Positions 1 through 64,000 of a stretch of DNA of 64,000 nucleotides are shown in pieces. This DNA comes from Deltaproteobacteria bacterium (GTDB lineage Bacteria > UBA10199 > JACPAL01), in assembly GCA_016180845.1 (NCBI GenBank), contig JACPAK010000003.1, forward strand, positions 124,001 through 188,000. Reading direction: 5' to 3'. The position numbers and the translations under genes were made by a program. Each line of letters starts with the position of its first letter. The first letter of the stretch is position 1. The notes under the pieces were generated by a model. The model was not told the DNA's origin and searched no databases. It saw only the letters and a program-made list of their open reading frames with translations.

Positions 1-656
1 TCCTGAACAAGATCTTTTAGATCAACCGATCCCGGTGACATCTGAATTTTCCCGGACTCAAGGCGTGCCAGATCAAGCACATCATGGATAATCCTTCCCA
101 ATCGGTCCAGATTTCGAAGCCCAAGCCGTAACATCTGCCCCTGCTTTTCAGAGAGAGTCCCGCCAACCCCTTGAAGAAGGTTGTCGATCGTCCCTCTGAC
201 CACTGTCAGAGGGGTCCGCACCTCGTGACTGACGGTATGGATAAACTCTTCTTTCAGCTGATCCAGTTTTTTCCTCTCGATGGCGTAACGGATCGCTCGC
301 ATCAAGAGAAATCCACTCATTGTATTTTTTGAAAGATAATCCTGGGCCCCTTTCTTGAGAGCTTCAAGGGCAACCTCGTCATCCTCAATCGTCCCTGTCA
401 GGACAATGATCGGGATATGAGGCGTCTTCGCATGAATTTTTTCAAAGGTGACCAACCCAAAGGAATCCGGCAGGGCAAGATCGGTCAAGATAAGGTCATA
501 AGAGCTGTGATCCAGTTTCGAAAGAGTCTCCTTCAGCGAGGAGGCCCACTCCAGTTCGACAGATCCTTTCCCTTCTTCCTGAATCATCTCCTGGACGAGA
601 CGTGCCTGGGCCGCTTCGTCCTCTATCAAAAGGATCTTAAGGATCTTTTCTGTCAC
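1..656 (-). CDS. Receiver-histidine kinase protein, N-terminal part (truncated by window edge)
   Basis: A hybrid signalling protein with the receiver domain first. Residues about 5-125 form a CheY-like receiver (LLIEDEA acidic start, phospho-acceptor Asp in ILTDLALPD, KGAQDYL near the end). A HisKA dimerisation/phosphorylation domain follows, with the H-box SHEVRTPL. The sequence runs off the window before the ATPase domain. The start is GTG at 656, one base after the TAA of the preceding response regulator, with an AAAGGA ribosome site just upstream. It is the last visible gene of a minus-strand operon behind a dCACHE sensor kinase and a response regulator, so it may act in one phosphorelay with them. 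The input signal is unknown. Confidence 0.88.
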   Translation of the reverse strand, partial: MTEKILKILLIEDEAAQARLVQEMIQEEGKGSVELEWASSLKETLSKLDHSSYDLILTDLALPDSFGLVTFEKIHAKTPHIPIIVLTGTIEDDEVALEALKKGAQDYLSKNTMSGFLLMRAIRYAIERKKLDQLKEEFIHTVSHEVRTPLTVVRGTIDNLLQGVGGTLSEKQGQMLRLGLRNLDRLGRIIHDVLDLARLESGKIQMSPGSVDLKDLVQ

Positions 657-657
657 A

Positions 658-1119
658 TTATCCTTTCATTGTGGGAGGGAGGCTCACCACAGTAAACCAG
701 AAATTCTCGATCCTCTTCACCACATCGGTAAATTTTTCAAAATCGGTCGGCTTCGCAATGTAACAATTGGCGTGGCTCATATAGGACTTCACGATATCCT
801 CTTCGGCACGGGATGAAGTCAGGATGATCACAGGGATCATCTTCATTTTTTCATCATTCTTAACCTCTCGAAGGACTTCCCTTCCATCCTTCTTAGGCAG
901 ATTCAGATCGAGAATGACGAGATCCGGAAGGACTCGACCGACATGAGAACCACGACCAAAAATATAATCAACCGCCTCTTCACCATCGTTCACAATCTGC
1001 ATCTTGTTAATAATCTTCTCCTCCCGGAAGGCCTCCTGGATGAGCCTGATATCGCCGGGGTTGTCTTCCACCAAGAGGATCTCGATCGGTTTCGCATTAA
1101 ATTCCTGCCATTCAGACAT
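658..1119 (-). CDS. Single-domain response regulator, Rcp1/CheY type
   Basis: A stand-alone receiver of 153 residues. The acidic pair is in LLVEDNPGD, the phospho-acceptor Asp in VILDLNLP, the Thr/Ser switch in IILTSS, and the conserved Lys in IAKP. There is no output domain. This type (Rcp1-like, starting EILLVEDNPGDI) usually accepts phosphate from kinases with a phytochrome-type dimerisation domain, which is the class of the kinase immediately upstream. Its start overlaps that kinase's end by 8 bases, so the two are probably co-translated partners. The role is inferred from family and operon position. Confidence 0.93.
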   Translation of the reverse strand: MSEWQEFNAKPIEILLVEDNPGDIRLIQEAFREEKIINKMQIVNDGEEAVDYIFGRGSHVGRVLPDLVILDLNLPKKDGREVLREVKNDEKMKMIPVIILTSSRAEEDIVKSYMSHANCYIAKPTDFEKFTDVVKRIENFWFTVVSLPPTMKG

Positions 1120-3169
1120 CTTGTTCTCCTTCCGAAAGTGGAATCACTGGCAAACTAAAAAAGAATGTCGCTCCGCTTCCTTTTTGGGATTCGACCCAAA
1201 TTTTACCTCCATGATTTTCAACAATTCTCTTACAAACCGCAAGACCAATTCCTGTCCCCGGATACTTGTCCCTGGGATGGAGACGCTGAAAGATCTGGAA
1301 GATTCTCTCAAAATATGCCGGTTCGATCCCGATCCCGTTATCCTTCACAGAAAAGACCCACTGGTCCTCTTTCTTTTCTGAAGAAATATGGATTCGAGCC
1401 GGTTCTTTCCCCCTAAATTTCAGGGCATTCCGAATCAGGTTTTGAAGAAGACGGGCCATCTGCATCTCATCTCCCGAAACAGTTGGAAGAGGATCGAATG
1501 TCATCTCGGCATTGATCTCCTGAATCGCCATTTTAAGATTGTCGAGAACCAAACGAACAACCTTTCCCATCTCCACAGGTTGAAATGGCTTAGCGTCAGC
1601 ACTGACCCGAGAATACTCAAGAAGATCATGAATCAGAAGTTGCATCCTCTTCGCCCCATCCACCGCATAACCGATGAAGTCATCGGCATCTTTGTCCAGC
1701 TTGAGTTGATATCTCTTGGCCAGAAGCTGGGTGTAACTTGAAACCATCCGAAGCGGCTCCTGAAGGTCATGGGAGGCGACATAGGCAAACTGCTCGAGAT
1801 CCTGATTTGACCGTGCCAGTTCCTCTGTTTTTCTCTTCTCCGATTCTTCGAGGCGTCTTTTCTCGCTGATATCACGAAGAAAGGCATTGAAGTAGACATG
1901 CTCTCCTGCCTTGACGGGCCAAATGGTAATTTCTACCGGAAACTCATGGCCATCACGGTGCAAGGCGGCAAGTTCAATCCTCCTGTTCAGGACCGGTCCT
2001 TCACCCGTCTCCAGAAAATGCTTTAACCCTTTCTGATGCGCCTCATGATACTGAGGGGGGATAATCGTTTCTACCAACGTCCGGCCGATCGCCTCTTTAA
2101 GAGACCACCCAAAAATGAGCTCCGCCTGCCGGTTCCATTCCGTAATCCTTCCTTCACGATTAATCGCGATAAAGGCATCATAAGCGGTCTGAAGGATGAG
2201 TCGGATTTTTTCTTCGCTCTGGCGAAGCACTGCTACCGCCCTCTCCCTCTCAGAAAGGATCCGAATGATAATGAAAGAAAGAAGAAGGCTGAGTACAAAA
2301 ACAAAAAGATAGACGATAAGAACAAATCGCAACCCCTTATTCCTGTGCAGAAAGGCAAACTTTGTCGGTTCCTGCGCGATAACCCCCCAACCATACCCTT
2401 CAACAGGCCTGTAGGCGGATACCCTCTCCTCATTTTCCACCGGATTGAAAAAGACCCCGACTCCACGTTCTCCACGCAAGACCTTTTGAACCACAGGAAC
2501 CTCTGAATAATCGACCAGATCTTCTTGAGGCGGGTATTGCGGGCTTGCCGCAATTTTCCCCTCTCGGTCGACGAAGTAAATAAAGCCCTTCGGCCCGACC
2601 GTCACCGCTTGACTCCACTCCAGCAGTGTTTCAAGCCTGATCTGTATGACCAAAATGCCAACCACTTCCAAATCATCAGTCTTGATAGGAATGGCAACGG
2701 CGATGACATTGCGCTGAGGGGCAGCGGTCCGTCGGTACGCATTGGAAAGATACGGTTCCCAGTTCCGACTGACCCCCTGATACCAGTCTCGATGAGAAAA
2801 ATTTATTCCTCGCACCTCCGGTACGGGCGGTACGTCAGCCATTAAAACCCCTTTGGGATCGGCAAGAAGAATTCGATCGATGTAAGGGAAATTTTTGGGG
2901 ACCGCCTCCATAATCTTGACCGCCTCTTCCCAATTCCCCTGATTTACCAAGTTTATAAATCGCACACGCGTTGCGAGTGAGAGCCCCAAGGCCTTCAGAG
3001 AATCGAAATGCCGCTGCAAGGAGTTTGCTGACAATTGAGCGATCGAATCAAAACGGCCTAACGTCAGATCGGTCAGATCCTCACGAATTTTAATATAGCT
3101 AAAAGAGGCGACTAACACCAAAGGGACCAGAGTCAGAATAAGGATCACCTGATGGGCATGCCTCTTCAT
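1112..3169 (-). CDS. Membrane sensor histidine kinase (dCACHE-PAS-HisKA-HATPase)
   Basis: A 685-residue inner-membrane sensor. TM1 is at about residues 8-26, followed by a periplasmic double-CACHE-like ligand-binding region to about 280, then TM2 (about 283-303). A cytoplasmic PAS domain spans about 325-440. The kinase core has H-box ASHDLQEPL, N-box NLIRNALKF, G1 DNGIGI and G2 GTGIGLAV. The SHDLQEP H-box is the phytochrome-like class that pairs with Rcp1-type regulators such as the next gene. The ATG at 3169 faces the FHA gene across 82 bp. The ligand cannot be predicted; dCACHE domains commonly bind small carboxylates or amino acids. Confidence 0.92.
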   Translation of the reverse strand: MKRHAHQVILILTLVPLVLVASFSYIKIREDLTDLTLGRFDSIAQLSANSLQRHFDSLKALGLSLATRVRFINLVNQGNWEEAVKIMEAVPKNFPYIDRILLADPKGVLMADVPPVPEVRGINFSHRDWYQGVSRNWEPYLSNAYRRTAAPQRNVIAVAIPIKTDDLEVVGILVIQIRLETLLEWSQAVTVGPKGFIYFVDREGKIAASPQYPPQEDLVDYSEVPVVQKVLRGERGVGVFFNPVENEERVSAYRPVEGYGWGVIAQEPTKFAFLHRNKGLRFVLIVYLFVFVLSLLLSFIIIRILSERERAVAVLRQSEEKIRLILQTAYDAFIAINREGRITEWNRQAELIFGWSLKEAIGRTLVETIIPPQYHEAHQKGLKHFLETGEGPVLNRRIELAALHRDGHEFPVEITIWPVKAGEHVYFNAFLRDISEKRRLEESEKRKTEELARSNQDLEQFAYVASHDLQEPLRMVSSYTQLLAKRYQLKLDKDADDFIGYAVDGAKRMQLLIHDLLEYSRVSADAKPFQPVEMGKVVRLVLDNLKMAIQEINAEMTFDPLPTVSGDEMQMARLLQNLIRNALKFRGKEPARIHISSEKKEDQWVFSVKDNGIGIEPAYFERIFQIFQRLHPRDKYPGTGIGLAVCKRIVENHGGKIWVESQKGSGATFFFSLPVIPLSEGEQDV

Positions 3170-3194
3170 TACCGGTTACCCCCCGTTGGTTTTA

Positions 3195-3223
3195 TTGACT
3201 TTAGCGCAAGAGAGCTGTAAAAT
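3195..3223 (+). promoter_or_regulatory. Sigma-70-type promoter for the FHA gene
   Basis: TTGACT, a 17-base spacer and TAAAAT match the -35/-10 consensus closely. The expected transcript start is about 20 bases before the ATG at 3252. No obvious ribosome-binding site precedes that ATG. Confidence 0.6.
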
Positions 3224-3251
3224 TCAAGTAAGTTCGCTAATTTAGAACACT

Positions 3252-4145
3252 ATGGTCCCAAAACTTACTGAAAAAGAGCTCCGGGTCTCCGTCAACGAAA
3301 AACTCCTCGAAGAGGCGACCAAGATCCAGGAGGAAAAGAAGGTCCTCCAGGACCGGGCACAAAAACTTGAGACCTCAAGGCAGGGGGTCAGTGAGGCGGT
3401 CTACAACAGAGTCAAGAATGACTACTTCAAGAAGTTGGAGGATCTCAAAAACCGGATGGAGGGGCTGAAGAAGGATCTGGATCAGGAGCTTGTCACGATC
3501 ACGGAGAAAAAGATCCAGGTCGAGGCGAATCTCAAGCTTCATGTGGAAGAGGTGGAAGAGGCAAAACTCCGACATTCGCTCGGAGAGTTTCCAACAGAAG
3601 ATTATGAAAAGGTCGCTCAAGGCGAGACGGAAGAGATCAAACGGCTCGAAGAGGCGTTAAAAGAGGTCCGTCACCATCTGGAACGTTTTGAAGGATTGCT
3701 GGAAACCCCATCGCAAAAGCCTGCTCCGGTACCGATGAAACCACCACCACCCCCTCCGCCAACGCCACCGAAGATCGAACCGAAGACCTCTCCGACGATT
3801 ACAGAAAAGAAGGCCGCTATTTCTGAATCAACCGCCAAGGTACCGCTCGAGGAAAAGAAGGCGGCCCCCTCTCTCGTCGTTATGGAGAACGGAAAGGTTT
3901 CAGAAAAGATTGAGGTCGATCATAACATCGGCATCGGTCGCTCCCCTGCCAATGATGTCGTCCTCAAGGAACCGAAGGTTTCCCGCCAACATGCGCAGAT
4001 CCAGATCGACGGGGACAACTATTTGCTTGTCGATCTCAATTCCTCAAACGGAACTTATGTCGGTGGCAACAAGATCACAGAACATCTCCTCAAACCGAAC
4101 GATGAGATCCGGATCGGGAAGACGACGATGGTGTTTAAGGTTTAA
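3252..4145 (+). CDS. Coiled-coil protein with C-terminal FHA domain
   Basis: A cytoplasmic protein of 297 residues in three parts. First comes a long charged coiled coil (about 1-155), then a proline-rich linker with a run of nine prolines (about 160-185), then an FHA domain (about 205-297). The phosphothreonine-binding motifs of the FHA fold are present: GIGRSPANDVVL, the SRQHAQI strand and LNSSNGTYVGG. FHA domains bind phosphothreonine, so a Ser/Thr kinase partner is expected, but none is encoded nearby. The gene is monocistronic between a kinase operon and a toxin-antitoxin pair. The specific role is unknown; a scaffold function is the likeliest inference. Confidence 0.85.
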   Translation: MVPKLTEKELRVSVNEKLLEEATKIQEEKKVLQDRAQKLETSRQGVSEAVYNRVKNDYFKKLEDLKNRMEGLKKDLDQELVTITEKKIQVEANLKLHVEEVEEAKLRHSLGEFPTEDYEKVAQGETEEIKRLEEALKEVRHHLERFEGLLETPSQKPAPVPMKPPPPPPPTPPKIEPKTSPTITEKKAAISESTAKVPLEEKKAAPSLVVMENGKVSEKIEVDHNIGIGRSPANDVVLKEPKVSRQHAQIQIDGDNYLLVDLNSSNGTYVGGNKITEHLLKPNDEIRIGKTTMVFKV

Positions 4146-4231
4146 TCCGCTGTTGCCTCAGATATATAAAAATTCATCATTTTTGTAATATAATCGTTGA
4201 TATTTTATAGATAATGATATACAAAAGCTAC

Positions 4232-4456
4232 ATGGCAAGGGTGATGATATCGATCCCGGATAGGTTACTGAAGGAGGTTGACGCTGCAGCCGAGGCGACC
4301 CATCGCAAGCGGAGCGAATTCTTCAAAGAATTGGCTTTGCGTTACCTTGAGAGATTTCGGGGCAAGGACAGATTCCCGGATCTGGAACAGGCAGCGATGA
4401 CGAGTCTTGATTTTTGGGACAACCCGATTGACGACGAGACCTGGAATCATGTCTAA
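4232..4456 (+). CDS. Ribbon-helix-helix antitoxin (CopG/MazE-like)
   Basis: A 74-residue RHH DNA-binding protein. An N-terminal strand (MISIPDRLL) is followed by two helices with KRSEFFKELALRYLERF, typical of MazE/EndoAI antitoxins, and then an acidic C-terminal tail that would neutralise the toxin. The ATG at 4232 is preferred over an ATG at 4214, because the upstream AT-rich region (TTGTAA, 17 bases, TATAGA) would put the transcript start near 4218. It overlaps the toxin gene by 8 bases. It is expected to bind its own promoter. Confidence 0.82.
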   Translation: MARVMISIPDRLLKEVDAAAEATHRKRSEFFKELALRYLERFRGKDRFPDLEQAAMTSLDFWDNPIDDETWNHV

Positions 4457-4790
4457 GCAAGGAGAGATCTACCTTGTTCCGATCCCATTCTCCGATCTAA
4501 GCGCTACAAAGAGGAGACCGGTCCTGATTCTCTCCAACGACGAGTACAATCGATCCCATCCCGACTGTCTTGTGATGGCAATTACTTCTCAAATCGACCC
4601 TAAAAATCCTTATGGTGTCATCTTTTCCAAAGGGGATGTTTCGGGGAACTTACCTAAAGAAAGCCAACTCCGTGCCGACAAGGTTTATTCCATTCATCAG
4701 CGGATCCTGATCAAACGGTTTGGTTCTCTCTCACCCGAAAAACACCAGGCGGCGGTCTCTCTGCTGCAAGGCCTTCTGGAGGGTGTTTAG
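4449..4790 (+). CDS. mazF: MazF/PemK-family endoribonuclease toxin
   Basis: A 113-residue PemK-like toxin that would cleave mRNA. Family signatures seen: GEIYLVPIPFSD at the N terminus, the KRRPVLILSND segment, and the ITSQ strand with later ESQLRADKVYSI. The ATG at 4449 lies inside the antitoxin's end. An earlier ATG at 4407 in the same frame gives an N-terminal extension unlike the family. With the preceding RHH gene it forms a complete type II toxin-antitoxin module. Cleavage specificity cannot be read from the sequence. Confidence 0.88.
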   Translation: MSKQGEIYLVPIPFSDLSATKRRPVLILSNDEYNRSHPDCLVMAITSQIDPKNPYGVIFSKGDVSGNLPKESQLRADKVYSIHQRILIKRFGSLSPEKHQAAVSLLQGLLEGV

Positions 4791-4843
4791 TCCAAATTTT
4801 GATTTCTTTAAAATCTGCCCAAAGTGGGTTTGATGCTGTTTTT

Positions 4844-6361
4844 TTACGGAGCGCGTAGCATCTCATCCACGACACGGTCGTATTGAGAAATCAAATTGGC
4901 GTGTTGGCGGAAGAAATGATCGAGGGAAGCAACGCCTCTGTCGAAACGAGGAAGCGGTGCTGCGGTTATAGGGACTTGGAGATCCCCTTCCTGAACGGAT
5001 GAACCTGCGACATGATACCCTCCTGTCAACCCCCATCCTGCAAGTGACACAACCGCTCTTTCCAGGCAGCGATCAACAAATCCTCCCGAAAAGGTAAGAC
5101 GTTTTCCGTCAAGCTTTGTGGCCAAGATCGGCCTATTGTAGCCCACGAGGTCTCCTGAACCAAATTGAGCCGATTCCACAAAATAGAAATTCTGATATCC
5201 TCCTAGGACATCCTTCAATAAATGAGTATACCGCTTCATATAGCGATCTCTGTTTAATTCACCACTATCGTAATAGCCGAGGACAAAAAGGATCGGCTTC
5301 CCTTCCTTCACCAAGCTGTCAATCCTCTGAAGCTCCTGATACAGGTCCAGCGCTTTAAAAAAATCGCCCTCTGCAGCCAGCTTTTCTATGACTTGCAGCA
5401 GCTCACTGCGCGAACGTGGCTTGTAAGTTTCAATGATCGAGAAAAAAGGATGGACATGAATAGAAACTTCATCTGCCTCATCGGGGAGATGATCCACAAA
5501 ATGTTCGCGACCAAGATCCTGAACGTAACCGGCTTTTTCCACATAATGGTGTTGCGATCGGAGCCGATGCATAAGTTCTGGGTCACGCCGCTCCAACTGA
5601 AGAATGTCGGTCTCACTTCCGCGGATCATGATATGATGAAATATCATTTCTTGCTGATTTCGGGAGAGGGGGCTGTCAAGGAGGACCACCGCATTCGCCG
5701 GGTGGGAGAATGGCAAGGCATAATCAAATAGCAGATTTTTCCGATCTTCACTCATCTGAGGAAATTGAGTCATCAAGGCCATGAATAGATCTTGTTGATA
5801 TCCCTCGATGGAGAGCCACGATAAAACCCAGTCGACCCGCTGGTTGCTTTCTTCCTCCGAAAGCTGCGATCGGTCGGCTGGTGAGGGAAGACCATGATTC
5901 ACAAGAAGATCGTTGAGGCGCTGCTCGGTCTCGGCCAAGTCAACGGCAGAGATCAATCTTGCAATCTCTTCATCCGACGGTTTGCTCGGAATTGGCAGAG
6001 GATTTCGTGTCACTGCGGGAGTTGCGAAGTATCTGGCCCCAACCATCCAGGCGTTACCCCCGGCCTCCCGCCGCGCTTCTGCAAATACATCATCCTCTGA
6101 AACAATGAGGGTCAGGGGGCGAAGATACCGTTCCACTGTCTCAAAATTTTTTATCAGCAACCCCGTCAGAGGGGCAAGGGCGGAAAAAAGCTCCTTGCCG
6201 GAAATCCGGCCATCCTGATCCTGATCAAAGAGGTCGAGCGCCTCCTCATGAGTCAGCGTTCCATCATTATCGATTTTGGTGGGATGTTGATCGGCCAATT
6301 CTTGAAAGATGCGAACAGCGGATGGATCGAGGTGGTATTTCACTTCTTCCGGGAAACTCAT
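4844..6361 (-). CDS. EF-hand calcium-binding protein of unknown function
   Basis: A 505-residue protein with no signal peptide visible. The N terminus holds paired EF-hand loops: DNDGTLTHEEAL at about 32-43 and DQDQDGRISGKEL at about 47-59, with Asp at positions 1, 3 and 5 as for Ca binding. The rest is not recognised. It includes a segment YDSGELNRDRYMKRYTHLL that reads like a nucleotide or peptide processing fold, but no catalytic motif can be assigned. It is convergent with the mazF module and transcribed from the long intergenic region at 6362-6662, which holds a possible sigma-54 promoter. The calcium binding is well supported by motif; the function is unknown. Confidence 0.72.
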   Translation of the reverse strand: MSFPEEVKYHLDPSAVRIFQELADQHPTKIDNDGTLTHEEALDLFDQDQDGRISGKELFSALAPLTGLLIKNFETVERYLRPLTLIVSEDDVFAEARREAGGNAWMVGARYFATPAVTRNPLPIPSKPSDEEIARLISAVDLAETEQRLNDLLVNHGLPSPADRSQLSEEESNQRVDWVLSWLSIEGYQQDLFMALMTQFPQMSEDRKNLLFDYALPFSHPANAVVLLDSPLSRNQQEMIFHHIMIRGSETDILQLERRDPELMHRLRSQHHYVEKAGYVQDLGREHFVDHLPDEADEVSIHVHPFFSIIETYKPRSRSELLQVIEKLAAEGDFFKALDLYQELQRIDSLVKEGKPILFVLGYYDSGELNRDRYMKRYTHLLKDVLGGYQNFYFVESAQFGSGDLVGYNRPILATKLDGKRLTFSGGFVDRCLERAVVSLAGWGLTGGYHVAGSSVQEGDLQVPITAAPLPRFDRGVASLDHFFRQHANLISQYDRVVDEMLRAP

Positions 6362-6488
6362 AAGTTTATTATCGGTTAAAAGGCGGCGTTAAGTTGCCTT
6401 TGATGCCTTAGAAAATACAAGGTTATCTATCTGAAATTATTTATTTTTATCAATCGGAAGAGAGGAAGATTCCGGAGATTCGCGTGGC

Positions 6489-6504
6489 GGCAAGACGGTT
6501 GCCC
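6489..6504 (-). promoter_or_regulatory. Possible sigma-54 promoter for the EF-hand gene
   Basis: Read on the minus strand: GGGCAAC, four bases, TTGCC, with GG and GC correctly spaced. The 10-bp dyad at 6553-6597 lies upstream, where an enhancer would be expected. The start codon is about 130 bases away, so this is tentative. Confidence 0.3.
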
Positions 6505-6603
6505 TGATTTTTAACCGACACATTCCTAGTGAACAACGTCCCCTAAATTCCATATCATTCAAATCTTGAAAGATCTCTACCGTGTAATTGAATGATAAAA
6601 AAA

Positions 6604-6618
6604 TGTTCATATAGAACA
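6604..6618. promoter_or_regulatory. Candidate operator dyad upstream of HTH-MNT gene
   Basis: TGTTC, ATATA, GAACA is a perfect 5-bp dyad six bases before the -35 box of the toxin-antitoxin promoter. It is a plausible autoregulatory site for the HTH domain of the antitoxin. Confidence 0.4.
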
Positions 6619-6623
6619 ATTAT

Positions 6624-6651
6624 TTGACTTAATTAATAATAAATGTACAAT
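6624..6651 (+). promoter_or_regulatory. Sigma-70-type promoter of the HTH-MNT/HEPN module
   Basis: TTGACT, a 16-base spacer and TACAAT. The transcript would start about five bases before the ATG at 6663, so the first message is probably leaderless or nearly so; no ribosome-binding site is visible. Confidence 0.6.
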
Positions 6652-6662
6652 TTCATGGTATT

Positions 6663-7250
6663 ATGAACTATATTCTTAATAAAAAAGTCCTCCAGGAGAG
6701 GCTGTTGAAGCTCGGCTTCAGGAGTCTTTCGGAGTTTGCCTCTAAAAACAAAATCCATCGAAATACGCTCCAGAACCTCCTTTCTGGGAAAAGCGTCTTT
6801 TGCGCCTCTTTCCAGAAGATCGTCTCAAGCCTTGAACTTGACCCCCTCGAATTGATCGTCCCCTCTTCGACAACTTCACATGCGCCTCTTAAAAAAATGG
6901 ATGAGTTAAAGACAATCATTGCCCACCTCGTTCAGGCTAACGAAAAGATGGCGATCGTCCTGATCGGCTCCAGGGCGAAGGGAAAAGAAAAAAAATATTC
7001 GGATTGGGATCTCGGAATTTTCGGCTATCCAGAACCGATCTTGGACAGGGCTTATTTGAAATTAAAAGGGCTTGTGGATGAGATGAGCGAAAATCTTGTC
7101 TGGATCGTTGACCTCGTCAATCTCAATCGTGCCCCCATTTGGTTTTTGGAAAACCTGGACAACAAGGTCATCTTCCTGGATGGAAACCAGGAGGCGTTTG
7201 CTTACTTGAAAGGAATACTCGATGGAATCGAAAAAGAAAAAGCTGCTTAA
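6663..7250 (+). CDS. HTH-nucleotidyltransferase (MntA-type) antitoxin fusion
   Basis: A 195-residue two-domain protein. Residues about 5-65 form an Xre-like helix-turn-helix (SLSEFASKNKIHRNTLQNLLSGK). Residues about 85-195 form a minimal nucleotidyltransferase (MNT) with the exact catalytic motif GS-x10-DxD: G102-S103, then D114-W115-D116. In characterised MntA/HepT pairs the MNT protein adds AMP to a Tyr of the HEPN toxin and so neutralises it. The HTH fusion suggests the antitoxin also represses its own promoter. It overlaps the HEPN gene by 29 bases. Domain calls are from motifs; repression is inferred. Confidence 0.85.
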   Translation: MNYILNKKVLQERLLKLGFRSLSEFASKNKIHRNTLQNLLSGKSVFCASFQKIVSSLELDPLELIVPSSTTSHAPLKKMDELKTIIAHLVQANEKMAIVLIGSRAKGKEKKYSDWDLGIFGYPEPILDRAYLKLKGLVDEMSENLVWIVDLVNLNRAPIWFLENLDNKVIFLDGNQEAFAYLKGILDGIEKEKAA

Positions 7251-7593
7251 GTCGGCCCAAAATCTTGAAGAGGCGTTAAAGCAGTACCGATCCCATGAAA
7301 CGGAACTCAATTTTCTGACGCTCACAAAGGCATTTGAAATTCTCATCGAATATCTCTGGCGAGAGCTCAGGATGATGGTCGAAGATCAGGGGCTTGAGGC
7401 AGCTTCGCCGAAAATGGCGATTAAACAGGCGGCGAAACTGAATCTTATTTCGAACCCGGAGCTCTGGATGGAATCTCTTGAGGCGCGCAATAACAGCGTC
7501 CATGATTATTTTGGCATTTCCGAAGAGAACTACTCCAGTCTTGCAGAGGAACTTCTGAAACTTGTGAAAAAATCGGGAAACTTAATCAGTTAA
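7222..7593 (+). CDS. HEPN-domain toxin (HepT/HI0074-like)
   Basis: A 123-residue all-helical HEPN protein, formerly annotated as nucleotidyltransferase substrate-binding protein. The RNase and AMPylation motif R-x4-H-x-Y is intact: R89, H94, Y96 in RNNSVHDY. In HepT the Arg and His are needed for RNA cleavage, and the Tyr is the AMPylation site used by MntA. AAAGGA lies eight bases before the ATG at 7222, inside the partner gene. Its 3' end overlaps the convergent polA end by four bases. Together with the preceding gene it forms a type VII toxin-antitoxin module. Confidence 0.85.
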   Translation: MESKKKKLLKSAQNLEEALKQYRSHETELNFLTLTKAFEILIEYLWRELRMMVEDQGLEAASPKMAIKQAAKLNLISNPELWMESLEARNNSVHDYFGISEENYSSLAEELLKLVKKSGNLIS

Positions 7594-10241
7594 TGCGCCT
7601 CGGCCCAGTTTGCGCCTACCCCAACATCAACCTTGAGCGGGACAGAAAGTTGAACGACCCCTTCCATCACCTTTTTAACAAGCTCTGAAAACCGCTTGAT
7701 CTCTTTATCAGGCACCTCAAAGACCAGTTCATCGTGGACCTGAAGGATCATCTTCACGTTGGGGAAGTCATTCTCGATCTTTTTTTGAATTTCAATCATC
7801 GCCTTTTTGATGATGTCGGCCGCCGTCCCCTGAAAGATCGTATTGAAGGCGGTCCGTTCCGCCATCGCCCGGATGTTTTGATTCGGACTGTCGATCTCCG
7901 GACAGTGACGGAGTCGACCGAAGAGGGTCCGAACCTTTTTATCGCGTCGCGCCTGAGCGAGCGCCTTCTCCTTAAAGGCAGCGACCGCCTGATACTTTAT
8001 AAAATAATTATCAATATAATTGTGCGCCTCCGCGAGCTCGATCCCCAACTGCTGTGAAAGCCCGTAAGCGCTCTGCCCATAAAGGACAGCGAAATTGACC
8101 GTCTTCCCGACATTCCGCATCTCGTCGGTCACCTCTTTTTCTGGAATACCGAAAATCTCGGCGGCGGTTCGTCGGTGAACATCATCCTCTTTTTCGAAGG
8201 CCTGCAGCAGCAGCGGATCCTGAGAGAGATGGGCCAGAATCCGGAGTTCAATCTGGGAGTAATCGGCAGAAAGGAGTTGAAACCCTTTTTCGGCAATGAA
8301 CGCCTCACGGATCCTCCTCCCCTCTTCCGTCCGGATCGGGATGTTTTGAAGATTCGGATCGGACGATGAGAGTCGACCAGTCGCCGCAACCGCCTGATTA
8401 AACGAGGTATGGATCCGACCGGTCTCAGGATTCACAAGCTCTGGAAGGGCATCAAGATAGGTTGATTTTAATTTGTTCATCCCCCGATATTCCAGAAGGA
8501 GGCGCGGCACCTCATGCTGTTTGGCGAGTTCCTCCAACACATCGACATCGGTCGAAAAACCGGTCTTCGTCTTCCGAACAACCGGGAGCTTCAGTTTTTG
8601 GAAGAGAACTTCCTGAAGTTGCTTTGTGGAATTTAGATTGAAATCCATCCCAGCTTTTTTATGAATCTGCTCTTCGAGTCCCTGCATCCGTTTTTCATAA
8701 TCTTTCGAGATTTTCTTTAAGAAATCGACATCGACCTTCACCCCATTCATCTCCATGCCGGCAAGCACCTTCAAGAGTGGCATCTCGATCTCGTGAAAAA
8801 GAGCCTCAAGTTTCTCCTCTTCTAGTTTTGGGAGCAGAATCTCAACGAGCCGATAACAGACATCAGAATCTTCGCAAGAGTACTCACAGGCGGTCGAGAG
8901 ATCAGTCTCGGCAAAGCTTTTCTGTTTCTTCCCGGTCCCGACGACCTCTTTAAATGTGGTAATCTTGTGTCCCAAATAGGTCTGGGAAAGCAGGTCGAGG
9001 TTGTGATTTCCGTCCGGTGTCAGGAGGTAGGCAGCGAGCATCGTGTCGGCCTGAAGTCCTTGAAGCTCGACCCCATGCTGCCTCAGGATTTCATAGTCGT
9101 ACTTGGCATTTTGGGCATACTTTGGAATCTTCGGATCCTCGAGGATCGGTTTGAGAACCTTCTTCACCCGTTCCCACTCAAGCTGATGCGTCGCCTGAGT
9201 ATGGCCTACAGGGATATAATACGCCTCCCCTCTTTTATAAGAGAAAGAGAGACCGACGAGCGACGCCTTCATCGGATCAAGATCGGATGTCTCGGTATCG
9301 AGCGCAAAGCCCCCGCTATTTTTCAGTCCCTTGGCCAATTTTTCAATTTCGGAGTCGATGATGACGAGGTGATAACTTTTTGTCGAAAGTGTTTTTTCAG
9401 GAGCGAGCTCCGAGAGGAGTCGGTGAAATTCAAGTTCTGTAAAAAGCTCCTTCAACGCGGGCCCGTCAGGTTCCTGAAGTTTGAAATTCTTGAAATCAAA
9501 ATGAATCGGGGCATCGGTGACGATCGTCGCAAGTTCTCTGAAAAGGAGCGCTTCCTTTTCGTATTGGCGCAGTTTCTCTCCTAATTTTCCAGGGACCTTT
9601 TCGGATTGCTTGAGCAGATTCTCGAGCGTCCCATACTCCTGCAGGAGCTTGATCGCTGTTTTTTCCCCGATCCCGGAAACCCCGGGAATATTGTCAGAAG
9701 AATCACCGGCAAGCGCCAGAACATCCGGCACCCTCTCCGGATCCACCCCGAATCTCTCTCTGACTTCGGGGATACCGATCCGCTTTTCCTTCATGCTGTC
9801 AAAAATAGTGATCTTCTGATTCACAAGCTGCATCATATCCTTGTCGCCAGTGACGATGATGGTCTCCAGATTTTTGTCTTCCATCTTCTTCGCAATCGTT
9901 CCGATCACGTCATCCGCTTCAAAGTTCTCGAGCTCGAGAACCGGCAGATTCAAGGCACGCGCAATCTTCCGAAAATAAGGGAACTGCGGAATCAAGTCGG
10001 CCGGGGCTTCGGCGCGGTTTGCTTTATAGTCTGGGAATTTATCATTCCGCCAGGTCTTGCGGGAGACATCGAAAACGCAGGCGATATGGTCCGGTTTCTC
10101 TTCACGGATCAATTTGAGGAGCATCGACGTAAAACCATACAGCGCATTGGTCGGCAAGCCTTTCGAGGTCGAAAGCGGCCGAATCGCGTAATAGGCGCGG
10201 AAGATATAACCCGAGGCATCGATCAAGTAGAGACGGTCCAT
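7590..10241 (-). CDS. polA: DNA polymerase I
   Basis: Full-length 883-residue PolA for DNA repair and Okazaki fragment maturation. Residues 1-265 are the 5'-3' exonuclease. Residues about 300-490 are the proofreading 3'-5' exonuclease with all motifs intact (FALDTETSD; NAKYDYEIL; YSCEDSD). Residues about 510-883 are the family A polymerase with motif A DYSQIELRIL, motif B RNVGKTVNFAVLYG and motif C QVHDELVFE. Intact proofreading residues distinguish it from PolA types that lost that activity. Monocistronic; the ATG at 10241 gives the usual MDRLYLIDASGYIFRAYYA start. Confidence 0.98.
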   Translation of the reverse strand: MDRLYLIDASGYIFRAYYAIRPLSTSKGLPTNALYGFTSMLLKLIREEKPDHIACVFDVSRKTWRNDKFPDYKANRAEAPADLIPQFPYFRKIARALNLPVLELENFEADDVIGTIAKKMEDKNLETIIVTGDKDMMQLVNQKITIFDSMKEKRIGIPEVRERFGVDPERVPDVLALAGDSSDNIPGVSGIGEKTAIKLLQEYGTLENLLKQSEKVPGKLGEKLRQYEKEALLFRELATIVTDAPIHFDFKNFKLQEPDGPALKELFTELEFHRLLSELAPEKTLSTKSYHLVIIDSEIEKLAKGLKNSGGFALDTETSDLDPMKASLVGLSFSYKRGEAYYIPVGHTQATHQLEWERVKKVLKPILEDPKIPKYAQNAKYDYEILRQHGVELQGLQADTMLAAYLLTPDGNHNLDLLSQTYLGHKITTFKEVVGTGKKQKSFAETDLSTACEYSCEDSDVCYRLVEILLPKLEEEKLEALFHEIEMPLLKVLAGMEMNGVKVDVDFLKKISKDYEKRMQGLEEQIHKKAGMDFNLNSTKQLQEVLFQKLKLPVVRKTKTGFSTDVDVLEELAKQHEVPRLLLEYRGMNKLKSTYLDALPELVNPETGRIHTSFNQAVAATGRLSSSDPNLQNIPIRTEEGRRIREAFIAEKGFQLLSADYSQIELRILAHLSQDPLLLQAFEKEDDVHRRTAAEIFGIPEKEVTDEMRNVGKTVNFAVLYGQSAYGLSQQLGIELAEAHNYIDNYFIKYQAVAAFKEKALAQARRDKKVRTLFGRLRHCPEIDSPNQNIRAMAERTAFNTIFQGTAADIIKKAMIEIQKKIENDFPNVKMILQVHDELVFEVPDKEIKRFSELVKKVMEGVVQLSVPLKVDVGVGANWAEAH

Positions 10242-10282
10242 CGAAGGGGCACTATTGTCAATTTTCGGTCAAAAGTCGACTG

Positions 10283-12154
10283 TCACTTTTTCTTCCGAAC
10301 TGAAAAGCCGAAAAGGAGAAGGGCGATTAAAAAAATGCCTACACTGAACCACGCTGGGGAACCGGATTCATCCCAAACAGAAATCGGGAGATTCATCCCG
10401 AAGAAGATCATCGCGGCAACAATAATCCCCATCAGTGACTCACCGGCGATCAATCCCGAGGCGATCAGGACCCCACGACTCCCTTCCCCTTCTGAAGAGT
10501 TGTTTCTCACAAGAAGTTTACGAAGAAGACCTCCCAGAAAGATCGTCGCTGAAATCTGAAACGGCAGATAAAGCCCCATCGCAACCGCCATGACGTAAAA
10601 TCTAAAAGAAGAATTCCTCTTCTTCAGATAGTTATCCAAAAGGATAAAAAGGATGGCGAGACCCATACCGATATAGATAAAGGTCATTGGAAGTGTTCCC
10701 TCGCCAAGGAAAAGCGCCTCGGAGAGCTTCGCAAAGAGGGTTGCCTGGGGGGCCACAAGAGGCTTCACCCCCGCTCGTACCGCCGTTCCAATTCCATAAG
10801 AAGAATGGAGGACCGTCAAAACCGGTGCAATCACAAACGCCGGCACAATCGAACCGATCACCTCACCAATCTGCAATTTCCAGGGTGTCGAGCCGACAAT
10901 CTGTCCTGTCTTCAGGTCTTGACTAATATCTGCCGCCGACGAACAGGCACCGCAGGCAACACCCGCGATACCCAAAACGGCCAAAACCCCCAATGACCCC
11001 TTGATGCCAGCCAAATGAAGCAGGGCCGCAGAAAAAAGCAGGGCACAGATCGTCATTCCAGAAATAGGCAGGTTCGAACTGCCGACCAGTCCCACGAGAT
11101 AGCTCGCCACCGCGACAAAGAAAAAAGTGGCGATCACAATGAGAACGGTTGCATAAAGACCAACGCCAATGCTCCCCGTGAGATGTCGATAAAGACCAAA
11201 AACAAGCGTCATCGTTATCAAAAGGAGTGGAAGCAAATAACGTCGGCTCAGATCCTGATCCGTACGTGCGACAACTTCTTCCAACACCCTTTTGCCAAAA
11301 ATTCTCTTGATCCCCTTTCTAAGTCCCGCCCGTACAGACCAGATCGTCCAGAGTCCTCCGACCGCCATCGCGCCGACCCCCATGTAACGAATCTGATTCT
11401 TCCAGAGGCTCCACGAGGCATCCACCAAATCTCCCGGCGGAATCCCGACCACCGATGAATAGATCGGGATCGCGATAATCCAGGTGATGATCCCTCCCAA
11501 AAACTGGAGGATCGCGACATTAGGACCAACGATATAACCGACTGAAATAAGAGCCAGAGAGGATTCGGTCCCGAAATAAAAGAGAGACTGCCCGACACGA
11601 AAGGCTGTTTCAATGCCACCTTGTAGAAGGGCGATACCGGAGGCGAAAAATTTGTAGGCAGCAGCAATCAGAATCGCGATGGTGATCGTTTTCCCCCCAC
11701 TCCCTCCTTCACCCGCCTTTAATACTTCCGCGCAAGCGGTCCCCTCCGGAAAGGTCAACTCCTCTTCTTCGACGATAATCGCACGTCGCAGCGGGATCAT
11801 AAAAAGAATTCCCAGAAGCCCTCCACACATCGCAATCAATGTGGTTGGCCAGAAATGAAACTGATGCCAGGACTGAGTCAGGACCAACGCCGGTACCGTG
11901 AAGATGACGCCGGCCGCAAGCGTCTCCCCGCTCGCCGCAATCGTCTGAACAAGATTGTTTTCGAGCGCCGTACCGGTCTTCAAAAGTCCTCGGAGGATCG
12001 CCATTGAAATCACTGCGGCCGGTATCGAGGCAGAGACGGTCAGGCCGGCGTAGAGACCGAGGTAGGCATTCGCAGCGGCAAGGATAATTCCCAAGACAGA
12101 ACCCAACAGAATCGCGCGAAAGGTCATCTCGCGCGGTGATGGACCGTTAGACAT
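10283..12154 (-). CDS. OPT-family oligopeptide transporter
   Basis: A 623-residue polytopic inner-membrane protein with about 15 hydrophobic segments. Family features: the N-terminal MTFRAILLGSVLGIILAAANAYLGL-type segment with NAYLGLYAGLT, the EEEELTFPEGTACAEVLKAGE stretch (read in pieces), and the ISQDLKTGQIVGSTPWKLQ loop. OPT members take up small peptides or metal chelates, driven by protons; the substrate here is unknown. Monocistronic between polA and a convergent hemB region, with a GGGGG ribosome site upstream of the ATG. Confidence 0.93.
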   Translation of the reverse strand: MSNGPSPREMTFRAILLGSVLGIILAAANAYLGLYAGLTVSASIPAAVISMAILRGLLKTGTALENNLVQTIAASGETLAAGVIFTVPALVLTQSWHQFHFWPTTLIAMCGGLLGILFMIPLRRAIIVEEEELTFPEGTACAEVLKAGEGGSGGKTITIAILIAAAYKFFASGIALLQGGIETAFRVGQSLFYFGTESSLALISVGYIVGPNVAILQFLGGIITWIIAIPIYSSVVGIPPGDLVDASWSLWKNQIRYMGVGAMAVGGLWTIWSVRAGLRKGIKRIFGKRVLEEVVARTDQDLSRRYLLPLLLITMTLVFGLYRHLTGSIGVGLYATVLIVIATFFFVAVASYLVGLVGSSNLPISGMTICALLFSAALLHLAGIKGSLGVLAVLGIAGVACGACSSAADISQDLKTGQIVGSTPWKLQIGEVIGSIVPAFVIAPVLTVLHSSYGIGTAVRAGVKPLVAPQATLFAKLSEALFLGEGTLPMTFIYIGMGLAILFILLDNYLKKRNSSFRFYVMAVAMGLYLPFQISATIFLGGLLRKLLVRNNSSEGEGSRGVLIASGLIAGESLMGIIVAAMIFFGMNLPISVWDESGSPAWFSVGIFLIALLLFGFSVRKKK

Positions 12155-12268
12155 AAAAGATTTCCCCCTTGGGGGATTAACTAATCTATTAACTCAAATT
12201 GTCAAAAAAGTTTTCTTTACTTGGCTCTCATTTTTGTCGATGATTCTCTCTAAAAAAAGGGGGGATCT

Positions 12269-12895
12269 ATGAAACCAGTCGCTTATTTCTTTGGCCTTTT
12301 TGTTGTCACATTAACACCTGTTCTTTTCGCTCAAGTCGTCGAGGCACCGGTCGAATACAGCGCCGATGTTTTCCAGGTGCAGAAGGGGAAACCGTACGGA
12401 GAGGGAAAGATCTGGGTCGGTAAAAAAGGGGCCAAGATCGACCTCGTCACAAAAGGGGTTCAATCGGTCCAGCTGCATCAATTCGATAAAAAGATCTTTT
12501 GGATTGAGGTCGGGATGCCGGAGGGGAGTCTGCCACTGTACATGGAGAAGAAGGCGAAGTTTTTTCCATTGATCCACCAGAACTGGTGGGGATTTACCGA
12601 GAATTGTGTCGATGATGGGGAATTTGATGGCCATCCCGTCAAAAAATGTCAGACAAAGGGAGAATATCTCGGCAAGAAGGAAGAGGCGACGATCTGGCGG
12701 GCCCAAGATCTCAACGGGACTGTGATCCGTTACCTGGATAAAAAGGGAAAGAACGAGATGCATGTCAAAAATATCCAGGTCGCTGCTCAACCTCCAGAAT
12801 TATTCGCAACCCCCGAGGGGGCGAGTGAAAACCCGGAGGGTGAGACCGGTGAGGTCAAGAAGTCACTGGGTGGGTTAAAAGATCTCTTTAAATAG
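12269..12895 (+). CDS. Exported protein, LolA/DUF4412-like
   Basis: A 208-residue protein with a clear signal peptide (cleavage near VVEA, residue about 27). The rest resembles the beta-rich DUF4412 or lipoprotein-carrier-like folds: paired strands, an IWRAQDLNG segment and a charged C terminus. A single Cys pair (ENCVDDGEFDGHPVKKC) may form a disulfide. The strong GGGGGG ribosome site is five bases before the ATG. It ends four bases before the hemB end (convergent). The assignment rests on general shape only; periplasmic location is well supported. Confidence 0.7.
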   Translation: MKPVAYFFGLFVVTLTPVLFAQVVEAPVEYSADVFQVQKGKPYGEGKIWVGKKGAKIDLVTKGVQSVQLHQFDKKIFWIEVGMPEGSLPLYMEKKAKFFPLIHQNWWGFTENCVDDGEFDGHPVKKCQTKGEYLGKKEEATIWRAQDLNGTVIRYLDKKGKNEMHVKNIQVAAQPPELFATPEGASENPEGETGEVKKSLGGLKDLFK

Positions 12896-12898
12896 GAA

Positions 12899-13954
12899 TC
12901 AGAGAAGATTTTTCTTCACAAGTTCCTGGGCGGCATAGGTAATAATCAGATCGGCACCGGCGCGGCGAATACCAAGGAGTGATTCCATCAGAACTTTTTC
13001 ACCATCGATCCATCCCTTCTGGGCCGCCGCCTTGATCATCGCATACTCGCCACTCACTTGATAGGCAGCGATCGGGAGATTCACGGCACAGCGGACCGCA
13101 GAGATCACATCGAGATACGGTCCCGCCGGTTTCACCATAATAATGTCGGCCCCCTCCTCCTGATCGGCCCTCGCCTCGCGGATCGCCTCGCGGCTATTGG
13201 CCGGATCGATCTGATAACTTTTGCGATCCCCAAACTTCGGCGTAGACTCTGCCGCCTCACGAAACGGACCGTAAAAGGCGCTCGCATACTTCACCGCATA
13301 ACTCATGAGGATCGTGTTCTGAAAACCGGATTGGTCGAGCCCCTCACGGATCGCCTTCACGCGACCGTCCATCATGTCTGACGGAGCAACAATATCAGCA
13401 CCCGCCTCGGCGTGGGATAAAGCAGTCCTGGCAAGCAGCTCCAACGACGCATCATTATTGATAACAAAGTGGGTCGGGTCCTGCCTCGGGTTCCGCCCAC
13501 CCGTGCTCACCCGTTGCGCGCGGGCGGGCACCCGACCCGAGTCACCCGACCCGACAATTACCCCACAATGCCCATGCGACATATACTCACACAAACAGAC
13601 ATCCGTGATGACAATAAGGTCTGGAACTTTTGCTTTCAATGCCTTCACAGCCCTCTGCACAACCCCGTCCGGATCGTACGCCTCTGAGGCCTCTTCGTCT
13701 TTCTTCTTCGGGATTCCGAAAAGAATCACCGCCGGTATTCCTAATTTGTAGACCTCCCTCGCCTCTTTGACCAATTGATCGATCGAGAGCTGAAAAATTC
13801 CTGGCATCGATCGGATCGGTTTCCTCTGATTTTTCCCATGGACCACAAAAAATGGCTGGATCAGTTGATCGACCGAAAGTCTCGTTTCACGAACCATACG
13901 ACGCAATACAGGGGTTGATCGAAGCCGTCGCGGACGCATGAGGGGAAATGGCAT
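12899..13954 (-). CDS. hemB: Delta-aminolevulinic acid dehydratase with in-frame insertion
   Basis: Condenses two aminolevulinate molecules to porphobilinogen in heme synthesis. The active-site lysines are present ([14 protein letters not shown] and [11 protein letters not shown]), as are the metal-site cysteines (DVCLCEY and HGHC) and the SDMMDGRV motif. The ATG at 13954 gives 351 residues; the frame remains open upstream to 14149, but that extension is unlike HemB. Residues about 133-165 are an Arg/Gly/Pro-rich insertion with no counterpart in the family. It sits between HGHCGV and NDASLEL, where about 8 residues are usual, and is encoded by the GC-rich palindromic element at 13470-13555. 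All catalytic residues lie outside it, so the enzyme may still work. Confidence 0.95.
13470..13555. repeat. GC-rich palindromic element inserted in hemB
   Basis: About 86 bases, far richer in GC than the flanks, with inverted ends (GGGTCGGGT at the left, ACCCGACCC at the right) and further imperfect pairing inside (CCTCGGGTTCC against CACCCGACCCGAG). Its length keeps the hemB frame. It has the properties of a protein-tolerated palindromic element like those known from Rickettsia, although the sequence itself is not recognised. Confidence 0.7.
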
Positions 13955-14034
13955 AACATAGCGATATTGTTTGAAATTAAACTGGCTGTCAATTAGGAAA
14001 CAACTCCGGTCTGTTTTGAACCGATAACAATCAC

Positions 14035-14931
14035 GTGAGCAATAGCCCATCAACATCTCTTGCCGCTCTCTTTGTCGTCGCTGCCGTTGCCGCCTTCCGG
14101 CGTTATTTCCTGGACCATCTTCAAGGCGACCGATCAGGAACTGGCCCAACCCCCCTCACCGATGACCAGGCATCTAGGCTGAGAGATCAATTTACCCAAA
14201 CGAGTCGACCAACCGGCGAACCGACCCAGCTTAAAATGACCGACCGATTCGAAGACGATTTTGCAGAATTTGTTCGCAGCAGGGGGAGGGACATTAGAGG
14301 CCTGACCCCTACGGACCATCTTCAACTGCTTGTCGACTATGACGAAACGCATCCCCTTGGCGAAAGACTACTCGCAGAGGTAACCCCCCTCCTCGGCACC
14401 GGGATTTGTTTCAATCTGAGTGAGTTTCATTTCACCATAAAAGACGAACGTCATACCGCTTACACTCGATATGGGAGAGATATCGGCAAAAAATATGTCG
14501 AGATCATAAAAAGTTCACTCCCTAACTGCTGGACAGAAACTCAAATCCTGCAGGTCATGGACGACCTGCACCATATCGGCGGAAGTGAGGCAAAAGAGAC
14601 GTTCAAGGAGGTTGTCGCCAATCACTGGAGCGATTCACCGCAGTTTGCCGAAAAATTCCTGCGACTCGAATCAACCTTTACACATGATCCAGCGTTGAAT
14701 AATGAGATGCGCGGCGCGATCCTGAATCTGATCCCGGAAGGTCAGGAACCACCCGAAGATCCCTACCGAGACCCGATCCACAGTCTTGTTCTCTCTGCGA
14801 TCTCACGTGTCTTCATGTACCCGACGACGGATCCAAACCTGAAATCCCCTGAGCAGTTCCTCGACATCCTGGTCCGGGAGAGGCCGAAATACCACCCCCT
14901 TTTCTGTCGGTTTAACGGGACCTGTCATTAG
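14035..14931 (+). CDS. Membrane-anchored protein of unknown function
   Basis: A 298-residue protein starting at GTG 14035 with one hydrophobic N-terminal segment ([13 protein letters not shown], about residues 9-21), then a helical domain. Its C-terminal half resembles the two lipoproteins at 20665 and 22147: [14 protein letters not shown] against RWPNTPEFATKFMKAV, then a helix ending in a [15 protein letters not shown] segment that aligns with EEKRAFIEKSLEAKP. This suggests a small paralogous family in this locus. It is divergent from hemB and convergent with the protease operon, overlapping its last gene by four bases. Function unknown. Confidence 0.65.
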
Positions 14932-15377
14932 GGTTTGATGAAAGTAACCGTTGTTTTACCCCGCCAATTTTTGGGTACGCGGTCATAATAATGCGTGCGC
15001 AAAATTACAGATAGCCCGTTTTCGGTCTTCCCTGAAACCGTTTGATACTGAGATGGAGTCGGACCTTTGACATCCTTTTTCTCCGTTGCCATAAAATGAA
15101 CTCCCTTGCTCATCAAAAGCCGTTTGACCGTTTCAAAACTGGAAGTTGTCGTACAAACACTTGCCTCAGACAGTGAGGATTTTTTAGAAGAAAAAGATTC
15201 TCGCTTCCCGATTAAATGAAACCCTTCCATCGTCTCACGACTCAGATTTGCATCATATCTCGCCCCCGAGCCAAAATACTGTCTGCAACGTGCGGCTCCA
15301 CCCTCTTCCTTTGCAGAGAGTCTCAAGTGTCCAAGAATGGATGCAAATAAAAAAATAGTTATGAAAATCCCCCTCAT
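14928..15377 (-). CDS. Small secreted protein, last gene of the protease operon
   Basis: A 149-residue exported protein. The ATG at 15377 is chosen because it is preceded by AGGGGG and gives a clean signal peptide (MRGIFITIFLFASILG); a frame-consistent start at 15401 overlaps the upstream gene and spoils the signal. The mature part is basic, with two Cys and a C-terminal strand-rich end ([10 protein letters not shown]). Nothing in it is recognised. It directly follows the 936-residue putative metalloprotease (stop to start eight bases), so it is probably co-transcribed and could be a partner or chaperone of the protease. Confidence 0.65.
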   Translation of the reverse strand: MRGIFITIFLFASILGHLRLSAKEEGGAARCRQYFGSGARYDANLSRETMEGFHLIGKRESFSSKKSSLSEASVCTTTSSFETVKRLLMSKGVHFMATEKKDVKGPTPSQYQTVSGKTENGLSVILRTHYYDRVPKNWRGKTTVTFIKP

Positions 15378-15385
15378 TTTTCCCC

Positions 15386-18196
15386 CTAACGTCCGGTGCA
15401 ATTATCGTCTATATAATTGTCGAACCCTTCATTTCCCTGACCATAAAAGGAAATACACCCAAAACTACAAACCGCCGGAACCAACCATTCCTGATAGGCG
15501 AACCTATCGGAACCCAGGTATTGTATCTGAAAATAGCCGGGGATCTCCAAGTCGGGTAATCGGCAACAATCCCAAACTTCTGAACCATCCATAGGCCACC
15601 CACAGTATCCACGGAATCCACCGTCCTCACATGCCCGATTGAGTCCAACAGGATTGCAATTGGAATTGGATACCGACCCACAACATTCAGCCGGACCTAC
15701 AAAGGGATAGCATCCGTCCCACTCGTACCCCAGAAGCAATTCGTCGTAAGGAGTTTCTCCACCCGGACATCCAGCGCTTCCGCCCCCACCCCCTGATGCG
15801 GTTTCAACTTCCTCCTCTTCCGGTTCCGGCCTCTCCGACCGTTCCCAACCACATCCTCCCCTCCTCTCACACAGGTCATGACACCAGTCAGGCAAGACAG
15901 AGCCTCTATCACGCCATCGTTGACAGGATTCAGAGCAGTAAACGGCATCAACGTCAGAGCTTGTACAACGCTCAGTACAGAAACCCTGTTCGCCATGATC
16001 CCGCACACAAATTTCACCGCAGTATGAATGACCAGGGCGATCAAAACATAAGTCGGTACAGTAACTCTCCGAAGGATAGTAGGTCTCGCACGTTCCCCCA
16101 CAATACTCCCGACCCCTATCCCCCCGGCAGCGTGTGTTGCAGATCGACATCGAAGGGAAATCGTTGCAATAAGCGGCACAATAACCCTGACCGCCCGTAG
16201 ACTCACAGATCGGTCGACAAAATTCTGGAATCACCCCTGCCCCAGACGCCGATTCCTCCTGACAAAGACCATCACAAAAACTGGCACCTGGGTTTGTGGC
16301 ACATTCGGTCAATCGTCTCTCTCTTAACGCCGCCTCACAATTCAGATCGAGGTTTGAGAGGGAGCAGTTGTTGTCCAGATCATTGACCCGAAGTGGCTCG
16401 CAGAGCTCGAAGCTACGGTTCCAGCAGTATTGGTAGCATTCGGCAGGGATCACCGTCTCACCGGCCGTTCCTGTATGGATCTGATTGTAATAAAAATCGG
16501 TGATACAGGCACGTAGTTGTTCCTCATCACCGGACCAGGCGTCGGAGTTTGCCTCGCCCCCGATATTGTCGGGATCGTCCCAATTATAATCCTCCGGAGG
16601 CGCCTCTGCCGCGTCACCGGTCGTCCCGACCGGGCCACCGGTATCGGGACTCACCGCGAAGTTATGCGCGACGTGGGGGTGGACCGTCGCAGCCCTCGCG
16701 CTTAGCCCATTGTCGCCCGCCGCATAGGGGGACACCCCAGATAATCCAAAAGGACCTCCCATCATATAGAGATCATCTTCGAGGGTCTGGAGTGTGATAC
16801 CAAGCCTGCTCAGTGACTGTGTAAACGTTTGTGCTACGCAATCCACACAGGTATCACCAGTTGGGCTAGAACTACAGACAGGGCATTCAGCATAAAACTC
16901 CTCCTGTTGGACAATTGAAAGACTATCAAAAAAGAACTGAAAGAGATAATTCTCATACATACTTAAGCGCGCCAGCGAGGCGCTTCCATTTTGGAGATAT
17001 TGAAAAATTAATTCGCCTCGACTATGAGTTCTTCCAAATTGGCCACTCCTTTCTATGAATAGAAGCAAATCGGATTGTTGACGATCGGTTAAGAAGTGTT
17101 GAGCAATGGCCCCAATCAATTGTGCTGTTGCCTCGTTTTCATAGTTGATCACCGGATATCTTGAAAGCCTATTGTATCTAATAGGAATGGCATCGAAAAA
17201 AACAGGATTGTTGTACATCCCATTAACCCAATGATAGAGGATATGTCCCATCTCATGAGCACCATCAATCATCACGAAACCTCGTGAGAGTGTCTCACGG
17301 TCTGTGATCCTTAAATCCTGATTGAATTCGATCATATTAAGTGAATTAACCTGAGCGCCAGTGCAAAGAACACCTGCGGGAAGACCACGACAGGATGGAA
17401 CAGACCACCTTGGAAAGAAGTGATTTCCAGGATTGACCGTCGGGGGAGAGAGGAGATCGCAAAGCGGACCCCAACCACCGGGGCAAGTGGTCGTCTCGGT
17501 CGGATCGACGATAAAGGCGAAAAAAGAAACGGCATCGAGTGTGTCTTCCACGTACATCCGAAATTCAGAACCTGGCTCCCCCACCTGCCGTACATCCCCC
17601 ACCTCGATCGCCTCACTGATCCGATTCGCGAGCTCCTGGAAATAGGCACTAAAATCGGATCGTCGTGCCTCATCCCACTGGTCTGCCGTCGGTGAATCAT
17701 CCGTAACAGCGAATGCGGATGGGATCAGAAACTCGATCGGATCGGGCAGATCCAATTGACCGTACGTCCCATCCCCCTCTTCATCAAACATCTGTCTCCA
17801 ATTTCCACACCCCCCCGTCGGACCACCGGTCTGTATCTTTACCTCGTTCCATACCTCAGGTGAATAAACCTCCTTCGGATGCCTCATATGACAGCGCTTG
17901 TAGGTTATTTCCCCATCGACAACAGGCTCCTCTTCACAACAGAGATCGAGTGCCGACTTTCCCCAAAAGTTCGGCCCGCAGATGACACGGTGACACTCCC
18001 CACTCAGGACCGGATCGCTTATGTTCCGTGATCGTACCTCTTCGGTGTGGCAGCGTTCATTGGATTCTGAGACCAACCCGAGGCCTTCAGCAACCCGGCT
18101 CACCGCATCGCGCATATCGCCCATCGACGGGAGTGAATAGGCAGGAGCTGAAAGACCCAGCATCAACAGAACAAAAATGAGAGAAGCCTTCCTCAT
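15386..18196 (-). CDS. Large secreted Cys-rich protein with HExxH zinc-protease motif
   Basis: A 936-residue secreted protein. A signal peptide (residues 1-21, cleaved after APAYS) precedes a region with a zincin-type motif HEMGH (H314, E315, H318), inside a helix flanked by hydrophobic residues. About 35 residues on, ENEATAQLIG has acidic residues (E353, E355) that could be the third zinc ligand, as in gluzincins. The C-terminal third (about 600-936) is very Cys-rich, with short repeats of the form C-x3-C-x6-YC spaced like disulfide-rich modules. No family is recognised beyond these motifs. It is one base downstream of a homologous gene and shares its sigma-54 promoter. Proteolysis is inferred, not shown. 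Confidence 0.8.
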   Translation of the reverse strand: MRKASLIFVLLMLGLSAPAYSLPSMGDMRDAVSRVAEGLGLVSESNERCHTEEVRSRNISDPVLSGECHRVICGPNFWGKSALDLCCEEEPVVDGEITYKRCHMRHPKEVYSPEVWNEVKIQTGGPTGGCGNWRQMFDEEGDGTYGQLDLPDPIEFLIPSAFAVTDDSPTADQWDEARRSDFSAYFQELANRISEAIEVGDVRQVGEPGSEFRMYVEDTLDAVSFFAFIVDPTETTTCPGGWGPLCDLLSPPTVNPGNHFFPRWSVPSCRGLPAGVLCTGAQVNSLNMIEFNQDLRITDRETLSRGFVMIDGAHEMGHILYHWVNGMYNNPVFFDAIPIRYNRLSRYPVINYENEATAQLIGAIAQHFLTDRQQSDLLLFIERSGQFGRTHSRGELIFQYLQNGSASLARLSMYENYLFQFFFDSLSIVQQEEFYAECPVCSSSPTGDTCVDCVAQTFTQSLSRLGITLQTLEDDLYMMGGPFGLSGVSPYAAGDNGLSARAATVHPHVAHNFAVSPDTGGPVGTTGDAAEAPPEDYNWDDPDNIGGEANSDAWSGDEEQLRACITDFYYNQIHTGTAGETVIPAECYQYCWNRSFELCEPLRVNDLDNNCSLSNLDLNCEAALRERRLTECATNPGASFCDGLCQEESASGAGVIPEFCRPICESTGGQGYCAAYCNDFPSMSICNTRCRGDRGREYCGGTCETYYPSESYCTDLCFDRPGHSYCGEICVRDHGEQGFCTERCTSSDVDAVYCSESCQRWRDRGSVLPDWCHDLCERRGGCGWERSERPEPEEEEVETASGGGGGSAGCPGGETPYDELLLGYEWDGCYPFVGPAECCGSVSNSNCNPVGLNRACEDGGFRGYCGWPMDGSEVWDCCRLPDLEIPGYFQIQYLGSDRFAYQEWLVPAVCSFGCISFYGQGNEGFDNYIDDNCTGR

Positions 18197-18197
18197 C

Positions 18198-20462
18198 TTA
18201 TCTCCTCATCCCTCCTCGCCCCGCTGGATCTTGCGGCATTCTCTGCGGGACTGCCGGATTAACAATCGGTGCAGAACGGCCGGGGGTCATCGCCGGTGGT
18301 ACGGGCTCTATCTCTCGCATCCTCTGCATGAGGTCAGACGGCGTTGTGTCGAGAGACCGGCTATCTCGGGAGGACTCCTGTGGCGTCACAAAGCCTCCAC
18401 CAGAACCAGCAAGCGGGAGCGCAAACTCCCTCTCGACACCATTCAGTGTCATCAGTCTTGGATGACCCAGTGTCGGCCCCAACGCATGCCATCCGGCGAG
18501 CATTCTCGCATAGGTCGGATTTTGCTCCACAGAGAGCGTGCGTGAGATATTGAACATATTCGCACAAAATGAGCCGAGATAGGTCTCGTTATAACCACGA
18601 CAAACATTGGGATACGAAAACCTCATCCCGGCCGTCATTGCCGTCACCTCACCACCTGTCTCTGTGACCGAACGGATAAACTCCTTCTTCTGCATCGCGA
18701 ATTCATTGGGGCAATAACCAAGTTCGCAAAGTTGGTCATAAACAAGTGCCTGCGTGATCACAGCGATCTCCTCTTCATCGATAGACTCCGGTGATAGCGG
18801 CCAGTCATGCAGTCTGTTTCTGTCGAATTTCTCCAGATAATAGGCATGCACGAGCTGATGCGCGAGCAGTGAAACGATGACCGGGCTGTATCCATTGGAG
18901 GGGACCCTACCCCCGGTCCGAGACCTCAAATGCTCCTCAATGATCGGGAAATCCCTTGGACGTTCAATCAGATAACCTGATTTGCCGCCGCCCGATGAAC
19001 CGGACGTCGGTTCGACGACCTCAGTACTCTCTTCAACTATGATCTCATAACCGCGGTCAGTGCCATAAAGGGATTCGAAGAGACCACCGTCTGTTGAGGC
19101 GCCCATGATCCCATAAGAAGGACGACACGCATCGCCCGTTTCCTTGGGCCCAATGTTATAGAAAGGATGGGAGCCCATTGCCCTCTTGCTCTGACAGTCT
19201 CCACAAATCTCATGACTGAGACAGATCCTCTCCTCTTCCGGCTGAAATTCAATGAGAGACCCCTCGGCCGTCTGACAACATTTCATCTGAACAACATTCC
19301 CTTGAAACGCCTCCGCCCAAAAGCGGAGCTGGCTGCACCCCTGACCCGCTGCGCAATCCCCCGGGATCCGATCGAGCATCGTTCCCAGGATATTCCAGAT
19401 CGTCACGACGATCTCCCTTGTCTCCTTTTGGTTTGTATCCAGTGAGGCGTTATGAAGATCACCCAAGGCGCCACTCGCAATCTTTTCGGCTAATCCATTT
19501 CGCGCGAGGGCGAGCAAGGTCTTGTAGTGATCCTTACGCTCATCCTCCATCGTGTAGGGAGTTGGTGCGGAAGGGAGTCCTTGATGAAAGAGGGGGCTCT
19601 TGTAGCCGTTTTGCCCCGCAATCACGCCACAGGTAAAACCCCATTTGAGGTGCTGTTTGCTGTGGGGAATATCGAGGGAGGGATGGCCCGGATTGCGGGC
19701 CCCATATTCATGGTTTCTATCGGCAGACTCAACCCTCATGCCGAAACCTATGCCTGGAGATGCAGAGGCACTAGGGCTGTCATAGTCATGTAGCCATGAG
19801 GAGCAAGTGATCGGCTGCATCAGATAACGACTGAAGAGAAAGCCATGGTTATCATCGATAAAGTTTCTTCCTTGCCACCCCTCATGCCCCGATTCTCTCG
19901 GAGGAGTCGGATCTGAGGTAGAGACGACCGGGTTCTCCTGGTAAATGGTGTCATCCCATACCTTCTTCGCCCCCCACTGATGGCAGTTCGTCGCATGCGT
20001 CGGAACACCAACAACATAACAGGTATCGCTCGCGAGGATTTCACCACAGACCCCCTCCGACTGACAGCGATCGTTGATCAGGTAAAATTGATAGGTCCCC
20101 TCGTTCGAACCATTGCGATTATTCGGGTTTGCATCACCCAGAGGAAGTCCGGTCAATTGTTTGTACGCAATCGCCTCATCAGTCCCGCTACAAAAATAGG
20201 CGTCTGACGTACCGTTACCGATCCCATAGTTCAACGCCGGTCCGTTCGGGGGACCGATCGGCTTGATCTCAAATTGAAGACCCGGACGCTGGTTGTATCT
20301 CGTCGATGCCGGGCTTGGCGAATCGACGGTTGTCTCCCGCATTCTCTGCTGCATCCCTCGTGACGGGTTTGAAATGACAGGTGGTGGGGCAGAGGCATCA
20401 CGCTCCGGGATCAAGAAACCAGAGAAGAGGACCAACAGAAGGATTGGAAGTCGTCTCAACAT
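18198..20462 (-). CDS. Secreted Cys-containing protein, putative pseudoprotease homologue
   Basis: A 754-residue protein with a signal peptide (MLRRLPILLLVLFSGFL) and Pro-rich ends that share a QRMRE motif. At about residue 534 it has HQLVH in the sequence context LLAHQLVHAYYL, with DEEEIAVITQALV about 35-40 residues later. This matches the zinc site of the next gene (HEMGH, then ENEATAQ), but the catalytic Glu is replaced by Gln. It may therefore bind zinc without cleaving, or be inactive. SD AGAAGG is seen before the ATG, and a strong -24/-12 promoter lies at 20482-20497. It is the first gene of the operon 20462 to 14928. Export is well supported; function unknown. Confidence 0.75.
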   Translation of the reverse strand: MLRRLPILLLVLFSGFLIPERDASAPPPVISNPSRGMQQRMRETTVDSPSPASTRYNQRPGLQFEIKPIGPPNGPALNYGIGNGTSDAYFCSGTDEAIAYKQLTGLPLGDANPNNRNGSNEGTYQFYLINDRCQSEGVCGEILASDTCYVVGVPTHATNCHQWGAKKVWDDTIYQENPVVSTSDPTPPRESGHEGWQGRNFIDDNHGFLFSRYLMQPITCSSWLHDYDSPSASASPGIGFGMRVESADRNHEYGARNPGHPSLDIPHSKQHLKWGFTCGVIAGQNGYKSPLFHQGLPSAPTPYTMEDERKDHYKTLLALARNGLAEKIASGALGDLHNASLDTNQKETREIVVTIWNILGTMLDRIPGDCAAGQGCSQLRFWAEAFQGNVVQMKCCQTAEGSLIEFQPEEERICLSHEICGDCQSKRAMGSHPFYNIGPKETGDACRPSYGIMGASTDGGLFESLYGTDRGYEIIVEESTEVVEPTSGSSGGGKSGYLIERPRDFPIIEEHLRSRTGGRVPSNGYSPVIVSLLAHQLVHAYYLEKFDRNRLHDWPLSPESIDEEEIAVITQALVYDQLCELGYCPNEFAMQKKEFIRSVTETGGEVTAMTAGMRFSYPNVCRGYNETYLGSFCANMFNISRTLSVEQNPTYARMLAGWHALGPTLGHPRLMTLNGVEREFALPLAGSGGGFVTPQESSRDSRSLDTTPSDLMQRMREIEPVPPAMTPGRSAPIVNPAVPQRMPQDPAGRGGMRR

Positions 20463-20481
20463 CAGTGCCTTCTTTTATTTG

Positions 20482-20497
20482 TGCAATAGCGATGCCA
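20482..20497 (-). promoter_or_regulatory. Sigma-54 (-24/-12) promoter of the secreted-protease operon
   Basis: On the minus strand: TGGCATC, GCTA, TTGCA, a near-perfect match to TGGCACG-N4-TTGCW. The transcript would start about 12 bases later, about ten bases before the ATG at 20462, with AGAAGG in between. The dyad at 20571-20597 sits about 100 bases upstream. Confidence 0.72.
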
Positions 20498-20570
20498 GGC
20501 TCACATTAACATATTCGTATAACTATTTGAAATACTTTGCATTAATAAATCCTGTTCGTTGAACCAATTA

Positions 20571-20597
20571 TCAATATGATAATTTTTATCGTATTGA
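20571..20597. promoter_or_regulatory. Dyad, probable activator-binding (enhancer) site
   Basis: Arms TCAATATGATAA and TTATCGTATTGA (11 of 12 pairing) are separated by TTT. The same arrangement recurs at 52218-52243, also about 95 bases from a -24/-12 motif. Confidence 0.6.
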
Positions 20598-20641
20598 GAA
20601 AAGGTGAAATTTTGGAGCAACCTTTTATCAAGCAGGTCGAC

Positions 20642-20660
20642 GCCCCCGATAGAAGGGGGC
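20642..20660 (+). promoter_or_regulatory. Leader hairpin covering the ribosome site of the 20665 gene
   Basis: GCCCCC, seven-base loop GATAGAA, GGGGGC. The right arm is the G-rich ribosome-binding site, four bases before the ATG, so folding would hide it. Translational control is inferred. Confidence 0.45.
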
Positions 20661-20664
20661 AAGA

Positions 20665-22104
20665 ATGGGGGTCTGGCTCCGAACCGTTCCTTTTTTGGCA
20701 CTCGTCGGTTGTGCTGCACACACCTTCTCGCGAACGAGAGATCAAAAGCCTGTTCCTCCTAATCCACCAAGAACACCTGACCCGAAAGAAACAATTAACC
20801 ACTTAAAACAGCTCCTCCAGACCGATACGACGGCGGGACTCAATCTCCTCCTCTCTGAAGTTCAAAAATTCCCCCGCCCAACACTCCCAGGCGATCTGAT
20901 GACATTGATTGATGAACATCAGGGAGACCTCGTTTTGTTCAGTATCACACAGGACCCTGATCATCTCCAAAACGTGAAGCCCCGGCTCCGACTCATTCTA
21001 CTGACACGAAAGGCGATGATTGATTACATGACCACGGCTGAAGCGGAAGCGCTCGAAATTGTGCCGCCGGAGGTCCGTAAAGAAATTGAGAGATCGAGGG
21101 TTTTCCTCTCCGAATATTTTGTCACAAACGATCCTCAACTCCTCGAGCGGATGTCCCCATCGGTCAAAGAGGCGATTATCTATGGCGATCTGATCATGAA
21201 TTATGCCGTGATGGACAATTCTCCCCCTTATGACACGCTCCCTCCTGCCTTGAGGCAGGTGATCGAAGAAAATCGTCAGTCTCTCCTCACCTACATCATG
21301 CTGGCCGACAAGATCCCCTTTCCGCCAGACTTTCTGCTCAATCTTTCGCTCCGCATCATGCATCTTTACTCACCTCAGCAACGAAATGATCTCCTCGAAT
21401 CGTCGGCAAGACATTACCGACATCAACATCAATGTTTCCGCATGGACGATCATCCCGTTCTCCAAACAAGATCTCTTCTCCCTTTTCTCCCTGTTTTTCT
21501 GATTGCAGGACTCCAAGGGGGCGGCTGTTCCAGCGAGAATATTGAATCGATACTGACGGACTACACCTTTCGCCGGAGTCGGATCGATGGTCACTTGGTC
21601 AATGAAATTGCAAAAAGCAGGGACCGGTGGCCCAACACGCCGGAGTTTGCCACTAAATTCATGAAGGCGGTAAAACTCTCAAAAGACCACACACGGGAGG
21701 TCGAGGAGACTGTTCGTTACCTGTTTGAATCAATACCCGATCAGGTCGTCGCCGAAAGGTCTGCGATCCCGATTGGATTTTATGCCTCGGCCCATGCCTT
21801 TGTTTGGCTCCTCAACTTGGTCCCTCTGGAAGAGAAGCGGGCGTTCATCGAAAAAAGTCTCGAGGCGAAACCAAACTTCGCACTGGCACTGTATGAATCG
21901 GCAAGGCGAACGATCGAAAATCTCCCTGATGCGGATCGTAAGGCACTCGAACAGGTGCGCGAGAGGCTCCTCGAACATGACCGCACCACAGAACCAAAAG
22001 GCTCACGCACCAAGCATGCCGAGATGATTCGGGAACTGGATGATGCGGTCCAGAGGGCTCTGGAACCACTTGAACCGCTTATGTATCCTCCAAGAAAACA
22101 ATGA
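20665..22104 (+). CDS. Lipoprotein of unknown function, paralogue of the 22147 gene
   Basis: A 479-residue lipoprotein; the lipobox is LVGC with Cys at residue 16, followed by a Pro-rich linker (KPVPPNPPRTPDP). The rest is predicted largely helical, with repeated LLxx/EE patterns. It shares with the next gene the blocks SARHYRHQHQCF / AARHWGQRKECF and GLQGGGCS / GLEGGGCS (a pair of Cys that may bond), and a C-terminal EEKRAFIEKSLEAKP region. It is transcribed divergently from the secreted protease operon, with a hairpin masking its ribosome site. No known domain recognised; outer- or inner-membrane anchoring depends on residues after Cys (Ala-Ala suggests the outer membrane). Confidence 0.78.
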   Translation: MGVWLRTVPFLALVGCAAHTFSRTRDQKPVPPNPPRTPDPKETINHLKQLLQTDTTAGLNLLLSEVQKFPRPTLPGDLMTLIDEHQGDLVLFSITQDPDHLQNVKPRLRLILLTRKAMIDYMTTAEAEALEIVPPEVRKEIERSRVFLSEYFVTNDPQLLERMSPSVKEAIIYGDLIMNYAVMDNSPPYDTLPPALRQVIEENRQSLLTYIMLADKIPFPPDFLLNLSLRIMHLYSPQQRNDLLESSARHYRHQHQCFRMDDHPVLQTRSLLPFLPVFLIAGLQGGGCSSENIESILTDYTFRRSRIDGHLVNEIAKSRDRWPNTPEFATKFMKAVKLSKDHTREVEETVRYLFESIPDQVVAERSAIPIGFYASAHAFVWLLNLVPLEEKRAFIEKSLEAKPNFALALYESARRTIENLPDADRKALEQVRERLLEHDRTTEPKGSRTKHAEMIRELDDAVQRALEPLEPLMYPPRKQ

Positions 22105-22146
22105 GTTAAGCCGCAACCTTTCTTCATTCTCATCGATAACCTTAAT

Positions 22147-23349
22147 ATGAATATAAACTGGATTCGTGCAGCATTACCGCTCCTGTTGGCATCGACCGGT
22201 TGTGCCCTCAATCAATGGGCACAAAAATCTGACGAAAAAAGGCCAACCCCGCCTCCAAAAGGAAAAGATCTCATTAATCAGGAGACGATTCTCCAAGAAG
22301 TTGCACCACGTCTCTCCGAACCGCAAAAAGCCCTCGTTGCTGCAACGATGCATGAGCTCTCCCAGACAGCCTGTCAATCTGGGAATAGGCCTGATTGCCT
22401 GACAAGCGAGGAAGGTCTCCAGAATTGGAATCGACTGATCCGTGAGGTCCCGGAGGCCGGCATTCCACTCTTTTTAGCGAGACTTGCAAGACCGCAAAAT
22501 GGCGAAAAAGAATCTCTTCAGGCAGTTCTCTTGCATAACCACGAAGAGATCTACCAATATGCGATCCTCTACGACAGGATCCCCCTCTCCGCACATGCTT
22601 TTTTTGACAGCGCCATGGCGATCTCTAATTTCTATAAGGATAGTGAAAAGGACAAATCCCTCTTTATCTCTGCCGCAAGACATTGGGGCCAGAGAAAGGA
22701 ATGCTTCACAACATATGACATGGGTGAAGTCGCCATGATGATTGGCAGTCGTCGATACATCGCCTATTTTGTCAGTCAGGGGCTTGAAGGGGGTGGTTGC
22801 TCGCCCACAGAGACGATCGCTATCCTTTCAAATTATGACTTTAGTGGCAAACCCCATGAATACAATCTTCTCACTGCAGCAATTAAAAACCGTGATCAGT
22901 GGCCCGATTCAGCGACGTTCCGGGTAAATATCATGAGGGGCGTTCTTTATGCGGGTATTTATACTTCGGAGGCCCGTGCCGGCGTCACTAAAATCCTGGA
23001 TGATTCGGGAGAGAATCTCGACTCCCTGGACCCCCAACAAGTCGGATTCGAGGTCTCAACTGGCCTCTTTGCCTTTGCCTGGCTCTTTGGGAGCCTTCCC
23101 GAGGAGGAGAAAAAAACATTCCTTGAATCAATGATCACACAAAAGCCGCTCTTCGGTCTCGCCTTTCTGGAAATGGCCAAACCATTTTTGGGAACCTTGT
23201 CCGCCCCTGTTCAAGAGAGATTCGAGGCCGATAAAAACAGGCTCGAGACAACGGACACCGATGGCAAACGAGTCGCCATCAGATCCGTGGCTACTCGTTT
23301 CGTCAGAGATATGCAAAACCTGCGACAGCTTCTGCAGAGGGGTCCGTAA
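22147..23349 (+). CDS. Lipoprotein of unknown function, paralogue of the 20665 gene
   Basis: A 400-residue lipoprotein with lipobox STGC (Cys at residue 19), then a short Pro-rich tether and a helical domain. It is collinear with the preceding lipoprotein through GLEGGGCSPTETIAILSNYDF and the C-terminal block LPEEEKKTFLESMITQKP. It also shares RDQWPDSATF with the 14035 protein. The 42-base gap and same strand suggest one transcript. Cys residues in KECF and GGGCS are conserved across the pair. Its clustering with secreted proteases suggests a shared surface complex, but that is inference. Confidence 0.78.
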   Translation: MNINWIRAALPLLLASTGCALNQWAQKSDEKRPTPPPKGKDLINQETILQEVAPRLSEPQKALVAATMHELSQTACQSGNRPDCLTSEEGLQNWNRLIREVPEAGIPLFLARLARPQNGEKESLQAVLLHNHEEIYQYAILYDRIPLSAHAFFDSAMAISNFYKDSEKDKSLFISAARHWGQRKECFTTYDMGEVAMMIGSRRYIAYFVSQGLEGGGCSPTETIAILSNYDFSGKPHEYNLLTAAIKNRDQWPDSATFRVNIMRGVLYAGIYTSEARAGVTKILDDSGENLDSLDPQQVGFEVSTGLFAFAWLFGSLPEEEKKTFLESMITQKPLFGLAFLEMAKPFLGTLSAPVQERFEADKNRLETTDTDGKRVAIRSVATRFVRDMQNLRQLLQRGP

Positions 23350-23394
23350 TTTATCCCCTTCCCTTCATGATGAAATAAGTTATAGCGAAACGAC

Positions 23395-24267
23395 ATGAGC
23401 CCCCTTCTTGGAGCCCACATGAGTATCGCCGGAGGGATCGAGCTCGCCCCGGAGCGGGGGGGGGCGATCGGCTGCGAGATCATCCAGCTCTTTACAAAAT
23501 CATCGAATCAATGGGCCGCAAAACCTCTGACCGACAAGGAGTGTGAGGCGTTTCGCAAAAATATGGACCGTTACAAGATCCGAACGGCGTTTGCGCATGA
23601 CTCCTATCTCATTAACCTTGGTTCCCCCGACAAGGCGCTGAACAAGAAATCTTTTGAAGCCTTCCTGCATGAGCATGAAAGGGCGGAGGCGCTCGGACTG
23701 ATGGCGCTCGTCTTTCATCCCGGATCCCACACCACCAAAGAACATAAGGTCAGTCTTGAGAAGACGGAGGATGATTGTCTCAAGAGGATCGCCGATGCGG
23801 TCAACACGATGCACCAAAAAACAAAGGGGTATAAACTGCTCACCTGTTTTGAAAATGCGGCGGGACAAGGAACGAACGTCGGCTATCGATTCGAGCATCT
23901 CGCGCGACTGATCGAGTTGACCGAAGATAAAAAACGGGTCGGCATCTGCCTCGACACCCAACATGCGTTTGCCGCCGGTTATGACTTAAGGACCGAAGAG
24001 GGGTATAAAAAGGTCTTCGATCAGTTTGACAAGATTGTCGGGATCAGTTGGCTCAAATGCTTTCATTTAAATGATTCGAAAAAAGGTCTCGGCTCCCGTG
24101 TCGATCGGCATGAGCATATTGGAAAAGGAGAGATAGGACTGACCGCCTTTCGTTGCCTGATGAACGACCCACGGTTCAAGAATCACCCGATGTCACTGGA
24201 GACCCCGAAAGGGCCGAATCTCAAAGAGGACATTGAAAATCTGGCCCTCTTGAGAAAGTTAAGTTGA
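23395..24267 (+). CDS. nfo: Endonuclease IV (AP endonuclease)
   Basis: A 290-residue TIM-barrel AP endonuclease for base-excision repair, near the family length of about 285. Zinc-ligand motifs are all present: GAHMSIAGG, FHPGSH, ENAAGQG, CLDTQHAFAAGYD, FHLNDSKKGLGSR and DRHEHIGKGEIG. Ribosome site weak. It follows the lipoprotein pair by 45 bases but is unrelated in function. Activity is confidently predicted. Confidence 0.97.
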   Translation: MSPLLGAHMSIAGGIELAPERGGAIGCEIIQLFTKSSNQWAAKPLTDKECEAFRKNMDRYKIRTAFAHDSYLINLGSPDKALNKKSFEAFLHEHERAEALGLMALVFHPGSHTTKEHKVSLEKTEDDCLKRIADAVNTMHQKTKGYKLLTCFENAAGQGTNVGYRFEHLARLIELTEDKKRVGICLDTQHAFAAGYDLRTEEGYKKVFDQFDKIVGISWLKCFHLNDSKKGLGSRVDRHEHIGKGEIGLTAFRCLMNDPRFKNHPMSLETPKGPNLKEDIENLALLRKLS

Positions 24268-24339
24268 ACTAATACAAATAATGGCTATATTTGTATGCAT
24301 TTCTCTGACAACTTTTCCAATACAGCTCCGATAATCAGG

Positions 24340-24357
24340 TTAGAACGTCAGTTCTAA
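24340..24357. other. Perfect 7-bp inverted repeat after nfo
   Basis: TTAGAAC, GTCA, GTTCTAA, followed by a T-rich stretch. It could be a weak transcription terminator for nfo or an operator for the 24411 gene; the sequence cannot decide. Confidence 0.4.
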
Positions 24358-24410
24358 AAGAGGATTTGTTGTTTTCATGAAGTAGAAATACAAGTGAAGG
24401 AGTAATGGGA

Positions 24411-25022
24411 ATGAATTTGGCTTTTAGCTATCTTGTTAGAGGTGCAGAATGTCTTCTGAGAGGCAACGCTGTTACTGGAAGTGCAGCGGTCCGCTTGAAC
24501 GGATTGATTGCCGGCGCCAGGACTGGTTCTATCAGATCTGCAAGGGATTTTGCCGGACAATTAAGCAGATCAGGATATCTTGGAAAACTACCTCCTGGTT
24601 CATTGTTGGAGCAAATAGTGGGACCTGTTAGCCAACCCGCTTCGGTTGCCAATGGCGTAAGACGGGCAGAAGCAATCATTGTTGCAAGACGAGCAAGCGA
24701 CCTGTCGGCTATTCTTGACTCCCAATTTGTCGATGAAAGCGTGGAGACTGTTTTTTTTCGAGGGCTTGTTCGTCATTCAGCTGAACTCCAGGGGTATAGG
24801 GGCTCAATTTTTGTAAATGGGGAAAAAGCAGCGCAAAGGCTATTCGAGTTAGAGAATCCTCGAACTTTGCCTCGTCGTCTCCCTTCTATGCGACCTATTT
24901 ACTCCCATTTTCTCGATCTACGTCGTGAAGAGCAGCAACGCTATCGCGACCGAATTGGTCGATTAGCACTCAAACTAAACGACGCGCTTGAAGAGCGAGG
25001 ACACACGCGCTTTATTTCTTAA
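24411..25022 (+). CDS. Hypothetical protein
   Basis: A 203-residue protein, not recognised. Basic and Arg/Ala-rich, with no signal peptide or clear membrane segment; the C-terminal half is helical and charged (LRREEQQRYRDRIGRLALKL). The ATG at 24411 is preferred over 24405, because GAAGGAG is eight bases from the former and only two from the latter. It is followed by another unknown gene on the same strand. The coding call rests on length, a good ribosome site and lack of a better competing frame. Confidence 0.55.
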   Translation: MNLAFSYLVRGAECLLRGNAVTGSAAVRLNGLIAGARTGSIRSARDFAGQLSRSGYLGKLPPGSLLEQIVGPVSQPASVANGVRRAEAIIVARRASDLSAILDSQFVDESVETVFFRGLVRHSAELQGYRGSIFVNGEKAAQRLFELENPRTLPRRLPSMRPIYSHFLDLRREEQQRYRDRIGRLALKLNDALEERGHTRFIS

Positions 25023-25082
25023 TTTTTTTTAGCTAACAGGCTCTTCTTCGCTCAGCTCTTTTCCCTGCCCAACCAATTTTTA

Positions 25083-25739
25083 ATGGAGCTGAAATTTTTC
25101 GCGAAACTTATTCTGCCGAACTCACGAATACATAACGTGTCTATTTTCTCGGTCTTCTTGACAGAGCCATTTACCCTCAGCGCATTGGAGCGTGCTACTG
25201 AGGATGTCGCCGTGCTTCAGGAGAACATCGGTCCCTTCGCAAGGAAGATGAGGGTAATCGGTGCTGGGATCAACAACGTCACCCTGAGTAGAATCCTTGA
25301 AGACTTTAGGGCAAAAGGGGGGCTGGTCACCAAACACCTGGCTAGAGCTGAGGTTTCTGCCTACCTCCCAGACGGGGTTAAGAGACTGTTTTACGAGCTT
25401 GATGACTTTATTCTCCAGCAAGGGGGGAATCTCTGGTCCTTCGGCCGTTCGGCAGATCTTATCGAGGCGTCGCTTGGGCAGGCACCAACTGACGAAATCT
25501 TGAAAGAGGCCCGATCGCTCTTGAGGGGAGCTGAGGCAGTGGAGAACCGAAGGGTTAATCAATTACTTGAAGGAATCCACGTCGCGATAGCTACTGAAAG
25601 AGAAACCCTGGGACGGTCACTCTTCCATGCCAAGCTGGCTGTCGGTGGAATTTGTGCCACACTCCTCGTCGGATTTTCCATCTGCGCCTATTTCCTGAGT
25701 CGACCGACCCCTTCTTACAACGATTTTTCCTCGCGATAG
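25083..25739 (+). CDS. Hypothetical protein with C-terminal membrane anchor
   Basis: A 218-residue protein, not recognised. The body is amphipathic-helical (ENIGPFARKM, IEASLGQAPTDEILKEARSLL). A single hydrophobic segment near the end (VGGICATLLVGFSICAYFL, about 189-207) would anchor it tail-first in the inner membrane. No clear ribosome-binding site precedes the ATG. The 60-base gap to the preceding gene suggests a shared transcript. Confidence 0.5.
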   Translation: MELKFFAKLILPNSRIHNVSIFSVFLTEPFTLSALERATEDVAVLQENIGPFARKMRVIGAGINNVTLSRILEDFRAKGGLVTKHLARAEVSAYLPDGVKRLFYELDDFILQQGGNLWSFGRSADLIEASLGQAPTDEILKEARSLLRGAEAVENRRVNQLLEGIHVAIATERETLGRSLFHAKLAVGGICATLLVGFSICAYFLSRPTPSYNDFSSR

Positions 25740-25801
25740 ATAGCAAAAAAATCTTGCCATTTTTGACCCTTCCATGAAAAGCAATAAGGAAAGGAGATTC
25801 T

Positions 25802-25957
25802 ATGATAAAAAAAATTGCCGGTTTTCTTCTGTTTGTCCTTATCCTCCAGACAGGAGGAATGGTCGGATGCGAGAGACTCTTCGACGAGATCAAAAAACTC
25901 AAGGATAGAATTCCTCAGAAAGGTACGCTGACCATACGCCCCTACTCAGAAAAATAA
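25802..25957 (+). CDS. Small lipoprotein (51 residues)
   Basis: A short gene with a strong AAGGAAAGGAG ribosome site. The N terminus is a signal peptide of lipoprotein type (MIKKIAGFLLFVLILQTGG), with lipobox MVGC and Cys at residue 23. The mature peptide is only 29 residues, basic then Thr-rich (KGTLTIRPYSEK). It overlaps the end of the convergent barrel gene by 12 bases. Short entericidin-like or lysis-type lipoproteins have this size, but nothing identifies one here. Confidence 0.62.
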   Translation: MIKKIAGFLLFVLILQTGGMVGCERLFDEIKKLKDRIPQKGTLTIRPYSEK

Positions 25958-27100
25958 TTGCGCCTGTAGATAATAAAAATTAGGAATAGCTCCGAACTCC
26001 CCAGCGGTGCGTCCGACAGGCAAGAGCGCACCGCCGGTCAGATTAAGCCATGAGAAAAGCTCATAGACCGTCTCGGGATTGATAAAAAGAGAACTCCCAC
26101 TGAGATCCCAGATATTCATGAGCTGGACAATCCACAGTGGCGTCAGGTCATACTTTGCCTGGGTATTAAAGAAATGTTGGTACTGCGTCTTGATCGGCTG
26201 TGCGGAACGCGTTGTCAGGAACAGATTCGGGTTTCTTTGATTCAACGCTTGTCCATTAAAGAAATATTCCCCCAGCAGATAAAGCGAATTTTCAAACCCA
26301 TGATCGAGCCCCAGCGACGCCTGCAAAAAATTATCGGCCTGATTCGCAAAGTTGTAGTTGAGCTCCCCTCTTAACCCGGACTGCCCCACATCCCCCGAGT
26401 AATCGATGCCAAAAATTCCGTCCCTCTGGAATCGTCCACCATAAAGGGAGATATCGAAATGTTCGACCGTCGATGTCCATCGAAGACCGGTCCGAGAGCG
26501 ATCAAGATCACGATCGGCTGTGTAGATCAGGTTTGCCCGATTCTTCTCTCCCAGCGGCACGACGAGATTCACCGCATCGCTGCCGGTCTTTTCCTCCTTC
26601 TCGACATCAAAAATTGAAATCGGGGTGAAGAGATCGGCCGGAGACAAGAGCCTCGCGCTCCCCCAGTCAATCTTTTGCCGACCGACGGTCAGAACGAATG
26701 GGCCGGCATCATATTTAAGATGGGCGCGATAAAATGCCTGCCCATAAAAGAAATTTTCCCGCCTCGAAATCTCATAGTCCATATCGAGGTAGGGGCTATT
26801 TCGAACAGTCTGACGGGAATTGAACTCCTCCGTTTGAACATAGTCACCCAGGATCAGTTCATTGTCCCAAGCGACCTTTGCAGAGAGTTTTTCGAAAAAG
26901 GTCGCCTCCCCTTCGAGGCGAAGTCGATTCAGATCGGCGATATAGGCATTATTTGTCACCATCCGCTTGGAGTTGAAAACGAGATTTTTGAAATAGCCGC
27001 TGAGTTTAAGTGAAACATTGTTTTTTTCATAAAGTGAAAAGCCTTGGCTCGTAGATGGAACGAAAAAAAACAGGGCAAGTAGAATTCTTCTGTATTTCAT
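25946..27100 (-). CDS. Outer-membrane beta-barrel protein (porin-like)
   Basis: A 384-residue exported protein. The ATG at 27100 is chosen for its GAGGGG ribosome site; a TTG 12 bases earlier gives a less tidy start. Signal peptide residues 1-22. The mature part alternates polar and hydrophobic strands throughout, ends with aromatic YLQAQLFF typical of barrel termini, and contains the segment GRQKIDWGSARLLSPADLF found in DUF1302-like and related porins. It lies directly downstream of two FtsX-type permeases, so it may form the outer-membrane exit of that exporter. Substrate unknown. Confidence 0.78.
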   Translation of the reverse strand: MKYRRILLALFFFVPSTSQGFSLYEKNNVSLKLSGYFKNLVFNSKRMVTNNAYIADLNRLRLEGEATFFEKLSAKVAWDNELILGDYVQTEEFNSRQTVRNSPYLDMDYEISRRENFFYGQAFYRAHLKYDAGPFVLTVGRQKIDWGSARLLSPADLFTPISIFDVEKEEKTGSDAVNLVVPLGEKNRANLIYTADRDLDRSRTGLRWTSTVEHFDISLYGGRFQRDGIFGIDYSGDVGQSGLRGELNYNFANQADNFLQASLGLDHGFENSLYLLGEYFFNGQALNQRNPNLFLTTRSAQPIKTQYQHFFNTQAKYDLTPLWIVQLMNIWDLSGSSLFINPETVYELFSWLNLTGGALLPVGRTAGEFGAIPNFYYLQAQLFF

Positions 27101-27113
27101 AGCTCCCCTCAAG

Positions 27114-28340
27114 TTACCCTACTTGTCGCATCGCCTCGACCGGCTGTAGCCGAGATGCCCGCCAAGCCGGATAAAAGGCAATCAGAATATTCGAAACCAA
27201 CACCACCATCAAAAAAAGCCCGATGTAAGTCCAATCAACGCGAGGAAAAACATGCGACCCGACGAGGAGATTCGAGAAGGTCGAGACAAACCGCGAGAGA
27301 TCGATACCAACATGCCCAAAATAGAGGATCGCGAGAATTCCCAACGAAATCCCTCCCGATATTCCAGCAAGACTTAAAAGAATCGTTTCAAACACCAGAA
27401 GCGAAATGACTTGAAGCGGCTTCGTGCCCAATGCGAGCATGAGACCGAATTCCCTCGTCCTCTCGACAATCGACATCAGGAGGGTATTCAGGATCCCGGC
27501 GGTCACCACCGACAGGACAATCAGGAGGACGACAAAAATCATCCCATCCTGAAACCGCATCATCTGAGCCATCATCGGAATCAGTTCATCCCATGTCATC
27601 ACCATCAGATCAGTACCAGAAAGTTTTCCCCTTAAATCTTTCACGACTCCAGGGATGTGATCCCGATGTGTGGTCTTCACCGCAAATTTCGAGAGCCGAT
27701 CCCCCATTCCCAGGAGCCTCTTTCCTGCCCCTAAAGAGACAACGACCGTTCCGCTGTCGAGCTGATCATTACCGATCTCCAGGGTTCCTATTAGCGTAAA
27801 AGACTCCCCTGTCAGACCCCCACTCTGATCCTGAACTGTCACAACAACTTTTTCACCCAACTCAATCCCGAGGATCTTCCGCATCTTTTCACCCACGATA
27901 ACACTATGATCATCGTCCGGGGCATAAAGTCGCCCTGAAACGATCGGAAAACGGCTCCCGATCGCGATCTCCTGCTGGGGGTCAATTCCGGAGACAAAGG
28001 TCATGATCGAGGCTTGAGGGGACGAAACGATACCGGAGCCAAAGACCTCTTCGGCAAAACCGGCAACTCGTGGATCCCCACGAAGGAGACGGCGGACCGT
28101 TTCAGGATCTTCAATAGTTCCGTTCGTATTATAAATATTCTCCATCGATTTATGAACGATCGAGATCTCGCTCGTAATCACCGAGACAATGTTATCCACC
28201 ATCTGGCGCTGCGCCCCCGACGCAAAACCTCGCAGGAAAACGATCGCCCCAAGACCGATCGTGATCGCAAGAATAATGATGAATGACCTCTTTTTATTCC
28301 GCAGAAGATTTCTATAGGCAATGGCAACAATCGCCTTCAT
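27114..28340 (-). CDS. FtsX/LolE-like ABC permease, second copy
   Basis: A 408-residue membrane protein. The topology is that of the MacB/LolCE family: TM1 (FIIILAITIGLGAIVFLRGF), a large periplasmic domain, and three C-terminal TMs. The ATG at 28340 overlaps the previous permease's TGA (ATGA), a classic coupled pair. A longer frame to 28385 is an artefact. It is clearly paralogous to that permease (YRNLLRNKKRSF / FRNILRHKKRSF; GVILGEKMRQTL / SVIVGEKMRKIL). With the ATPase at 29699 it forms a heteromeric LolCDE-like transporter that extracts or exports hydrophobic substrates. Confidence 0.88.
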   Translation of the reverse strand: MKAIVAIAYRNLLRNKKRSFIIILAITIGLGAIVFLRGFASGAQRQMVDNIVSVITSEISIVHKSMENIYNTNGTIEDPETVRRLLRGDPRVAGFAEEVFGSGIVSSPQASIMTFVSGIDPQQEIAIGSRFPIVSGRLYAPDDDHSVIVGEKMRKILGIELGEKVVVTVQDQSGGLTGESFTLIGTLEIGNDQLDSGTVVVSLGAGKRLLGMGDRLSKFAVKTTHRDHIPGVVKDLRGKLSGTDLMVMTWDELIPMMAQMMRFQDGMIFVVLLIVLSVVTAGILNTLLMSIVERTREFGLMLALGTKPLQVISLLVFETILLSLAGISGGISLGILAILYFGHVGIDLSRFVSTFSNLLVGSHVFPRVDWTYIGLFLMVVLVSNILIAFYPAWRASRLQPVEAMRQVG

Positions 28341-29560
28341 ATTTGCCTCATCGATTCCAGAGGCGCCAGCCTCCCCGCCTTCCATGCGGGATAAAAAGAG
28401 ACAACGAGATTGCTTACGAGCACAACCACCAAAAAAATCATGGAATAATAAAGATCAAAACTTGGGAAGACATGCGAACCGATCATCAGGTTGGATAAGG
28501 CAGAAACAAACCGCGTCAGATTAATCCCGACATGACCGAAGTAGAAGGCGAGGCCAAAACCCAGAAGGAGCCCACCGAGGGCACCCAAAATACTCAGCAA
28601 AAAAGACTCGAAGACAATCATTTGAATGATCTGTGACGGTTTTGTCCCTAACGCCATCATGAGTCCGAATTCCCGGATCCTCTCCACAATCGACATCATC
28701 AAGGTATTCAGAATCCCGACTGCAACGACTGAAAGGACAATCGCCATAATGATAAAACTCATCCCGTTCTGAAATTGAATCATCTGGGCGATCATCGGGA
28801 TCAGGCTTTTCCAGGTCACTACCTTGAGACCGGAATTTCCGATCTTTTCTCGTAAATCCTGAACAACATCCTCGGTGGAATAACGAGGATCAATCTTCAA
28901 GGCAAACTTGGAAACACGATGCTCAAAAGACAACAGCCTCTGGGCGGTCGTCTTCAGCAGGATTCCCATGCTGTTGTCGAGCTGATCATTCCCGGTTTGA
29001 AACGTCCCGATAAGGGTAAACACCTCTCCCGTCAGGGAACCATAAAAATCCTGAGCGGTCAGGATGATCGGCTCTCCAATCTCGGCCTCCAAAGTCTGGC
29101 GCATCTTTTCACCCAGGATAACACCCTGTTCATCGGCTCCCGTCAAAGCGCGACCGAGAATAACTTCACGGCGGGTATCAATTTTTTCCTCCTGCTCCGG
29201 ATCAAAACCGATGATGAAGGTCGCCATCGATTTCTTCTCCGAGGCGACCATTCCTCCTCCGATAATTCTCTCGGAAAAGGCAACAACGCGCGGATCGGAT
29301 CGCAAGATCTGGCGGATCGGTTCCGGATCCTCAATCGCACCGTTTGTATTGTAAAAATTCTCCAACGCCTCGGGAACAATCTGGGCATCGCTCGTGAGCG
29401 TTCGCGTCACATTCTGAACCATCTGGAGATGGGCCCCATGCATGAAACTGCGCATAAAAATCAGGGCCCCCAAGCCCACAGCGATCGCTGCTATCGTAAT
29501 GAAAGAGCGCTTCTTGTGACGGAGGATATTGCGGAACGCCAATTTAAGAAGAAGCTTCAT
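28337..29560 (-). CDS. FtsX/LolC-like ABC permease, first copy
   Basis: A 407-residue permease, paralogue of the next gene. TM1 follows the RHKKRSFITIAAI cue, there is a periplasmic domain of about 230 residues, then TMs ending in the EFGLMMALGTKPSQI segment. The start ATG 29560 follows two hairpins and no clear ribosome site; an in-frame start at 29674 would read through the hairpin region and is disfavoured. Its product should assemble with the partner permease and ATPase in the inner membrane. Position in a cluster with a LolA-like carrier and an outer-membrane barrel supports an export or lipoprotein-sorting role. Confidence 0.87.
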   Translation of the reverse strand: MKLLLKLAFRNILRHKKRSFITIAAIAVGLGALIFMRSFMHGAHLQMVQNVTRTLTSDAQIVPEALENFYNTNGAIEDPEPIRQILRSDPRVVAFSERIIGGGMVASEKKSMATFIIGFDPEQEEKIDTRREVILGRALTGADEQGVILGEKMRQTLEAEIGEPIILTAQDFYGSLTGEVFTLIGTFQTGNDQLDNSMGILLKTTAQRLLSFEHRVSKFALKIDPRYSTEDVVQDLREKIGNSGLKVVTWKSLIPMIAQMIQFQNGMSFIIMAIVLSVVAVGILNTLMMSIVERIREFGLMMALGTKPSQIIQMIVFESFLLSILGALGGLLLGFGLAFYFGHVGINLTRFVSALSNLMIGSHVFPSFDLYYSMIFLVVVLVSNLVVSFYPAWKAGRLAPLESMRQI

Positions 29561-29574
29561 GAGACGACTCTGGT

Positions 29575-29674
29575 CAGGGGGAGATACCACTCTCCCCCTG
29601 AAACCCCCATCTGATATGCCGGGATTAGATCGCTCGCTCCGTTTGGCTGGTCGGAACAAGTCCGTTCCAGCCAA
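29575..29674. promoter_or_regulatory. Two strong hairpins between ATPase and permease genes
   Basis: A perfect 10-bp stem CAGGGGGAGA / TCTCCCCCTG (29575-29600, six-base loop) lies 14 bases before the permease ATG. A second 8-bp stem TTGGCTGG / CCAGCCAA spans 29643-29674. They may limit translation or act as partial terminators setting transporter stoichiometry. Confidence 0.5.
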
Positions 29675-29698
29675 TACTCGCTCTCTATCAGCAAGTCC

Positions 29699-30373
29699 CT
29701 ACGACTCGACACATCCATCCTTTAATCGCACGACACGCCGCGCACGCTCAATCACCATCGGGTCATGCGAGGCGAAGAGAAACGTGACCTTGAATTCTTC
29801 GTTCAGTTTTAGGAAGAGGTCGATCAGTTGAGCCCCTGTCTTGGAATCAAGATTGGCGGTCGGTTCGTCGGCGAGCACGATTTCCGGCTGCGAGGCCAAT
29901 GCCCGTGCGACAGCAACCCTCTGCTGCTGTCCCCCACTCATCTCTGTCGGTCTCTTATCCTTCTGGTCCAGGAGACCAACCTTCTCCAGAAGATTGAGGG
30001 CACGATCGGTTCTCTCCTTCTCCTTCACCCCCTGAAGCAGCAACGTAAATTCCACATTTTCAAACCCGGTCAGCACCGGAATCAGATTATACGCCTGAAA
30101 AACAAAACCGATCTTCCGAAGCCGAAAACCGGCGAGTTCCTTGGCAGACATCATGGAGAGATCGTTCCCTCCCACGCGCACCGTCCCGGCTGACGGCCTG
30201 TCGAGCGCCCCGATCAAATGGAGCAGCGTCGATTTGCCTGATCCCGAAGGGCCGGCCAGAACAGAAAACTCGCCAGAAGAGAAACTCAAAGAAACATTGG
30301 TTAGTGCCTTTACCGGCAAACCATTGGTGTTATAAACCTTCTCAACACCCTCAAGTTCAATCTGGTTTTTCAT
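29699..30373 (-). CDS. LolD/MacB-type ABC transporter ATPase
   Basis: A 224-residue ABC ATPase. Walker A GPSGSGKST, Q-loop region FQAYNLIPVLTGFENV, signature MSGGQQQRVAVARAL and Walker B IVLADEPTANLD all match the LolD/MacB class. The ATG at 30373 (ribosome site GGGA) gives the family start; earlier codons to 30421 are extra. It is divergent by 51 bases from the polyprenyl-synthetase gene, so the exporter operon and the peptide operon share a control region. It powers the two downstream permeases. Confidence 0.95.
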   Translation of the reverse strand: MKNQIELEGVEKVYNTNGLPVKALTNVSLSFSSGEFSVLAGPSGSGKSTLLHLIGALDRPSAGTVRVGGNDLSMMSAKELAGFRLRKIGFVFQAYNLIPVLTGFENVEFTLLLQGVKEKERTDRALNLLEKVGLLDQKDKRPTEMSGGQQQRVAVARALASQPEIVLADEPTANLDSKTGAQLIDLFLKLNEEFKVTFLFASHDPMVIERARRVVRLKDGCVES

Positions 30374-30424
30374 CGAAAATTCCCTTTTGTAATTTTTTTG
30401 TTTTGGTAGCATACCCCCCACATT

Positions 30425-31447
30425 ATGTCACGAGAAGCCTTGGCGGCTCTGGAATCCTCGACCCCGAATGACCAAGCTTTAGATTGGGCCAAGGGGCATA
30501 TTGAACAGAATGTTTTTTCCGGTCTCCAGCGTGATCTTCTCGCCTCCCTGATCGATCACTTCCCGAGAGGAGAAAAATCCCCTTATCTCGAAATCCCTTC
30601 TCTTATTCTTAAGGGGTGCGGAGGAGAAACAGAACTTGCCGTTCCCCTCACCGCCTTGGGATCCTTTCTGTTCCTCGGTTTCGACATCATCGATGATATT
30701 GCCGACGGCGATGCAAGAGACCACTGGCCAGACCACACCCTCTCAGAACTTCAACTTGGTTCTTCTCTCTTATTATCAGCGCTCCCCTCGATTTTGATTG
30801 CCGAGCTTAACGCACCTGAAGCAGTTCGCGTCGAAATACAGAAGAGATTTGCCAACGGACTCTTGGAGACCGCTGCCGGGCAACAGATGGAGCTTGCCAT
30901 GACAGGAAAAACAGAAATCGACCCACAGAAGGTTGAAGATTCAGTCAAAAAGAAGAGCAGTGGAATCGCGACCCTCGCCTCTATTGCGGTACTGCTTGCC
31001 AAAGCAACGGAGAATCAGCGTGTCGCTTACGAAGAAATGGGACGCAATTTGGGATGTGCCATACAGCTCGCTACCGACTTCCATGACCTGTTCCAGGCGC
31101 CAGTGAGTCGGGACTTGAGAAACGGCACGAGAACGCTGCCGATCGCACTCTGCCTTGAAAAATGTTCAAAAATGGAGAGGAGAATTTTTCTCAAGCTTCT
31201 CGATGATGTTCAATCGAACCCTTCAAAAAAAGAAGAGATTCGATCTTTTCTTTATTCAAAAGGGATCGCCCGGATGACCGCCTTTATTGTCGAGCTCTAC
31301 TGTGAACGAGCGAGAAAGAGCTTGAATTTGGCTTGTCTCGAAGCTACCTATCAGAAGGAAATTGACACGTTTATCAATCTTGTCTCTTTCTTTAAAGAAA
31401 AAGGGGGAAACCATGAGCTACGAATCTATCGGCAAACTGATCGATAA
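30425..31447 (+). CDS. Polyprenyl-synthetase-family protein (altered second Asp motif)
   Basis: A 340-residue class I isoprenoid synthase fold. The first Asp motif is intact (D90-D91-I-A-D94 in IIDDIADGD), but the RRG usually following it is replaced by ARDHW. The second, QxxDDxxD in the family, reads QLATDFHD (T217, D218, D221), so its first Asp is lost. It may make a prenyl diphosphate, or transfer a prenyl group as ComQ does to the ComX pheromone. Its end overlaps the next gene, encoding a small leader-like peptide, by 35 bases. This suggests that the peptide, not bulk lipid, is its context. Substrate and product are inferred. Confidence 0.85.
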   Translation: MSREALAALESSTPNDQALDWAKGHIEQNVFSGLQRDLLASLIDHFPRGEKSPYLEIPSLILKGCGGETELAVPLTALGSFLFLGFDIIDDIADGDARDHWPDHTLSELQLGSSLLLSALPSILIAELNAPEAVRVEIQKRFANGLLETAAGQQMELAMTGKTEIDPQKVEDSVKKKSSGIATLASIAVLLAKATENQRVAYEEMGRNLGCAIQLATDFHDLFQAPVSRDLRNGTRTLPIALCLEKCSKMERRIFLKLLDDVQSNPSKKEEIRSFLYSKGIARMTAFIVELYCERARKSLNLACLEATYQKEIDTFINLVSFFKEKGGNHELRIYRQTDR

Positions 31448-31613
31448 ATGGATGAATGACCAGAAATTCAGGGCGGACTTTCGAAAAGATCCGGAAGAGG
31501 CGATTCGATTAACGGGGATCAAGCTGAATAGTGAGGAGCTTTCGGCCCTCAAGAAAATAGATTGGAAGAGGTCCGATGAAGAGCTTAAGTCACAAATCTC
31601 AAAAGGGATGTGA
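31413..31613 (+). CDS. Putative RiPP precursor, NHLP/Os1348-like
   Basis: A 66-residue peptide. The N-terminal 50 residues have the pattern of NHLP-clan (Os1348 type) leader peptides: F20 in QKFRADF, DPEEAI at 26-31, TGIKLNSEEL at 34-43, ALKK and D50. A short tail of 16 residues follows (from W51), with three Ser and no Cys. GGGGG is five bases before the ATG at 31413. It overlaps its upstream partner by 35 bases and its downstream partner by 38, so translation of all three is linked. The tail carrying W51 could be the modified core; no GG cleavage site is seen. The family call is from memory of the motif, not a search. Confidence 0.72.
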   Translation: MSYESIGKLIDKWMNDQKFRADFRKDPEEAIRLTGIKLNSEELSALKKIDWKRSDEELKSQISKGM

Positions 31614-32925
31614 CGAGCCCGCATTTGTTTTCGAGTTTCTCCAACGAGCGACTCCCTTTCAAACCCTCGATCCTGAACATTTAAAAGAGCTTGCCCGTCG
31701 GCTCCAAAGGAGAACGGTCCCAAAGGGAGAGGCGATCGTTCGCCAGGGAGAGGTTGGAGACCGCTGTTTTTTTGTCCAGGAAGGGGCTGTTGAAGTCATT
31801 CAAAACGATGGACACCAGGAAAGGGCAGTCGCCGTCCTGGAGTCCGGTGCCCTTTTTGGTGAAACCTCTCTGCTGACAGAATCACCCCGCAATGCAACGG
31901 TCCGTGCCATAAAACCGACTCAACTCTTGGCCTTGAGTCGATCTGATTTTCTGGAAGCGCTCTCCTGGAATCGGCTGGTTGCCCCTGCCCTCTTTGAACT
32001 CCTGAGACTTCGAGATCGGCCAATCCGCTGCGAAGAGATTACCGTGCAAAGCTATACCTCCCAGGACGGCGAAAAAATCACGACCCTGAAAAACTTGTCT
32101 CAAGGAACTTATTATAAACTTTCGGATGTCGGCTGTTTTGTCTGGGAAAGACTGGATGGCCATCACAACCTGAAAGACCTGGCGATCGAGTATCTGAAGA
32201 GATCCGGCTCCTTTGCACCGCACACGATTGCTGAGGTCGCTGGAGGACTTGTTTCCTCAGGGTTTGCCAAAAGTCAGACCGTAAAGGCCCGAAAATATCT
32301 CCCCTCCCTCTCGTTCGGGGAAAAAGTTGTGGCAAAGATCAAAGGGATCATGGAATGGCGTGCCGTTCTCCGCCATGTCGATCCGTTCTTTACACGACTC
32401 TATCGAGTCCTGAGACTTCGGCTTCTCTACACAAAAGTGGCGCTGTCCCTGATCGCACTTGTCAGTCTCGCTGGATTGATCGTCTTTATTTTCAGAATTC
32501 CTGCGCTCTTGACGATTTCTGTCTCCATCCCTTTTGTTATTTTTTCACTTCTGTTCATTGCCCTTAGCCACGATCTGGGCCATGCCATCACAACAAAATT
32601 TTTTGGGCGTGAAATTCTCGGTATCGGGATCGGTTGGAACTGGTTTAGTCCGATCGTTTTTGTCGACACCTCTGACATGTGGCCGACCCCTCCACCACAC
32701 AGGATCGCCGTTCATCTGGCAGGACTCTACACAAATCTTTTTTTTGCCGGACTTGCATCTCTTTTTGTTTGGCCGTTTGGTCTCGAAAAAAATCTGATTT
32801 TCTCTCTACTCTCCTACCTCGTTGTGATCCTGAATGCCCTTCCCTTTTTCAATTCCGATGGTCAGTATGCCTTGAGCGATTTTTTGGAATGGAAGCGCTC
32901 TAGGACCTCAAGTTCCTCTCGGTAA
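31576..32925 (+). CDS. cNMP-binding / PqqD-like / M50 membrane peptidase fusion
   Basis: A 449-residue protein in three parts. Residues about 22-140: a cyclic-nucleotide-binding domain (RRTVPKGEAIVRQGE, GALFGETSLL, PRNATVRA). Residues about 150-232: a PqqD-like/RRE domain (LKNLSQGTYYKLSDVGCFVWERLDG region) of the kind that binds RiPP leaders. Residues about 285-440: a multi-pass M50 (site-2-protease-like) domain. Its zinc motif is H332-DLG-H336, where the family has HExxH, and the second Asp motif is N-S-D428-G. AGAGG is six bases before the ATG at 31576. The architecture predicts leader recognition plus intramembrane cleavage or transport, possibly gated by a nucleotide. Confidence 0.85.
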   Translation: MKSLSHKSQKGCDEPAFVFEFLQRATPFQTLDPEHLKELARRLQRRTVPKGEAIVRQGEVGDRCFFVQEGAVEVIQNDGHQERAVAVLESGALFGETSLLTESPRNATVRAIKPTQLLALSRSDFLEALSWNRLVAPALFELLRLRDRPIRCEEITVQSYTSQDGEKITTLKNLSQGTYYKLSDVGCFVWERLDGHHNLKDLAIEYLKRSGSFAPHTIAEVAGGLVSSGFAKSQTVKARKYLPSLSFGEKVVAKIKGIMEWRAVLRHVDPFFTRLYRVLRLRLLYTKVALSLIALVSLAGLIVFIFRIPALLTISVSIPFVIFSLLFIALSHDLGHAITTKFFGREILGIGIGWNWFSPIVFVDTSDMWPTPPPHRIAVHLAGLYTNLFFAGLASLFVWPFGLEKNLIFSLLSYLVVILNALPFFNSDGQYALSDFLEWKRSRTSSSSR

Positions 32926-33688
32926 ACACAGACTCAGGCGTTGGAGGGGCCGGATCAAAATCAATCTTCAGAAGTCGAATGGTCGTCTTCTGCCCCTCCT
33001 TCTGTTGGTTTGTCATTTCCCAAACGACCGGATGAAGAACCCCATCCATCACCTTGAAATCTTTAAAAACCAATTTTTTGATCAATCGTCCCCTCTCATC
33101 GATAAAATTTTGCTCGATCGGAAGATCGTCTTTTCCCCTGACCCAATAAATCACCTTCCCCCAAACAACCGGGGCATACGGTTTCGGAATCAGTTCAATC
33201 TGCACAATCTTCTCCCCCGCACGAACCTCGTGCCCGATGATCTTGTGATCATAGTCATCGATGTAACTCGATTCCTTCACGAGATCGTCATTCGAAAAAT
33301 CGCTCCCCATCCAGGGTTGAAGCATCATGGAAGGGGGGATCTTCATCACCTTCTCGACCTTCGGCAGATAGTTCCAGAGATTGTAATCGATACGCAAAAA
33401 TGAAATGCCGGCATCCTTCGGAGGTTCGAGGATCCGTACAAAGGCACGGCTACGGGCGCGATCATCCCAAACCTTGATCCGGATCGTGCGCGTCCACGCA
33501 GGACGTGCGATCGTCATCTCGTACTCGGCAATATTGGCATGCCCACGGATTTTTTGGATCATTCGTTCAATGACCGGTTTGCCATCGATTCGCTCGCGCT
33601 CCTCCTTGGGAACGGAGGGTTCGCTCGCCCCTAAAACCCCCATCTGAATTAATACGATAAAAAAGATTAATCCCCTTCGCTTAAACAT
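32900..33688 (-). CDS. LolA-like outer-membrane lipoprotein-sorting protein
   Basis: A 262-residue periplasmic protein with signal peptide (residues 1-20) and the fold of COG2834-type carriers: strand-rich, with WNYLPKVEKVMKIPPSMM and QPWMGSDFSNDDLVKE, motifs common in these proteins. Such carriers shuttle hydrophobic cargo between an FtsX-type ABC transporter and the outer membrane. It overlaps folC by 22 bases upstream and the M50 peptidase's end by 26 bases (convergent). Although it is the last gene of the kinase-activator-folC operon, its likeliest partners are the LolCD-like genes at 27-30 kb. Confidence 0.85.
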   Translation of the reverse strand: MFKRRGLIFFIVLIQMGVLGASEPSVPKEERERIDGKPVIERMIQKIRGHANIAEYEMTIARPAWTRTIRIKVWDDRARSRAFVRILEPPKDAGISFLRIDYNLWNYLPKVEKVMKIPPSMMLQPWMGSDFSNDDLVKESSYIDDYDHKIIGHEVRAGEKIVQIELIPKPYAPVVWGKVIYWVRGKDDLPIEQNFIDERGRLIKKLVFKDFKVMDGVLHPVVWEMTNQQKEGQKTTIRLLKIDFDPAPPTPESVFTERNLRS

Positions 33689-34932
33689 CTCTTCACCTCC
33701 CCTACCAGATAAAACGACCCAGTGACTAAAAGAACCTCATTTTTTTGAAGGTTGTTCCTCACGAATTTCCAGGCCTCTTTAACTCCTCGGACAGCATGAC
33801 ATTTGATTCCAAAAGCTCTTCCGATGGGAAGCAATGACTCGGGATCGGCGGCCCTTTTCAGAGCCGGCGCTGTAAAGATAAACCGATCGGTGATCCTAGA
33901 AATCTCTAAGAGAACCCCTTTAATATCCTTATCCGCCATCGCACCAAACAGGACTTTTAACCTGCGCCCCGCAAGCCTTGTCTCCAAAAAACGCCGCGCA
34001 GCAGCCATCGCCTGCGGGTTGTGCGCCCCATCCAGAATAATCCAGGGTTCTTTCTGCACCGTCTCGAGACGACCGGGGAGTTGGGCCTTCGAGAGACCCG
34101 TCTGAATCGCCTCATCGGAGATTGACCAGCCTTGTTTCTTGAGTTCCTCTACAGCACCAACCGCGACAGTGACGTTTTGGAGTTGGTGGGCAGAATTCAA
34201 AATCCCCTCACCGTGATCACCACTGGTTCCGATACCCCCCTTTGTCAAAGGGGGGTCACTCGATAAAGTGGTTATATCAGAGAGGGGATTTTTCACCAGT
34301 GAGCCGCTCACAGCGGCCATCCTTTCCACCACCCCCATCGCCTCTTCCGACAATTCGCCAACAACGACCGGCACCCCCGGCTTAATAATCCCCGCCTTCT
34401 CGAAGGCGATCTTTTCAATTGTGTCCCCTAAAAATTGCGTATGATCCAAGCCGATCGAGGTGATCACCGATACAAGCGGCGTGATCAGATTCGTTGCATC
34501 GAGACGACCTCCCATTCCAACCTCCACAACGGCAATGTCGACTTTTTGTTCAGCGAAATACAGAAAGGCGATCGTGGTGGCCAATTCAAAAAAAGTGAGG
34601 GGGTCAGAGGGGTTTTCGACTTCGTGAATGATGTGAGCGAAGTGGAGGAGATTGTCAGGAGAAATGAGAGATCCCCCGACCTGTATCCTTTCACAAAAAT
34701 CAACCAAATGCGGCGAGGTGTAGAGCCCAACGCGATGCCCGGCCTCCCGTAAGACAGAGGCGATCATCGCCGCCGTAGATCCCTTGCCATTGGTCCCGGC
34801 AATATGAATCGATGGGAATTTTCGTTCGGGATTTCCTAACCGCTGAAGAACTTGTTCAATTCGCTCAAGCCCCGGTTTCTGATCGAAAAACTCCCGATCA
34901 CTCAGATCGTGAATGAATGATTCGTAGGTCAA
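33667..34932 (-). CDS. folC: Folylpolyglutamate/dihydrofolate synthase
   Basis: A 421-residue Mur-ligase-like enzyme adding glutamate to folates. P-loop GTNGKGSTAA, EVGMGGRLDATN, DHTQFLGDT and ILDGAHNPQA motifs are all present. The start is TTG at 34932, overlapping the upstream activator's TGA (TTGA). About residues 222-245 contain an inserted segment (DPPLTKGGIG), encoded by a 23-bp palindrome at 34234-34256. It lies in a surface region between conserved motifs, so the enzyme probably tolerates it. Confidence 0.95.
   Translation of the reverse strand: MTYESFIHDLSDREFFDQKPGLERIEQVLQRLGNPERKFPSIHIAGTNGKGSTAAMIASVLREAGHRVGLYTSPHLVDFCERIQVGGSLISPDNLLHFAHIIHEVENPSDPLTFFELATTIAFLYFAEQKVDIAVVEVGMGGRLDATNLITPLVSVITSIGLDHTQFLGDTIEKIAFEKAGIIKPGVPVVVGELSEEAMGVVERMAAVSGSLVKNPLSDITTLSSDPPLTKGGIGTSGDHGEGILNSAHQLQNVTVAVGAVEELKKQGWSISDEAIQTGLSKAQLPGRLETVQKEPWIILDGAHNPQAMAAARRFLETRLAGRRLKVLFGAMADKDIKGVLLEISRITDRFIFTAPALKRAADPESLLPIGRAFGIKCHAVRGVKEAWKFVRNNLQKNEVLLVTGSFYLVGEVKRCLSEGD
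34234..34256. repeat. Palindromic element inside folC
   Basis: ACCCCCCTTTG, T, CAAAGGGGGGT: an almost perfect 23-base palindrome read in frame as PPLTKGG. A longer relative occurs in nadE at 56247-56290. Such PPFxKGG-type repeats are recalled as common in environmental genomes. Confidence 0.75.
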
Positions 34933-36302
34933 GGCACTTTTATTCCAAACCGCTTAACTTTTCTGTACATCGTCGCCTGACCAATCCCCAATTTCTTCGC
35001 CGCCGCCACAACATCTCCACGACACCTCTCCAGAGCCCCTTCAATAGCGTACTGCTCGACCAGACGAAGCGGCAGGACCTTCTGATAACCATCGGCATCC
35101 CATGCAGAAGCCCTCTCCTCACCCTTCGCACCAACGTTCAGAATAAATCGCGGGAGATGATTCGGTTTGACACGGGCCTCATTTTGAAGAACGACGATGC
35201 GTTCGATGTTATTTTCCAATTCACGAACATTCCCCGGCCAGTCATAGTTCACGAATGAGGTCATCGCCTCCGGAGCGAATCCCTTAAAATTCTTCCGATT
35301 CTCCTTTGAATATTTTTCCAGAAAATGTTGGGCCAAGACAGGAATATCGTCTCGTCGCCGACGAAGAGGTGGGAGTGTGATCGGAACGACATTCAAGCGA
35401 TAATAAAGATCCTCGCGAAAACCCCCTTTTTCTACCTCCTGGCGAAGATCCTTGTTTGTGGCAGCAATAATACGGATATCCACTTCGACCAATTCGGAAC
35501 CACCAATGCGGCAAAACTTCCTCTCTTGCAGAACCCGCAGCAGCTTGACCTGGAGCGACGCATCCATCTCGCTCACTTCATCGAGGAACAAGGTCCCCCC
35601 ATGGGCCCGCTCACAACTTCCGATATATTGTTTGTCCGCCCCTGTATAAGACCCCCGCTCATGCCCAAAAAGCTCATTCTCCAGAAGTTCTTTAGGGATA
35701 GCGCCGCAATTCAGATCGATGAATTTATTTTTAAACCGTTCCGAATGACGATGGATCGCTCGAGCCACTAATTCCTTTCCGGTACCACTCTCTCCCATGA
35801 TCAGGACAGTCGCATTGCTCTTTGCCACGGTCTGAACCATCTGAAAAATCTCCTGCATCTGAGAGGAAACACCGACGATATCGTCAAACTTCCCCTCCCA
35901 CCCCACCTGACTTTCCAAAACCCTCAGTTTTCTTTTGAGTTGGGCATTTTGAGAGGCATGATTAAGCGAAACCAAAAGCTTCTCAAAATCAGGAGGGGAC
36001 TGAAAATAGTCGAACGCCCCATTCTTCATCGTCTCGACGACCTGATCCACGCTCATCTGGCGGCTCAGACAAATCACCGGCATTTCAAGACCACTGCTCT
36101 GAAATTTCTTAAGCAGCTGAAGCGCCCCTTCATATCCCTCACGCCCAAAAAAGAAGAGCGTCAGGTCAACAAGAGGAAGAGGTCGGGCAAGCGTCATATC
36201 GGAGGGAGAGAGTTGATGAACCTCCCACCCCTCTTTGGCAAGAAATCCTAAAACTTTTTTATCCGGCTGCTCCCGAAATCCAACGGCAAGGATTTTCCCC
36301 AT
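34929..36302 (-). CDS. Sigma-54 activator with degenerate receiver
   Basis: A 457-residue NtrC-type enhancer-binding protein, third in the series. The N-terminal receiver-like domain (1-120) has lost the acidic pair (VGFREQPD), the phospho-acceptor (LTLFFFGREG) and the Lys (FQSPPDF), so it is probably a pseudo-receiver that cannot be phosphorylated. AAA+ domain intact: GESGTGKE, sigma-54 loop GSYTGA, LDEVSEMD Walker B, and the R finger region YRLNVV. C-terminal Fis-type helix-turn-helix (DVVAAAKKLGIGQATMYRKV). TAA of the previous activator directly abuts its ATG. Confidence 0.92.
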   Translation of the reverse strand: MGKILAVGFREQPDKKVLGFLAKEGWEVHQLSPSDMTLARPLPLVDLTLFFFGREGYEGALQLLKKFQSSGLEMPVICLSRQMSVDQVVETMKNGAFDYFQSPPDFEKLLVSLNHASQNAQLKRKLRVLESQVGWEGKFDDIVGVSSQMQEIFQMVQTVAKSNATVLIMGESGTGKELVARAIHRHSERFKNKFIDLNCGAIPKELLENELFGHERGSYTGADKQYIGSCERAHGGTLFLDEVSEMDASLQVKLLRVLQERKFCRIGGSELVEVDIRIIAATNKDLRQEVEKGGFREDLYYRLNVVPITLPPLRRRRDDIPVLAQHFLEKYSKENRKNFKGFAPEAMTSFVNYDWPGNVRELENNIERIVVLQNEARVKPNHLPRFILNVGAKGEERASAWDADGYQKVLPLRLVEQYAIEGALERCRGDVVAAAKKLGIGQATMYRKVKRFGIKVP

Positions 36303-37727
36303 TTAGCGCCCCTTTCGTTTCTTGAATTCCTTCACATTAATGCTGCATCTTTTGATAATCTTTTTAAAATTGCTTCGATCCATCCCCGCCTTCGTGGAGG
36401 CGACGGAAACATTCCCCTCGGCAACTTGCAAAAGGTGACTCACATAAGACCGGTTGAAAAGCTGCAGCGTCCTGTCCTTCGCATCCTGATAGGTCAGCCG
36501 TGTCAGATCCCCTTCAGGGACCTCGCCTGGACGGTAAAAAACCTCCCCCAGAATTTTTGGGGGCAAATCCCGCGCTGTAATCCGATCCGCTTGAGAAAGC
36601 ACGAGGGCCCGCTCAATCACATTCTCCAACTCACGCACATTTCCAGGCCAGGCATACTCCTGAAGAGATTGAAGGGTATCGAGAGAAATTTCATTTATCT
36701 TCTTTCCGGTCTTCAGAGTAAACCTATTCATAAAATAATAACTCAGCAGAGGGATGTCCTCCTTGCGCTCCCGAAGGGAAGGAAGGCGAACAGTAATGAC
36801 ATTGAGACGGTAAAAAAGATCTTCGCGAAAGGTCCCTTTTCGAACCATATCGTAAAGATCGCGATTCGTTGCCGAAATGATCCGAACATCGACATGGGAG
36901 GCCTCAGAACTCCCCACCGGTCTGATTTCGCCGTCCTGCAAGATACGAAGCAGCTTGACCTGGACTGAAAGTGGAATCTCCCCAATCTCGTCGAGAAAGA
37001 TAGTCCCCTCATGCGCCTCAGCAAAAAGCCCCTTCTTGTCACCGATCGCCCCTGTAAAAGACCCGCGAACATGACCAAAGAGTTCGCTTTCCATGAGGGT
37101 CTCAGGGAGGGCAGCGCAATTCACGACAACAAAATGTTTTTGACTCCGGAAACTTTTCTTATGGATTGCATGCGCCACTAACTCTTTCCCTGTGCCGCTC
37201 TCCCCCACAACCAAAACACTGGATTCGCTCGGGGCAACATTTTCAATCAAGGAGTAGACCTCGCGCATCTTGGAACTTCGTCCGATCAAACCATCCAACG
37301 AGGCCTCGGAGGTATGCTTTTCCTCTAATTCTCGAATTCTTCGAACCAATTGCGCCTTTTCCTGCGCCTTTTTGATCAAGGAAACAACCACCTCGATATC
37401 TTCAAATGGTTTCATCAAGTAATCATAAGCCCCCATCTTGAGCGAAGCGATCGCCGTTTCGATCGTCGCACGCCCCGTAATCAGGATCGCCTCGGTGTCT
37501 AATTGGTTTTTCTTGATATACTCCAGGACCTGAAGACCTGTAAGGCCTGGAGAATTAAGATCCAGGACAGCGACGTCTATCTTGCGATCCCCCAGAATCC
37601 GAAGCGCCTCAAGACCGTCACGGGCGACCTCCATCCCCATTTGATAACGACGGGCAATTTTTTCGAACGCCTTGATTAGAATCTCTTCGTCATCAACAAG
37701 CAGCAGATCAACCGCTTTGTTATTCAT
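36303..37727 (-). CDS. Sigma-54-dependent response regulator (second of three)
   Basis: A 474-residue NtrC-type activator starting at ATG 37727 (a longer frame to 37835 is spurious) and overlapping the previous gene by 8 bases. Receiver intact: LLVDDEE, phospho-Asp in AVLDLNSPG, ITGRA, LMKPF. AAA+ with GESGTGKE, GSFTGA loop, FLDEIGEI. The C-terminal HTH is a divergent Fis type (NVSVASTKAGMDRSNFKKII), unlike its neighbours, so it should bind different DNA sites. Probably phosphorylated by the kinase at 39117. Confidence 0.93.
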   Translation of the reverse strand: MNNKAVDLLLVDDEEILIKAFEKIARRYQMGMEVARDGLEALRILGDRKIDVAVLDLNSPGLTGLQVLEYIKKNQLDTEAILITGRATIETAIASLKMGAYDYLMKPFEDIEVVVSLIKKAQEKAQLVRRIRELEEKHTSEASLDGLIGRSSKMREVYSLIENVAPSESSVLVVGESGTGKELVAHAIHKKSFRSQKHFVVVNCAALPETLMESELFGHVRGSFTGAIGDKKGLFAEAHEGTIFLDEIGEIPLSVQVKLLRILQDGEIRPVGSSEASHVDVRIISATNRDLYDMVRKGTFREDLFYRLNVITVRLPSLRERKEDIPLLSYYFMNRFTLKTGKKINEISLDTLQSLQEYAWPGNVRELENVIERALVLSQADRITARDLPPKILGEVFYRPGEVPEGDLTRLTYQDAKDRTLQLFNRSYVSHLLQVAEGNVSVASTKAGMDRSNFKKIIKRCSINVKEFKKRKGR

Positions 37728-39120
37728 CGTGCCCCTCCACGACAAGATCCTCAAACCCTCTTTTCTTGATCTTTTCAAGCAAGGTGGTTCGATTGAGGCC
37801 CAAAAGATTGGCCGCCTTGTTCTTGTTCCCACCACTCTTTTGCAACGCCTTGCGAATCAGGACCCCTTCAAAATCATTCACAAGATCCCGAAACGAAACA
37901 CCGGAATCGGGGATATTAATACCGTCCAGAAGTACCTCGGGATTTTTTTGATCAAAAAGGGAGGGGAGGAGATCCTCTTCCGTAATTTGCCCCTTCCCCT
38001 TCAGGACAACAAGCCGTTCCACGAGATTCTCCAATTCTCGAATATTCCCCGGCCAGCGATAGCGAACCATCTTCTCCATCGCTCCAGCACTAAAACCCTC
38101 AATAGACTTGTGGTTGGCCGTATTCGATTTTTTGAGAAAATGCTCTATGAGAATGGGGATATCATCACTGCGTTCGCGCAGAGGAGGCAGAGTCACGGGA
38201 ATCACATTGAGCCGATAAAAAAGATCCTCTCGAAATCTCCCCTCCTGGACCTCCTTCGTCAAATCACGATTCGTCGCGGTGATGATCCTGACATCCACCT
38301 GATGACTTTTGGCAGAGCCGATCGCCTGAATTTTTTTGTCCTGAAGAACTCGAAGGACCTTGACCTGAAGTCGCGGACTCATGTCGCCAATTTCATCCAG
38401 AAAAATTGTCCCCCCCTCCGCCTGTTCAAAACAGCCGATACGATGACTCACCGCCCCCGTAAACGAGCCTTTGGTATGACCAAAAAGCTCGCTCTCCAGC
38501 AGAGTTTCCGGAATCGCCGCACAATTGACCGTGACGAGGGAACGTTCCGAACGATTGGATTGATAATGAATCGCCTTGGCCAGAAGCTCCTTGCCCGTCC
38601 CACTTTCCCCTAAAATAAGAACCGTGCTGTCACTGACAGCAACCTTTTCGGCAAGGTCCAAAACCTCCTTCATCTTCAGGCTTGTTCCGATAATCGCTTG
38701 TTTTTTGAAGCGTGTTTTCAGGGTTTCTTTGAGAACCCGATTTTCCTGTTGAAGCCTCTGATGTTCAAGCCCCTTTGTCACCAAGGCATTAAGATCCTCC
38801 AGATCAAAAGGTTTGGTAATATAATGAAAAGCCCCCGCCTTGATCGCCTCCACGGCCGAAGGGATCGTCCCATAACCAGTCATGACAACACAGACGAGCT
38901 GCGGTATCGTCTCTTTCGCTTGCCGTATCACCTCAATCCCCGACATGTTAGGAAGCATGAGATCCACAAGAAGCAGATCAACACGACCCGCTTTGAGAAG
39001 AGAAAGTCCTTCTTCTCCCGTCGAGGCGAGCATCACTTCAAACGATTTTTTCTTGAAAAACCGCTCAAGCGCCTTTCGAATAGGGTCCTCGTCTTCTATG
39101 ATCAAGAGAGATGGCTTCAT
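37720..39120 (-). CDS. Sigma-54-dependent response regulator (first of three)
   Basis: A 466-residue NtrC-type activator. Receiver residues intact (IIEDEDP, LLLVDLMLPN, VMTGYGT, ITKPFD). AAA+ domain with GESGTGKE, sigma-54-contact loop GSFTGA, FLDEIGDM. Fis-type HTH with NKNKAANLLGLNRTTLLEKI. It is coupled to the upstream kinase through an ATGA overlap, so the kinase-regulator pair is the likeliest functional unit. Confidence 0.95.
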   Translation of the reverse strand: MKPSLLIIEDEDPIRKALERFFKKKSFEVMLASTGEEGLSLLKAGRVDLLLVDLMLPNMSGIEVIRQAKETIPQLVCVVMTGYGTIPSAVEAIKAGAFHYITKPFDLEDLNALVTKGLEHQRLQQENRVLKETLKTRFKKQAIIGTSLKMKEVLDLAEKVAVSDSTVLILGESGTGKELLAKAIHYQSNRSERSLVTVNCAAIPETLLESELFGHTKGSFTGAVSHRIGCFEQAEGGTIFLDEIGDMSPRLQVKVLRVLQDKKIQAIGSAKSHQVDVRIITATNRDLTKEVQEGRFREDLFYRLNVIPVTLPPLRERSDDIPILIEHFLKKSNTANHKSIEGFSAGAMEKMVRYRWPGNIRELENLVERLVVLKGKGQITEEDLLPSLFDQKNPEVLLDGINIPDSGVSFRDLVNDFEGVLIRKALQKSGGNKNKAANLLGLNRTTLLEKIKKRGFEDLVVEGHDE

Positions 39121-40277
39121 GATATCCTTTCCGTCTCATAAACCGGTAAAACAACCCTGAAGAGAGACCCTTTATTCAGTTCGCTTTGTACCTCGATGTG
39201 CCCATGATGATCGTGGATGATTGAATCACAAATCGAAAGCCCCAAACCTGTCCCCTTGTGCCCTTTTGTTGTAAAAAATGGATCAAAAATATGGGGGAGA
39301 TCCTGGGCTCGAATCCCCGGCCCTGTATCCTGGAATTCAATGAAAAAATCCCCTGGCTGTTCAGAGGAGACACCTGTTCGGATCGTCACGGCCCCCCCAC
39401 CCTTCATCGCTTCGGAGGCATTTCGAATGAGATTCATAAAAACCTGCTGCAGACGTGAGGCATCCCCTAAAACGGGGGGGAGATTTTTACCGTATTCGGT
39501 CTGTATCGTCACCTGGGCTTCCCGCAAGCTGAGTCTCAACATCGGCATGATCCTTTCGACAAGTGCATTGATATCCTGCGGGATCATATCCGCCCCTGGC
39601 GAAGGTCTTGAAAACGACAAGAGATCCGAGACGATCTTTTTGCACCTCTTCGCCGCCTCTTCAATTTCTTTTAAATCTTCCTGGACAGAACTCTCAGGAG
39701 GAAGTTCTGCCTTCAAAAGCTGTGTAAAAGCAAGAATCCCTCCCAACGGATTATTGATCTCGTGCGCAACACCTCCCGCAAGCATACCGATCGCCGCCAT
39801 TTTTTCACTCTGGACCAACTGCCTCCGAAGAAGCCTCTCACCGGTAACATCCCGGTAATGATGAACGACACGAGGATTTTCGGCTGATTCTAGCGGAAGA
39901 GGATAAGAACTCACCTGAAAATCTGTTTCTTTTCTCAATTTTTCAATCTCGACAGAGTAGGGATGATTGGTTTCAAGGGTTTCTTTCAGCGGGCATCTGG
40001 GACAAACAGCATTACGCCCCGCGAAGACTTCATAGCAATGCTGGCCTATCATCTCGACAATTTTCTTTTTGGCACGCTCGCTGGCAGCAAGATTCGCGCG
40101 ATCAATGCGATAATCACTGCTGATAATTAAGACGGGATCCCGAATCGCATCAAAGGTCGCCTCCCAGGTAAGTTTCCCTCTCTCAACAACCTGGAAGAGT
40201 GCCTTTAAGGCATCGAGGTCATTAAAGACCTTCTGGTCGTCCTTCTTTTTGGGCTCCCCCTTCAGATGATTTCCCAA
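39117..40277 (-). CDS. NtrB-like PAS histidine kinase
   Basis: A 386-residue cytoplasmic kinase with no membrane segments. A PAS domain (about 35-150) contains HCYEVFAGRNAVCPRCPL, a Cys-rich PAS variant seen in many deltaproteobacterial kinases. HisKA has the H-box GVAHEINNPLGG; the ATPase domain has NLIRNASEAMKGGG, DTGPGI and GTGLGLSI. It is first in an operon of HK, three activators, folC and the LolA-like gene, each overlapping or abutting the next. The Cys motif (C-x10-C-x2-C) could sense redox or a metal, but that is inference. Confidence 0.93.
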   Translation of the reverse strand: MGNHLKGEPKKKDDQKVFNDLDALKALFQVVERGKLTWEATFDAIRDPVLIISSDYRIDRANLAASERAKKKIVEMIGQHCYEVFAGRNAVCPRCPLKETLETNHPYSVEIEKLRKETDFQVSSYPLPLESAENPRVVHHYRDVTGERLLRRQLVQSEKMAAIGMLAGGVAHEINNPLGGILAFTQLLKAELPPESSVQEDLKEIEEAAKRCKKIVSDLLSFSRPSPGADMIPQDINALVERIMPMLRLSLREAQVTIQTEYGKNLPPVLGDASRLQQVFMNLIRNASEAMKGGGAVTIRTGVSSEQPGDFFIEFQDTGPGIRAQDLPHIFDPFFTTKGHKGTGLGLSICDSIIHDHHGHIEVQSELNKGSLFRVVLPVYETERIS

Positions 40278-40386
40278 AAAATCTCCTCATTTCAATGTGC
40301 TAGACTTAATTGAAAGACGGGTAAAAAAATACCACATCTCTTTCTCATTGGCAAACAATAAGAATTCTCCGGAAACCGATTTTTGT

Positions 40387-40414
40387 TTGACTTTGACTCT
40401 ATCCCAACGATAAT
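40387..40414 (+). promoter_or_regulatory. Sigma-70-type promoter of purM-purN
   Basis: TTGACT, 16-base spacer, GATAAT, 20 bases before the ATG of purM. No purine-repressor-type dyad is obvious next to it. Confidence 0.6.
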
Positions 40415-40434
40415 CCGACCGAAATTTTTACCTT

Positions 40435-41460
40435 ATGACCTATAAGAACTCTGGCGTCGATATCGATGCCGCCGATAGTTTTGTTCAAAAGATCAAACCG
40501 CTCATCAAAAAAACAGAGAACCCGCGAGTCTTGGGCTCTATTGGGCACTATGCCGGCCTTTTTTCACTAGCCAATTCTGGTTATAAAGAACCGGTTCTCT
40601 GCGCCTCAACAGACGGGGTTGGCACAAAACTCAAACTAGCCCTTCAGTGTGGAGATCTCAGCGGACTCGGCCAGGACCTCGTCGCCATGTCGGCAAACGA
40701 TATCCTCTGTCTTGGCGCGAAGCCTCTTTTTTTTCTCGATTATTTTGCCACAAGCCGTTTGGATCAACGACAGGCCTCGACGCTTATTCAAGGAATAGCA
40801 GAGGCCTGCGCCTCTATCCAATGTCCACTGATCGGCGGGGAAACCGCCGAGATGCCCTCTCTTTACAAGGAAGGAGACTTTGACCTCGCCGGTTTTATTG
40901 TCGGTATTGTCGAAAAAAAGAGGATTGTCGACGGTAACCAGATCAAACCAGGTGATGTTGTCATTGGCCTCGCCTCTTCGGGACCACACTCCAATGGTTA
41001 TTCCCTCATTCGAAAGATCATCGAAGAGAAAAACCTCTCCTTAAAAGAACGTTATGAGGGGCTCTCGCGCCCCCTGGGAGAAACTCTCCTGAAACCTACA
41101 AAACTTTATGGGAACATCATCCTCCCGCTGTTGGATGAATTTCCGGTCACAGGGATTGCCCATCTCACTGGAGGAGGATTTCATAACATCCCACGCCTCC
41201 TCCCTGAAGGGACACGTGTCGTGATCAAAAGAAGTTCCTGGACCCCTCCCCCTGTCTTTTCCCTGATTCAAAAATGGGGCTCACTTCCGCCGGAAGAGAT
41301 GGAACTCGTGTTTAACATGGGGATCGGTCTTGTGGTTATTCTGGACGCAAAGAAAAGCGCTTCGTTTCAAAAGAGGCTCGAACAGAGCGGGGAAAAATGT
41401 TTTGTCATTGGTGAAATCGAGTGCTGTCAAAAAGGAGAGGAGCCTCTTTTAATCTTATGA
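40435..41460 (+). CDS. purM: Phosphoribosylformylglycinamidine cyclo-ligase
   Basis: A 341-residue AIR synthetase, fifth step of purine synthesis. Family signatures: DGVGTKLKLA, MSANDILCLGAKPLFFLDYFA read in pieces, IGGETAEMP, GLASSGPHSNGYSLIR and LTGGGFHNIPR. First of a run with purN coupled by an ATGA overlap. Ribosome site weak. Length agrees with the family. Confidence 0.97.
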   Translation: MTYKNSGVDIDAADSFVQKIKPLIKKTENPRVLGSIGHYAGLFSLANSGYKEPVLCASTDGVGTKLKLALQCGDLSGLGQDLVAMSANDILCLGAKPLFFLDYFATSRLDQRQASTLIQGIAEACASIQCPLIGGETAEMPSLYKEGDFDLAGFIVGIVEKKRIVDGNQIKPGDVVIGLASSGPHSNGYSLIRKIIEEKNLSLKERYEGLSRPLGETLLKPTKLYGNIILPLLDEFPVTGIAHLTGGGFHNIPRLLPEGTRVVIKRSSWTPPPVFSLIQKWGSLPPEEMELVFNMGIGLVVILDAKKSASFQKRLEQSGEKCFVIGEIECCQKGEEPLLIL

Positions 41461-42059
41461 TTCGGGTGGGAGTCCTCATTTCTGGAGAAGGCACCAACCT
41501 CCAGGCTATTATTGACAAGGCAAAAGGATGGGAGGTTGTCCTCGTTATCAGCAACCGTCAGGAGGCCGGCGGGCTCGCAAGGGCCAAGAGACACAACATC
41601 CCTACCTTCGTGGTCAAACAGAGCGATTTCCCGTCGCGTGAGGCGTTCGATCACGAATTGATCCGCCTGCTGGATGAAGCTCGGGTAGATCTGGTGGCCC
41701 TTGCCGGATTCATGCGCGTCCTGGGACAAAAATTCGTCGCCCATTTCCGAGGAAGAATCATGAATATCCACCCCGCCCTCCTCCCTGCCTTCGCGGGAAC
41801 AGATGCTATTGAAAAGGCGTTTCGTTACGGGACTAAAGTGACAGGGGTGACTGTTCATTTTGTTGATGAAGGGGTAGACACAGGCCCTATTGTCCTCCAA
41901 CAAGCGATTCCTGTGGAGGAAGAAGAAACACTTGAAAGTCTCGCGGAAAAGATCCATCAGGTAGAACACAAGCTTTACCCTGAGGCGATTCGATTGTATG
42001 CCGAGGGGAGGCTTCGAACCGTGGGGCGTAAGGTTAAAATGAAGGAGCCAAACTTATGA
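41457..42059 (+). CDS. purN: Phosphoribosylglycinamide formyltransferase
   Basis: A 200-residue GAR transformylase using 10-formyl-THF. Motifs: VLISGEGTNLQAI near the start, the catalytic NIHPALLPAF and GVTVHFVDEGVDTGPI. The ATG at 41457 overlaps the purM stop (ATGA); an earlier ATG in frame lies inside purM. It also overlaps the next gene (42056) by four bases, which suggests one transcript. Confidence 0.97.
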   Translation: MIRVGVLISGEGTNLQAIIDKAKGWEVVLVISNRQEAGGLARAKRHNIPTFVVKQSDFPSREAFDHELIRLLDEARVDLVALAGFMRVLGQKFVAHFRGRIMNIHPALLPAFAGTDAIEKAFRYGTKVTGVTVHFVDEGVDTGPIVLQQAIPVEEEETLESLAEKIHQVEHKLYPEAIRLYAEGRLRTVGRKVKMKEPNL

Positions 42060-42616
42060 AAAAGAGATTGACGATCCTCCTCTTGTTCTTCTCCCTGTTT
42101 TCTCCTTCTCTCTGGGGGCGACAGGGCTTTTCGATCGGCCTCGGACCTGTCGGTAACATCTACCTCGTCGATACCATCCCGATCCTGGATCCAGGTGTTG
42201 GTGGTTTTATGTCCTTCCAATATCGATTTCATGAGCAGGTCGCCTTTGAAACGACCTTTTTGATGACGGCCCAGGATGCGAGTCGCCCTACCGATCGAAG
42301 CATTATTTTTCTGGGGATGCCGGTCTTTGATATCAAACTCTATTTCTTAAGTGGGGATCCACGATTTGATCCTTATGCAGGTACCGGCGTCGGCCTTTAT
42401 TGGCTCACTGAGGGATCGGTATCCAATAACACAGGTGGGGCAGGCATGGGGGCTCAGCTCGATGTCGGTTTTGACTACTATCTGGCTGAATTTATCTCGT
42501 TGGGATTCGAAGGGGTGTTTCGTTCGATTGCCTTTGTGACTGATTTTGGAACACCCAGCGTCAGTCAAGCTTCGCTCCCTTATAGTTTAATGGGGAAGGC
42601 ATCATTTCATTTTTAA
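42056..42616 (+). CDS. Outer-membrane beta-barrel protein
   Basis: A 186-residue exported protein. Signal peptide residues 1-20 (LLLFFSLFSPSLWG), then eight or so amphipathic strands with Gly/aromatic patterning (DPYAGTGVGLYWL, FDYYLAEFISLGFEG) and a final Phe, as in small OmpA-like barrels. ATGA overlap with purN shows it is in the same operon, though no functional link is known. Confidence 0.75.
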   Translation: MKKRLTILLLFFSLFSPSLWGRQGFSIGLGPVGNIYLVDTIPILDPGVGGFMSFQYRFHEQVAFETTFLMTAQDASRPTDRSIIFLGMPVFDIKLYFLSGDPRFDPYAGTGVGLYWLTEGSVSNNTGGAGMGAQLDVGFDYYLAEFISLGFEGVFRSIAFVTDFGTPSVSQASLPYSLMGKASFHF

Positions 42617-42628
42617 AAAGGAGAATCT

Positions 42629-43303
42629 ATGATCACCATCACCTACTTTGGCCACTCGTGTTTCCTGATCGAAGGACGAAAAGGAAAGGTCATCATCGAC
42701 CCTTTCTTAAAAGGAAACCCTCACGTCCGAGTCAACCCGGCTGAGATTATCTGCAATGCCGTTCTTGTCAGCCACGGTCATCAAGATCACCTCGGAGATG
42801 CTGTCGAAATCTCCCTGAAAAACCACGCCCCGGTCATCGGGGCGTATGAGCTTGTTCAATCTTGCATGAAACAAGGGACCAACGGGCATGGAATGAATAT
42901 CGGCGGGAGTTTTCATTTTGAATTCGGTGAAGTCACTCTCACCCCTGCCATTCATAGTTCGGGATGCGCCGATGGAACCTATGCCGGGAGCCCTTGCGGT
43001 TTCATTTTAAAAATGGACAACCGGACGATCTACCATGCCGGTGACACCGGCCTCACGCTGGAAATGAAGCTCATTTCAGAATCCCATAACATCGATATCG
43101 CACTTCTTCCGATTGGCGATAACTATACCATGGGGCCCGCCGATGCGGCCAAGGCGGTCGAATTTTTGAAGCCGAAACTTGTCATCCCGATGCATTACAA
43201 TACCTTCCCGGAGATTGAACAGGACCCCGCCGATTTTGAGGACAAGGTCGGAGACTTGGCGCGGGTCAAAGTCATGAAGTTTGGCGAAACTTTTGAGCTG
43301 TAA
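42629..43303 (+). CDS. UPF0173 metal-dependent hydrolase
   Basis: A 224-residue metallo-beta-lactamase-fold protein. Metal motif SHGHQDHLGD, further ligands in HSSGC, AGDTGL and PMHYNT, and the start MITITYFGHSCFLIE are typical of the UPF0173/YtkL family. Strong AAAAGGAG ribosome site. Substrate unknown for the family; the position between an outer-membrane protein and an oxidoreductase gives no clue. Confidence 0.93.
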   Translation: MITITYFGHSCFLIEGRKGKVIIDPFLKGNPHVRVNPAEIICNAVLVSHGHQDHLGDAVEISLKNHAPVIGAYELVQSCMKQGTNGHGMNIGGSFHFEFGEVTLTPAIHSSGCADGTYAGSPCGFILKMDNRTIYHAGDTGLTLEMKLISESHNIDIALLPIGDNYTMGPADAAKAVEFLKPKLVIPMHYNTFPEIEQDPADFEDKVGDLARVKVMKFGETFEL

Positions 43304-43305
43304 AT

Positions 43306-44739
43306 ATGTCCCTTAATTTCTGTGATGTCCTGGTCGTCGGAGGTGACCTCTCTGGGGTCGTCGCAGCAACGCTGCTTGCGAAAAGGGGCATGAACGTCCT
43401 CGTCCTGGACGATGATGAGGAGAATGACCGATCTGCCCCACTCGTCACCGGTCTCGAAACACGAATTTTCAAGGGGCTCATGAACAAGCTGATGATCCCC
43501 GAATCAAAACTGCAATTCTTCGAGGAAAATGAAGTCAGCTGCCAGATGATCTTGCGCCGTCACCGGATCGATTTCAGACCGAATCAAAATTACTTTCTCA
43601 AAGAAATCGGACGTGAATTCCCTGAGGACAAGGAGGTCTTTCAGGACTACCTCGAGGAGCTCAATCTGTTGAGAGAGAAATGGGTGGAGCCTCTCTTTTC
43701 GCTTCTTCCCTTAAACAGCCGGCAGGATGTAAAACAATTTACCCAGTGGCTCGAAAACCTCCCGGATGAAAAGGCAGCTTCCTTATGGGCAAAGATGTCC
43801 ACTGAGTTCCAGAGTGTCCTCAAAATTATCCTAAGATTTCTTTCGCGAAACCCTGTTATTGAGCCGATCCATCTTCAACTCCTCCTCTACCTCTCACCAG
43901 AAAATTGTGCGACCTTTTCGCTGAAGGGGGGGATCAGAGGAATCAAAAAGATATTTTATGAGAAGCTTGATTACTTCGGGGGACTTGTGCATCCCCTCGG
44001 CTCCAATGAGTTCAAGATCCTTGCCAAAGGACGGGAGATCAAGGGAGTCAAGTTAAGCAGCTTTAACTACCCCACTCGCTGCCGTTTTTTGATCGGCAAT
44101 CTGGATTTTCAGCGTTTCTACGAAGCGCTCCCCACAACCCTCTGGTCCTATTTCGCCAAGAAAAAGGCGCGGCAACTCCCCACACTCCCCTTTTACTATA
44201 CGGTCCAGTATGAAATTCGCCGGGATCTCTTGCCGGAACCGATGCGTGAGAATCTGGTGATGGTTGATGATCTGGCACAGCCGCTGGAAAATCTGAACTA
44301 CCTTGAAATCAACCTGTCTCCGTTGTCACGGGATAATAACGAGATGGTCCTGCTCACGGTCGGCTACCAGCATTCCTCGTCAAACAGTGACGAACCATTT
44401 TTTGAAAATCTTCATGGGGAGATTGAACGCCGTCTCCGATATCTGATCCCGTTTGCCGGCTCAGACCTGAGAAGAGTTTTTCCAAAAATCAAAGACCCGG
44501 CGGAATCCGGCACCCTTTTCCCGGAAAATGGAGACTTCACGCTGTTTCGTCAACTGGCCGAAAAAAGACGCGACCTTCCCGTCTCTCTCTTCTCACCGAA
44601 ATGTTCAACTCCGTTTAAGAATGCCCTCTCTTTAGGGCCCAATCTCCTCCCCTGGATGGGGACGGAGGGAAAGATCCTGTCGGGACTGAGGGGAGTGGAG
44701 TTGGTCTGGGACAAAGAATCCAAGCTCAAGAAACATTAA
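43306..44739 (+). CDS. Flavin amine-oxidase/phytoene-desaturase-like protein
   Basis: A 477-residue protein with an N-terminal Rossmann fold (DVLVVGGDLSGVVAATLL). The second Gly of the dinucleotide motif GxGxxG is Asp (G12, G13, D14, G17), which is unusual. The later blocks (FSLKGGIRGIKKIFYEKL at about 205-222, and a C-terminal NLLPWMGTEGKILSGL segment at about 450) fit a carotenoid-isomerase-like organisation. Two bases separate it from the previous stop. It converges with rnhB, overlapping by 14 bases. Substrate unknown; a membrane lipid or quinone is possible. Confidence 0.75.
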   Translation: MSLNFCDVLVVGGDLSGVVAATLLAKRGMNVLVLDDDEENDRSAPLVTGLETRIFKGLMNKLMIPESKLQFFEENEVSCQMILRRHRIDFRPNQNYFLKEIGREFPEDKEVFQDYLEELNLLREKWVEPLFSLLPLNSRQDVKQFTQWLENLPDEKAASLWAKMSTEFQSVLKIILRFLSRNPVIEPIHLQLLLYLSPENCATFSLKGGIRGIKKIFYEKLDYFGGLVHPLGSNEFKILAKGREIKGVKLSSFNYPTRCRFLIGNLDFQRFYEALPTTLWSYFAKKKARQLPTLPFYYTVQYEIRRDLLPEPMRENLVMVDDLAQPLENLNYLEINLSPLSRDNNEMVLLTVGYQHSSSNSDEPFFENLHGEIERRLRYLIPFAGSDLRRVFPKIKDPAESGTLFPENGDFTLFRQLAEKRRDLPVSLFSPKCSTPFKNALSLGPNLLPWMGTEGKILSGLRGVELVWDKESKLKKH

Positions 44740-45334
44740 ATGATCGCCGGTGGAGCGGTGTCAGTCCGAATCTTTGGATCGCTCGGCGATGTCGGAGCGT
44801 CCCGTATCCCTTGTGCGCTTCAAAACCAAAATCCGGAAATTGTTTAGCGACCTCACACATCCATCGGTCTCTGAGAACCTTCGCGACAATCGAGGCAGCG
44901 GCGATCGACTGGCTTTGTGCATCACCATGAATCACAGGTCGTTGCGGAATTCCGAGATCCAGAGGGAAACGCCCGTCGATCAGAACAAATTCTGGCGGTA
45001 TCTTTAAATGGTCCACCGCCTTCTTCATCACTTCCAGTGAGGCTTTGTGAATATTAATCTTGTCAATTCTCTCATGATCAACGAAGGCGATGGACCAATC
45101 GACCGCAACCTCGAGAATCTTCTCAAAAAGTTTTTCTCTCACGCGGGGGCTTAGTTGTTTGGAATCGTTGACCCCTGAAATCTGGATCTGAGCTGGCAAG
45201 ATCACAGCGGCGGCAAAAACAGGTCCGGCAAGGCACCCCCTCCCTACCTCATCAACACCAGCGATATGGAGGTATCCTTCACCGTAAAGCGCTGTTTCGA
45301 TCTCAAGAAGATTTGGTTTGTTCTGTTCCGGCAA
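44726..45334 (-). CDS. rnhB: Ribonuclease HII
   Basis: A 202-residue RNase HII that removes RNA from RNA-DNA hybrids. The catalytic motif [13 protein letters not shown], the second acidic LIDGRFPL and the C-terminal [10 protein letters not shown] are present. Its ATG overlaps rplS by 32 bases. Last gene of the rpsP operon, where it is found in many bacteria. Confidence 0.97.
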
Positions 45335-45680
45335 GAGACTGATCCTCCCCCTGGATCCTTGCCTTCTTCCCTGAAAGCTCTCTCAAATAATAAAGCTTTG
45401 CCCGACGCACCTTCCCCTTTTGGAGCACTTCGATTTTTTGTATTAAGGGGGAATGAAGCGGGAAAATCCTCTCCACCCCAACCCCATAGGAGATCTTGCG
45501 AACGATGAAACTTGCCTGCCTCCCTTCGCCCCGACAAGAAAGCACAGCCCCTTCAAAAAGCTGGGTCCTCTCCTTGTCCCCTTCCATAATCCGGCAGTGG
45601 ATGCGGACCGTGTCACCGGCCCGAAAAGCAGGGATTTTCTCCTTCAGCCCTTCATTACGAATTTTCTGGATCGTGTTCAT
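45303..45680 (-). CDS. rplS: Ribosomal protein L19
   Basis: A 125-residue L19 at the 30S-50S interface. Typical blocks: [32 protein letters not shown] and [14 protein letters not shown]. The C-terminal tail of about 15 residues extends beyond the usual end and overlaps rnhB. In an operon with trmD upstream (59-base gap). Confidence 0.97.
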
Positions 45681-45739
45681 AATAGGGGCCGGAGAGTTAT
45701 CAAAGGGTTAAGGAAATGACAAGCTTGTTTTTACGCCTT

Positions 45740-46417
45740 TTATCCGCGTTTTTTAAGAAGGTCTGGGCGTCGAGAGGCGGTAATTTCATGCGACTCCTTC
45801 TCTCGCCACTCCTTGATTTTCTTGTGATCACCCGAAAGCAGGATCGAGGGGACCTTCAATCCACGAAATTCCTCGGGTCGGGTATAATGAGGGTATTCCA
45901 GGAGGGGCGAAAATGACTCTTCTTGTAAAGATTCTTCCTTCCCCACAAACCCCGGAATCAATCGTGAAACAGCCTCAAGAAAGACAAGGGCAGCGACCTC
46001 TCCCCCACTCAAGACATAATCCCCAATAGAGATCTCCTCATCGATAAAATGATCAATGACCCTCTGATCGACCCCTTCATAGCGACCACAAAGAAGAATC
46101 AACTGGTCATACTCGAGATAGGCAGAGAGCCTCTCCTGACGAAGAGGTTCCCCGCGAGGAGAAAAATAGATACGACGGCATTGCTTGAGTTTAGGAATTG
46201 ACTCCAGGGCCTGAACAACCGGTTCCGGCCGCATCACCATTCCGGCGCCACCACCATATGGGAGATCATCGACCATCCCATGACGATCAACCGCCCAATC
46301 ACGAATGTTGTGAAGAGTGACCTCGATCTTCCGGCTTTCAATCGCCTTGCCAAGAAGAGAAATTTTTAAGGGTGATTCAAAAAAACCAGGAAAGAGGGTC
46401 AGGATATCAAAACGCAT
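45740..46417 (-). CDS. trmD: tRNA (guanine37-N1)-methyltransferase
   Basis: A 225-residue SPOUT enzyme that methylates G37 to prevent frameshifting. Start FDILTLFPGFF, knot motifs LLCGRYEGVDQRV and IGDYVLSGGE, and YTRPEEFRGL are all in place. It begins directly (one base) after khpA, and no rimM gene lies between them, unlike the usual order. Confidence 0.97.
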   Translation of the reverse strand: MRFDILTLFPGFFESPLKISLLGKAIESRKIEVTLHNIRDWAVDRHGMVDDLPYGGGAGMVMRPEPVVQALESIPKLKQCRRIYFSPRGEPLRQERLSAYLEYDQLILLCGRYEGVDQRVIDHFIDEEISIGDYVLSGGEVAALVFLEAVSRLIPGFVGKEESLQEESFSPLLEYPHYTRPEEFRGLKVPSILLSGDHKKIKEWREKESHEITASRRPDLLKKRG

Positions 46418-46657
46418 CTACTCCAGAATTTCCAGAACCGAGCGTTTTTTCAGTTTTGTAGAGGCTGCTGCCAAAATGGTCCTCATGGAACGAGCGGTTC
46501 GACCTTCGCGGCCAATAACCTTGCCGAGGTCCTCTTTCGCAACCTTGAGCTCAAAAACGGTCGTTTGTTCACCATCCACCTCAGCCACTTCAACCACCTC
46601 AGGTTTGTCGACCAACGCCTTCGCCATCATTTCAACAAGGATCTTGAGTTCTGACAT
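46418..46657 (-). CDS. khpA: KH-domain RNA-binding protein
   Basis: A 79-residue single-KH protein. The GxxG loop is GREG in [17 protein letters not shown]. KhpA-type proteins bind RNA and affect cell-size and ribosomal functions in characterised species. The gene sits between rpsP (16 bases) and trmD in the ribosomal operon, its standard place. Confidence 0.92.
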
Positions 46658-46673
46658 GCGATTACCCCCCCTC

Positions 46674-46925
46674 CTACTTTGAGCTGCCCGCTTGAACTTC
46701 TTTCATAATGCTTCGGACAGTCGCTGACGGCTTTGCCCCTTTTGAGAGCCAATAAAGAAGTCGCTCTTTTTTCACAGTTGCTGAGGCACGCCCCTTTTTC
46801 GGATTATAATAACCAATCACCTCAAGATAACGACCGTCACGAGGAGACTCACTATCCGTCACGACAATCCTGTCAAACGGCTTTTGGTTCGTTCCCTTGC
46901 GCGAAAGTCTGATTCTAACTGCCAT
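46674..46925 (-). CDS. rpsP: Ribosomal protein S16
   Basis: An 83-residue S16, an early 30S assembly protein. Signatures: [20 protein letters not shown] and [13 protein letters not shown] (read in parts), and [18 protein letters not shown]. First gene of the operon, divergent from purU by 73 bases. Confidence 0.97.
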
Positions 46926-46956
46926 AGGGAGGGGAACATAAAAATAGATAGAGTGT

Positions 46957-46984
46957 TTGTCAATAGCTTCAAATGTGGTAAAGT
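46957..46984 (+). promoter_or_regulatory. Sigma-70-type promoter of purU
   Basis: TTGTCA, 16-base spacer, TAAAGT. The predicted transcript start is about 46991, eight bases before the ATG at 46999. An upstream TTG start at 46957 would lie within the -35 box, so it can be excluded. Confidence 0.6.
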
Positions 46985-46998
46985 CTCTTAAAATCCTT

Positions 46999-47910
46999 AT
47001 GGTTCCGTCTCCCCGTCATAAAAGATTAGCCAAAGTTCGGGTAGCCGGTCCTGATAAAAAAGGGATCATCGCAACCGTCACGACTTATCTTTTTAAAAAT
47101 AATATCAATATTGAGGACATTGATCAGAGGATCCTGGAGGGGATCCTTGTCATGAATATGGTGGTCGACATTACCGGTCTTGGAAAGCCGGTCTCCGTTT
47201 TCAGAGAAGGATTAAAAAAAGTTGGGCAAGAAATTAAAATGGAGATCTCTTGTCAGGAGATAATCCCCAAAAAAATAAAGAATGTCGCCCTGCTGACAAC
47301 CAAGGAACCCCACTGCCTCATCAGGTTGATCAAGGAGATGAAGGCAAGGAAAATTCGTGGCATTCCACAAATCATTATTTCCAACCGAAACGACCTCCGT
47401 CCTGTCGCTCGAAGATTCAGCATCCCATTCTTCTATTATCCATCCAGCAATAGGAAAGAACAGGAACAAAAAATCCTCAAAAAACTCTCGGAGCATGAAA
47501 TTGATCTCATCGTTCTTGCCCGCTACATGCAGATCCTTTCTCCAGAATTCTGTTTCCGCCATGAAGGAAAGATTGTAAATATCCACCCCTCTTTGCTCCC
47601 CTCCTTCCCTGGGGCTCGTGCCTATTCTCAGGCCTTTAATAAAGGAGTCGAGGTGGTCGGAGTCACCGCCCATTTCGTGACGACGGATCTCGACGAAGGA
47701 CCGATCATCTGTCAGGAGGCATTTAAGATCGACAAAAACAGAGAGACTGCCGAATCAATTGCCCAGCGAGGGAAAGAGATGGAGGCAAAGGTTCTTGCCC
47801 GCGCTGTTAAACTCTTTTGTGAGGATCGATTAACACTGCGTCGAGGGAAGGTGATCGATAGTCGAAGAATCCATCAATTTGAAGAACAGGTAAAAAGTTT
47901 TTATCAATAA
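46999..47910 (+). CDS. purU: Formyltetrahydrofolate deformylase
   Basis: A 303-residue PurU. An N-terminal ACT domain (KVRVAGPDKKGIIATVTTYL) precedes a formyltransferase-fold domain with NIHPSLLPSFPGA and GVTAHFVTTDLDEGPII. PurU releases formate from 10-formyl-THF and balances the one-carbon pool. The start at 46999 is set by the promoter. A strong bidirectional terminator follows. Confidence 0.92.
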   Translation: MVPSPRHKRLAKVRVAGPDKKGIIATVTTYLFKNNINIEDIDQRILEGILVMNMVVDITGLGKPVSVFREGLKKVGQEIKMEISCQEIIPKKIKNVALLTTKEPHCLIRLIKEMKARKIRGIPQIIISNRNDLRPVARRFSIPFFYYPSSNRKEQEQKILKKLSEHEIDLIVLARYMQILSPEFCFRHEGKIVNIHPSLLPSFPGARAYSQAFNKGVEVVGVTAHFVTTDLDEGPIICQEAFKIDKNRETAESIAQRGKEMEAKVLARAVKLFCEDRLTLRRGKVIDSRRIHQFEEQVKSFYQ

Positions 47911-47912
47911 AA

Positions 47913-47946
47913 AAAGGCGCCCTGAGCGAAGTCGAAGGGCGCCTTT
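47913..47946. terminator. Bidirectional Rho-independent terminator, also a known repeat
   Basis: Stem AAAGGCGCCCT / AGGGCGCCTTT (11 bp) with a 12-base loop GAGCGAAGTCGA, flanked by A and T runs, serving purU and the convergent 47979 gene. The loop-stem core CCCTGAGCGAAGTCGAAGGG is a motif I recall from many unrelated genomes. Confidence 0.85.
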
Positions 47947-47978
47947 ACTCATCATCTCAAGTCATCTGTCTCTTTACA

Positions 47979-50627
47979 TCACATCCCCCCTTGGCAGGTC
48001 GTGGCGATACACGTCAGACCTGACATACACTGTCCTGGCGTAGAACAGACATCGCCAGCAATCCCTGCCCCGACGTTCTTGCAAGCCCGCGTTGCAGTCC
48101 CTCCACCACAATAGGTGGAACAGCAATTGGCATCACTGGTACAGGTTAAACCGACTGCACTACACGAGAGTCCACCAGCGGTACAGATATTCCCAGTACA
48201 AGTCAGCCCAGAGGAACAATGACCCGAACTCCCACAGTACTCTCCCGTTGCACCTGAACCAGCCCCCGCACAGGTCCCTGGAGAGGTTGAGAGGGATCGG
48301 AGCCCACAATAACCAGAGGCGCAGGTGGCATCTGAGGTACACCTGGTTCCGGCAGAGCAATTGCTTGTGCAACTTGTCGCACAGGCGGTAGAGGTCGAAC
48401 AGAGCGCCGCTGAACAACAAGCACTTCCACATTCGGTATTGGTGACACAACCATCTCCTAATCCCTTCAAACTACTCCCACTTCCGCTACAAGAGGCGGA
48501 TGTTGAGCATATCCCTCCTGAACAACAGGCACTTCCACACGCGGTGTTCTCCGTACAAGCCTCTCCTAAACCTTTAAGTCCACCTCCTCCACAAGAAGCG
48601 GATGTCGCGCAGAGCCCTCCTGAACAGCAGTTACTCCCACACTGGGTATTACTCGCACAGACCTCGGCGAGTGCTTTTAAACCACCACCCCCAGCATCTG
48701 AACCCTGACAGGTTCCGTTCGTACAGGTTAATCCCGTACCGCAGGTCGCACTTGAGGAACAGGAGAAACCAGGTCCACTCAGGATTGTCACGGTTGTAGA
48801 AACACAAACACCCGCCTGACAAGACGACCCTGCTTCGCAAGCACCACTGGAACAAGAACCTCCCGCTGAACCGCTTGAAGCAACTGTTGGTGCCGCTCCC
48901 CCACCACCAAAGGACTGATGCTCACCACCAGTAGCTATAGAACCCATCCCTGTGGTCGCTCCGGCAGTCAACATGCAAATCTTGGCCAAATTGCAAAAGG
49001 TAATACCCACATCGCAATCACTATTGGTGCTACAGGCACGTCCTAGCTTTTCAGAAAGGGCAGCGCAAGTCCTTGACCCGCTTGATTGGGTCGTACACTG
49101 AGTCCCTGTCGTACAACTCCCTGAGGTACAATCAGCCCCCGGCGGTTTTGGGATCGTCACGAGGTCAGTCCCAAGAATCGTCCCGGGAGCATAATTAATG
49201 ATACCTGATATGAGATTCGCACACCCCGCTGTTCCGGTCAGGGCACAGGTTTGAACGACATTGCTATCCCTCATCTGAGGGGCACAGCTCTTGGCCAGAT
49301 CAGCCACTCCATAGGTCGCATACTGCGAGGGATCTATTTTGTTTTTCAGATCCAGACCGATCACATGCGATGCCTGGGCAACAGTCGTCGGCACAAAGCT
49401 TGAAAAATCATAGGTCCCATCCGCCGCCGGAGCCGGGATCGCTCCTCCCAAGGCCCCCATCACAAACTTCGCCTCATCGGGATCGTCACAGGCACCAATC
49501 TTGATCTGCTCAACGATCGCCTCACGTGCCTTGCTATTATCTCCAAAGGCCTTCGCAACAGATGAATCCATCGCTGTAATATACTTCGCACATTGCCTGA
49601 GATCGGTCGGTTTGATCAGCTGATTTGCAAGATCCTCTGGCTTGACCTCAACAATAGGACCAATATAGGCCTTCAGACCAACCGTCCCGAGGGAACCTTT
49701 TATTGTCTCCCAGTCGGCAACAACAGCGGCATCACTTTTTTTTGCATAGGCTTCATAAATCGTATCGGTCACCCGGAGGGTAGTGCCAAAAACGTTCGTA
49801 TCAACCGGAATTCCTCCGCCAACTGTTAGTACCTCGGCAGAGATTGCAGAGATAGCAGAACTCTCACCCTGAATCGCATCCTTCAGAACCTCCACAGGGG
49901 GTGTCGGTGGCTCTGCTGTTATCGACGGGGTCCCCCCTTCTGCAATATACTGCTGATGCGCCTGATAGGCTGCCTCAATTCCAACATTGGCTGTATCAAT
50001 CGTCGTATTCGACGTAATCGTCGTGTCCCCAATAACTGCCTCAACCGATTGTTTAATCGCATCGGGCACGACGACTTCAAGCGCCCCCGTTAGATCCCCC
50101 CCCACCTCATAACTTTTGCCTGTCTCGTTTTCCGCAACCGCGAGGAGGACTGCGGTCGAAAAATCGGTTTCGGTATTACAGTTAATTGTTGCCGATGTTG
50201 CGGTACTCGGGATGACGTCATAGGAATGGATTTCGGGTTCCGACTTCTTCTGGTCATTTTCGTACACGAGAACGAGCGTCTCACCTTGTACTTGAGAGGC
50301 GGGAAGCGAGGTTGTGTAAGTTCCATCACTCTGGACGGTCACGATATCGAGAGTTTTTCCTTCTGAATTCATGAGGGTCACCGTCCCTCCGGTTGCCGGC
50401 TTTTCGACAAACTTTGATTGTCGATTAAGGACCATCCCCTGAACGCTCAGGCCTGCGTCTTCAGAGGTAGCGCCCCCGAGTCCCAACGTAGAAACGGTCC
50501 CAGAGAGGGTTACTGATGTTGCCCCACGAGTCGCCCCACTACCGCCGAGGCAGCCTATAGCGCCACTTAGCCCGAGTAGGCTGAAGAGACAGAGTATGCT
50601 TCGAATCAGTTTTTTATGGGTCATCAT
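47979..50627 (-). CDS. Large lipoprotein with Cys-rich repeat modules
   Basis: An 882-residue lipoprotein. The lipobox is GAIGC with Cys at about residue 26, followed by Gly (no Asp sorting signal). Residues about 40-150 resemble a carboxypeptidase-regulatory/SpaA-like Ig fold (GTVTLMNSEGKTLDIVTVQSDGTYTTSL, read in parts). A helical middle follows, and from about 535 on there is a Cys-rich tail built of imperfect tandem repeats. Three in a row share LKGLGEACTxNTxCGSACCSGG patterns, with others of the type CASGYCGL. Strong GGGGGAGCC ribosome site; a -24/-12 promoter lies at 50684-50699. Probably a surface protein; function unknown. Confidence 0.83.
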   Translation of the reverse strand: MMTHKKLIRSILCLFSLLGLSGAIGCLGGSGATRGATSVTLSGTVSTLGLGGATSEDAGLSVQGMVLNRQSKFVEKPATGGTVTLMNSEGKTLDIVTVQSDGTYTTSLPASQVQGETLVLVYENDQKKSEPEIHSYDVIPSTATSATINCNTETDFSTAVLLAVAENETGKSYEVGGDLTGALEVVVPDAIKQSVEAVIGDTTITSNTTIDTANVGIEAAYQAHQQYIAEGGTPSITAEPPTPPVEVLKDAIQGESSAISAISAEVLTVGGGIPVDTNVFGTTLRVTDTIYEAYAKKSDAAVVADWETIKGSLGTVGLKAYIGPIVEVKPEDLANQLIKPTDLRQCAKYITAMDSSVAKAFGDNSKAREAIVEQIKIGACDDPDEAKFVMGALGGAIPAPAADGTYDFSSFVPTTVAQASHVIGLDLKNKIDPSQYATYGVADLAKSCAPQMRDSNVVQTCALTGTAGCANLISGIINYAPGTILGTDLVTIPKPPGADCTSGSCTTGTQCTTQSSGSRTCAALSEKLGRACSTNSDCDVGITFCNLAKICMLTAGATTGMGSIATGGEHQSFGGGGAAPTVASSGSAGGSCSSGACEAGSSCQAGVCVSTTVTILSGPGFSCSSSATCGTGLTCTNGTCQGSDAGGGGLKALAEVCASNTQCGSNCCSGGLCATSASCGGGGLKGLGEACTENTACGSACCSGGICSTSASCSGSGSSLKGLGDGCVTNTECGSACCSAALCSTSTACATSCTSNCSAGTRCTSDATCASGYCGLRSLSTSPGTCAGAGSGATGEYCGSSGHCSSGLTCTGNICTAGGLSCSAVGLTCTSDANCCSTYCGGGTATRACKNVGAGIAGDVCSTPGQCMSGLTCIATTCQGGM

Positions 50628-50683
50628 AGGCTCCCCCTTCCCATGAATCGGTTAATCCTTGAATTTTACGACCTCAACAAGAC

Positions 50684-50699
50684 TGCAAAGCCAGCGCCA
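50684..50699 (-). promoter_or_regulatory. Sigma-54 promoter of the Cys-rich lipoprotein
   Basis: On the minus strand: TGGCGCT, GGCT, TTGCA, with GG and GC at correct spacing and the -12 half perfect. It lies 57 bases before the ATG. No copy of the TCAA-type dyad is seen upstream. Confidence 0.5.
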
Positions 50700-50762
50700 G
50701 AAATCGTTACTACCAGCCGCTTGAAAAGACAATGATTTTTTGGAAAAGAAAAGCAAAAGAGG

Positions 50763-50778
50763 GTTAGAAAGAACCCAT
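50763..50778 (-). terminator. Possible terminator of rsmI
   Basis: On the minus strand: GGGTT, CTTTCT, AACCC, followed by TCTTTTGCTTTTC. A 5-bp stem with a T-rich tail, just after the rsmI stop. Confidence 0.5.
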
Positions 50779-50783
50779 TCTTG

Positions 50784-51464
50784 TCATTCTTCTGACAGCC
50801 CATGGAGAAGAACTACCCATTCTCCTTTTGCTGGAATTAATTTTATTTGATCCTCCAGGGAAGAAAGCCCTCCCCGAAATACCTTCTCATGAATCTTGGT
50901 CAGCTCATGGACAAGGACAGCAAACCGATCCCCAAAAATCTGATAGAGAAGCCTCACCGTCTTTGTGATACGAAAAGGGGACTCATAAAAAACAACGGTC
51001 GCCGACTCCTCGCGAAGAGATTCAAGCAATTTTTTCTTCTTCCCTTCCTTTTGGGGAAGAAAACCGACAAAGTGAAATTGATCGGTCGGCAATCCCGCTA
51101 CCGATAAGGCAGTCATCACCGCCGACGACCCCGGAATCGGAACAACCGAAATCCCCTTTTCTATTGCCGCCACCACAAGATTGTAACCTGGATCAGAAAT
51201 CCCCGGTGTTCCAGCATCAGAAATAAGGGCAATATTTTTCCCATCTAAAAGCTGATGAATGAGCATCTCCCCCTTCACTAATTTATTATGTTCAAAATAA
51301 CTCGTAAGAGGTTTCGAGATCCCATAGTGATTGAGAAGTTTCTGGCTGTGCCGCGTGTCTTCGCAGGCGATGAGGTCGACCTCCTTGAGAGTTCGAATTG
51401 CCCGGAGGGTGATGTCTTCCAAATTCCCGATCGGGGTGGCGACTATAAAAAGAGTTCCTGTCAT
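50784..51464 (-). CDS. rsmI: 16S rRNA (cytidine1402-2'-O)-methyltransferase
   Basis: A 226-residue tetrapyrrole-methylase-fold enzyme. Signatures: FIVATPIGNLEDITLRAI, ACEDTRHS, ISDAGTPGISDPG, and PTDQFHFVGFLP. It lacks the C-terminal extension found in longer members (about 280), which is common. Start overlaps vapC stop (ATGA), so it is read from the vapBC transcript or promoter region. Confidence 0.96.
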   Translation of the reverse strand: MTGTLFIVATPIGNLEDITLRAIRTLKEVDLIACEDTRHSQKLLNHYGISKPLTSYFEHNKLVKGEMLIHQLLDGKNIALISDAGTPGISDPGYNLVVAAIEKGISVVPIPGSSAVMTALSVAGLPTDQFHFVGFLPQKEGKKKKLLESLREESATVVFYESPFRITKTVRLLYQIFGDRFAVLVHELTKIHEKVFRGGLSSLEDQIKLIPAKGEWVVLLHGLSEE

Positions 51465-51832
51465 GAAAAGAACTGGATTCCCTCAAACGGGTAGTCTTTT
51501 CGATTCCCTGTCAGGAGGGTACAATTTTCCTCTAACGCCGTCGCGGCAATCAGACAATCGGGCAGAAGAACCCGTGAATGCCTTCGCCGTAATGCGCCGG
51601 CACGGCGGGCAATCGATTCACTGACAGTGATCAAGGTGAACCCTGAAATGAGATCCTCCGTAACCGCTGCCTCCGAGAGTTTCATCCCCGCAAGAAGTTC
51701 CGCCACGGTTACTACCGAGAGATAAAGGTCACCCGTTTGAAGTGCATTCTCCAGCAAACGCTTTGCAGTCTCCTTTTTTCTTAAGAAGTCAATCAAGATA
51801 TCGGTGTCAATAAGGGTCTTTTGAAGATGCAT
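51461..51832 (-). CDS. vapC: VapC-type PIN-domain toxin
   Basis: A 123-residue PIN nuclease. Acidic residues of the active site are in LIDTDILIDFL (first Asp), VAELLAGM (Glu), and LLPDCLIAATA (Asp), with TGNRKDY near the end. Five bases after the antitoxin stop, and coupled to rsmI. VapC toxins cleave tRNA or rRNA; the target here is unknown. Confidence 0.88.
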   Translation of the reverse strand: MHLQKTLIDTDILIDFLRKKETAKRLLENALQTGDLYLSVVTVAELLAGMKLSEAAVTEDLISGFTLITVSESIARRAGALRRRHSRVLLPDCLIAATALEENCTLLTGNRKDYPFEGIQFFS

Positions 51833-51837
51833 GGCGC

Positions 51838-52074
51838 TTAGAAGGAACGTTCCCGACGAAGTTTACGAACGAAAGATCGTGCCGATCGTAAATTCTTATG
51901 CCCCCCCCAGGCTCCAAAGCTTGCTTTCAGTGTCGCCTTGAGCTTACGGCGTTTAAGCTCGAGCTTAAGGGCATTGGTCACTACCTGACTCTGTTCACCA
52001 CGAGGAACGAGCCGCCGGAGGTCGTCAAGCACCTCTTGGGGAATAAGAAAATTAGCCTGCCGCACTGATTCCAT
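51838..52074 (-). CDS. vapB: VapB-type antitoxin
   Basis: A 78-residue DNA-binding antitoxin, RHH-like (ANFLIPQEVLDDLRRLVPRGEQSQVV) with a basic C terminus. The ATG at 52074 has AGGA eight bases upstream, and a longer frame to 52098 lacks one. It precedes vapC by five bases and is expected to autoregulate the pair. Confidence 0.75.
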   Translation of the reverse strand: MESVRQANFLIPQEVLDDLRRLVPRGEQSQVVTNALKLELKRRKLKATLKASFGAWGGHKNLRSARSFVRKLRRERSF

Positions 52075-52143
52075 AGATATCTTCCTAGGATAAATCATAG
52101 GATATTGACTAGACTGATGTCAATGTTCAAAATGAAACCGTCG

Positions 52144-52191
52144 CACCTTCCTCGCGATCGGATAGCGCCGGCCAATGCCGAAAGCATTTGA
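52144..52191 (-). pseudogene. Remnant resembling the nadE 3' end
   Basis: Sixteen codons (SNAFGIGRRYPIARKV) match the NadE C terminus at 55407-55454, with 42 of 48 bases identical and several differences silent. No flanking NadE sequence remains; the frame continues to RRFHFEH and a stop. Confidence 0.65.
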
Positions 52192-52217
52192 GCCAGCTCC
52201 CTCTCAAAATGATAATA

Positions 52218-52243
52218 TCAAAATGATAATTTTATCAATTTGA
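52218..52243. promoter_or_regulatory. Dyad, probable activator-binding site upstream of the 52361 gene
   Basis: TCAAAATGATAA, TT, TTATCAATTTGA (11 of 12 pairing), with a second copy of the left arm at 52204-52215. Matches the dyad at 20571-20597 in sequence and in distance to its -24/-12 motif. Confidence 0.6.
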
Positions 52244-52309
52244 GAATCGTTCGATTGGAATGCTTTTTTCATGACATCAATGATTCCATCAAGTTAACCC
52301 ACTGGTGAC

Positions 52310-52325
52310 TGGCATGCTAATTGCC
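52310..52325 (+). promoter_or_regulatory. Sigma-54 promoter of the DUF4215 secreted protein
   Basis: TGGCATG, CTAA, TTGCC: GG and GC at the right spacing, with two mismatches only. Transcription would start near 52335, 26 bases before the ATG. Confidence 0.65.
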
Positions 52326-52360
52326 CTCACCGTGGCACCATCTATGCAGTAGCTACCCGC

Positions 52361-54505
52361 ATGAAACAAACTATTCTCCTTTTGCTTGTTCTCTTAATAT
52401 CAGGCCCTGATCTAGTGGCTCAGGAGTCGAGTTTTGAAATGACCCTGGATCCCGTCGCGGGAATCCTCTGTCACAGAGAAACTTCAGGAGAAAATACCTG
52501 CACTCAATGTACTGCTGATGGTCTTTGTAAAGGAGCTTTTGGAGTTACTTCATTCAGTTATCAGTTTTTGGCCGGAAACTTTTCGGAATTCACTGTTATC
52601 AATAATATGGGCGTCGTTTATCGATTTGATATCTCTTTCGATGCCACTGACAACTTTTATGTCTTTGTCATCAACGGTCTCAACTTTGCGTATTTTCTCT
52701 TTGATTCCAGTCTGGGACTCTACGTCATCGATCCTGCCCGAATTTGTCGGGAATGTCTTATCAGCATATCTGTTTGCGGCAATGGAATCGTCGAGGGGGA
52801 GGAGCAATGCGATGACGGCAACTCAGTCTCTGGAGACGGCTGCGAATATGGCTGTACCCTCGCTCCACGATGTACCGACCCTGATCTTTTAGAACCCGAC
52901 GGCGGGGTTTTAGTACAGACCACGGTGGTCGGATTTGACGAGCAGGAGAGATGGAGCCACCTGAACGACACTTGCACCAGTGCGGAAATTCTTTCTGAGG
53001 CGCACTGCGAGGGGGGAGACAACTCGTTTGTCACGTCATCTGATATTTCTTGCAGCTACTTCAATACGGCAACCACAATCTACAAATGTTCTGCCGGTGC
53101 GTGTGTGCCGGACGGTGATGATGCTGATAACGACGGGATCCTGGATAGTTCGGATAACTGTCGTCTGTTGGCCAACCCGGATCAAATGGATGCCGACGGT
53201 AACGGGATTGGCGATGCCTGCTGGGTAACTTTCTTGGCCCAAGAGGAAATTGATAGTGGCCCACCGGATACGCATGGGGCGGTCGGCCCTCGTCACATCG
53301 TCTCTCTCTCCAATTCGTTTGGTGATGTTGAGGGATTCTTCCTAGTCCAAGATAAGGAGGGGAATATTATCACACCGGTGATCACCCAGACCAGATTTTG
53401 GAACGAGGGGCTCGGCCTGAGTCGAGAAGGTTATGTAGATTCCAGGATCTTTTTTGATGAACTGAGTCAACGCTGGATCGCCCTGGGGATGCCGGATGTT
53501 CATGGCATTGCCCTTGCGGTGAGTGAGACGGATGACCCGACAGGAAACTGGTACTTCAGGTATTACACGGATGTAGGGGGCACTGATTTTCCCCGCCTTG
53601 GGTTTAACAGGAATTGGATCGTTGTCGTCATTGGAGGTCCAACCCTCCTCGTCTTTAACAAGGGTGAGGTACTCAACAACATCTGGCCAGACTCACCCCT
53701 CACCCTGTCGGGTCTTGATTGCGGTAGTCATACACATCCAGTCATGACCTATGACCCTGAGGAACCGGATCTCTATTTAGTGGCTAGTTGTAACAGTTAT
53801 TATGGGCCAACACCCCGACTTCGCGTTCAAAAGCTATCCGGTCCCGTTGACAGTCCGACCGTAAGCCCCTTGGAGACCCCATCGGGGGGCGAAGGATTTT
53901 TTGAAATCGGGGCAAGGTTGAGTTTTGATCGCACTGAAACGGGGGCGACTCAACGTGATTCAGCGACACGGATTAGTACCATCGAATCTAATATTGCGAC
54001 ATCCCCCGTCCTGCGCAACGGGCGTATCTGGGCCACCCTGCGAAGTGTCATGCCGCTCAGCGGGCCGATCGAGCGGACCACCGTCTCCTGGTTCGAGATC
54101 GATCCCAACTCAAGCCCGGCGGTCCTCGTCCAGGAGGGACTCATCGAAACACCGGGGATGTACTACTACTTCCCCTCGATCGCCGTCGATGCGGATAACA
54201 ATGTGGCGATCGGCTTCAGTGGTTCCGGTGTCGATAACTATCCAGGGGCCTATTATGCCATCCATAGGAATACCGATCCCGCCGGTATCGTAAGCACACT
54301 CTCCGTCTATAAAGAGGGAGAAATGCCTTACCGAGATTTGTCTGTGGGAAACGCCCCTTGGGGGGACTATAGTGCGACGGTCCCGGACCCTGTTGAACCG
54401 AATGTCTTTTGGACTATCCAGGAATACAGCGCCGCAGTGCCAATATGGGACGGAACAATGAGAGGCCGGTGGCACACGCAGTGGCTTAAATTTATGAGCC
54501 CGTGA
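52361..54505 (+). CDS. Secreted protein with DUF4215 and thrombospondin type 3 repeats
   Basis: A 714-residue exported protein. Signal peptide residues 1-20 (cleaved after LVAQ). Residues about 135-180 contain a DUF4215 (Myxococcus Cys-rich) repeat: CGNGIVEGEEQCDDGNSVSGDGCEYGC (read in parts). Residues about 250-287 are a Ca-binding thrombospondin type 3 repeat (DGDDADNDGILDSSDNC, DADGNGIGDAC). The C-terminal about 430 residues read as a beta-propeller-like region (blocks of DPTGNWYFRYYT, NPSSP..). Probably surface-located, Ca-stabilised. Preceded by a sigma-54 promoter. Confidence 0.85.
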   Translation: MKQTILLLLVLLISGPDLVAQESSFEMTLDPVAGILCHRETSGENTCTQCTADGLCKGAFGVTSFSYQFLAGNFSEFTVINNMGVVYRFDISFDATDNFYVFVINGLNFAYFLFDSSLGLYVIDPARICRECLISISVCGNGIVEGEEQCDDGNSVSGDGCEYGCTLAPRCTDPDLLEPDGGVLVQTTVVGFDEQERWSHLNDTCTSAEILSEAHCEGGDNSFVTSSDISCSYFNTATTIYKCSAGACVPDGDDADNDGILDSSDNCRLLANPDQMDADGNGIGDACWVTFLAQEEIDSGPPDTHGAVGPRHIVSLSNSFGDVEGFFLVQDKEGNIITPVITQTRFWNEGLGLSREGYVDSRIFFDELSQRWIALGMPDVHGIALAVSETDDPTGNWYFRYYTDVGGTDFPRLGFNRNWIVVVIGGPTLLVFNKGEVLNNIWPDSPLTLSGLDCGSHTHPVMTYDPEEPDLYLVASCNSYYGPTPRLRVQKLSGPVDSPTVSPLETPSGGEGFFEIGARLSFDRTETGATQRDSATRISTIESNIATSPVLRNGRIWATLRSVMPLSGPIERTTVSWFEIDPNSSPAVLVQEGLIETPGMYYYFPSIAVDADNNVAIGFSGSGVDNYPGAYYAIHRNTDPAGIVSTLSVYKEGEMPYRDLSVGNAPWGDYSATVPDPVEPNVFWTIQEYSAAVPIWDGTMRGRWHTQWLKFMSP

Positions 54506-54511
54506 TGAACC

Positions 54512-54547
54512 TTATTCAATCTTCCTCGCGATCGCGTATAATCTGGG
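54512..54547 (-). pseudogene. Third fragment with the nadE-end motif
   Basis: Codons RLYAIARKIE and stop recall RRYPIARKV of NadE, sharing the 14-base core CTTCCTCGCGATCG (plus strand). Weaker than the 52144 copy and possibly chance. Confidence 0.3.
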
Positions 54548-54620
54548 AACCTGATGCAATTACGAATCGACCGACTGCTGCAGCACCGACACGTCGTAAC
54601 CATTTGGGGTTATTTTCTTC

Positions 54621-54914
54621 TCAGGAAATGATTTCATAATTTTTCTCGATCACCTTGCGAAATTCATCGCTGACCCTGTTCCATTCTACCAGATCGACCC
54701 GAATCGGCAGGTCCGATTTCTCAAACGCCTCACGGAGACGACTCAATGTTTTGAGGTCAAGGGGGTGATCGGCAACGACGGCGAGATCAAGGTCGGAGTG
54801 GGGTTTTGCGGTGCCGGTGACTCGCGAACCAAAGACCCGAACCTCATATCCAGGAATCACATCGGCAAGGATCCGACGGACTGCTTTGAGGTCATGGGGG
54901 GACAGATCAATCAT
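54621..54914 (-). CDS. Minimal nucleotidyltransferase (MntA-type antitoxin)
   Basis: A 97-residue MNT protein with the exact GS-x10-DxD motif: G29-S30 and D41-L-D43, then VDLVEW. No HTH is attached, unlike the 6663 homologue. Its ATG overlaps the HEPN gene's stop (ATGA). In this pair the toxin gene comes first, the reverse of the other MNT/HEPN locus. It is expected to AMPylate the toxin Tyr. Confidence 0.85.
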   Translation of the reverse strand: MIDLSPHDLKAVRRILADVIPGYEVRVFGSRVTGTAKPHSDLDLAVVADHPLDLKTLSRLREAFEKSDLPIRVDLVEWNRVSDEFRKVIEKNYEIIS

Positions 54915-55324
54915 GCAGTCTTTGATTTTAGTCTTTGCAGCAGATCCTGGGCATCCCGCAAGAATCCCTTCGCCCCTTCGTAAACGCGTTCGGCCACGGC
55001 ACCATCGTAGGTGTGAACCGTCAGATTCCGCTTCTCAAGATAACCAAACCACGCATTAGGATCACGAATCAGGCCCTGTTCAAATCCGACGCGAAAGAGC
55101 TGCTTCGTCGTGAACCCATCAACTTTTTCAAGGCTGTAGTTTTCGAGATAACGCTTCAGCAGTTTCCAGGATAATTCAAAACTAAACTCAAAAGCCTGGA
55201 TCACCGCAGCCCGGAATTGCTCACGCAACTCGTTGTCTTTTTGACTTTCGATGGAGGCAAGATACTGAAGGCCTCTCTCAAGCTGATTCAACGCCTTTTC
55301 AAGCGGGGTAAGGATTAATTTCAT
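54911..55324 (-). CDS. HEPN-domain toxin (HepT/HI0074-like), second copy
   Basis: A 137-residue helical HEPN protein. R-x4-H-x-Y is intact at R99, H104, Y106 (RNLTVHTY), with the AFEFSFELSWKLLKRYLE signature helix of the HI0074 class before it. The partner MNT gene follows with an ATGA overlap. It has a well-formed RNase motif, so it is probably a functional toxin. Confidence 0.85.
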   Translation of the reverse strand: MKLILTPLEKALNQLERGLQYLASIESQKDNELREQFRAAVIQAFEFSFELSWKLLKRYLENYSLEKVDGFTTKQLFRVGFEQGLIRDPNAWFGYLEKRNLTVHTYDGAVAERVYEGAKGFLRDAQDLLQRLKSKTA

Positions 55325-55403
55325 GGCCCGGTTTTACGAAAAAGATTGGCCCATGTCGAGCTTTTCCGCGAAGACCCACGCCCAGGCAAGCCATCCTCCA
55401 AAG

Positions 55404-57050
55404 TCAAACCTTCCTCGCGATCGGATAGCGCCGACCGATACCGAACGCCTTTGAAGTGACCCGAATTCCAAGGGCTGCTTGACGGCGTTTGTATTCATTG
55501 CGGTCGACATTTCGAAGGACCCACCGGACGGTCTTGCGCGGAAATCCCGACGCCACGATCTCGTCCTCCATCCTGTGTTCCTCGATGTAGGCCTTCAAGA
55601 TCTTGTCGAGGATTTCATAGGGAGGGAGTGTGTCTTGATCGGTCTGATTCGGTCGGAGTTCCGCCGTCGGGGCCTTTGTAAAAACGCGCTCAGGGATAAT
55701 CTCTCTCTTTCGATTGATCCAACGAGACAGATCATAAACCATCTGTTTCGGGAGATCCGAAATCACCGCAAGTCCGCCGCTCATGTCTCCATAAAGCGTG
55801 CAGTAACCGACAGCGAGCTCGGATTTATTCCCCGTGGTGAGAGTCAGGTATCCATCACGATTTGAAAGCGCCATCAGGAGATTGCCACGAATCCTCGCCT
55901 GCAGATTTTCATCGGCAACGTCCGGCTGTTTTTTAAGACGACTGAATTGCCGTCGATAGCTGTTATAAATCGAAGTGATTGAGATTGTCTTCATGGAGAT
56001 TTTGAGTGTGGCGGCCAATCGACGTGCATCCTCCACGCTCTCTCGGCTCGAATACGGGGACGGCATGATAACCCCCAGAAGATTTCGTCTCCCCAACGCC
56101 TCAGCAGCGAGCACAGCGGTCAATGAAGAATCGATTCCGCCGGATAAGCCGAGTACTACTTTTTTGAAACCGCACTTTCGGACATAGTCACGAATCCCAA
56201 GAACCAGAGCATGGTAGACAGATTCCAGATCATCTTTTTCCTCGAATCCCCCCACCCCCCCTTTGACAAAGGGGGGCAAGGGGGGATTTTTCATATCAAC
56301 AACAACCAAATCTTCAGCAAACGCCCTTCCTTGCCCGATCACTTTGCCCTCGGCATCCACAGCCAAACTTCGACCATCAAAAACGAGTTCGTCATTCCCT
56401 CCGACCAGATTGACGTAAAAGAAAGGGCGGCGGTTCCGAACCGCATGAGCCCGGATCATCTCACGACGGAGTTTCTCTCGACCGATTGAGTAGGGAGAAC
56501 AGGAAAGATTGAGGCAGAAATCAGCACCGGCTTTCACCTGTTCCGCGATTGGATCCCGCTCATAGAGTGGTCTCTGCCAGAATGATTGGGCATTCCAGGC
56601 ATCCTCACAAATAGAGATGCCGATTTTGGCACCATGCCATTCCCAAAGCCCAACTTTCTGGCCCGGGGCAAAATAGCGCCCCTCATCAAAGACATCGTAG
56701 GTGGGGAGAAGCATTTTGACATAGCGCCCTTTCAACTCGCCGTTCTCAAAAAGGGCACAGAAATTGAGGAGCCCTTTGCCCCCCTCTTTTTTGTTCCGAT
56801 CGAGATAGCCGACAATCACACCGATCCCCTGCGAAAGACGGGCAATCGACTGAAGCGCCTTCAAGTTCGCATCAATAAAACCGGGGTTCTCAACCAGATC
56901 GCGTGGAGGATAACCGGTCGTCGTCATCTCGGGAAAGGCGATGAGCTCGGCTCCCAAGTCCTTTGCCTTTTGAATCTGGCGGGCAACCTTGCGAACGGTT
57001 CCCTCAAAATCACCGACTGTCGTATTGATTTGGGCTAGCGCAATTTTCAC
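55404..57050 (-). CDS. nadE: Glutamine-dependent NAD+ synthetase with in-frame repeat insertion
   Basis: A 548-residue two-domain enzyme. The CN-hydrolase domain (1-250) supplies ammonia: E41 in FPEMTTTGYPP, K112, and C148 in SICEDAW. The synthetase domain has P-loop SGGIDSSL and TTGNKSELAVGYCTLYGD. Residues about 254-269 (NPPLPPFVKGGVGGFE) between the domains are encoded by the palindromic element at 56247-56290. The linker position would be tolerated. Overlaps the next gene's stop by four bases. C-terminal end AFGIGRRYPIARKV recurs as remnants at 52144 and 54512. Confidence 0.97.
   Translation of the reverse strand: MKIALAQINTTVGDFEGTVRKVARQIQKAKDLGAELIAFPEMTTTGYPPRDLVENPGFIDANLKALQSIARLSQGIGVIVGYLDRNKKEGGKGLLNFCALFENGELKGRYVKMLLPTYDVFDEGRYFAPGQKVGLWEWHGAKIGISICEDAWNAQSFWQRPLYERDPIAEQVKAGADFCLNLSCSPYSIGREKLRREMIRAHAVRNRRPFFYVNLVGGNDELVFDGRSLAVDAEGKVIGQGRAFAEDLVVVDMKNPPLPPFVKGGVGGFEEKDDLESVYHALVLGIRDYVRKCGFKKVVLGLSGGIDSSLTAVLAAEALGRRNLLGVIMPSPYSSRESVEDARRLAATLKISMKTISITSIYNSYRRQFSRLKKQPDVADENLQARIRGNLLMALSNRDGYLTLTTGNKSELAVGYCTLYGDMSGGLAVISDLPKQMVYDLSRWINRKREIIPERVFTKAPTAELRPNQTDQDTLPPYEILDKILKAYIEEHRMEDEIVASGFPRKTVRWVLRNVDRNEYKRRQAALGIRVTSKAFGIGRRYPIARKV
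56247..56290. repeat. Palindromic PPFxKGG-type element inside nadE
   Basis: A 44-base stretch with core CCCCCCCTTTG, A, CAAAGGGGGG, then CAAGGGGGGATTT that pairs with AATCCCCCC at its left. Related to the 34234 element in folC. It keeps the reading frame. Confidence 0.75.
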
Positions 57051-58060
57051 AGTACCCCCGCCTTCTTTAGCTCTCTCATTCTCTTCTTGCTGTAACCCAA
57101 CCTTCTCAAGACTTGTCGGTTATCACGCCCCATAGGGGGCAGATGCTCCCCACTCTTCCTCAAACCACAAGCCTCAGTCACGCTCAGAACCGGCGAGAGA
57201 CAGAAGTCATGACTTTGCGACAAACGCCCCCATTCCCTCGCATTTTTTTGACGAAAGATTCTCTGTAAATCCTCCTGATCCCATCCTTGCGTTATCCCAA
57301 TCTTCTTTCCCAACAGCCTGGAGAAGTTTCGAATGAACTTCGGCTCTAGCGCCGCAAAGGCGATATGTTTTTTATCCCTCGTTTTATAGACACCGTAATT
57401 AGGGAGTCCACGCAGAGGGGCGGATCCCCCTTCCGATTGGTAGAGACTGGCAAGTTCCTCTCCTGCCTCCATCATCGATGTCTGAATCCATCGGCCCCGT
57501 TTCCTGAACTCTCTCTCATAAAGCGCGCTAAGAATCAGAAAAGCGGCGCGATAGCCAGCGGCCAAATCCACAACTTGAAAATCCGGAATAACCGGCTCCC
57601 CTCGTTGGTCCGTAATCAAAGAAAGAAGACCCGAGAGTGCGAGATAATTCAGGTCATGCCCGGCAAGACGATTTTTTTGCCCGGCCCCGGTGATCGAGCA
57701 CAAAATGATCTTTCGATTCCATTTTTGAAGAACGGGGAAACCAATCCCCAATCTTTTCAAAGTCCCCGGTCTAAAATTTTCCAGAACGACATCGGCCTTT
57801 TGAACAAGTCTCCGAAAGATATTTTTCCCATCCTGCTTGGAAAGATCGAGCGCCATGAACTCCTTGCCTCGATGAAGTTCCGCAAAATGTCCAAGTTCTA
57901 CAAACTCATGTCCGCCGGTCAAGGCACGATAGTAGTCGCCAACTCCCGGTTGTTCGATTTTGATGACACGCGCCCCCTGTTTGGCCAAGAGGAGTGAAGT
58001 AAAGCCTCCGGGAAGGAGGCGGGAGATATCGAGAATGACAATGCCGCGGAGAGGTTTCAC
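57047..58060 (-). CDS. CoA-transferase family III protein, methylacyl-CoA racemase-like
   Basis: A 337-residue enzyme of the CaiB/BaiF class. The racemase segment AGHDLNYLALSGLL (His and Asp of the alpha-methylacyl-CoA racemase site) and PGVGDYYRALTGG are visible, with EQPG near the CoA site. The start is given as GTG 58060, two bases after the SCP2 stop; an ATG at 58090 overlaps SCP2 and is an alternative. Its position beside an SCP2 protein suggests metabolism of branched-chain or sterol-like acyl-CoA. Confidence 0.88.
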   Translation of the reverse strand: MKPLRGIVILDISRLLPGGFTSLLLAKQGARVIKIEQPGVGDYYRALTGGHEFVELGHFAELHRGKEFMALDLSKQDGKNIFRRLVQKADVVLENFRPGTLKRLGIGFPVLQKWNRKIILCSITGAGQKNRLAGHDLNYLALSGLLSLITDQRGEPVIPDFQVVDLAAGYRAAFLILSALYEREFRKRGRWIQTSMMEAGEELASLYQSEGGSAPLRGLPNYGVYKTRDKKHIAFAALEPKFIRNFSRLLGKKIGITQGWDQEDLQRIFRQKNAREWGRLSQSHDFCLSPVLSVTEACGLRKSGEHLPPMGRDNRQVLRRLGYSKKRMRELKKAGVL

Positions 58061-58061
58061 C

Positions 58062-58382
58062 CTACAATATCTTCTGAAGCTTGAGTGCAAGACCCATATT
58101 CCCTTGGACCTTTAATTTACCGGTCATAAAGGCCAGTTGGGGATTGAGTTTTCCTTCAAGCAATTTTACAAAATTTTCATCGGACATCTTGACGGTGCAG
58201 TTTGCCTTGCCAGAGGCCCCTTTCTTGACCTTGCCACCTGGCACCGTCAGATCGAGTGTCCAGACGCCACCACTATCGCCAGTAATCTCAAATTCATAGA
58301 CCGCATTAATCCCGGACAATGTTTCCTTTCTCTTCTCCAGATTTTGAGGAACCGTTTTTTCAAAATACTCTTTTGGGGTCAT
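58062..58382 (-). CDS. SCP2 sterol-carrier domain protein
   Basis: A 106-residue SCP2-type lipid carrier. Signatures: GGVWTLDLTVPGG, ANCTVKMSDENFVKLLEGKLNPQLAFMTGKLKVQGNMG, read in pieces. The ATG at 58382 has AGGAGG before it; a frame extending to 58415 lacks one. Such carriers present lipids or acyl-CoA to enzymes like the racemase-like neighbour. Confidence 0.92.
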   Translation of the reverse strand: MTPKEYFEKTVPQNLEKRKETLSGINAVYEFEITGDSGGVWTLDLTVPGGKVKKGASGKANCTVKMSDENFVKLLEGKLNPQLAFMTGKLKVQGNMGLALKLQKIL

Positions 58383-58390
58383 GGAGCCTC

Positions 58391-58612
58391 CTAACCGAAC
58401 AACCTGCCAATCCACTGGATAAAAATCAAGGAGAGAAAAAACTTTCCGGCCAGTGGTGAGCGTCTCAAGAAAAGAAAAAAGAAGACGACAAGGGGCCAGA
58501 TCGGGAATGAAGCGAATGACTCACTCCACTTCATCTGAAGGGCATACCATAAAGCATGCAGGAACCCGCATCCAGGACACGGCAGTTCTAAAAAGAATCT
58601 AACGAGACACAT
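58391..58612 (-). CDS. DUF2752 small membrane protein
   Basis: A 73-residue protein with two hydrophobic segments. The motif LPCPGCGFLHALW is the Cys-rich signature of DUF2752. The ATG at 58612 is chosen over a TTG at 58618; no ribosome site precedes either. It shares the minus strand with SCP2 (eight-base gap). Function unknown for the family. Confidence 0.7.
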   Translation of the reverse strand: MCLVRFFLELPCPGCGFLHALWYALQMKWSESFASFPIWPLVVFFFLFLRRSPLAGKFFLSLIFIQWIGRLFG

Positions 58613-58620
58613 ATACAAAA

Positions 58621-58743
58621 AGGACTTTGAGAAAGGTCTCAGCTACAAGGCGGGCTGAGGAGGCCGACTGAGGCGTACTTGAGTGGTACGCCGCAAGGAG
58701 TGGCGACGAAGCCAACGAAGTAGATGAGCCTTTATCAAAGTCC
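58621..58743. repeat. Structured repeat element with long inverted ends
   Basis: A 123-base element. The ends pair over about 24 bases: GGACTTTGAGAAAGG then CTCAGCTAC at the left, GTAGATGAG and CCTTTATCAAAGTCC at the right, with few mismatches. Inside is a perfect stem GGCGTAC / GTACGCC with loop TTGAGTG (about 58652-58674). No coding potential. The right end provides the last two codons and stop of the next gene. It resembles non-autonomous mobile elements (MITE-like). Confidence 0.7.
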
Positions 58744-59109
58744 AGCTTTTTTTTCAGCAAAATCACCAAGGTACGGAATCTTCCACCGTTCTCCTTGATA
58801 CGCCTTCACCAGACAAATAAGCCAGAGGATAAAGGCGGCAAGTCCGACGAGGGGAGAAAACCAGTGAACGACCATCCCCAAAAACCCGATCAGCTTCCCC
58901 ATGATGATGGCGAGGATATTGAGAGCGATGGAAACAACGATGTATCCCACAGAGAGGACAGTCGCCTGCCAGGCATGAAACTGAACATCGCGATTCTCCT
59001 TCTCCACCAGCATCATCACAATGCTCGTGATCGGGGCGCAAAGATAACAAATGGCGCTGGCAATATTGGGAGCAAGCCCCGTTCCTTTTGTCGATCCTGA
59101 CTCTGGCAT
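58735..59109 (-). CDS. DUF4870-type membrane protein
   Basis: A 124-residue protein with four hydrophobic segments and the DUF4870 pattern: ASAICYLCAPIT, DVQFHAWQATVLSVG, LAAFILWLICLVKAYQGE. The ATG at 59109 is preceded by GAGGAGG; a longer frame to 59169 is not needed. The last residues (AGL) come from the adjacent repeat. Precedes the acyl-CoA synthetase end by ten bases. Function unknown. Confidence 0.82.
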   Translation of the reverse strand: MPESGSTKGTGLAPNIASAICYLCAPITSIVMMLVEKENRDVQFHAWQATVLSVGYIVVSIALNILAIIMGKLIGFLGMVVHWFSPLVGLAAFILWLICLVKAYQGERWKIPYLGDFAEKKAGL

Positions 59110-59119
59110 AGAACCTCCT

Positions 59120-60889
59120 CTATTCTTGATACAATTTTGCGAGAACCTCTTTATACTTTTCACTGACAAATTTTCTTTTGACCTTCAGGGTTGGGGTTAA
59201 TTCCCCTGTCTCCTGGGTAAAATCGCTCTCCAATATGACGAACTTTTTGATCGTCTCATAAGAGGCGAGATTTTTGTTTTTGTCTTCAATCGCCTGTTGA
59301 ATCAGATGATAAATTTTTGGGTGAATCGTAAGCTCTCTGAACTGTTTGAATTGAATCCCCGTATTTCGCGCATATGTCTCGACCACCTCCTGATTCAGCG
59401 TAATCAGCGCAGAGAGGTACTTGCGCCGATCTCCATGAACCATCGCCTGACTCACATACGGAATCGTCTTCAGAATATTCTCCAGATTCTGCGGGGCGAT
59501 ATTTTTTCCACCCGCCGTAACAATAATATCTTTCTTCCGATCGGTGATTGTCAAAAAGCCATCCTCGTCAATCACCCCAATATCGCCACTATGAAACCAC
59601 CCATCTGGCGTGAGAACCTCACGACTTGCCTCGGGGTTCTTGTAATAACCCTGAAAAACCTGATCCCCACGAATCAGGATCTCTCCATCCGGCGCAATTT
59701 TTTCTTCCAAGGCATAAACGGGTCGTCCGACCGTCCCGAATTTATAAGAGTCAGGGGTGTTGCAGTTATTGGCGGCGGTCGTCTCTGTCAGACCATACCC
59801 TTCAAGCACGAGGATCCCGGCAGCGTGGAGAAATTCCGCAATCTCCTTCGAAAGCGGGGCCCCTCCCGAAATGGCGTAACGAAGCCGCCCCCCCAATCGT
59901 TTCTTCATCTTCTGAAAAACAAGCAGCGTCGCCAGCTCACGCTTCAAGAAAAGCGATGGGCCGATCCTCTTTTTTGCCTGAAGTCTTCGGCTGGCTTGCT
60001 GACCAACCGCTACAGCCCAGGCAAAGATCGCCTTTTTCAGAGGTGAACCTGCCTGAACCTGGGCTTGCACCCTCTCATAAACCTTTTCGAAGATCCTGGG
60101 AACACTGACAAAGAAATGCGGCCGTGTCTCTCCCAGATTATCAATCAACTTGTCGACGCTCTCGGCATAGGCATGAACAAAACCCTGGTAAATCTGATAG
60201 AACTGGATCACACGCCCGAGGATGTGCGCCAACGGAAGAAAGAGCAGCCCGACATCATCGGTCCCCATCGAGACGAGTCGACAACAGGCCTCACTGGAAG
60301 CGACAAAATTCCGATGGGCCAGCATCGCCCCTTTTGGCGGACCTGTCGTCCCGGAGGTATAGACAAGACTGCAGAGATCTTTTGAACGAATCGTATTGAT
60401 TCCCTTTTCCCAATCATCCCGGGTAAGACTCCCCTTCTTCTCGATCTCGGTCAAGGTTGTGATTTTTTCTCCCCGTTTTTGGCCAGTTATCAAGATCACC
60501 TTCTGAATCTTCGAGAGGCCGGAGAGCCTCTGTTCTATCTTCTCAAGTTGATTCAGATCTTCCACAATCACGATGACCGCATCGGAATCTCCGAGGATAT
60601 AGGCGGCCTGTTCCCCGGTATTCGATTGGTAGATCGGAACAGTCACCGCTCCGACGGAAAGAATCGCGAGATCACAGAGGGTCCACTCAGCCCTCGTCTT
60701 GGAAAAAATAGCGATCTTGTCTCCTTTCTTGACCCCAAGGGATAAGAGTCCACGAGCGACGGCAAAAACCCTCTCTCCCGCTTGTTGCCAAGAAATATCC
60801 TTCCAGATCCCTTCTTCCTTATATCGAAAGCAAGGTTTCTTCCCAAGGCGTTCTGCATTTTTTAGGAAGGCTTGGAGAATATTTTCCAT
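59120..60889 (-). CDS. Long-chain acyl-CoA synthetase (AMP-forming)
   Basis: A 589-residue ANL-superfamily ligase of FadD15 type. P-loop LVYTSGTTGPPKGAML, LEGYGLTETTA, GWFHSGDIG and the DRKKDIIVTAGGKNI hinge are intact. The ATG at 60889 is chosen over a TTG two codons earlier; ribosome site weak. Activates fatty acids to acyl-CoA for the neighbouring racemase/SCP2 genes. Confidence 0.95.
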   Translation of the reverse strand: MENILQAFLKNAERLGKKPCFRYKEEGIWKDISWQQAGERVFAVARGLLSLGVKKGDKIAIFSKTRAEWTLCDLAILSVGAVTVPIYQSNTGEQAAYILGDSDAVIVIVEDLNQLEKIEQRLSGLSKIQKVILITGQKRGEKITTLTEIEKKGSLTRDDWEKGINTIRSKDLCSLVYTSGTTGPPKGAMLAHRNFVASSEACCRLVSMGTDDVGLLFLPLAHILGRVIQFYQIYQGFVHAYAESVDKLIDNLGETRPHFFVSVPRIFEKVYERVQAQVQAGSPLKKAIFAWAVAVGQQASRRLQAKKRIGPSLFLKRELATLLVFQKMKKRLGGRLRYAISGGAPLSKEIAEFLHAAGILVLEGYGLTETTAANNCNTPDSYKFGTVGRPVYALEEKIAPDGEILIRGDQVFQGYYKNPEASREVLTPDGWFHSGDIGVIDEDGFLTITDRKKDIIVTAGGKNIAPQNLENILKTIPYVSQAMVHGDRRKYLSALITLNQEVVETYARNTGIQFKQFRELTIHPKIYHLIQQAIEDKNKNLASYETIKKFVILESDFTQETGELTPTLKVKRKFVSEKYKEVLAKLYQE

Positions 60890-60910
60890 GAACAAAATGA
60901 CGCTATAAAA

Positions 60911-61291
60911 TTAATAACCCCAATTCAATTCAAAAATGTCGTTAATCAACTCGCACCTCACAGGACCAGAGCTGGCATCGATCACGACCAAGGCGAAGCG
61001 TCCCGTCTGACTCCAAATCTTTTTCTTAGAAACATAGTGCTGCGCGACACGCGAGATGTGGCGCTGTTTTGAATAGGAAATGAGCTCTTCGGGGGCTACC
61101 TCCTGAAAGGAATGACGGCTCTTCACCTCGATGAAGAAAAATTCGTTGTCACGAGAGGCGATCAGATCGATCTCGCCTAGCCGACAGCGGTAGTTACGTT
61201 CAAGGATTGTAAATCCTTGTTCTTTCAGGAACTTCGCAGCAGTCTCCTCCCCCTCTCGCCCAAACTTTTTCTTGTAGAAATCGACTTGCAT
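60911..61291 (-). CDS. UPF0102/YraN-family endonuclease-like protein
   Basis: A 126-residue Holliday-junction-resolvase-like fold. The motif [17 protein letters not shown] and nuclease core [20 protein letters not shown] (E-D-E-x-K) are present. The ATG at 61291 matches the family length of about 120; the open frame continues to 61324. Biochemical role unclear across the family. Confidence 0.88.
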
Positions 61292-61325
61292 TGAGACCCA
61301 GTTCTTGTTACCCCATGGACCCATT

Positions 61326-61517
61326 ATGGCAAGAGCTTGCTTTTATTGTTCAAAGGGGAGGATGGTTGGCCACAACGTCAGCCATGCCAATAACAAAACC
61401 CCGAAGATCTCGCTGCCCAACGTCCATCGGGTTCATGCAATCATCAAGGGGACCGTCCGCCATGTGCTTGCCTGTACCCGCTGCATCCGCTCCGGCGCCG
61501 TTCAAAAGGCTGCCTGA
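61326..61517 (+). CDS. rpmB: Ribosomal protein L28
   Basis: A 63-residue L28. Both zinc-ribbon Cys pairs are present (CFYC and CTRC), i.e. the C-plus form. [15 protein letters not shown] is typical. Adjacent to the end of spoT (61518) on the opposite strand with no spacer, so no room for a terminator. Start at the ATG of 61326. Confidence 0.97.
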
Positions 61518-63671
61518 TCACTCCCTGACACGATCAACAGAGATCACCCCACGAACTTTTTGAAGGGATTTCATCAGTTGGTGAAGGTGATTCAAGTCCT
61601 TGATCCCCACCTCAAAAGTATTGATCGCCTTTTGATCCTCAATGCTGTGGCAAGAGGCACGCGAAATATTCACGCCAACAGCGGAAATCGATTGGCTGAT
61701 ATCAGCCAGGATCCCAGGTTTGTCGACACAGACCACACGGATCCGTGTCGTAATCGGCGTCTTCTCCTTGAGGTTCCAGGAAACGGTAATCCGCCGCGCC
61801 GGATCCGAGGCCAAGACCCGACTGCAGGTCGCCGAATGAACCTTGACCCCCTGACCACGCGTAATGAATCCGACAATGCTGTCTCCGGGGATAGGATTAC
61901 AGCACTTTCCTAAAGAGACGAGGATGTCATCGTACCCATCGACATTCACAAGGGCCCGTGGCTTTTCAAAGGCCCTCTTGAAGAATTTTCCAATCCCAAA
62001 CCCCTTCTCGGCCTTTTCTTTTTCTTCCAATTTTTCCGGAGGGAGCAGCGCCGACAAGACCTGATGAGCGGTGATTCGACCGTAGCCGATCATTGTTAAC
62101 AGGTGATCAAGATTTTTTAATCCTTTCTCCTCCATGAATTTTTTGATCTCACTCCCCTTCGAGACAGTCGGGTAATCAAGACTGAATCGTTCAAGCTCCC
62201 TCATCAGGATTTCATGCCCGAGCGACGTGGCCCGCTCCCGCTGCTCCTCACGAATGAACTGACGGATCTTCGCCTTCGCACGAGAGGTTCGAACAAACTT
62301 GAGCCAATCCTTGGACGGCTTGTGTCCCTGGCTCGTCCGAACGTCGACAGAGTCACCACTCTTTAATTGATAACGGAGCGGAACCATCCGCCCATTCACA
62401 CGCGCCCCGACGCATTGATGCCCAACATCGGTATGAACCGCATAGGCAAAATCGACAGGGGTCGAACCCCGCGGGAGCTCCTTCAGATCCCCTTTGGGGG
62501 TGAAGACATAAACGTCCGACGCAAAGAGATCGAGCTTGACGGTATCCAGATATTCTGCCGGATCCGACAACTCCTTCTGCCACTCCATAAAACGACGGAT
62601 CCAACGAAACTTGACCTCATCTTTGATGTCGATTTCGCCCCCTTCTTTATAATTCCAGTGAGAGGCGATCCCCATTTCGGCAATCTCATCCATTTCTTTG
62701 GTGCGGATCTGAAACTCCACCCGCTGCCCTTGGGGTCCAACGACTGTTGTGTGAAGAGACTGATAATTATTCGTTTTGGGCATCCCGATATAATCCTTGA
62801 AACGACCTGGAACCGGACGCCACAGGGAATGGATAATACCGAGCGCCTCATAGCACTGAGAAATTGTGGGAACGACAAGCCGGAAGGCGATAAGATCGTA
62901 GACCTGGTCGAATTCGATCTGCTGTTCCTGCATCTTCTGATAAATACTGTAGGGTTGTTTGAGCCGTGTCCTGATTTCCAGTTTCAGATTGTATTCTGCC
63001 ATTTTTTCTAAAACGATTTTCTCGATCTGTTCGATAAAAGAGCCGCTCTTTTCCTTGAGTTCTTGGACCTTGCTGTTCAAGTCTTTCCAGACATCCGGTT
63101 TGAGATGCTTCAGACAAAGATTGTCGAGCTCACCCTTGATCCCCTCCATCCCCAAGCGACCGGCAATCGGCGCGTAGATCTCAAGAGTCTCTTCCGCAAT
63201 CCGGATCTGTTTTTCCTCCGGAAGATGCTCCAGGGTCCTCATATTATGGAGGCGATCGGCCAGCTTCACGAGAATCACACGAATATCCTCTGCCATCGCC
63301 ATAAACATTTTTCTGAAATTTTCTGCCTGACGCTGTTCTTTGGAGACAAAGTTAATTTTGGAAAGCTTCGTGACGCCATCAACAAGTCTTGCGATCGCAG
63401 GACCGAAAAGATCACGGACCTCTTCGATCGTTGCCAGAGTATCCTCTACGGTATCGTGCAAGAGCCCTGTCGCGATCGAAGGGGCATCCAGATGCATCTT
63501 GGAGAGAATATCAGCGACCTCCAGCGGGTGAACGAGATAAGGCTCCCCTGAACGACGAAGCTGTCCATGATGAACCTTCGCCGAGTAGACATACGCCTTT
63601 CGAATCAGATCGAGGTCGGCTTGGGGATTGTAGCGGTGAATATCATCGAGAATATTTTCAAGGCGAATCAT
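61518..63671 (-). CDS. spoT: Bifunctional (p)ppGpp synthetase/hydrolase
   Basis: A 717-residue RelA/SpoT homologue. The HD hydrolase (residues about 20-190) retains VHPLEVADIL, the HDTVED pair and YAPIAGRLGM. The synthetase domain (about 220-350) has RLKQPYSIYQKM and EFQIRTKEMDEIAEMGIASHW. TGS (about 390-450) and C-terminal ACT follow. Both catalytic domains look intact, so it should both make and degrade the alarmone. ATGA overlap with gmk upstream. Confidence 0.96.
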   Translation of the reverse strand: MIRLENILDDIHRYNPQADLDLIRKAYVYSAKVHHGQLRRSGEPYLVHPLEVADILSKMHLDAPSIATGLLHDTVEDTLATIEEVRDLFGPAIARLVDGVTKLSKINFVSKEQRQAENFRKMFMAMAEDIRVILVKLADRLHNMRTLEHLPEEKQIRIAEETLEIYAPIAGRLGMEGIKGELDNLCLKHLKPDVWKDLNSKVQELKEKSGSFIEQIEKIVLEKMAEYNLKLEIRTRLKQPYSIYQKMQEQQIEFDQVYDLIAFRLVVPTISQCYEALGIIHSLWRPVPGRFKDYIGMPKTNNYQSLHTTVVGPQGQRVEFQIRTKEMDEIAEMGIASHWNYKEGGEIDIKDEVKFRWIRRFMEWQKELSDPAEYLDTVKLDLFASDVYVFTPKGDLKELPRGSTPVDFAYAVHTDVGHQCVGARVNGRMVPLRYQLKSGDSVDVRTSQGHKPSKDWLKFVRTSRAKAKIRQFIREEQRERATSLGHEILMRELERFSLDYPTVSKGSEIKKFMEEKGLKNLDHLLTMIGYGRITAHQVLSALLPPEKLEEKEKAEKGFGIGKFFKRAFEKPRALVNVDGYDDILVSLGKCCNPIPGDSIVGFITRGQGVKVHSATCSRVLASDPARRITVSWNLKEKTPITTRIRVVCVDKPGILADISQSISAVGVNISRASCHSIEDQKAINTFEVGIKDLNHLHQLMKSLQKVRGVISVDRVRE

Positions 63672-64000
63672 TGAGTGCTCTCCGCCCGCCGCTCCTGAAT
63701 AATCCGCTTCACCTCGGCTACGGCGTGGTCAAGATCATCATTTATGATAACATAATCAAATTGGTCTTGCTGCTTTAGTTCTTCCTCGGCCGCCGTGAGC
63801 CTTCGACGCAAGGATTCGTCTTTTTCTGATTTTCGCCCTTTAAGTCGCTGTTCGAGAATATCATGGGAAGGAGGCCTTAGAAAGATGAGACAACTCTCAG
63901 GAAAATCACGCTTGATCGTCAGGGCTCCACGCGTATCAATGTCAAAAAGGAGATCCTTGCCGGCACGGATCGCCTCTTCAAGGAGCCGTCTCTGGGTTCC
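63668..64000 (-). CDS. gmk: Guanylate kinase, C-terminal part (truncated by window edge)
   Basis: 110 codons of GMP kinase. The lid and Mg-site region LLFDIDTRGALTIK, the ESCLIFLRPPS strand, LKGRKSE, the RRRLTAAEEEL helix and FDYVIINDDLD are typical. N-terminal P-loop lies outside the window. Its TGA overlaps the spoT start; rpoZ, often located between these, is absent. Confidence 0.93.
   Translation of the reverse strand, partial: GTQRRLLEEAIRAGKDLLFDIDTRGALTIKRDFPESCLIFLRPPSHDILEQRLKGRKSEKDESLRRRLTAAEEELKQQDQFDYVIINDDLDHAVAEVKRIIQERRAESTQ

What the first reader, a model, noticed from the sequence alone, without database searches (positions are those of the whole stretch)
15386..20462. Secreted zinc-protease-like pair with one member missing the catalytic Glu
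Adjacent genes share a zincin-like site: HEMGH with a later E-rich helix in one, HQLVH with a matching DEEEIAV helix in the other. This protease/pseudoprotease pairing in one operon is unusual; the pseudoprotease might be an inhibitor or a scaffold.
Basis: partly seen in the sequence, partly recalled or inferred. Interest (0 to 1): 0.55.

Follow-up and report, generated by a model that had tools for sequence, protein, structure and literature searches.

The report
Secreted protease with dead-twin partner operon
A little-known bacterium carries four copies of a small operon that pairs a secreted zinc-protease-like protein with a similar-looking partner whose active site keeps the presumed metal-binding residues but lacks the cutting residue, plus a third small secreted protein, and the set keeps recurring as a unit.

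Summary
Protein A (15386-18196, HEMGH plus ENEATA) and protein B (18198-20462, HQLVH plus DEEEIAV) are adjacent, 1 bp apart, on the minus strand. The B-then-A pair occurs at seven loci in two genera of one family, each time followed by a third small gene, C (one copy looks broken). All 8 A proteins have HExxH. Six of 7 B proteins have HQxxH with a Glu pair 27-29 residues on; the seventh has lost more of the site. So the missing catalytic Glu is a fixed trait of the B lineage. Profile comparison aligns the two sites to each other (0 of 200 shuffled profiles score as high). The predicted A domain resembles zincins weakly (Z up to 5.5). The B model failed (pLDDT 41), so B's fold rests on sequence alone. 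Best reading: A is a secreted zincin, B its non-catalytic partner in a complex, C an accessory or inhibitor. The principle is known (M16B pairs, mitochondrial processing peptidase, NTNH with its neurotoxin). The core family has no Pfam or NCBIfam model and, apart from one marginal tail match, was found in no other genome searched.

The parts
18198..20462 (-). B: secreted pseudo-zincin, 754 aa, first gene of the unit
   Evidence: ORF; six homologues, each directly upstream of an A gene; no Pfam or NCBIfam family for this protein
18846..18860 (-). B residues 535-539 HQLVH: catalytic Glu replaced by Gln
   Evidence: HQxxH in 6 of 7 B proteins, GExxH in one
18768..18776 (-). B residues 563-565 EEE: candidate third metal ligand, 28-30 residues after the first His
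   Evidence: Two adjacent Glu kept in 6 of 7; QSG in the seventh; aligned by hhalign to ENEATA of A
18723..19556 (-). B residues 303-580: stretch proposed to be the pseudo-zincin domain (two long helices, insert, motif helix, Glu helix)
   Evidence: Collinear hhalign segments; helix order in a low-confidence model
15386..18196 (-). A: secreted zincin-like putative protease, 936 aa (55 Cys in the whole protein), with a Cys-rich C-terminal part
   Evidence: ORF; seven homologues; Cys count; no Pfam or NCBIfam family
17084..17701 (-). A residues 166-371: zincin-like catalytic domain
   Evidence: AlphaFold2 model; VIA-align matches to zinc peptidases
17243..17257 (-). A residues 314-318 HEMGH: presumed zinc-binding and catalytic motif
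   Evidence: HExxH in 8 of 8 A proteins
17123..17140 (-). A residues 353-358 ENEATA: candidate third zinc ligand Glu355
   Evidence: An [ND]E pair starts 26-52 residues after the first His in 8 of 8 A proteins
14928..15377 (-). C: small secreted protein (149 aa from ATG 15377; the ORF opens at TTG 15401), third gene of the unit
   Evidence: Homologue follows A at 7 of 7 pair loci, and the C profile matches nothing else in 46 genomes of the class at E <= 0.001; the copy at G001:C11 matches only in part and looks broken

Best explanation
The locus is a three-gene operon, B-A-C, for secreted proteins. A is a zincin-type zinc protease (His, His and Glu ligands, catalytic Glu in HExxH). B descends from the same kind of domain and in most copies kept the presumed ligand set (HQxxH plus Glu) but has Gln for the general-base Glu, so it can bind metal or substrate but not cut. 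The two are translated together, exported and assemble outside the cytoplasm into an A-B complex in which B folds, masks, targets or presents substrate to A. C is a small accessory factor, perhaps an inhibitor or release factor. Shown: gene order, motifs, recurrence, correlated evolution, purifying selection. Supported but not proven: common zincin ancestry of A and B. Inferred: zinc binding, export, complex formation, activity and the role of C.
For: Seven B-A pairs in the two held genomes of the family, B always first. B-A gaps of -19 to +2 bp with the starts I used (+2 is C7, whose start I set just inside the reading frame; its ATG pair gives -1 or -4); A-C gaps of -20 to +19 bp at 6 of 7 loci. 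A: HExxH 8 of 8; B: HQxxH 6 of 7. Spacing from the first His to the acidic pair in B (28 in five, 27 in one) equals that in A of C7 and C10 (28). hhalign: motif to motif, 0 of 200 shuffles; the second alternative alignment is collinear, first long helix of both. The A profile ranks the 7 B proteins 1, 2, 4, 6, 7, 8, 11 among 89 single proteins, 4 of the 7 alignments motif to motif; the B profile ranks the 8 A proteins 1, 4, 5, 6, 10, 15, 35, 75 among 90. Distance matrices of A and B correlate (r 0.92, 8 of 5040 permutations; r 0.68, p 0.03 without the closest orthologue). The four best-conserved 40-residue windows of B, of 595, start at 532-535, over the motif; dN/dS is 0.18 for B and 0.27 for A between the two genera. 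A model: the top four VIA rows are zinc peptidases, 1eb6 Z 5.5 (3.6 A, 133 aligned), 1g12 Z 5.4, 2x3a Z 5.3, 1ge6 Z 4.9; by its title 2x3a is itself a Glu-to-Gln inactive mutant. Glu-to-Gln at this position abolished activity in two other MA-clan enzymes, one result unpublished (PMC1925091, passages).
Against: B's model has pLDDT 41 and its VIA rows hold no zincin. hhalign probability is only 10-20%. The collinear second segment is weak: score 19.8, reached by 1 of 100 shuffles in the half-profile test, and best scores above 20 were seen in at least 15 of 200 whole-profile shuffles. For A, Foldseek showed no zincin in the 50 rows listed of 151 (best E 0.48, a rhodopsin) and Z 5.5 can be a common arrangement by the tool's own note. 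In the single-protein test only 2 of the 6 B-profile-to-A alignments shown fall motif on motif, and unrelated proteins rank 2nd and 3rd. One A (C10) has no B beside it. Interaction, activity and zinc binding are untested.
Confidence: 0.55

Rival explanations
1. B is an inhibitor or zymogen partner that keeps A silent until outside the cell or until B is removed, and C helps fold or release A.
For: B is encoded first and overlaps or abuts A; an inactive look-alike can occupy a partner's working surface. NTNH shields its co-expressed neurotoxin in a complex (PMC11322297, abstract start in the listing).
Against: B is more conserved than A in 21 of 21 pairwise comparisons (whole proteins, so A's variable Cys-rich part counts) and keeps its pseudo-site best, more than a plain plug needs.
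Confidence: 0.2
2. B is unrelated to zincins; HQxxH with a nearby Glu pair is a structural helix motif in a new fold and the likeness to HExxH is convergent or chance.
For: B model poor and without zincin rows; hhalign probability low; one B lacks the motif yet is otherwise intact.
Against: Shuffled-profile control, equal ligand spacing and the ranking test; weakly, the collinear second segment.
Confidence: 0.2
3. B is itself a metal-dependent enzyme with altered chemistry or specificity (Gln instead of Glu), not a pseudoenzyme.
For: The presumed ligands are kept with near-constant spacing in 6 of 7, and the site is the best-conserved part of B.
Against: Gln is a poor proton acceptor and the same change abolished activity in other MA-clan enzymes (PMC1925091, passages); the seventh B also lost the first His and the Glu pair.
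Confidence: 0.05

Closest known systems
Bacterial M16B heterosubunit peptidases (Sph2681/Sph2682, PttP1/PttP2) and mitochondrial processing peptidase alpha/beta
   Same: Active zinc subunit plus a homologous subunit lacking the zinc site, from a two-gene operon in prokaryotes, working as a heterodimer (PMC11266112 and PMC8960859, passages).
   Different: M16 uses HxxEH and (recalled) another fold; its inactive subunit lacks ligands, whereas most B proteins keep His, His and Glu and lost the base. Pfam found no M16 or other family in A or B cores.
NTNH and its clostridial neurotoxin
   Same: Partner co-expressed with a zinc protease, interlocked heterodimer (PMC11322297 and PMC4671068, abstract starts in the listing); common ancestry only from the title of a cited reference.
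   Different: No receptor or translocation domain was recognised by Pfam in A or B; gene order of that system is recalled, not checked.
ACE and ACE3 of mammals
   Different: Mammalian M2 family, intact and expressed only in some species; no paired function was reported in the passages seen.
M35 deuterolysin-type zinc peptidases (1eb6, 1g12, 2x3a; family label recalled)
   Same: Best structural rows for the A domain, Z 5.3-5.5.
   Different: A lacks the GTxDxxYG third-ligand motif of M35 (motif recalled; absent in 8 of 8) and has an [ND]E pair instead.
Substituted HExxH zincins in general, such as ADAM proteins with HQxxH
   Same: Glu most often replaced by Gln; a decoy or accessory role is suggested (PMC3650047, passages).
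   Different: Those are animal proteins or scattered substitutions; here the loss is lineage-wide and tied to an adjacent partner with an intact motif.

Membership tests
Zincins / peptidase clan MA (for A) | HExxH motif on a helix | tested here: met
   8 of 8; the window A motif lies in helix 261-280 of the model
Zincins / peptidase clan MA (for A) | Third zinc ligand downstream, Glu in gluzincins | tested here: inconclusive
   [ND]E pair starting 26-52 residues downstream in 8 of 8, in helix 304-323 of the model for the window A; geometry not measured
Zincins / peptidase clan MA (for A) | Zincin fold | tested here: inconclusive
   VIA Z up to 5.5 to zinc peptidases; Foldseek showed none in its 50 listed rows
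Peptidase family M35 (for A) | Asp third ligand in GTxDxxYG | tested here: not met
   Absent in 8 of 8 A proteins; motif recalled
Zincin pseudoenzyme (for B) | Zincin fold | tested here: inconclusive
   B model pLDDT 41, no zincin in rows; profile similarity to A only
Zincin pseudoenzyme (for B) | Catalytic Glu absent or site unusable | tested here: met
   Gln in 6 of 7; in the seventh Glu stands there but the first His is Gly and the Glu pair is lost
M16-type protease/pseudoprotease heterodimer | HxxEH motif and M16 sequence family | tested here: not met
   A has HExxH at the aligned site; Pfam found no M16 match in 8 A or 7 B proteins
M16-type protease/pseudoprotease heterodimer | Physical heterodimer required for activity | not testable with these tools
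   Needs protein work

The most novel reading that the evidence does not exclude
A new, lineage-specific, multicopy secreted three-part system: a zincin protease that works only in complex with a metal-binding, catalytically dead twin, controlled by a third small secreted protein. It would be the HExxH-clan counterpart of the M16 active/inactive pairs, used by this family on external targets, with the dead subunit as the conserved core and the protease as the faster-evolving part.
Probability: 0.3. Interest if true: 0.65.

Novelty: new variant of a known kind. Interest (0 to 1): 0.5.

Why it matters
It is hard to show for a single pseudoprotease that loss of catalysis is selected and not decay. 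Here the same dead/active pairing was kept as a unit at seven loci, with the dead member under stronger constraint than the protease. That makes the question 'what is a pseudoprotease for' directly testable in a two- or three-protein bacterial system.

Tried and rejected
Pfam gave no family for the cores of A, B or C, nor NCBIfam for the window's A, B and C; two B copies carry added DUF4215 or DUF11 repeats. Sub-threshold names (calcium channel IQ; MPTase-PolyVal in one A, E 0.53) were set aside. PDB sequence searches with A, B and C gave nothing meaningful. Searches for B in genome contigs (twice), viral contigs and plasmids found no relative; these collections may leave out the window's own genome. 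The B profile found 2 of 385 genomes. The A profile found 3 of 385, the third, G173, marginal (E 2.9e-4) and outside the zincin part. Both wide scans scored at most two candidates per genome. A single-sequence scan of 99 genomes found the same two genomes for each protein. Foldseek on A's model gave rhodopsin-type noise in its listed rows; no separate Foldseek listing was run for B; VIA on B gave lyase and coiled-coil noise. Wholesale filing of A with deuterolysin, thermolysin or M48 peptidases was rejected: Z of 3 to 5.5 is not enough. That A and B might be homologous in their N-terminal parts (some alignments) was not pursued. The p-values treat related proteins as independent, and I did not match the comparison proteins for length or Cys content, so they overstate certainty. 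Literature: five searches, of which I saw listings and then passages of five papers; apart from NTNH, ACE/ACE3 and ADAM cases I saw no such pair in the HExxH clan. The library lacks most subscription journals.

Full report
What is there. On the minus strand of the window, gene B (18198-20462, 754 aa) is followed after 1 bp by gene A (15386-18196, 936 aa) and, 8 bp on if counted from ATG 15377, by gene C (14928-15377, 149 aa). All three start with a hydrophobic stretch like a signal peptide (by eye). B has HQLVH at 535-539 and DEEEIAV with Glu at 563-565. A has HEMGH at 314-318 and ENEATA with Glu at 355.

It is a repeated unit. The window lies in G000, a genome of 2.13 Mb. Homologous B-A pairs lie at four places in G000 (C3 = window, C4, C6, C7) and three in G001, the only other member of its family in the genomes searched (C11, C17, C4); one A without a B is at G000:C10. 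B always precedes A, with gaps of -19 to +2 bp for the starts I used; the +2 is C7, where I set the start just inside the frame and its two ATG codons give -1 or -4. All-against-all comparison showed that C has homologues downstream of A elsewhere. A profile of C finds seven copies, each next to a pair, and nothing else in 46 genomes of the class; the copy at G001:C11 matches only in part, 248 bp after A, and looks broken. At the other six loci the A-C gap is -20 to +19 bp for the starts I used (the C6 start is not a start codon; its ATG is 9 bp further in). Outside these two genomes B was found in 0 of the other 383 genomes and 0 of the other 44 of the class, and the A zincin part in 0 of the other 44. 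A wider A scan gave one marginal tail match in the other 383.

The missing glutamate is a fixed trait. HExxH is kept in 8 of 8 A proteins. In B, 6 of 7 have HQxxH followed by two adjacent Glu residues lying 27-29 residues after the first His. The seventh (G001:C4) has GEMVH and QSG there, so its site is further degraded while the gene stays open. In A of C7 and C10 the [ND]E pair starts 28 residues after the first His, the same spacing as in B; in the other six A proteins it starts at 26 to 52. Of 595 windows of 40 residues in B, the four best conserved start at 532-535, over the HQxxH site; the one starting at 530 ranks 13th. Between the window unit and its G001:C11 orthologue, B is 81% and A 64% identical; counted dN/dS is 0.18 for B and 0.27 for A, with dS 0.70 and 1.07, the latter near saturation. 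B is thus under purifying selection and more constrained than the protease.

Are A and B related? hhalign of the two profiles gives a best local alignment with HQLVH on HEMGH and the EEE helix on the ENEATA helix. Its probability is low (10-20%), but the score, 34.1, was reached by 0 of 200 column-shuffled profiles (best 26.9), and reversed profiles score 17.0 and 17.6. The next alternative alignment is collinear and puts the first long helix of B's region on the first helix of A's zincin domain. Alone it is weak: score 19.8, reached by 1 of 100 shuffles of the half profile, while best scores above 20 occurred in at least 15 of the 200 whole-profile shuffles. Against single proteins, drawn from 97 open frames, the A profile ranks all 7 B proteins in the top 11 of 89, with 4 of the 7 alignments motif to motif and one on the first helix. 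The B profile ranks 6 of 8 A proteins in the top 15 of 90, with 2 of those 6 alignments motif to motif; unrelated proteins rank 2nd and 3rd (the rank tests ignore relatedness). I take common zincin ancestry as likely, not proven.

Structure. A residues 45-560, with 8 sequences, gave pLDDT 63.9 overall and 84-94 over the first helices of the zincin part and the HExxH helix. Foldseek showed no zincin in 50 listed rows of 151 (best E 0.48). VIA-align's second look put zinc peptidases first: 1eb6 Z 5.5, 3.6 A over 133; 1g12 Z 5.4; 2x3a Z 5.3; 1ge6 Z 4.9; lower down M56-, M48-, M34- and thermolysin-type entries (family labels recalled) lie among unrelated helical proteins. This fits a zincin, but by the tool's own note such Z values can be a common arrangement. 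B residues 50-700, with 7 sequences, gave pLDDT 41 and no zincin in the VIA rows.

Correlated evolution. Pairwise distances of the seven A and seven B proteins correlate (r 0.92, exact permutation 8 of 5040; without G001:C11 r 0.68, p 0.03). The same cross-genus partners are closest in both, though by narrow margins except the first: window with G001:C11, C4 with G001:C17, C7 with G001:C4 (in B, C7 ties with C4 to two decimals). I infer that the pairs have been inherited as units since before the genera split. Some B members carry DUF4215 or DUF11 repeats (C6 and G001:C17).

How it most likely works. A and B are made from one message, exported, and assemble outside the cytoplasm. B, with a presumed metal site but no general base, cannot cut and probably serves as folding partner, scaffold or substrate-presenting subunit; A cuts. 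C may be an inhibitor or release factor. All of this paragraph is inference. Precedents for the principle are the bacterial M16B pairs and mitochondrial processing peptidase (PMC11266112, abstract and passages; PMC8960859, passages) and NTNH with its neurotoxin (PMC11322297, abstract start in the listing and passages; PMC4671068, abstract start in the listing). HQxxH inactive relatives are known: ACE3, which lies downstream of ACE in mammals, and ADAM proteins (PMC1925091 and PMC3650047, passages). No sequence search here linked A or B to any of these.

Verdict. It is a new variant of a known kind: an active/inactive protease pair, here in an unclassified HExxH family, with a fixed Glu-to-Gln change in most copies, a third gene and several copies per genome.

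Noticed in passing
window 14928-15401 (-): Third gene of the unit, a small secreted protein of no known family, follows A at all seven pair loci (one copy looks broken).
   Followed up: yes
L023:7569-12125 (-), 1518 aa: B copy on G000:C6 carries an N-terminal extension with six DUF4215 repeat matches and a DUF11 match below Pfam's cut-off.
   Followed up: partly
L025:8958-10265 (+), 435 aa: A copy on G000:C10 without B or C beside it; its C-terminal end is 55% identical over 119 residues to that of the A of C7, while its zincin part is 28-31% identical to other A proteins, as if recombined.
   Followed up: partly
window 20665-22104 and 22147-23349 (+): Two adjacent paralogous lipoprotein-like genes (by eye), 26% identical over 282 residues, no Pfam family, divergent from the unit.
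   Followed up: no
window 14035-14931 (+) and L026:6992-7846 (-): A 298-aa gene of no known family lies beside the window unit; its orthologue (57% identical) lies one gene away from the G001:C11 unit, so local gene order is partly kept.
   Followed up: no
window 52361-54505 (+): 714-aa protein with DUF4215 and thrombospondin type 3 repeats, 27% identical over 163 residues to the repeat part of B of C6.
   Followed up: no
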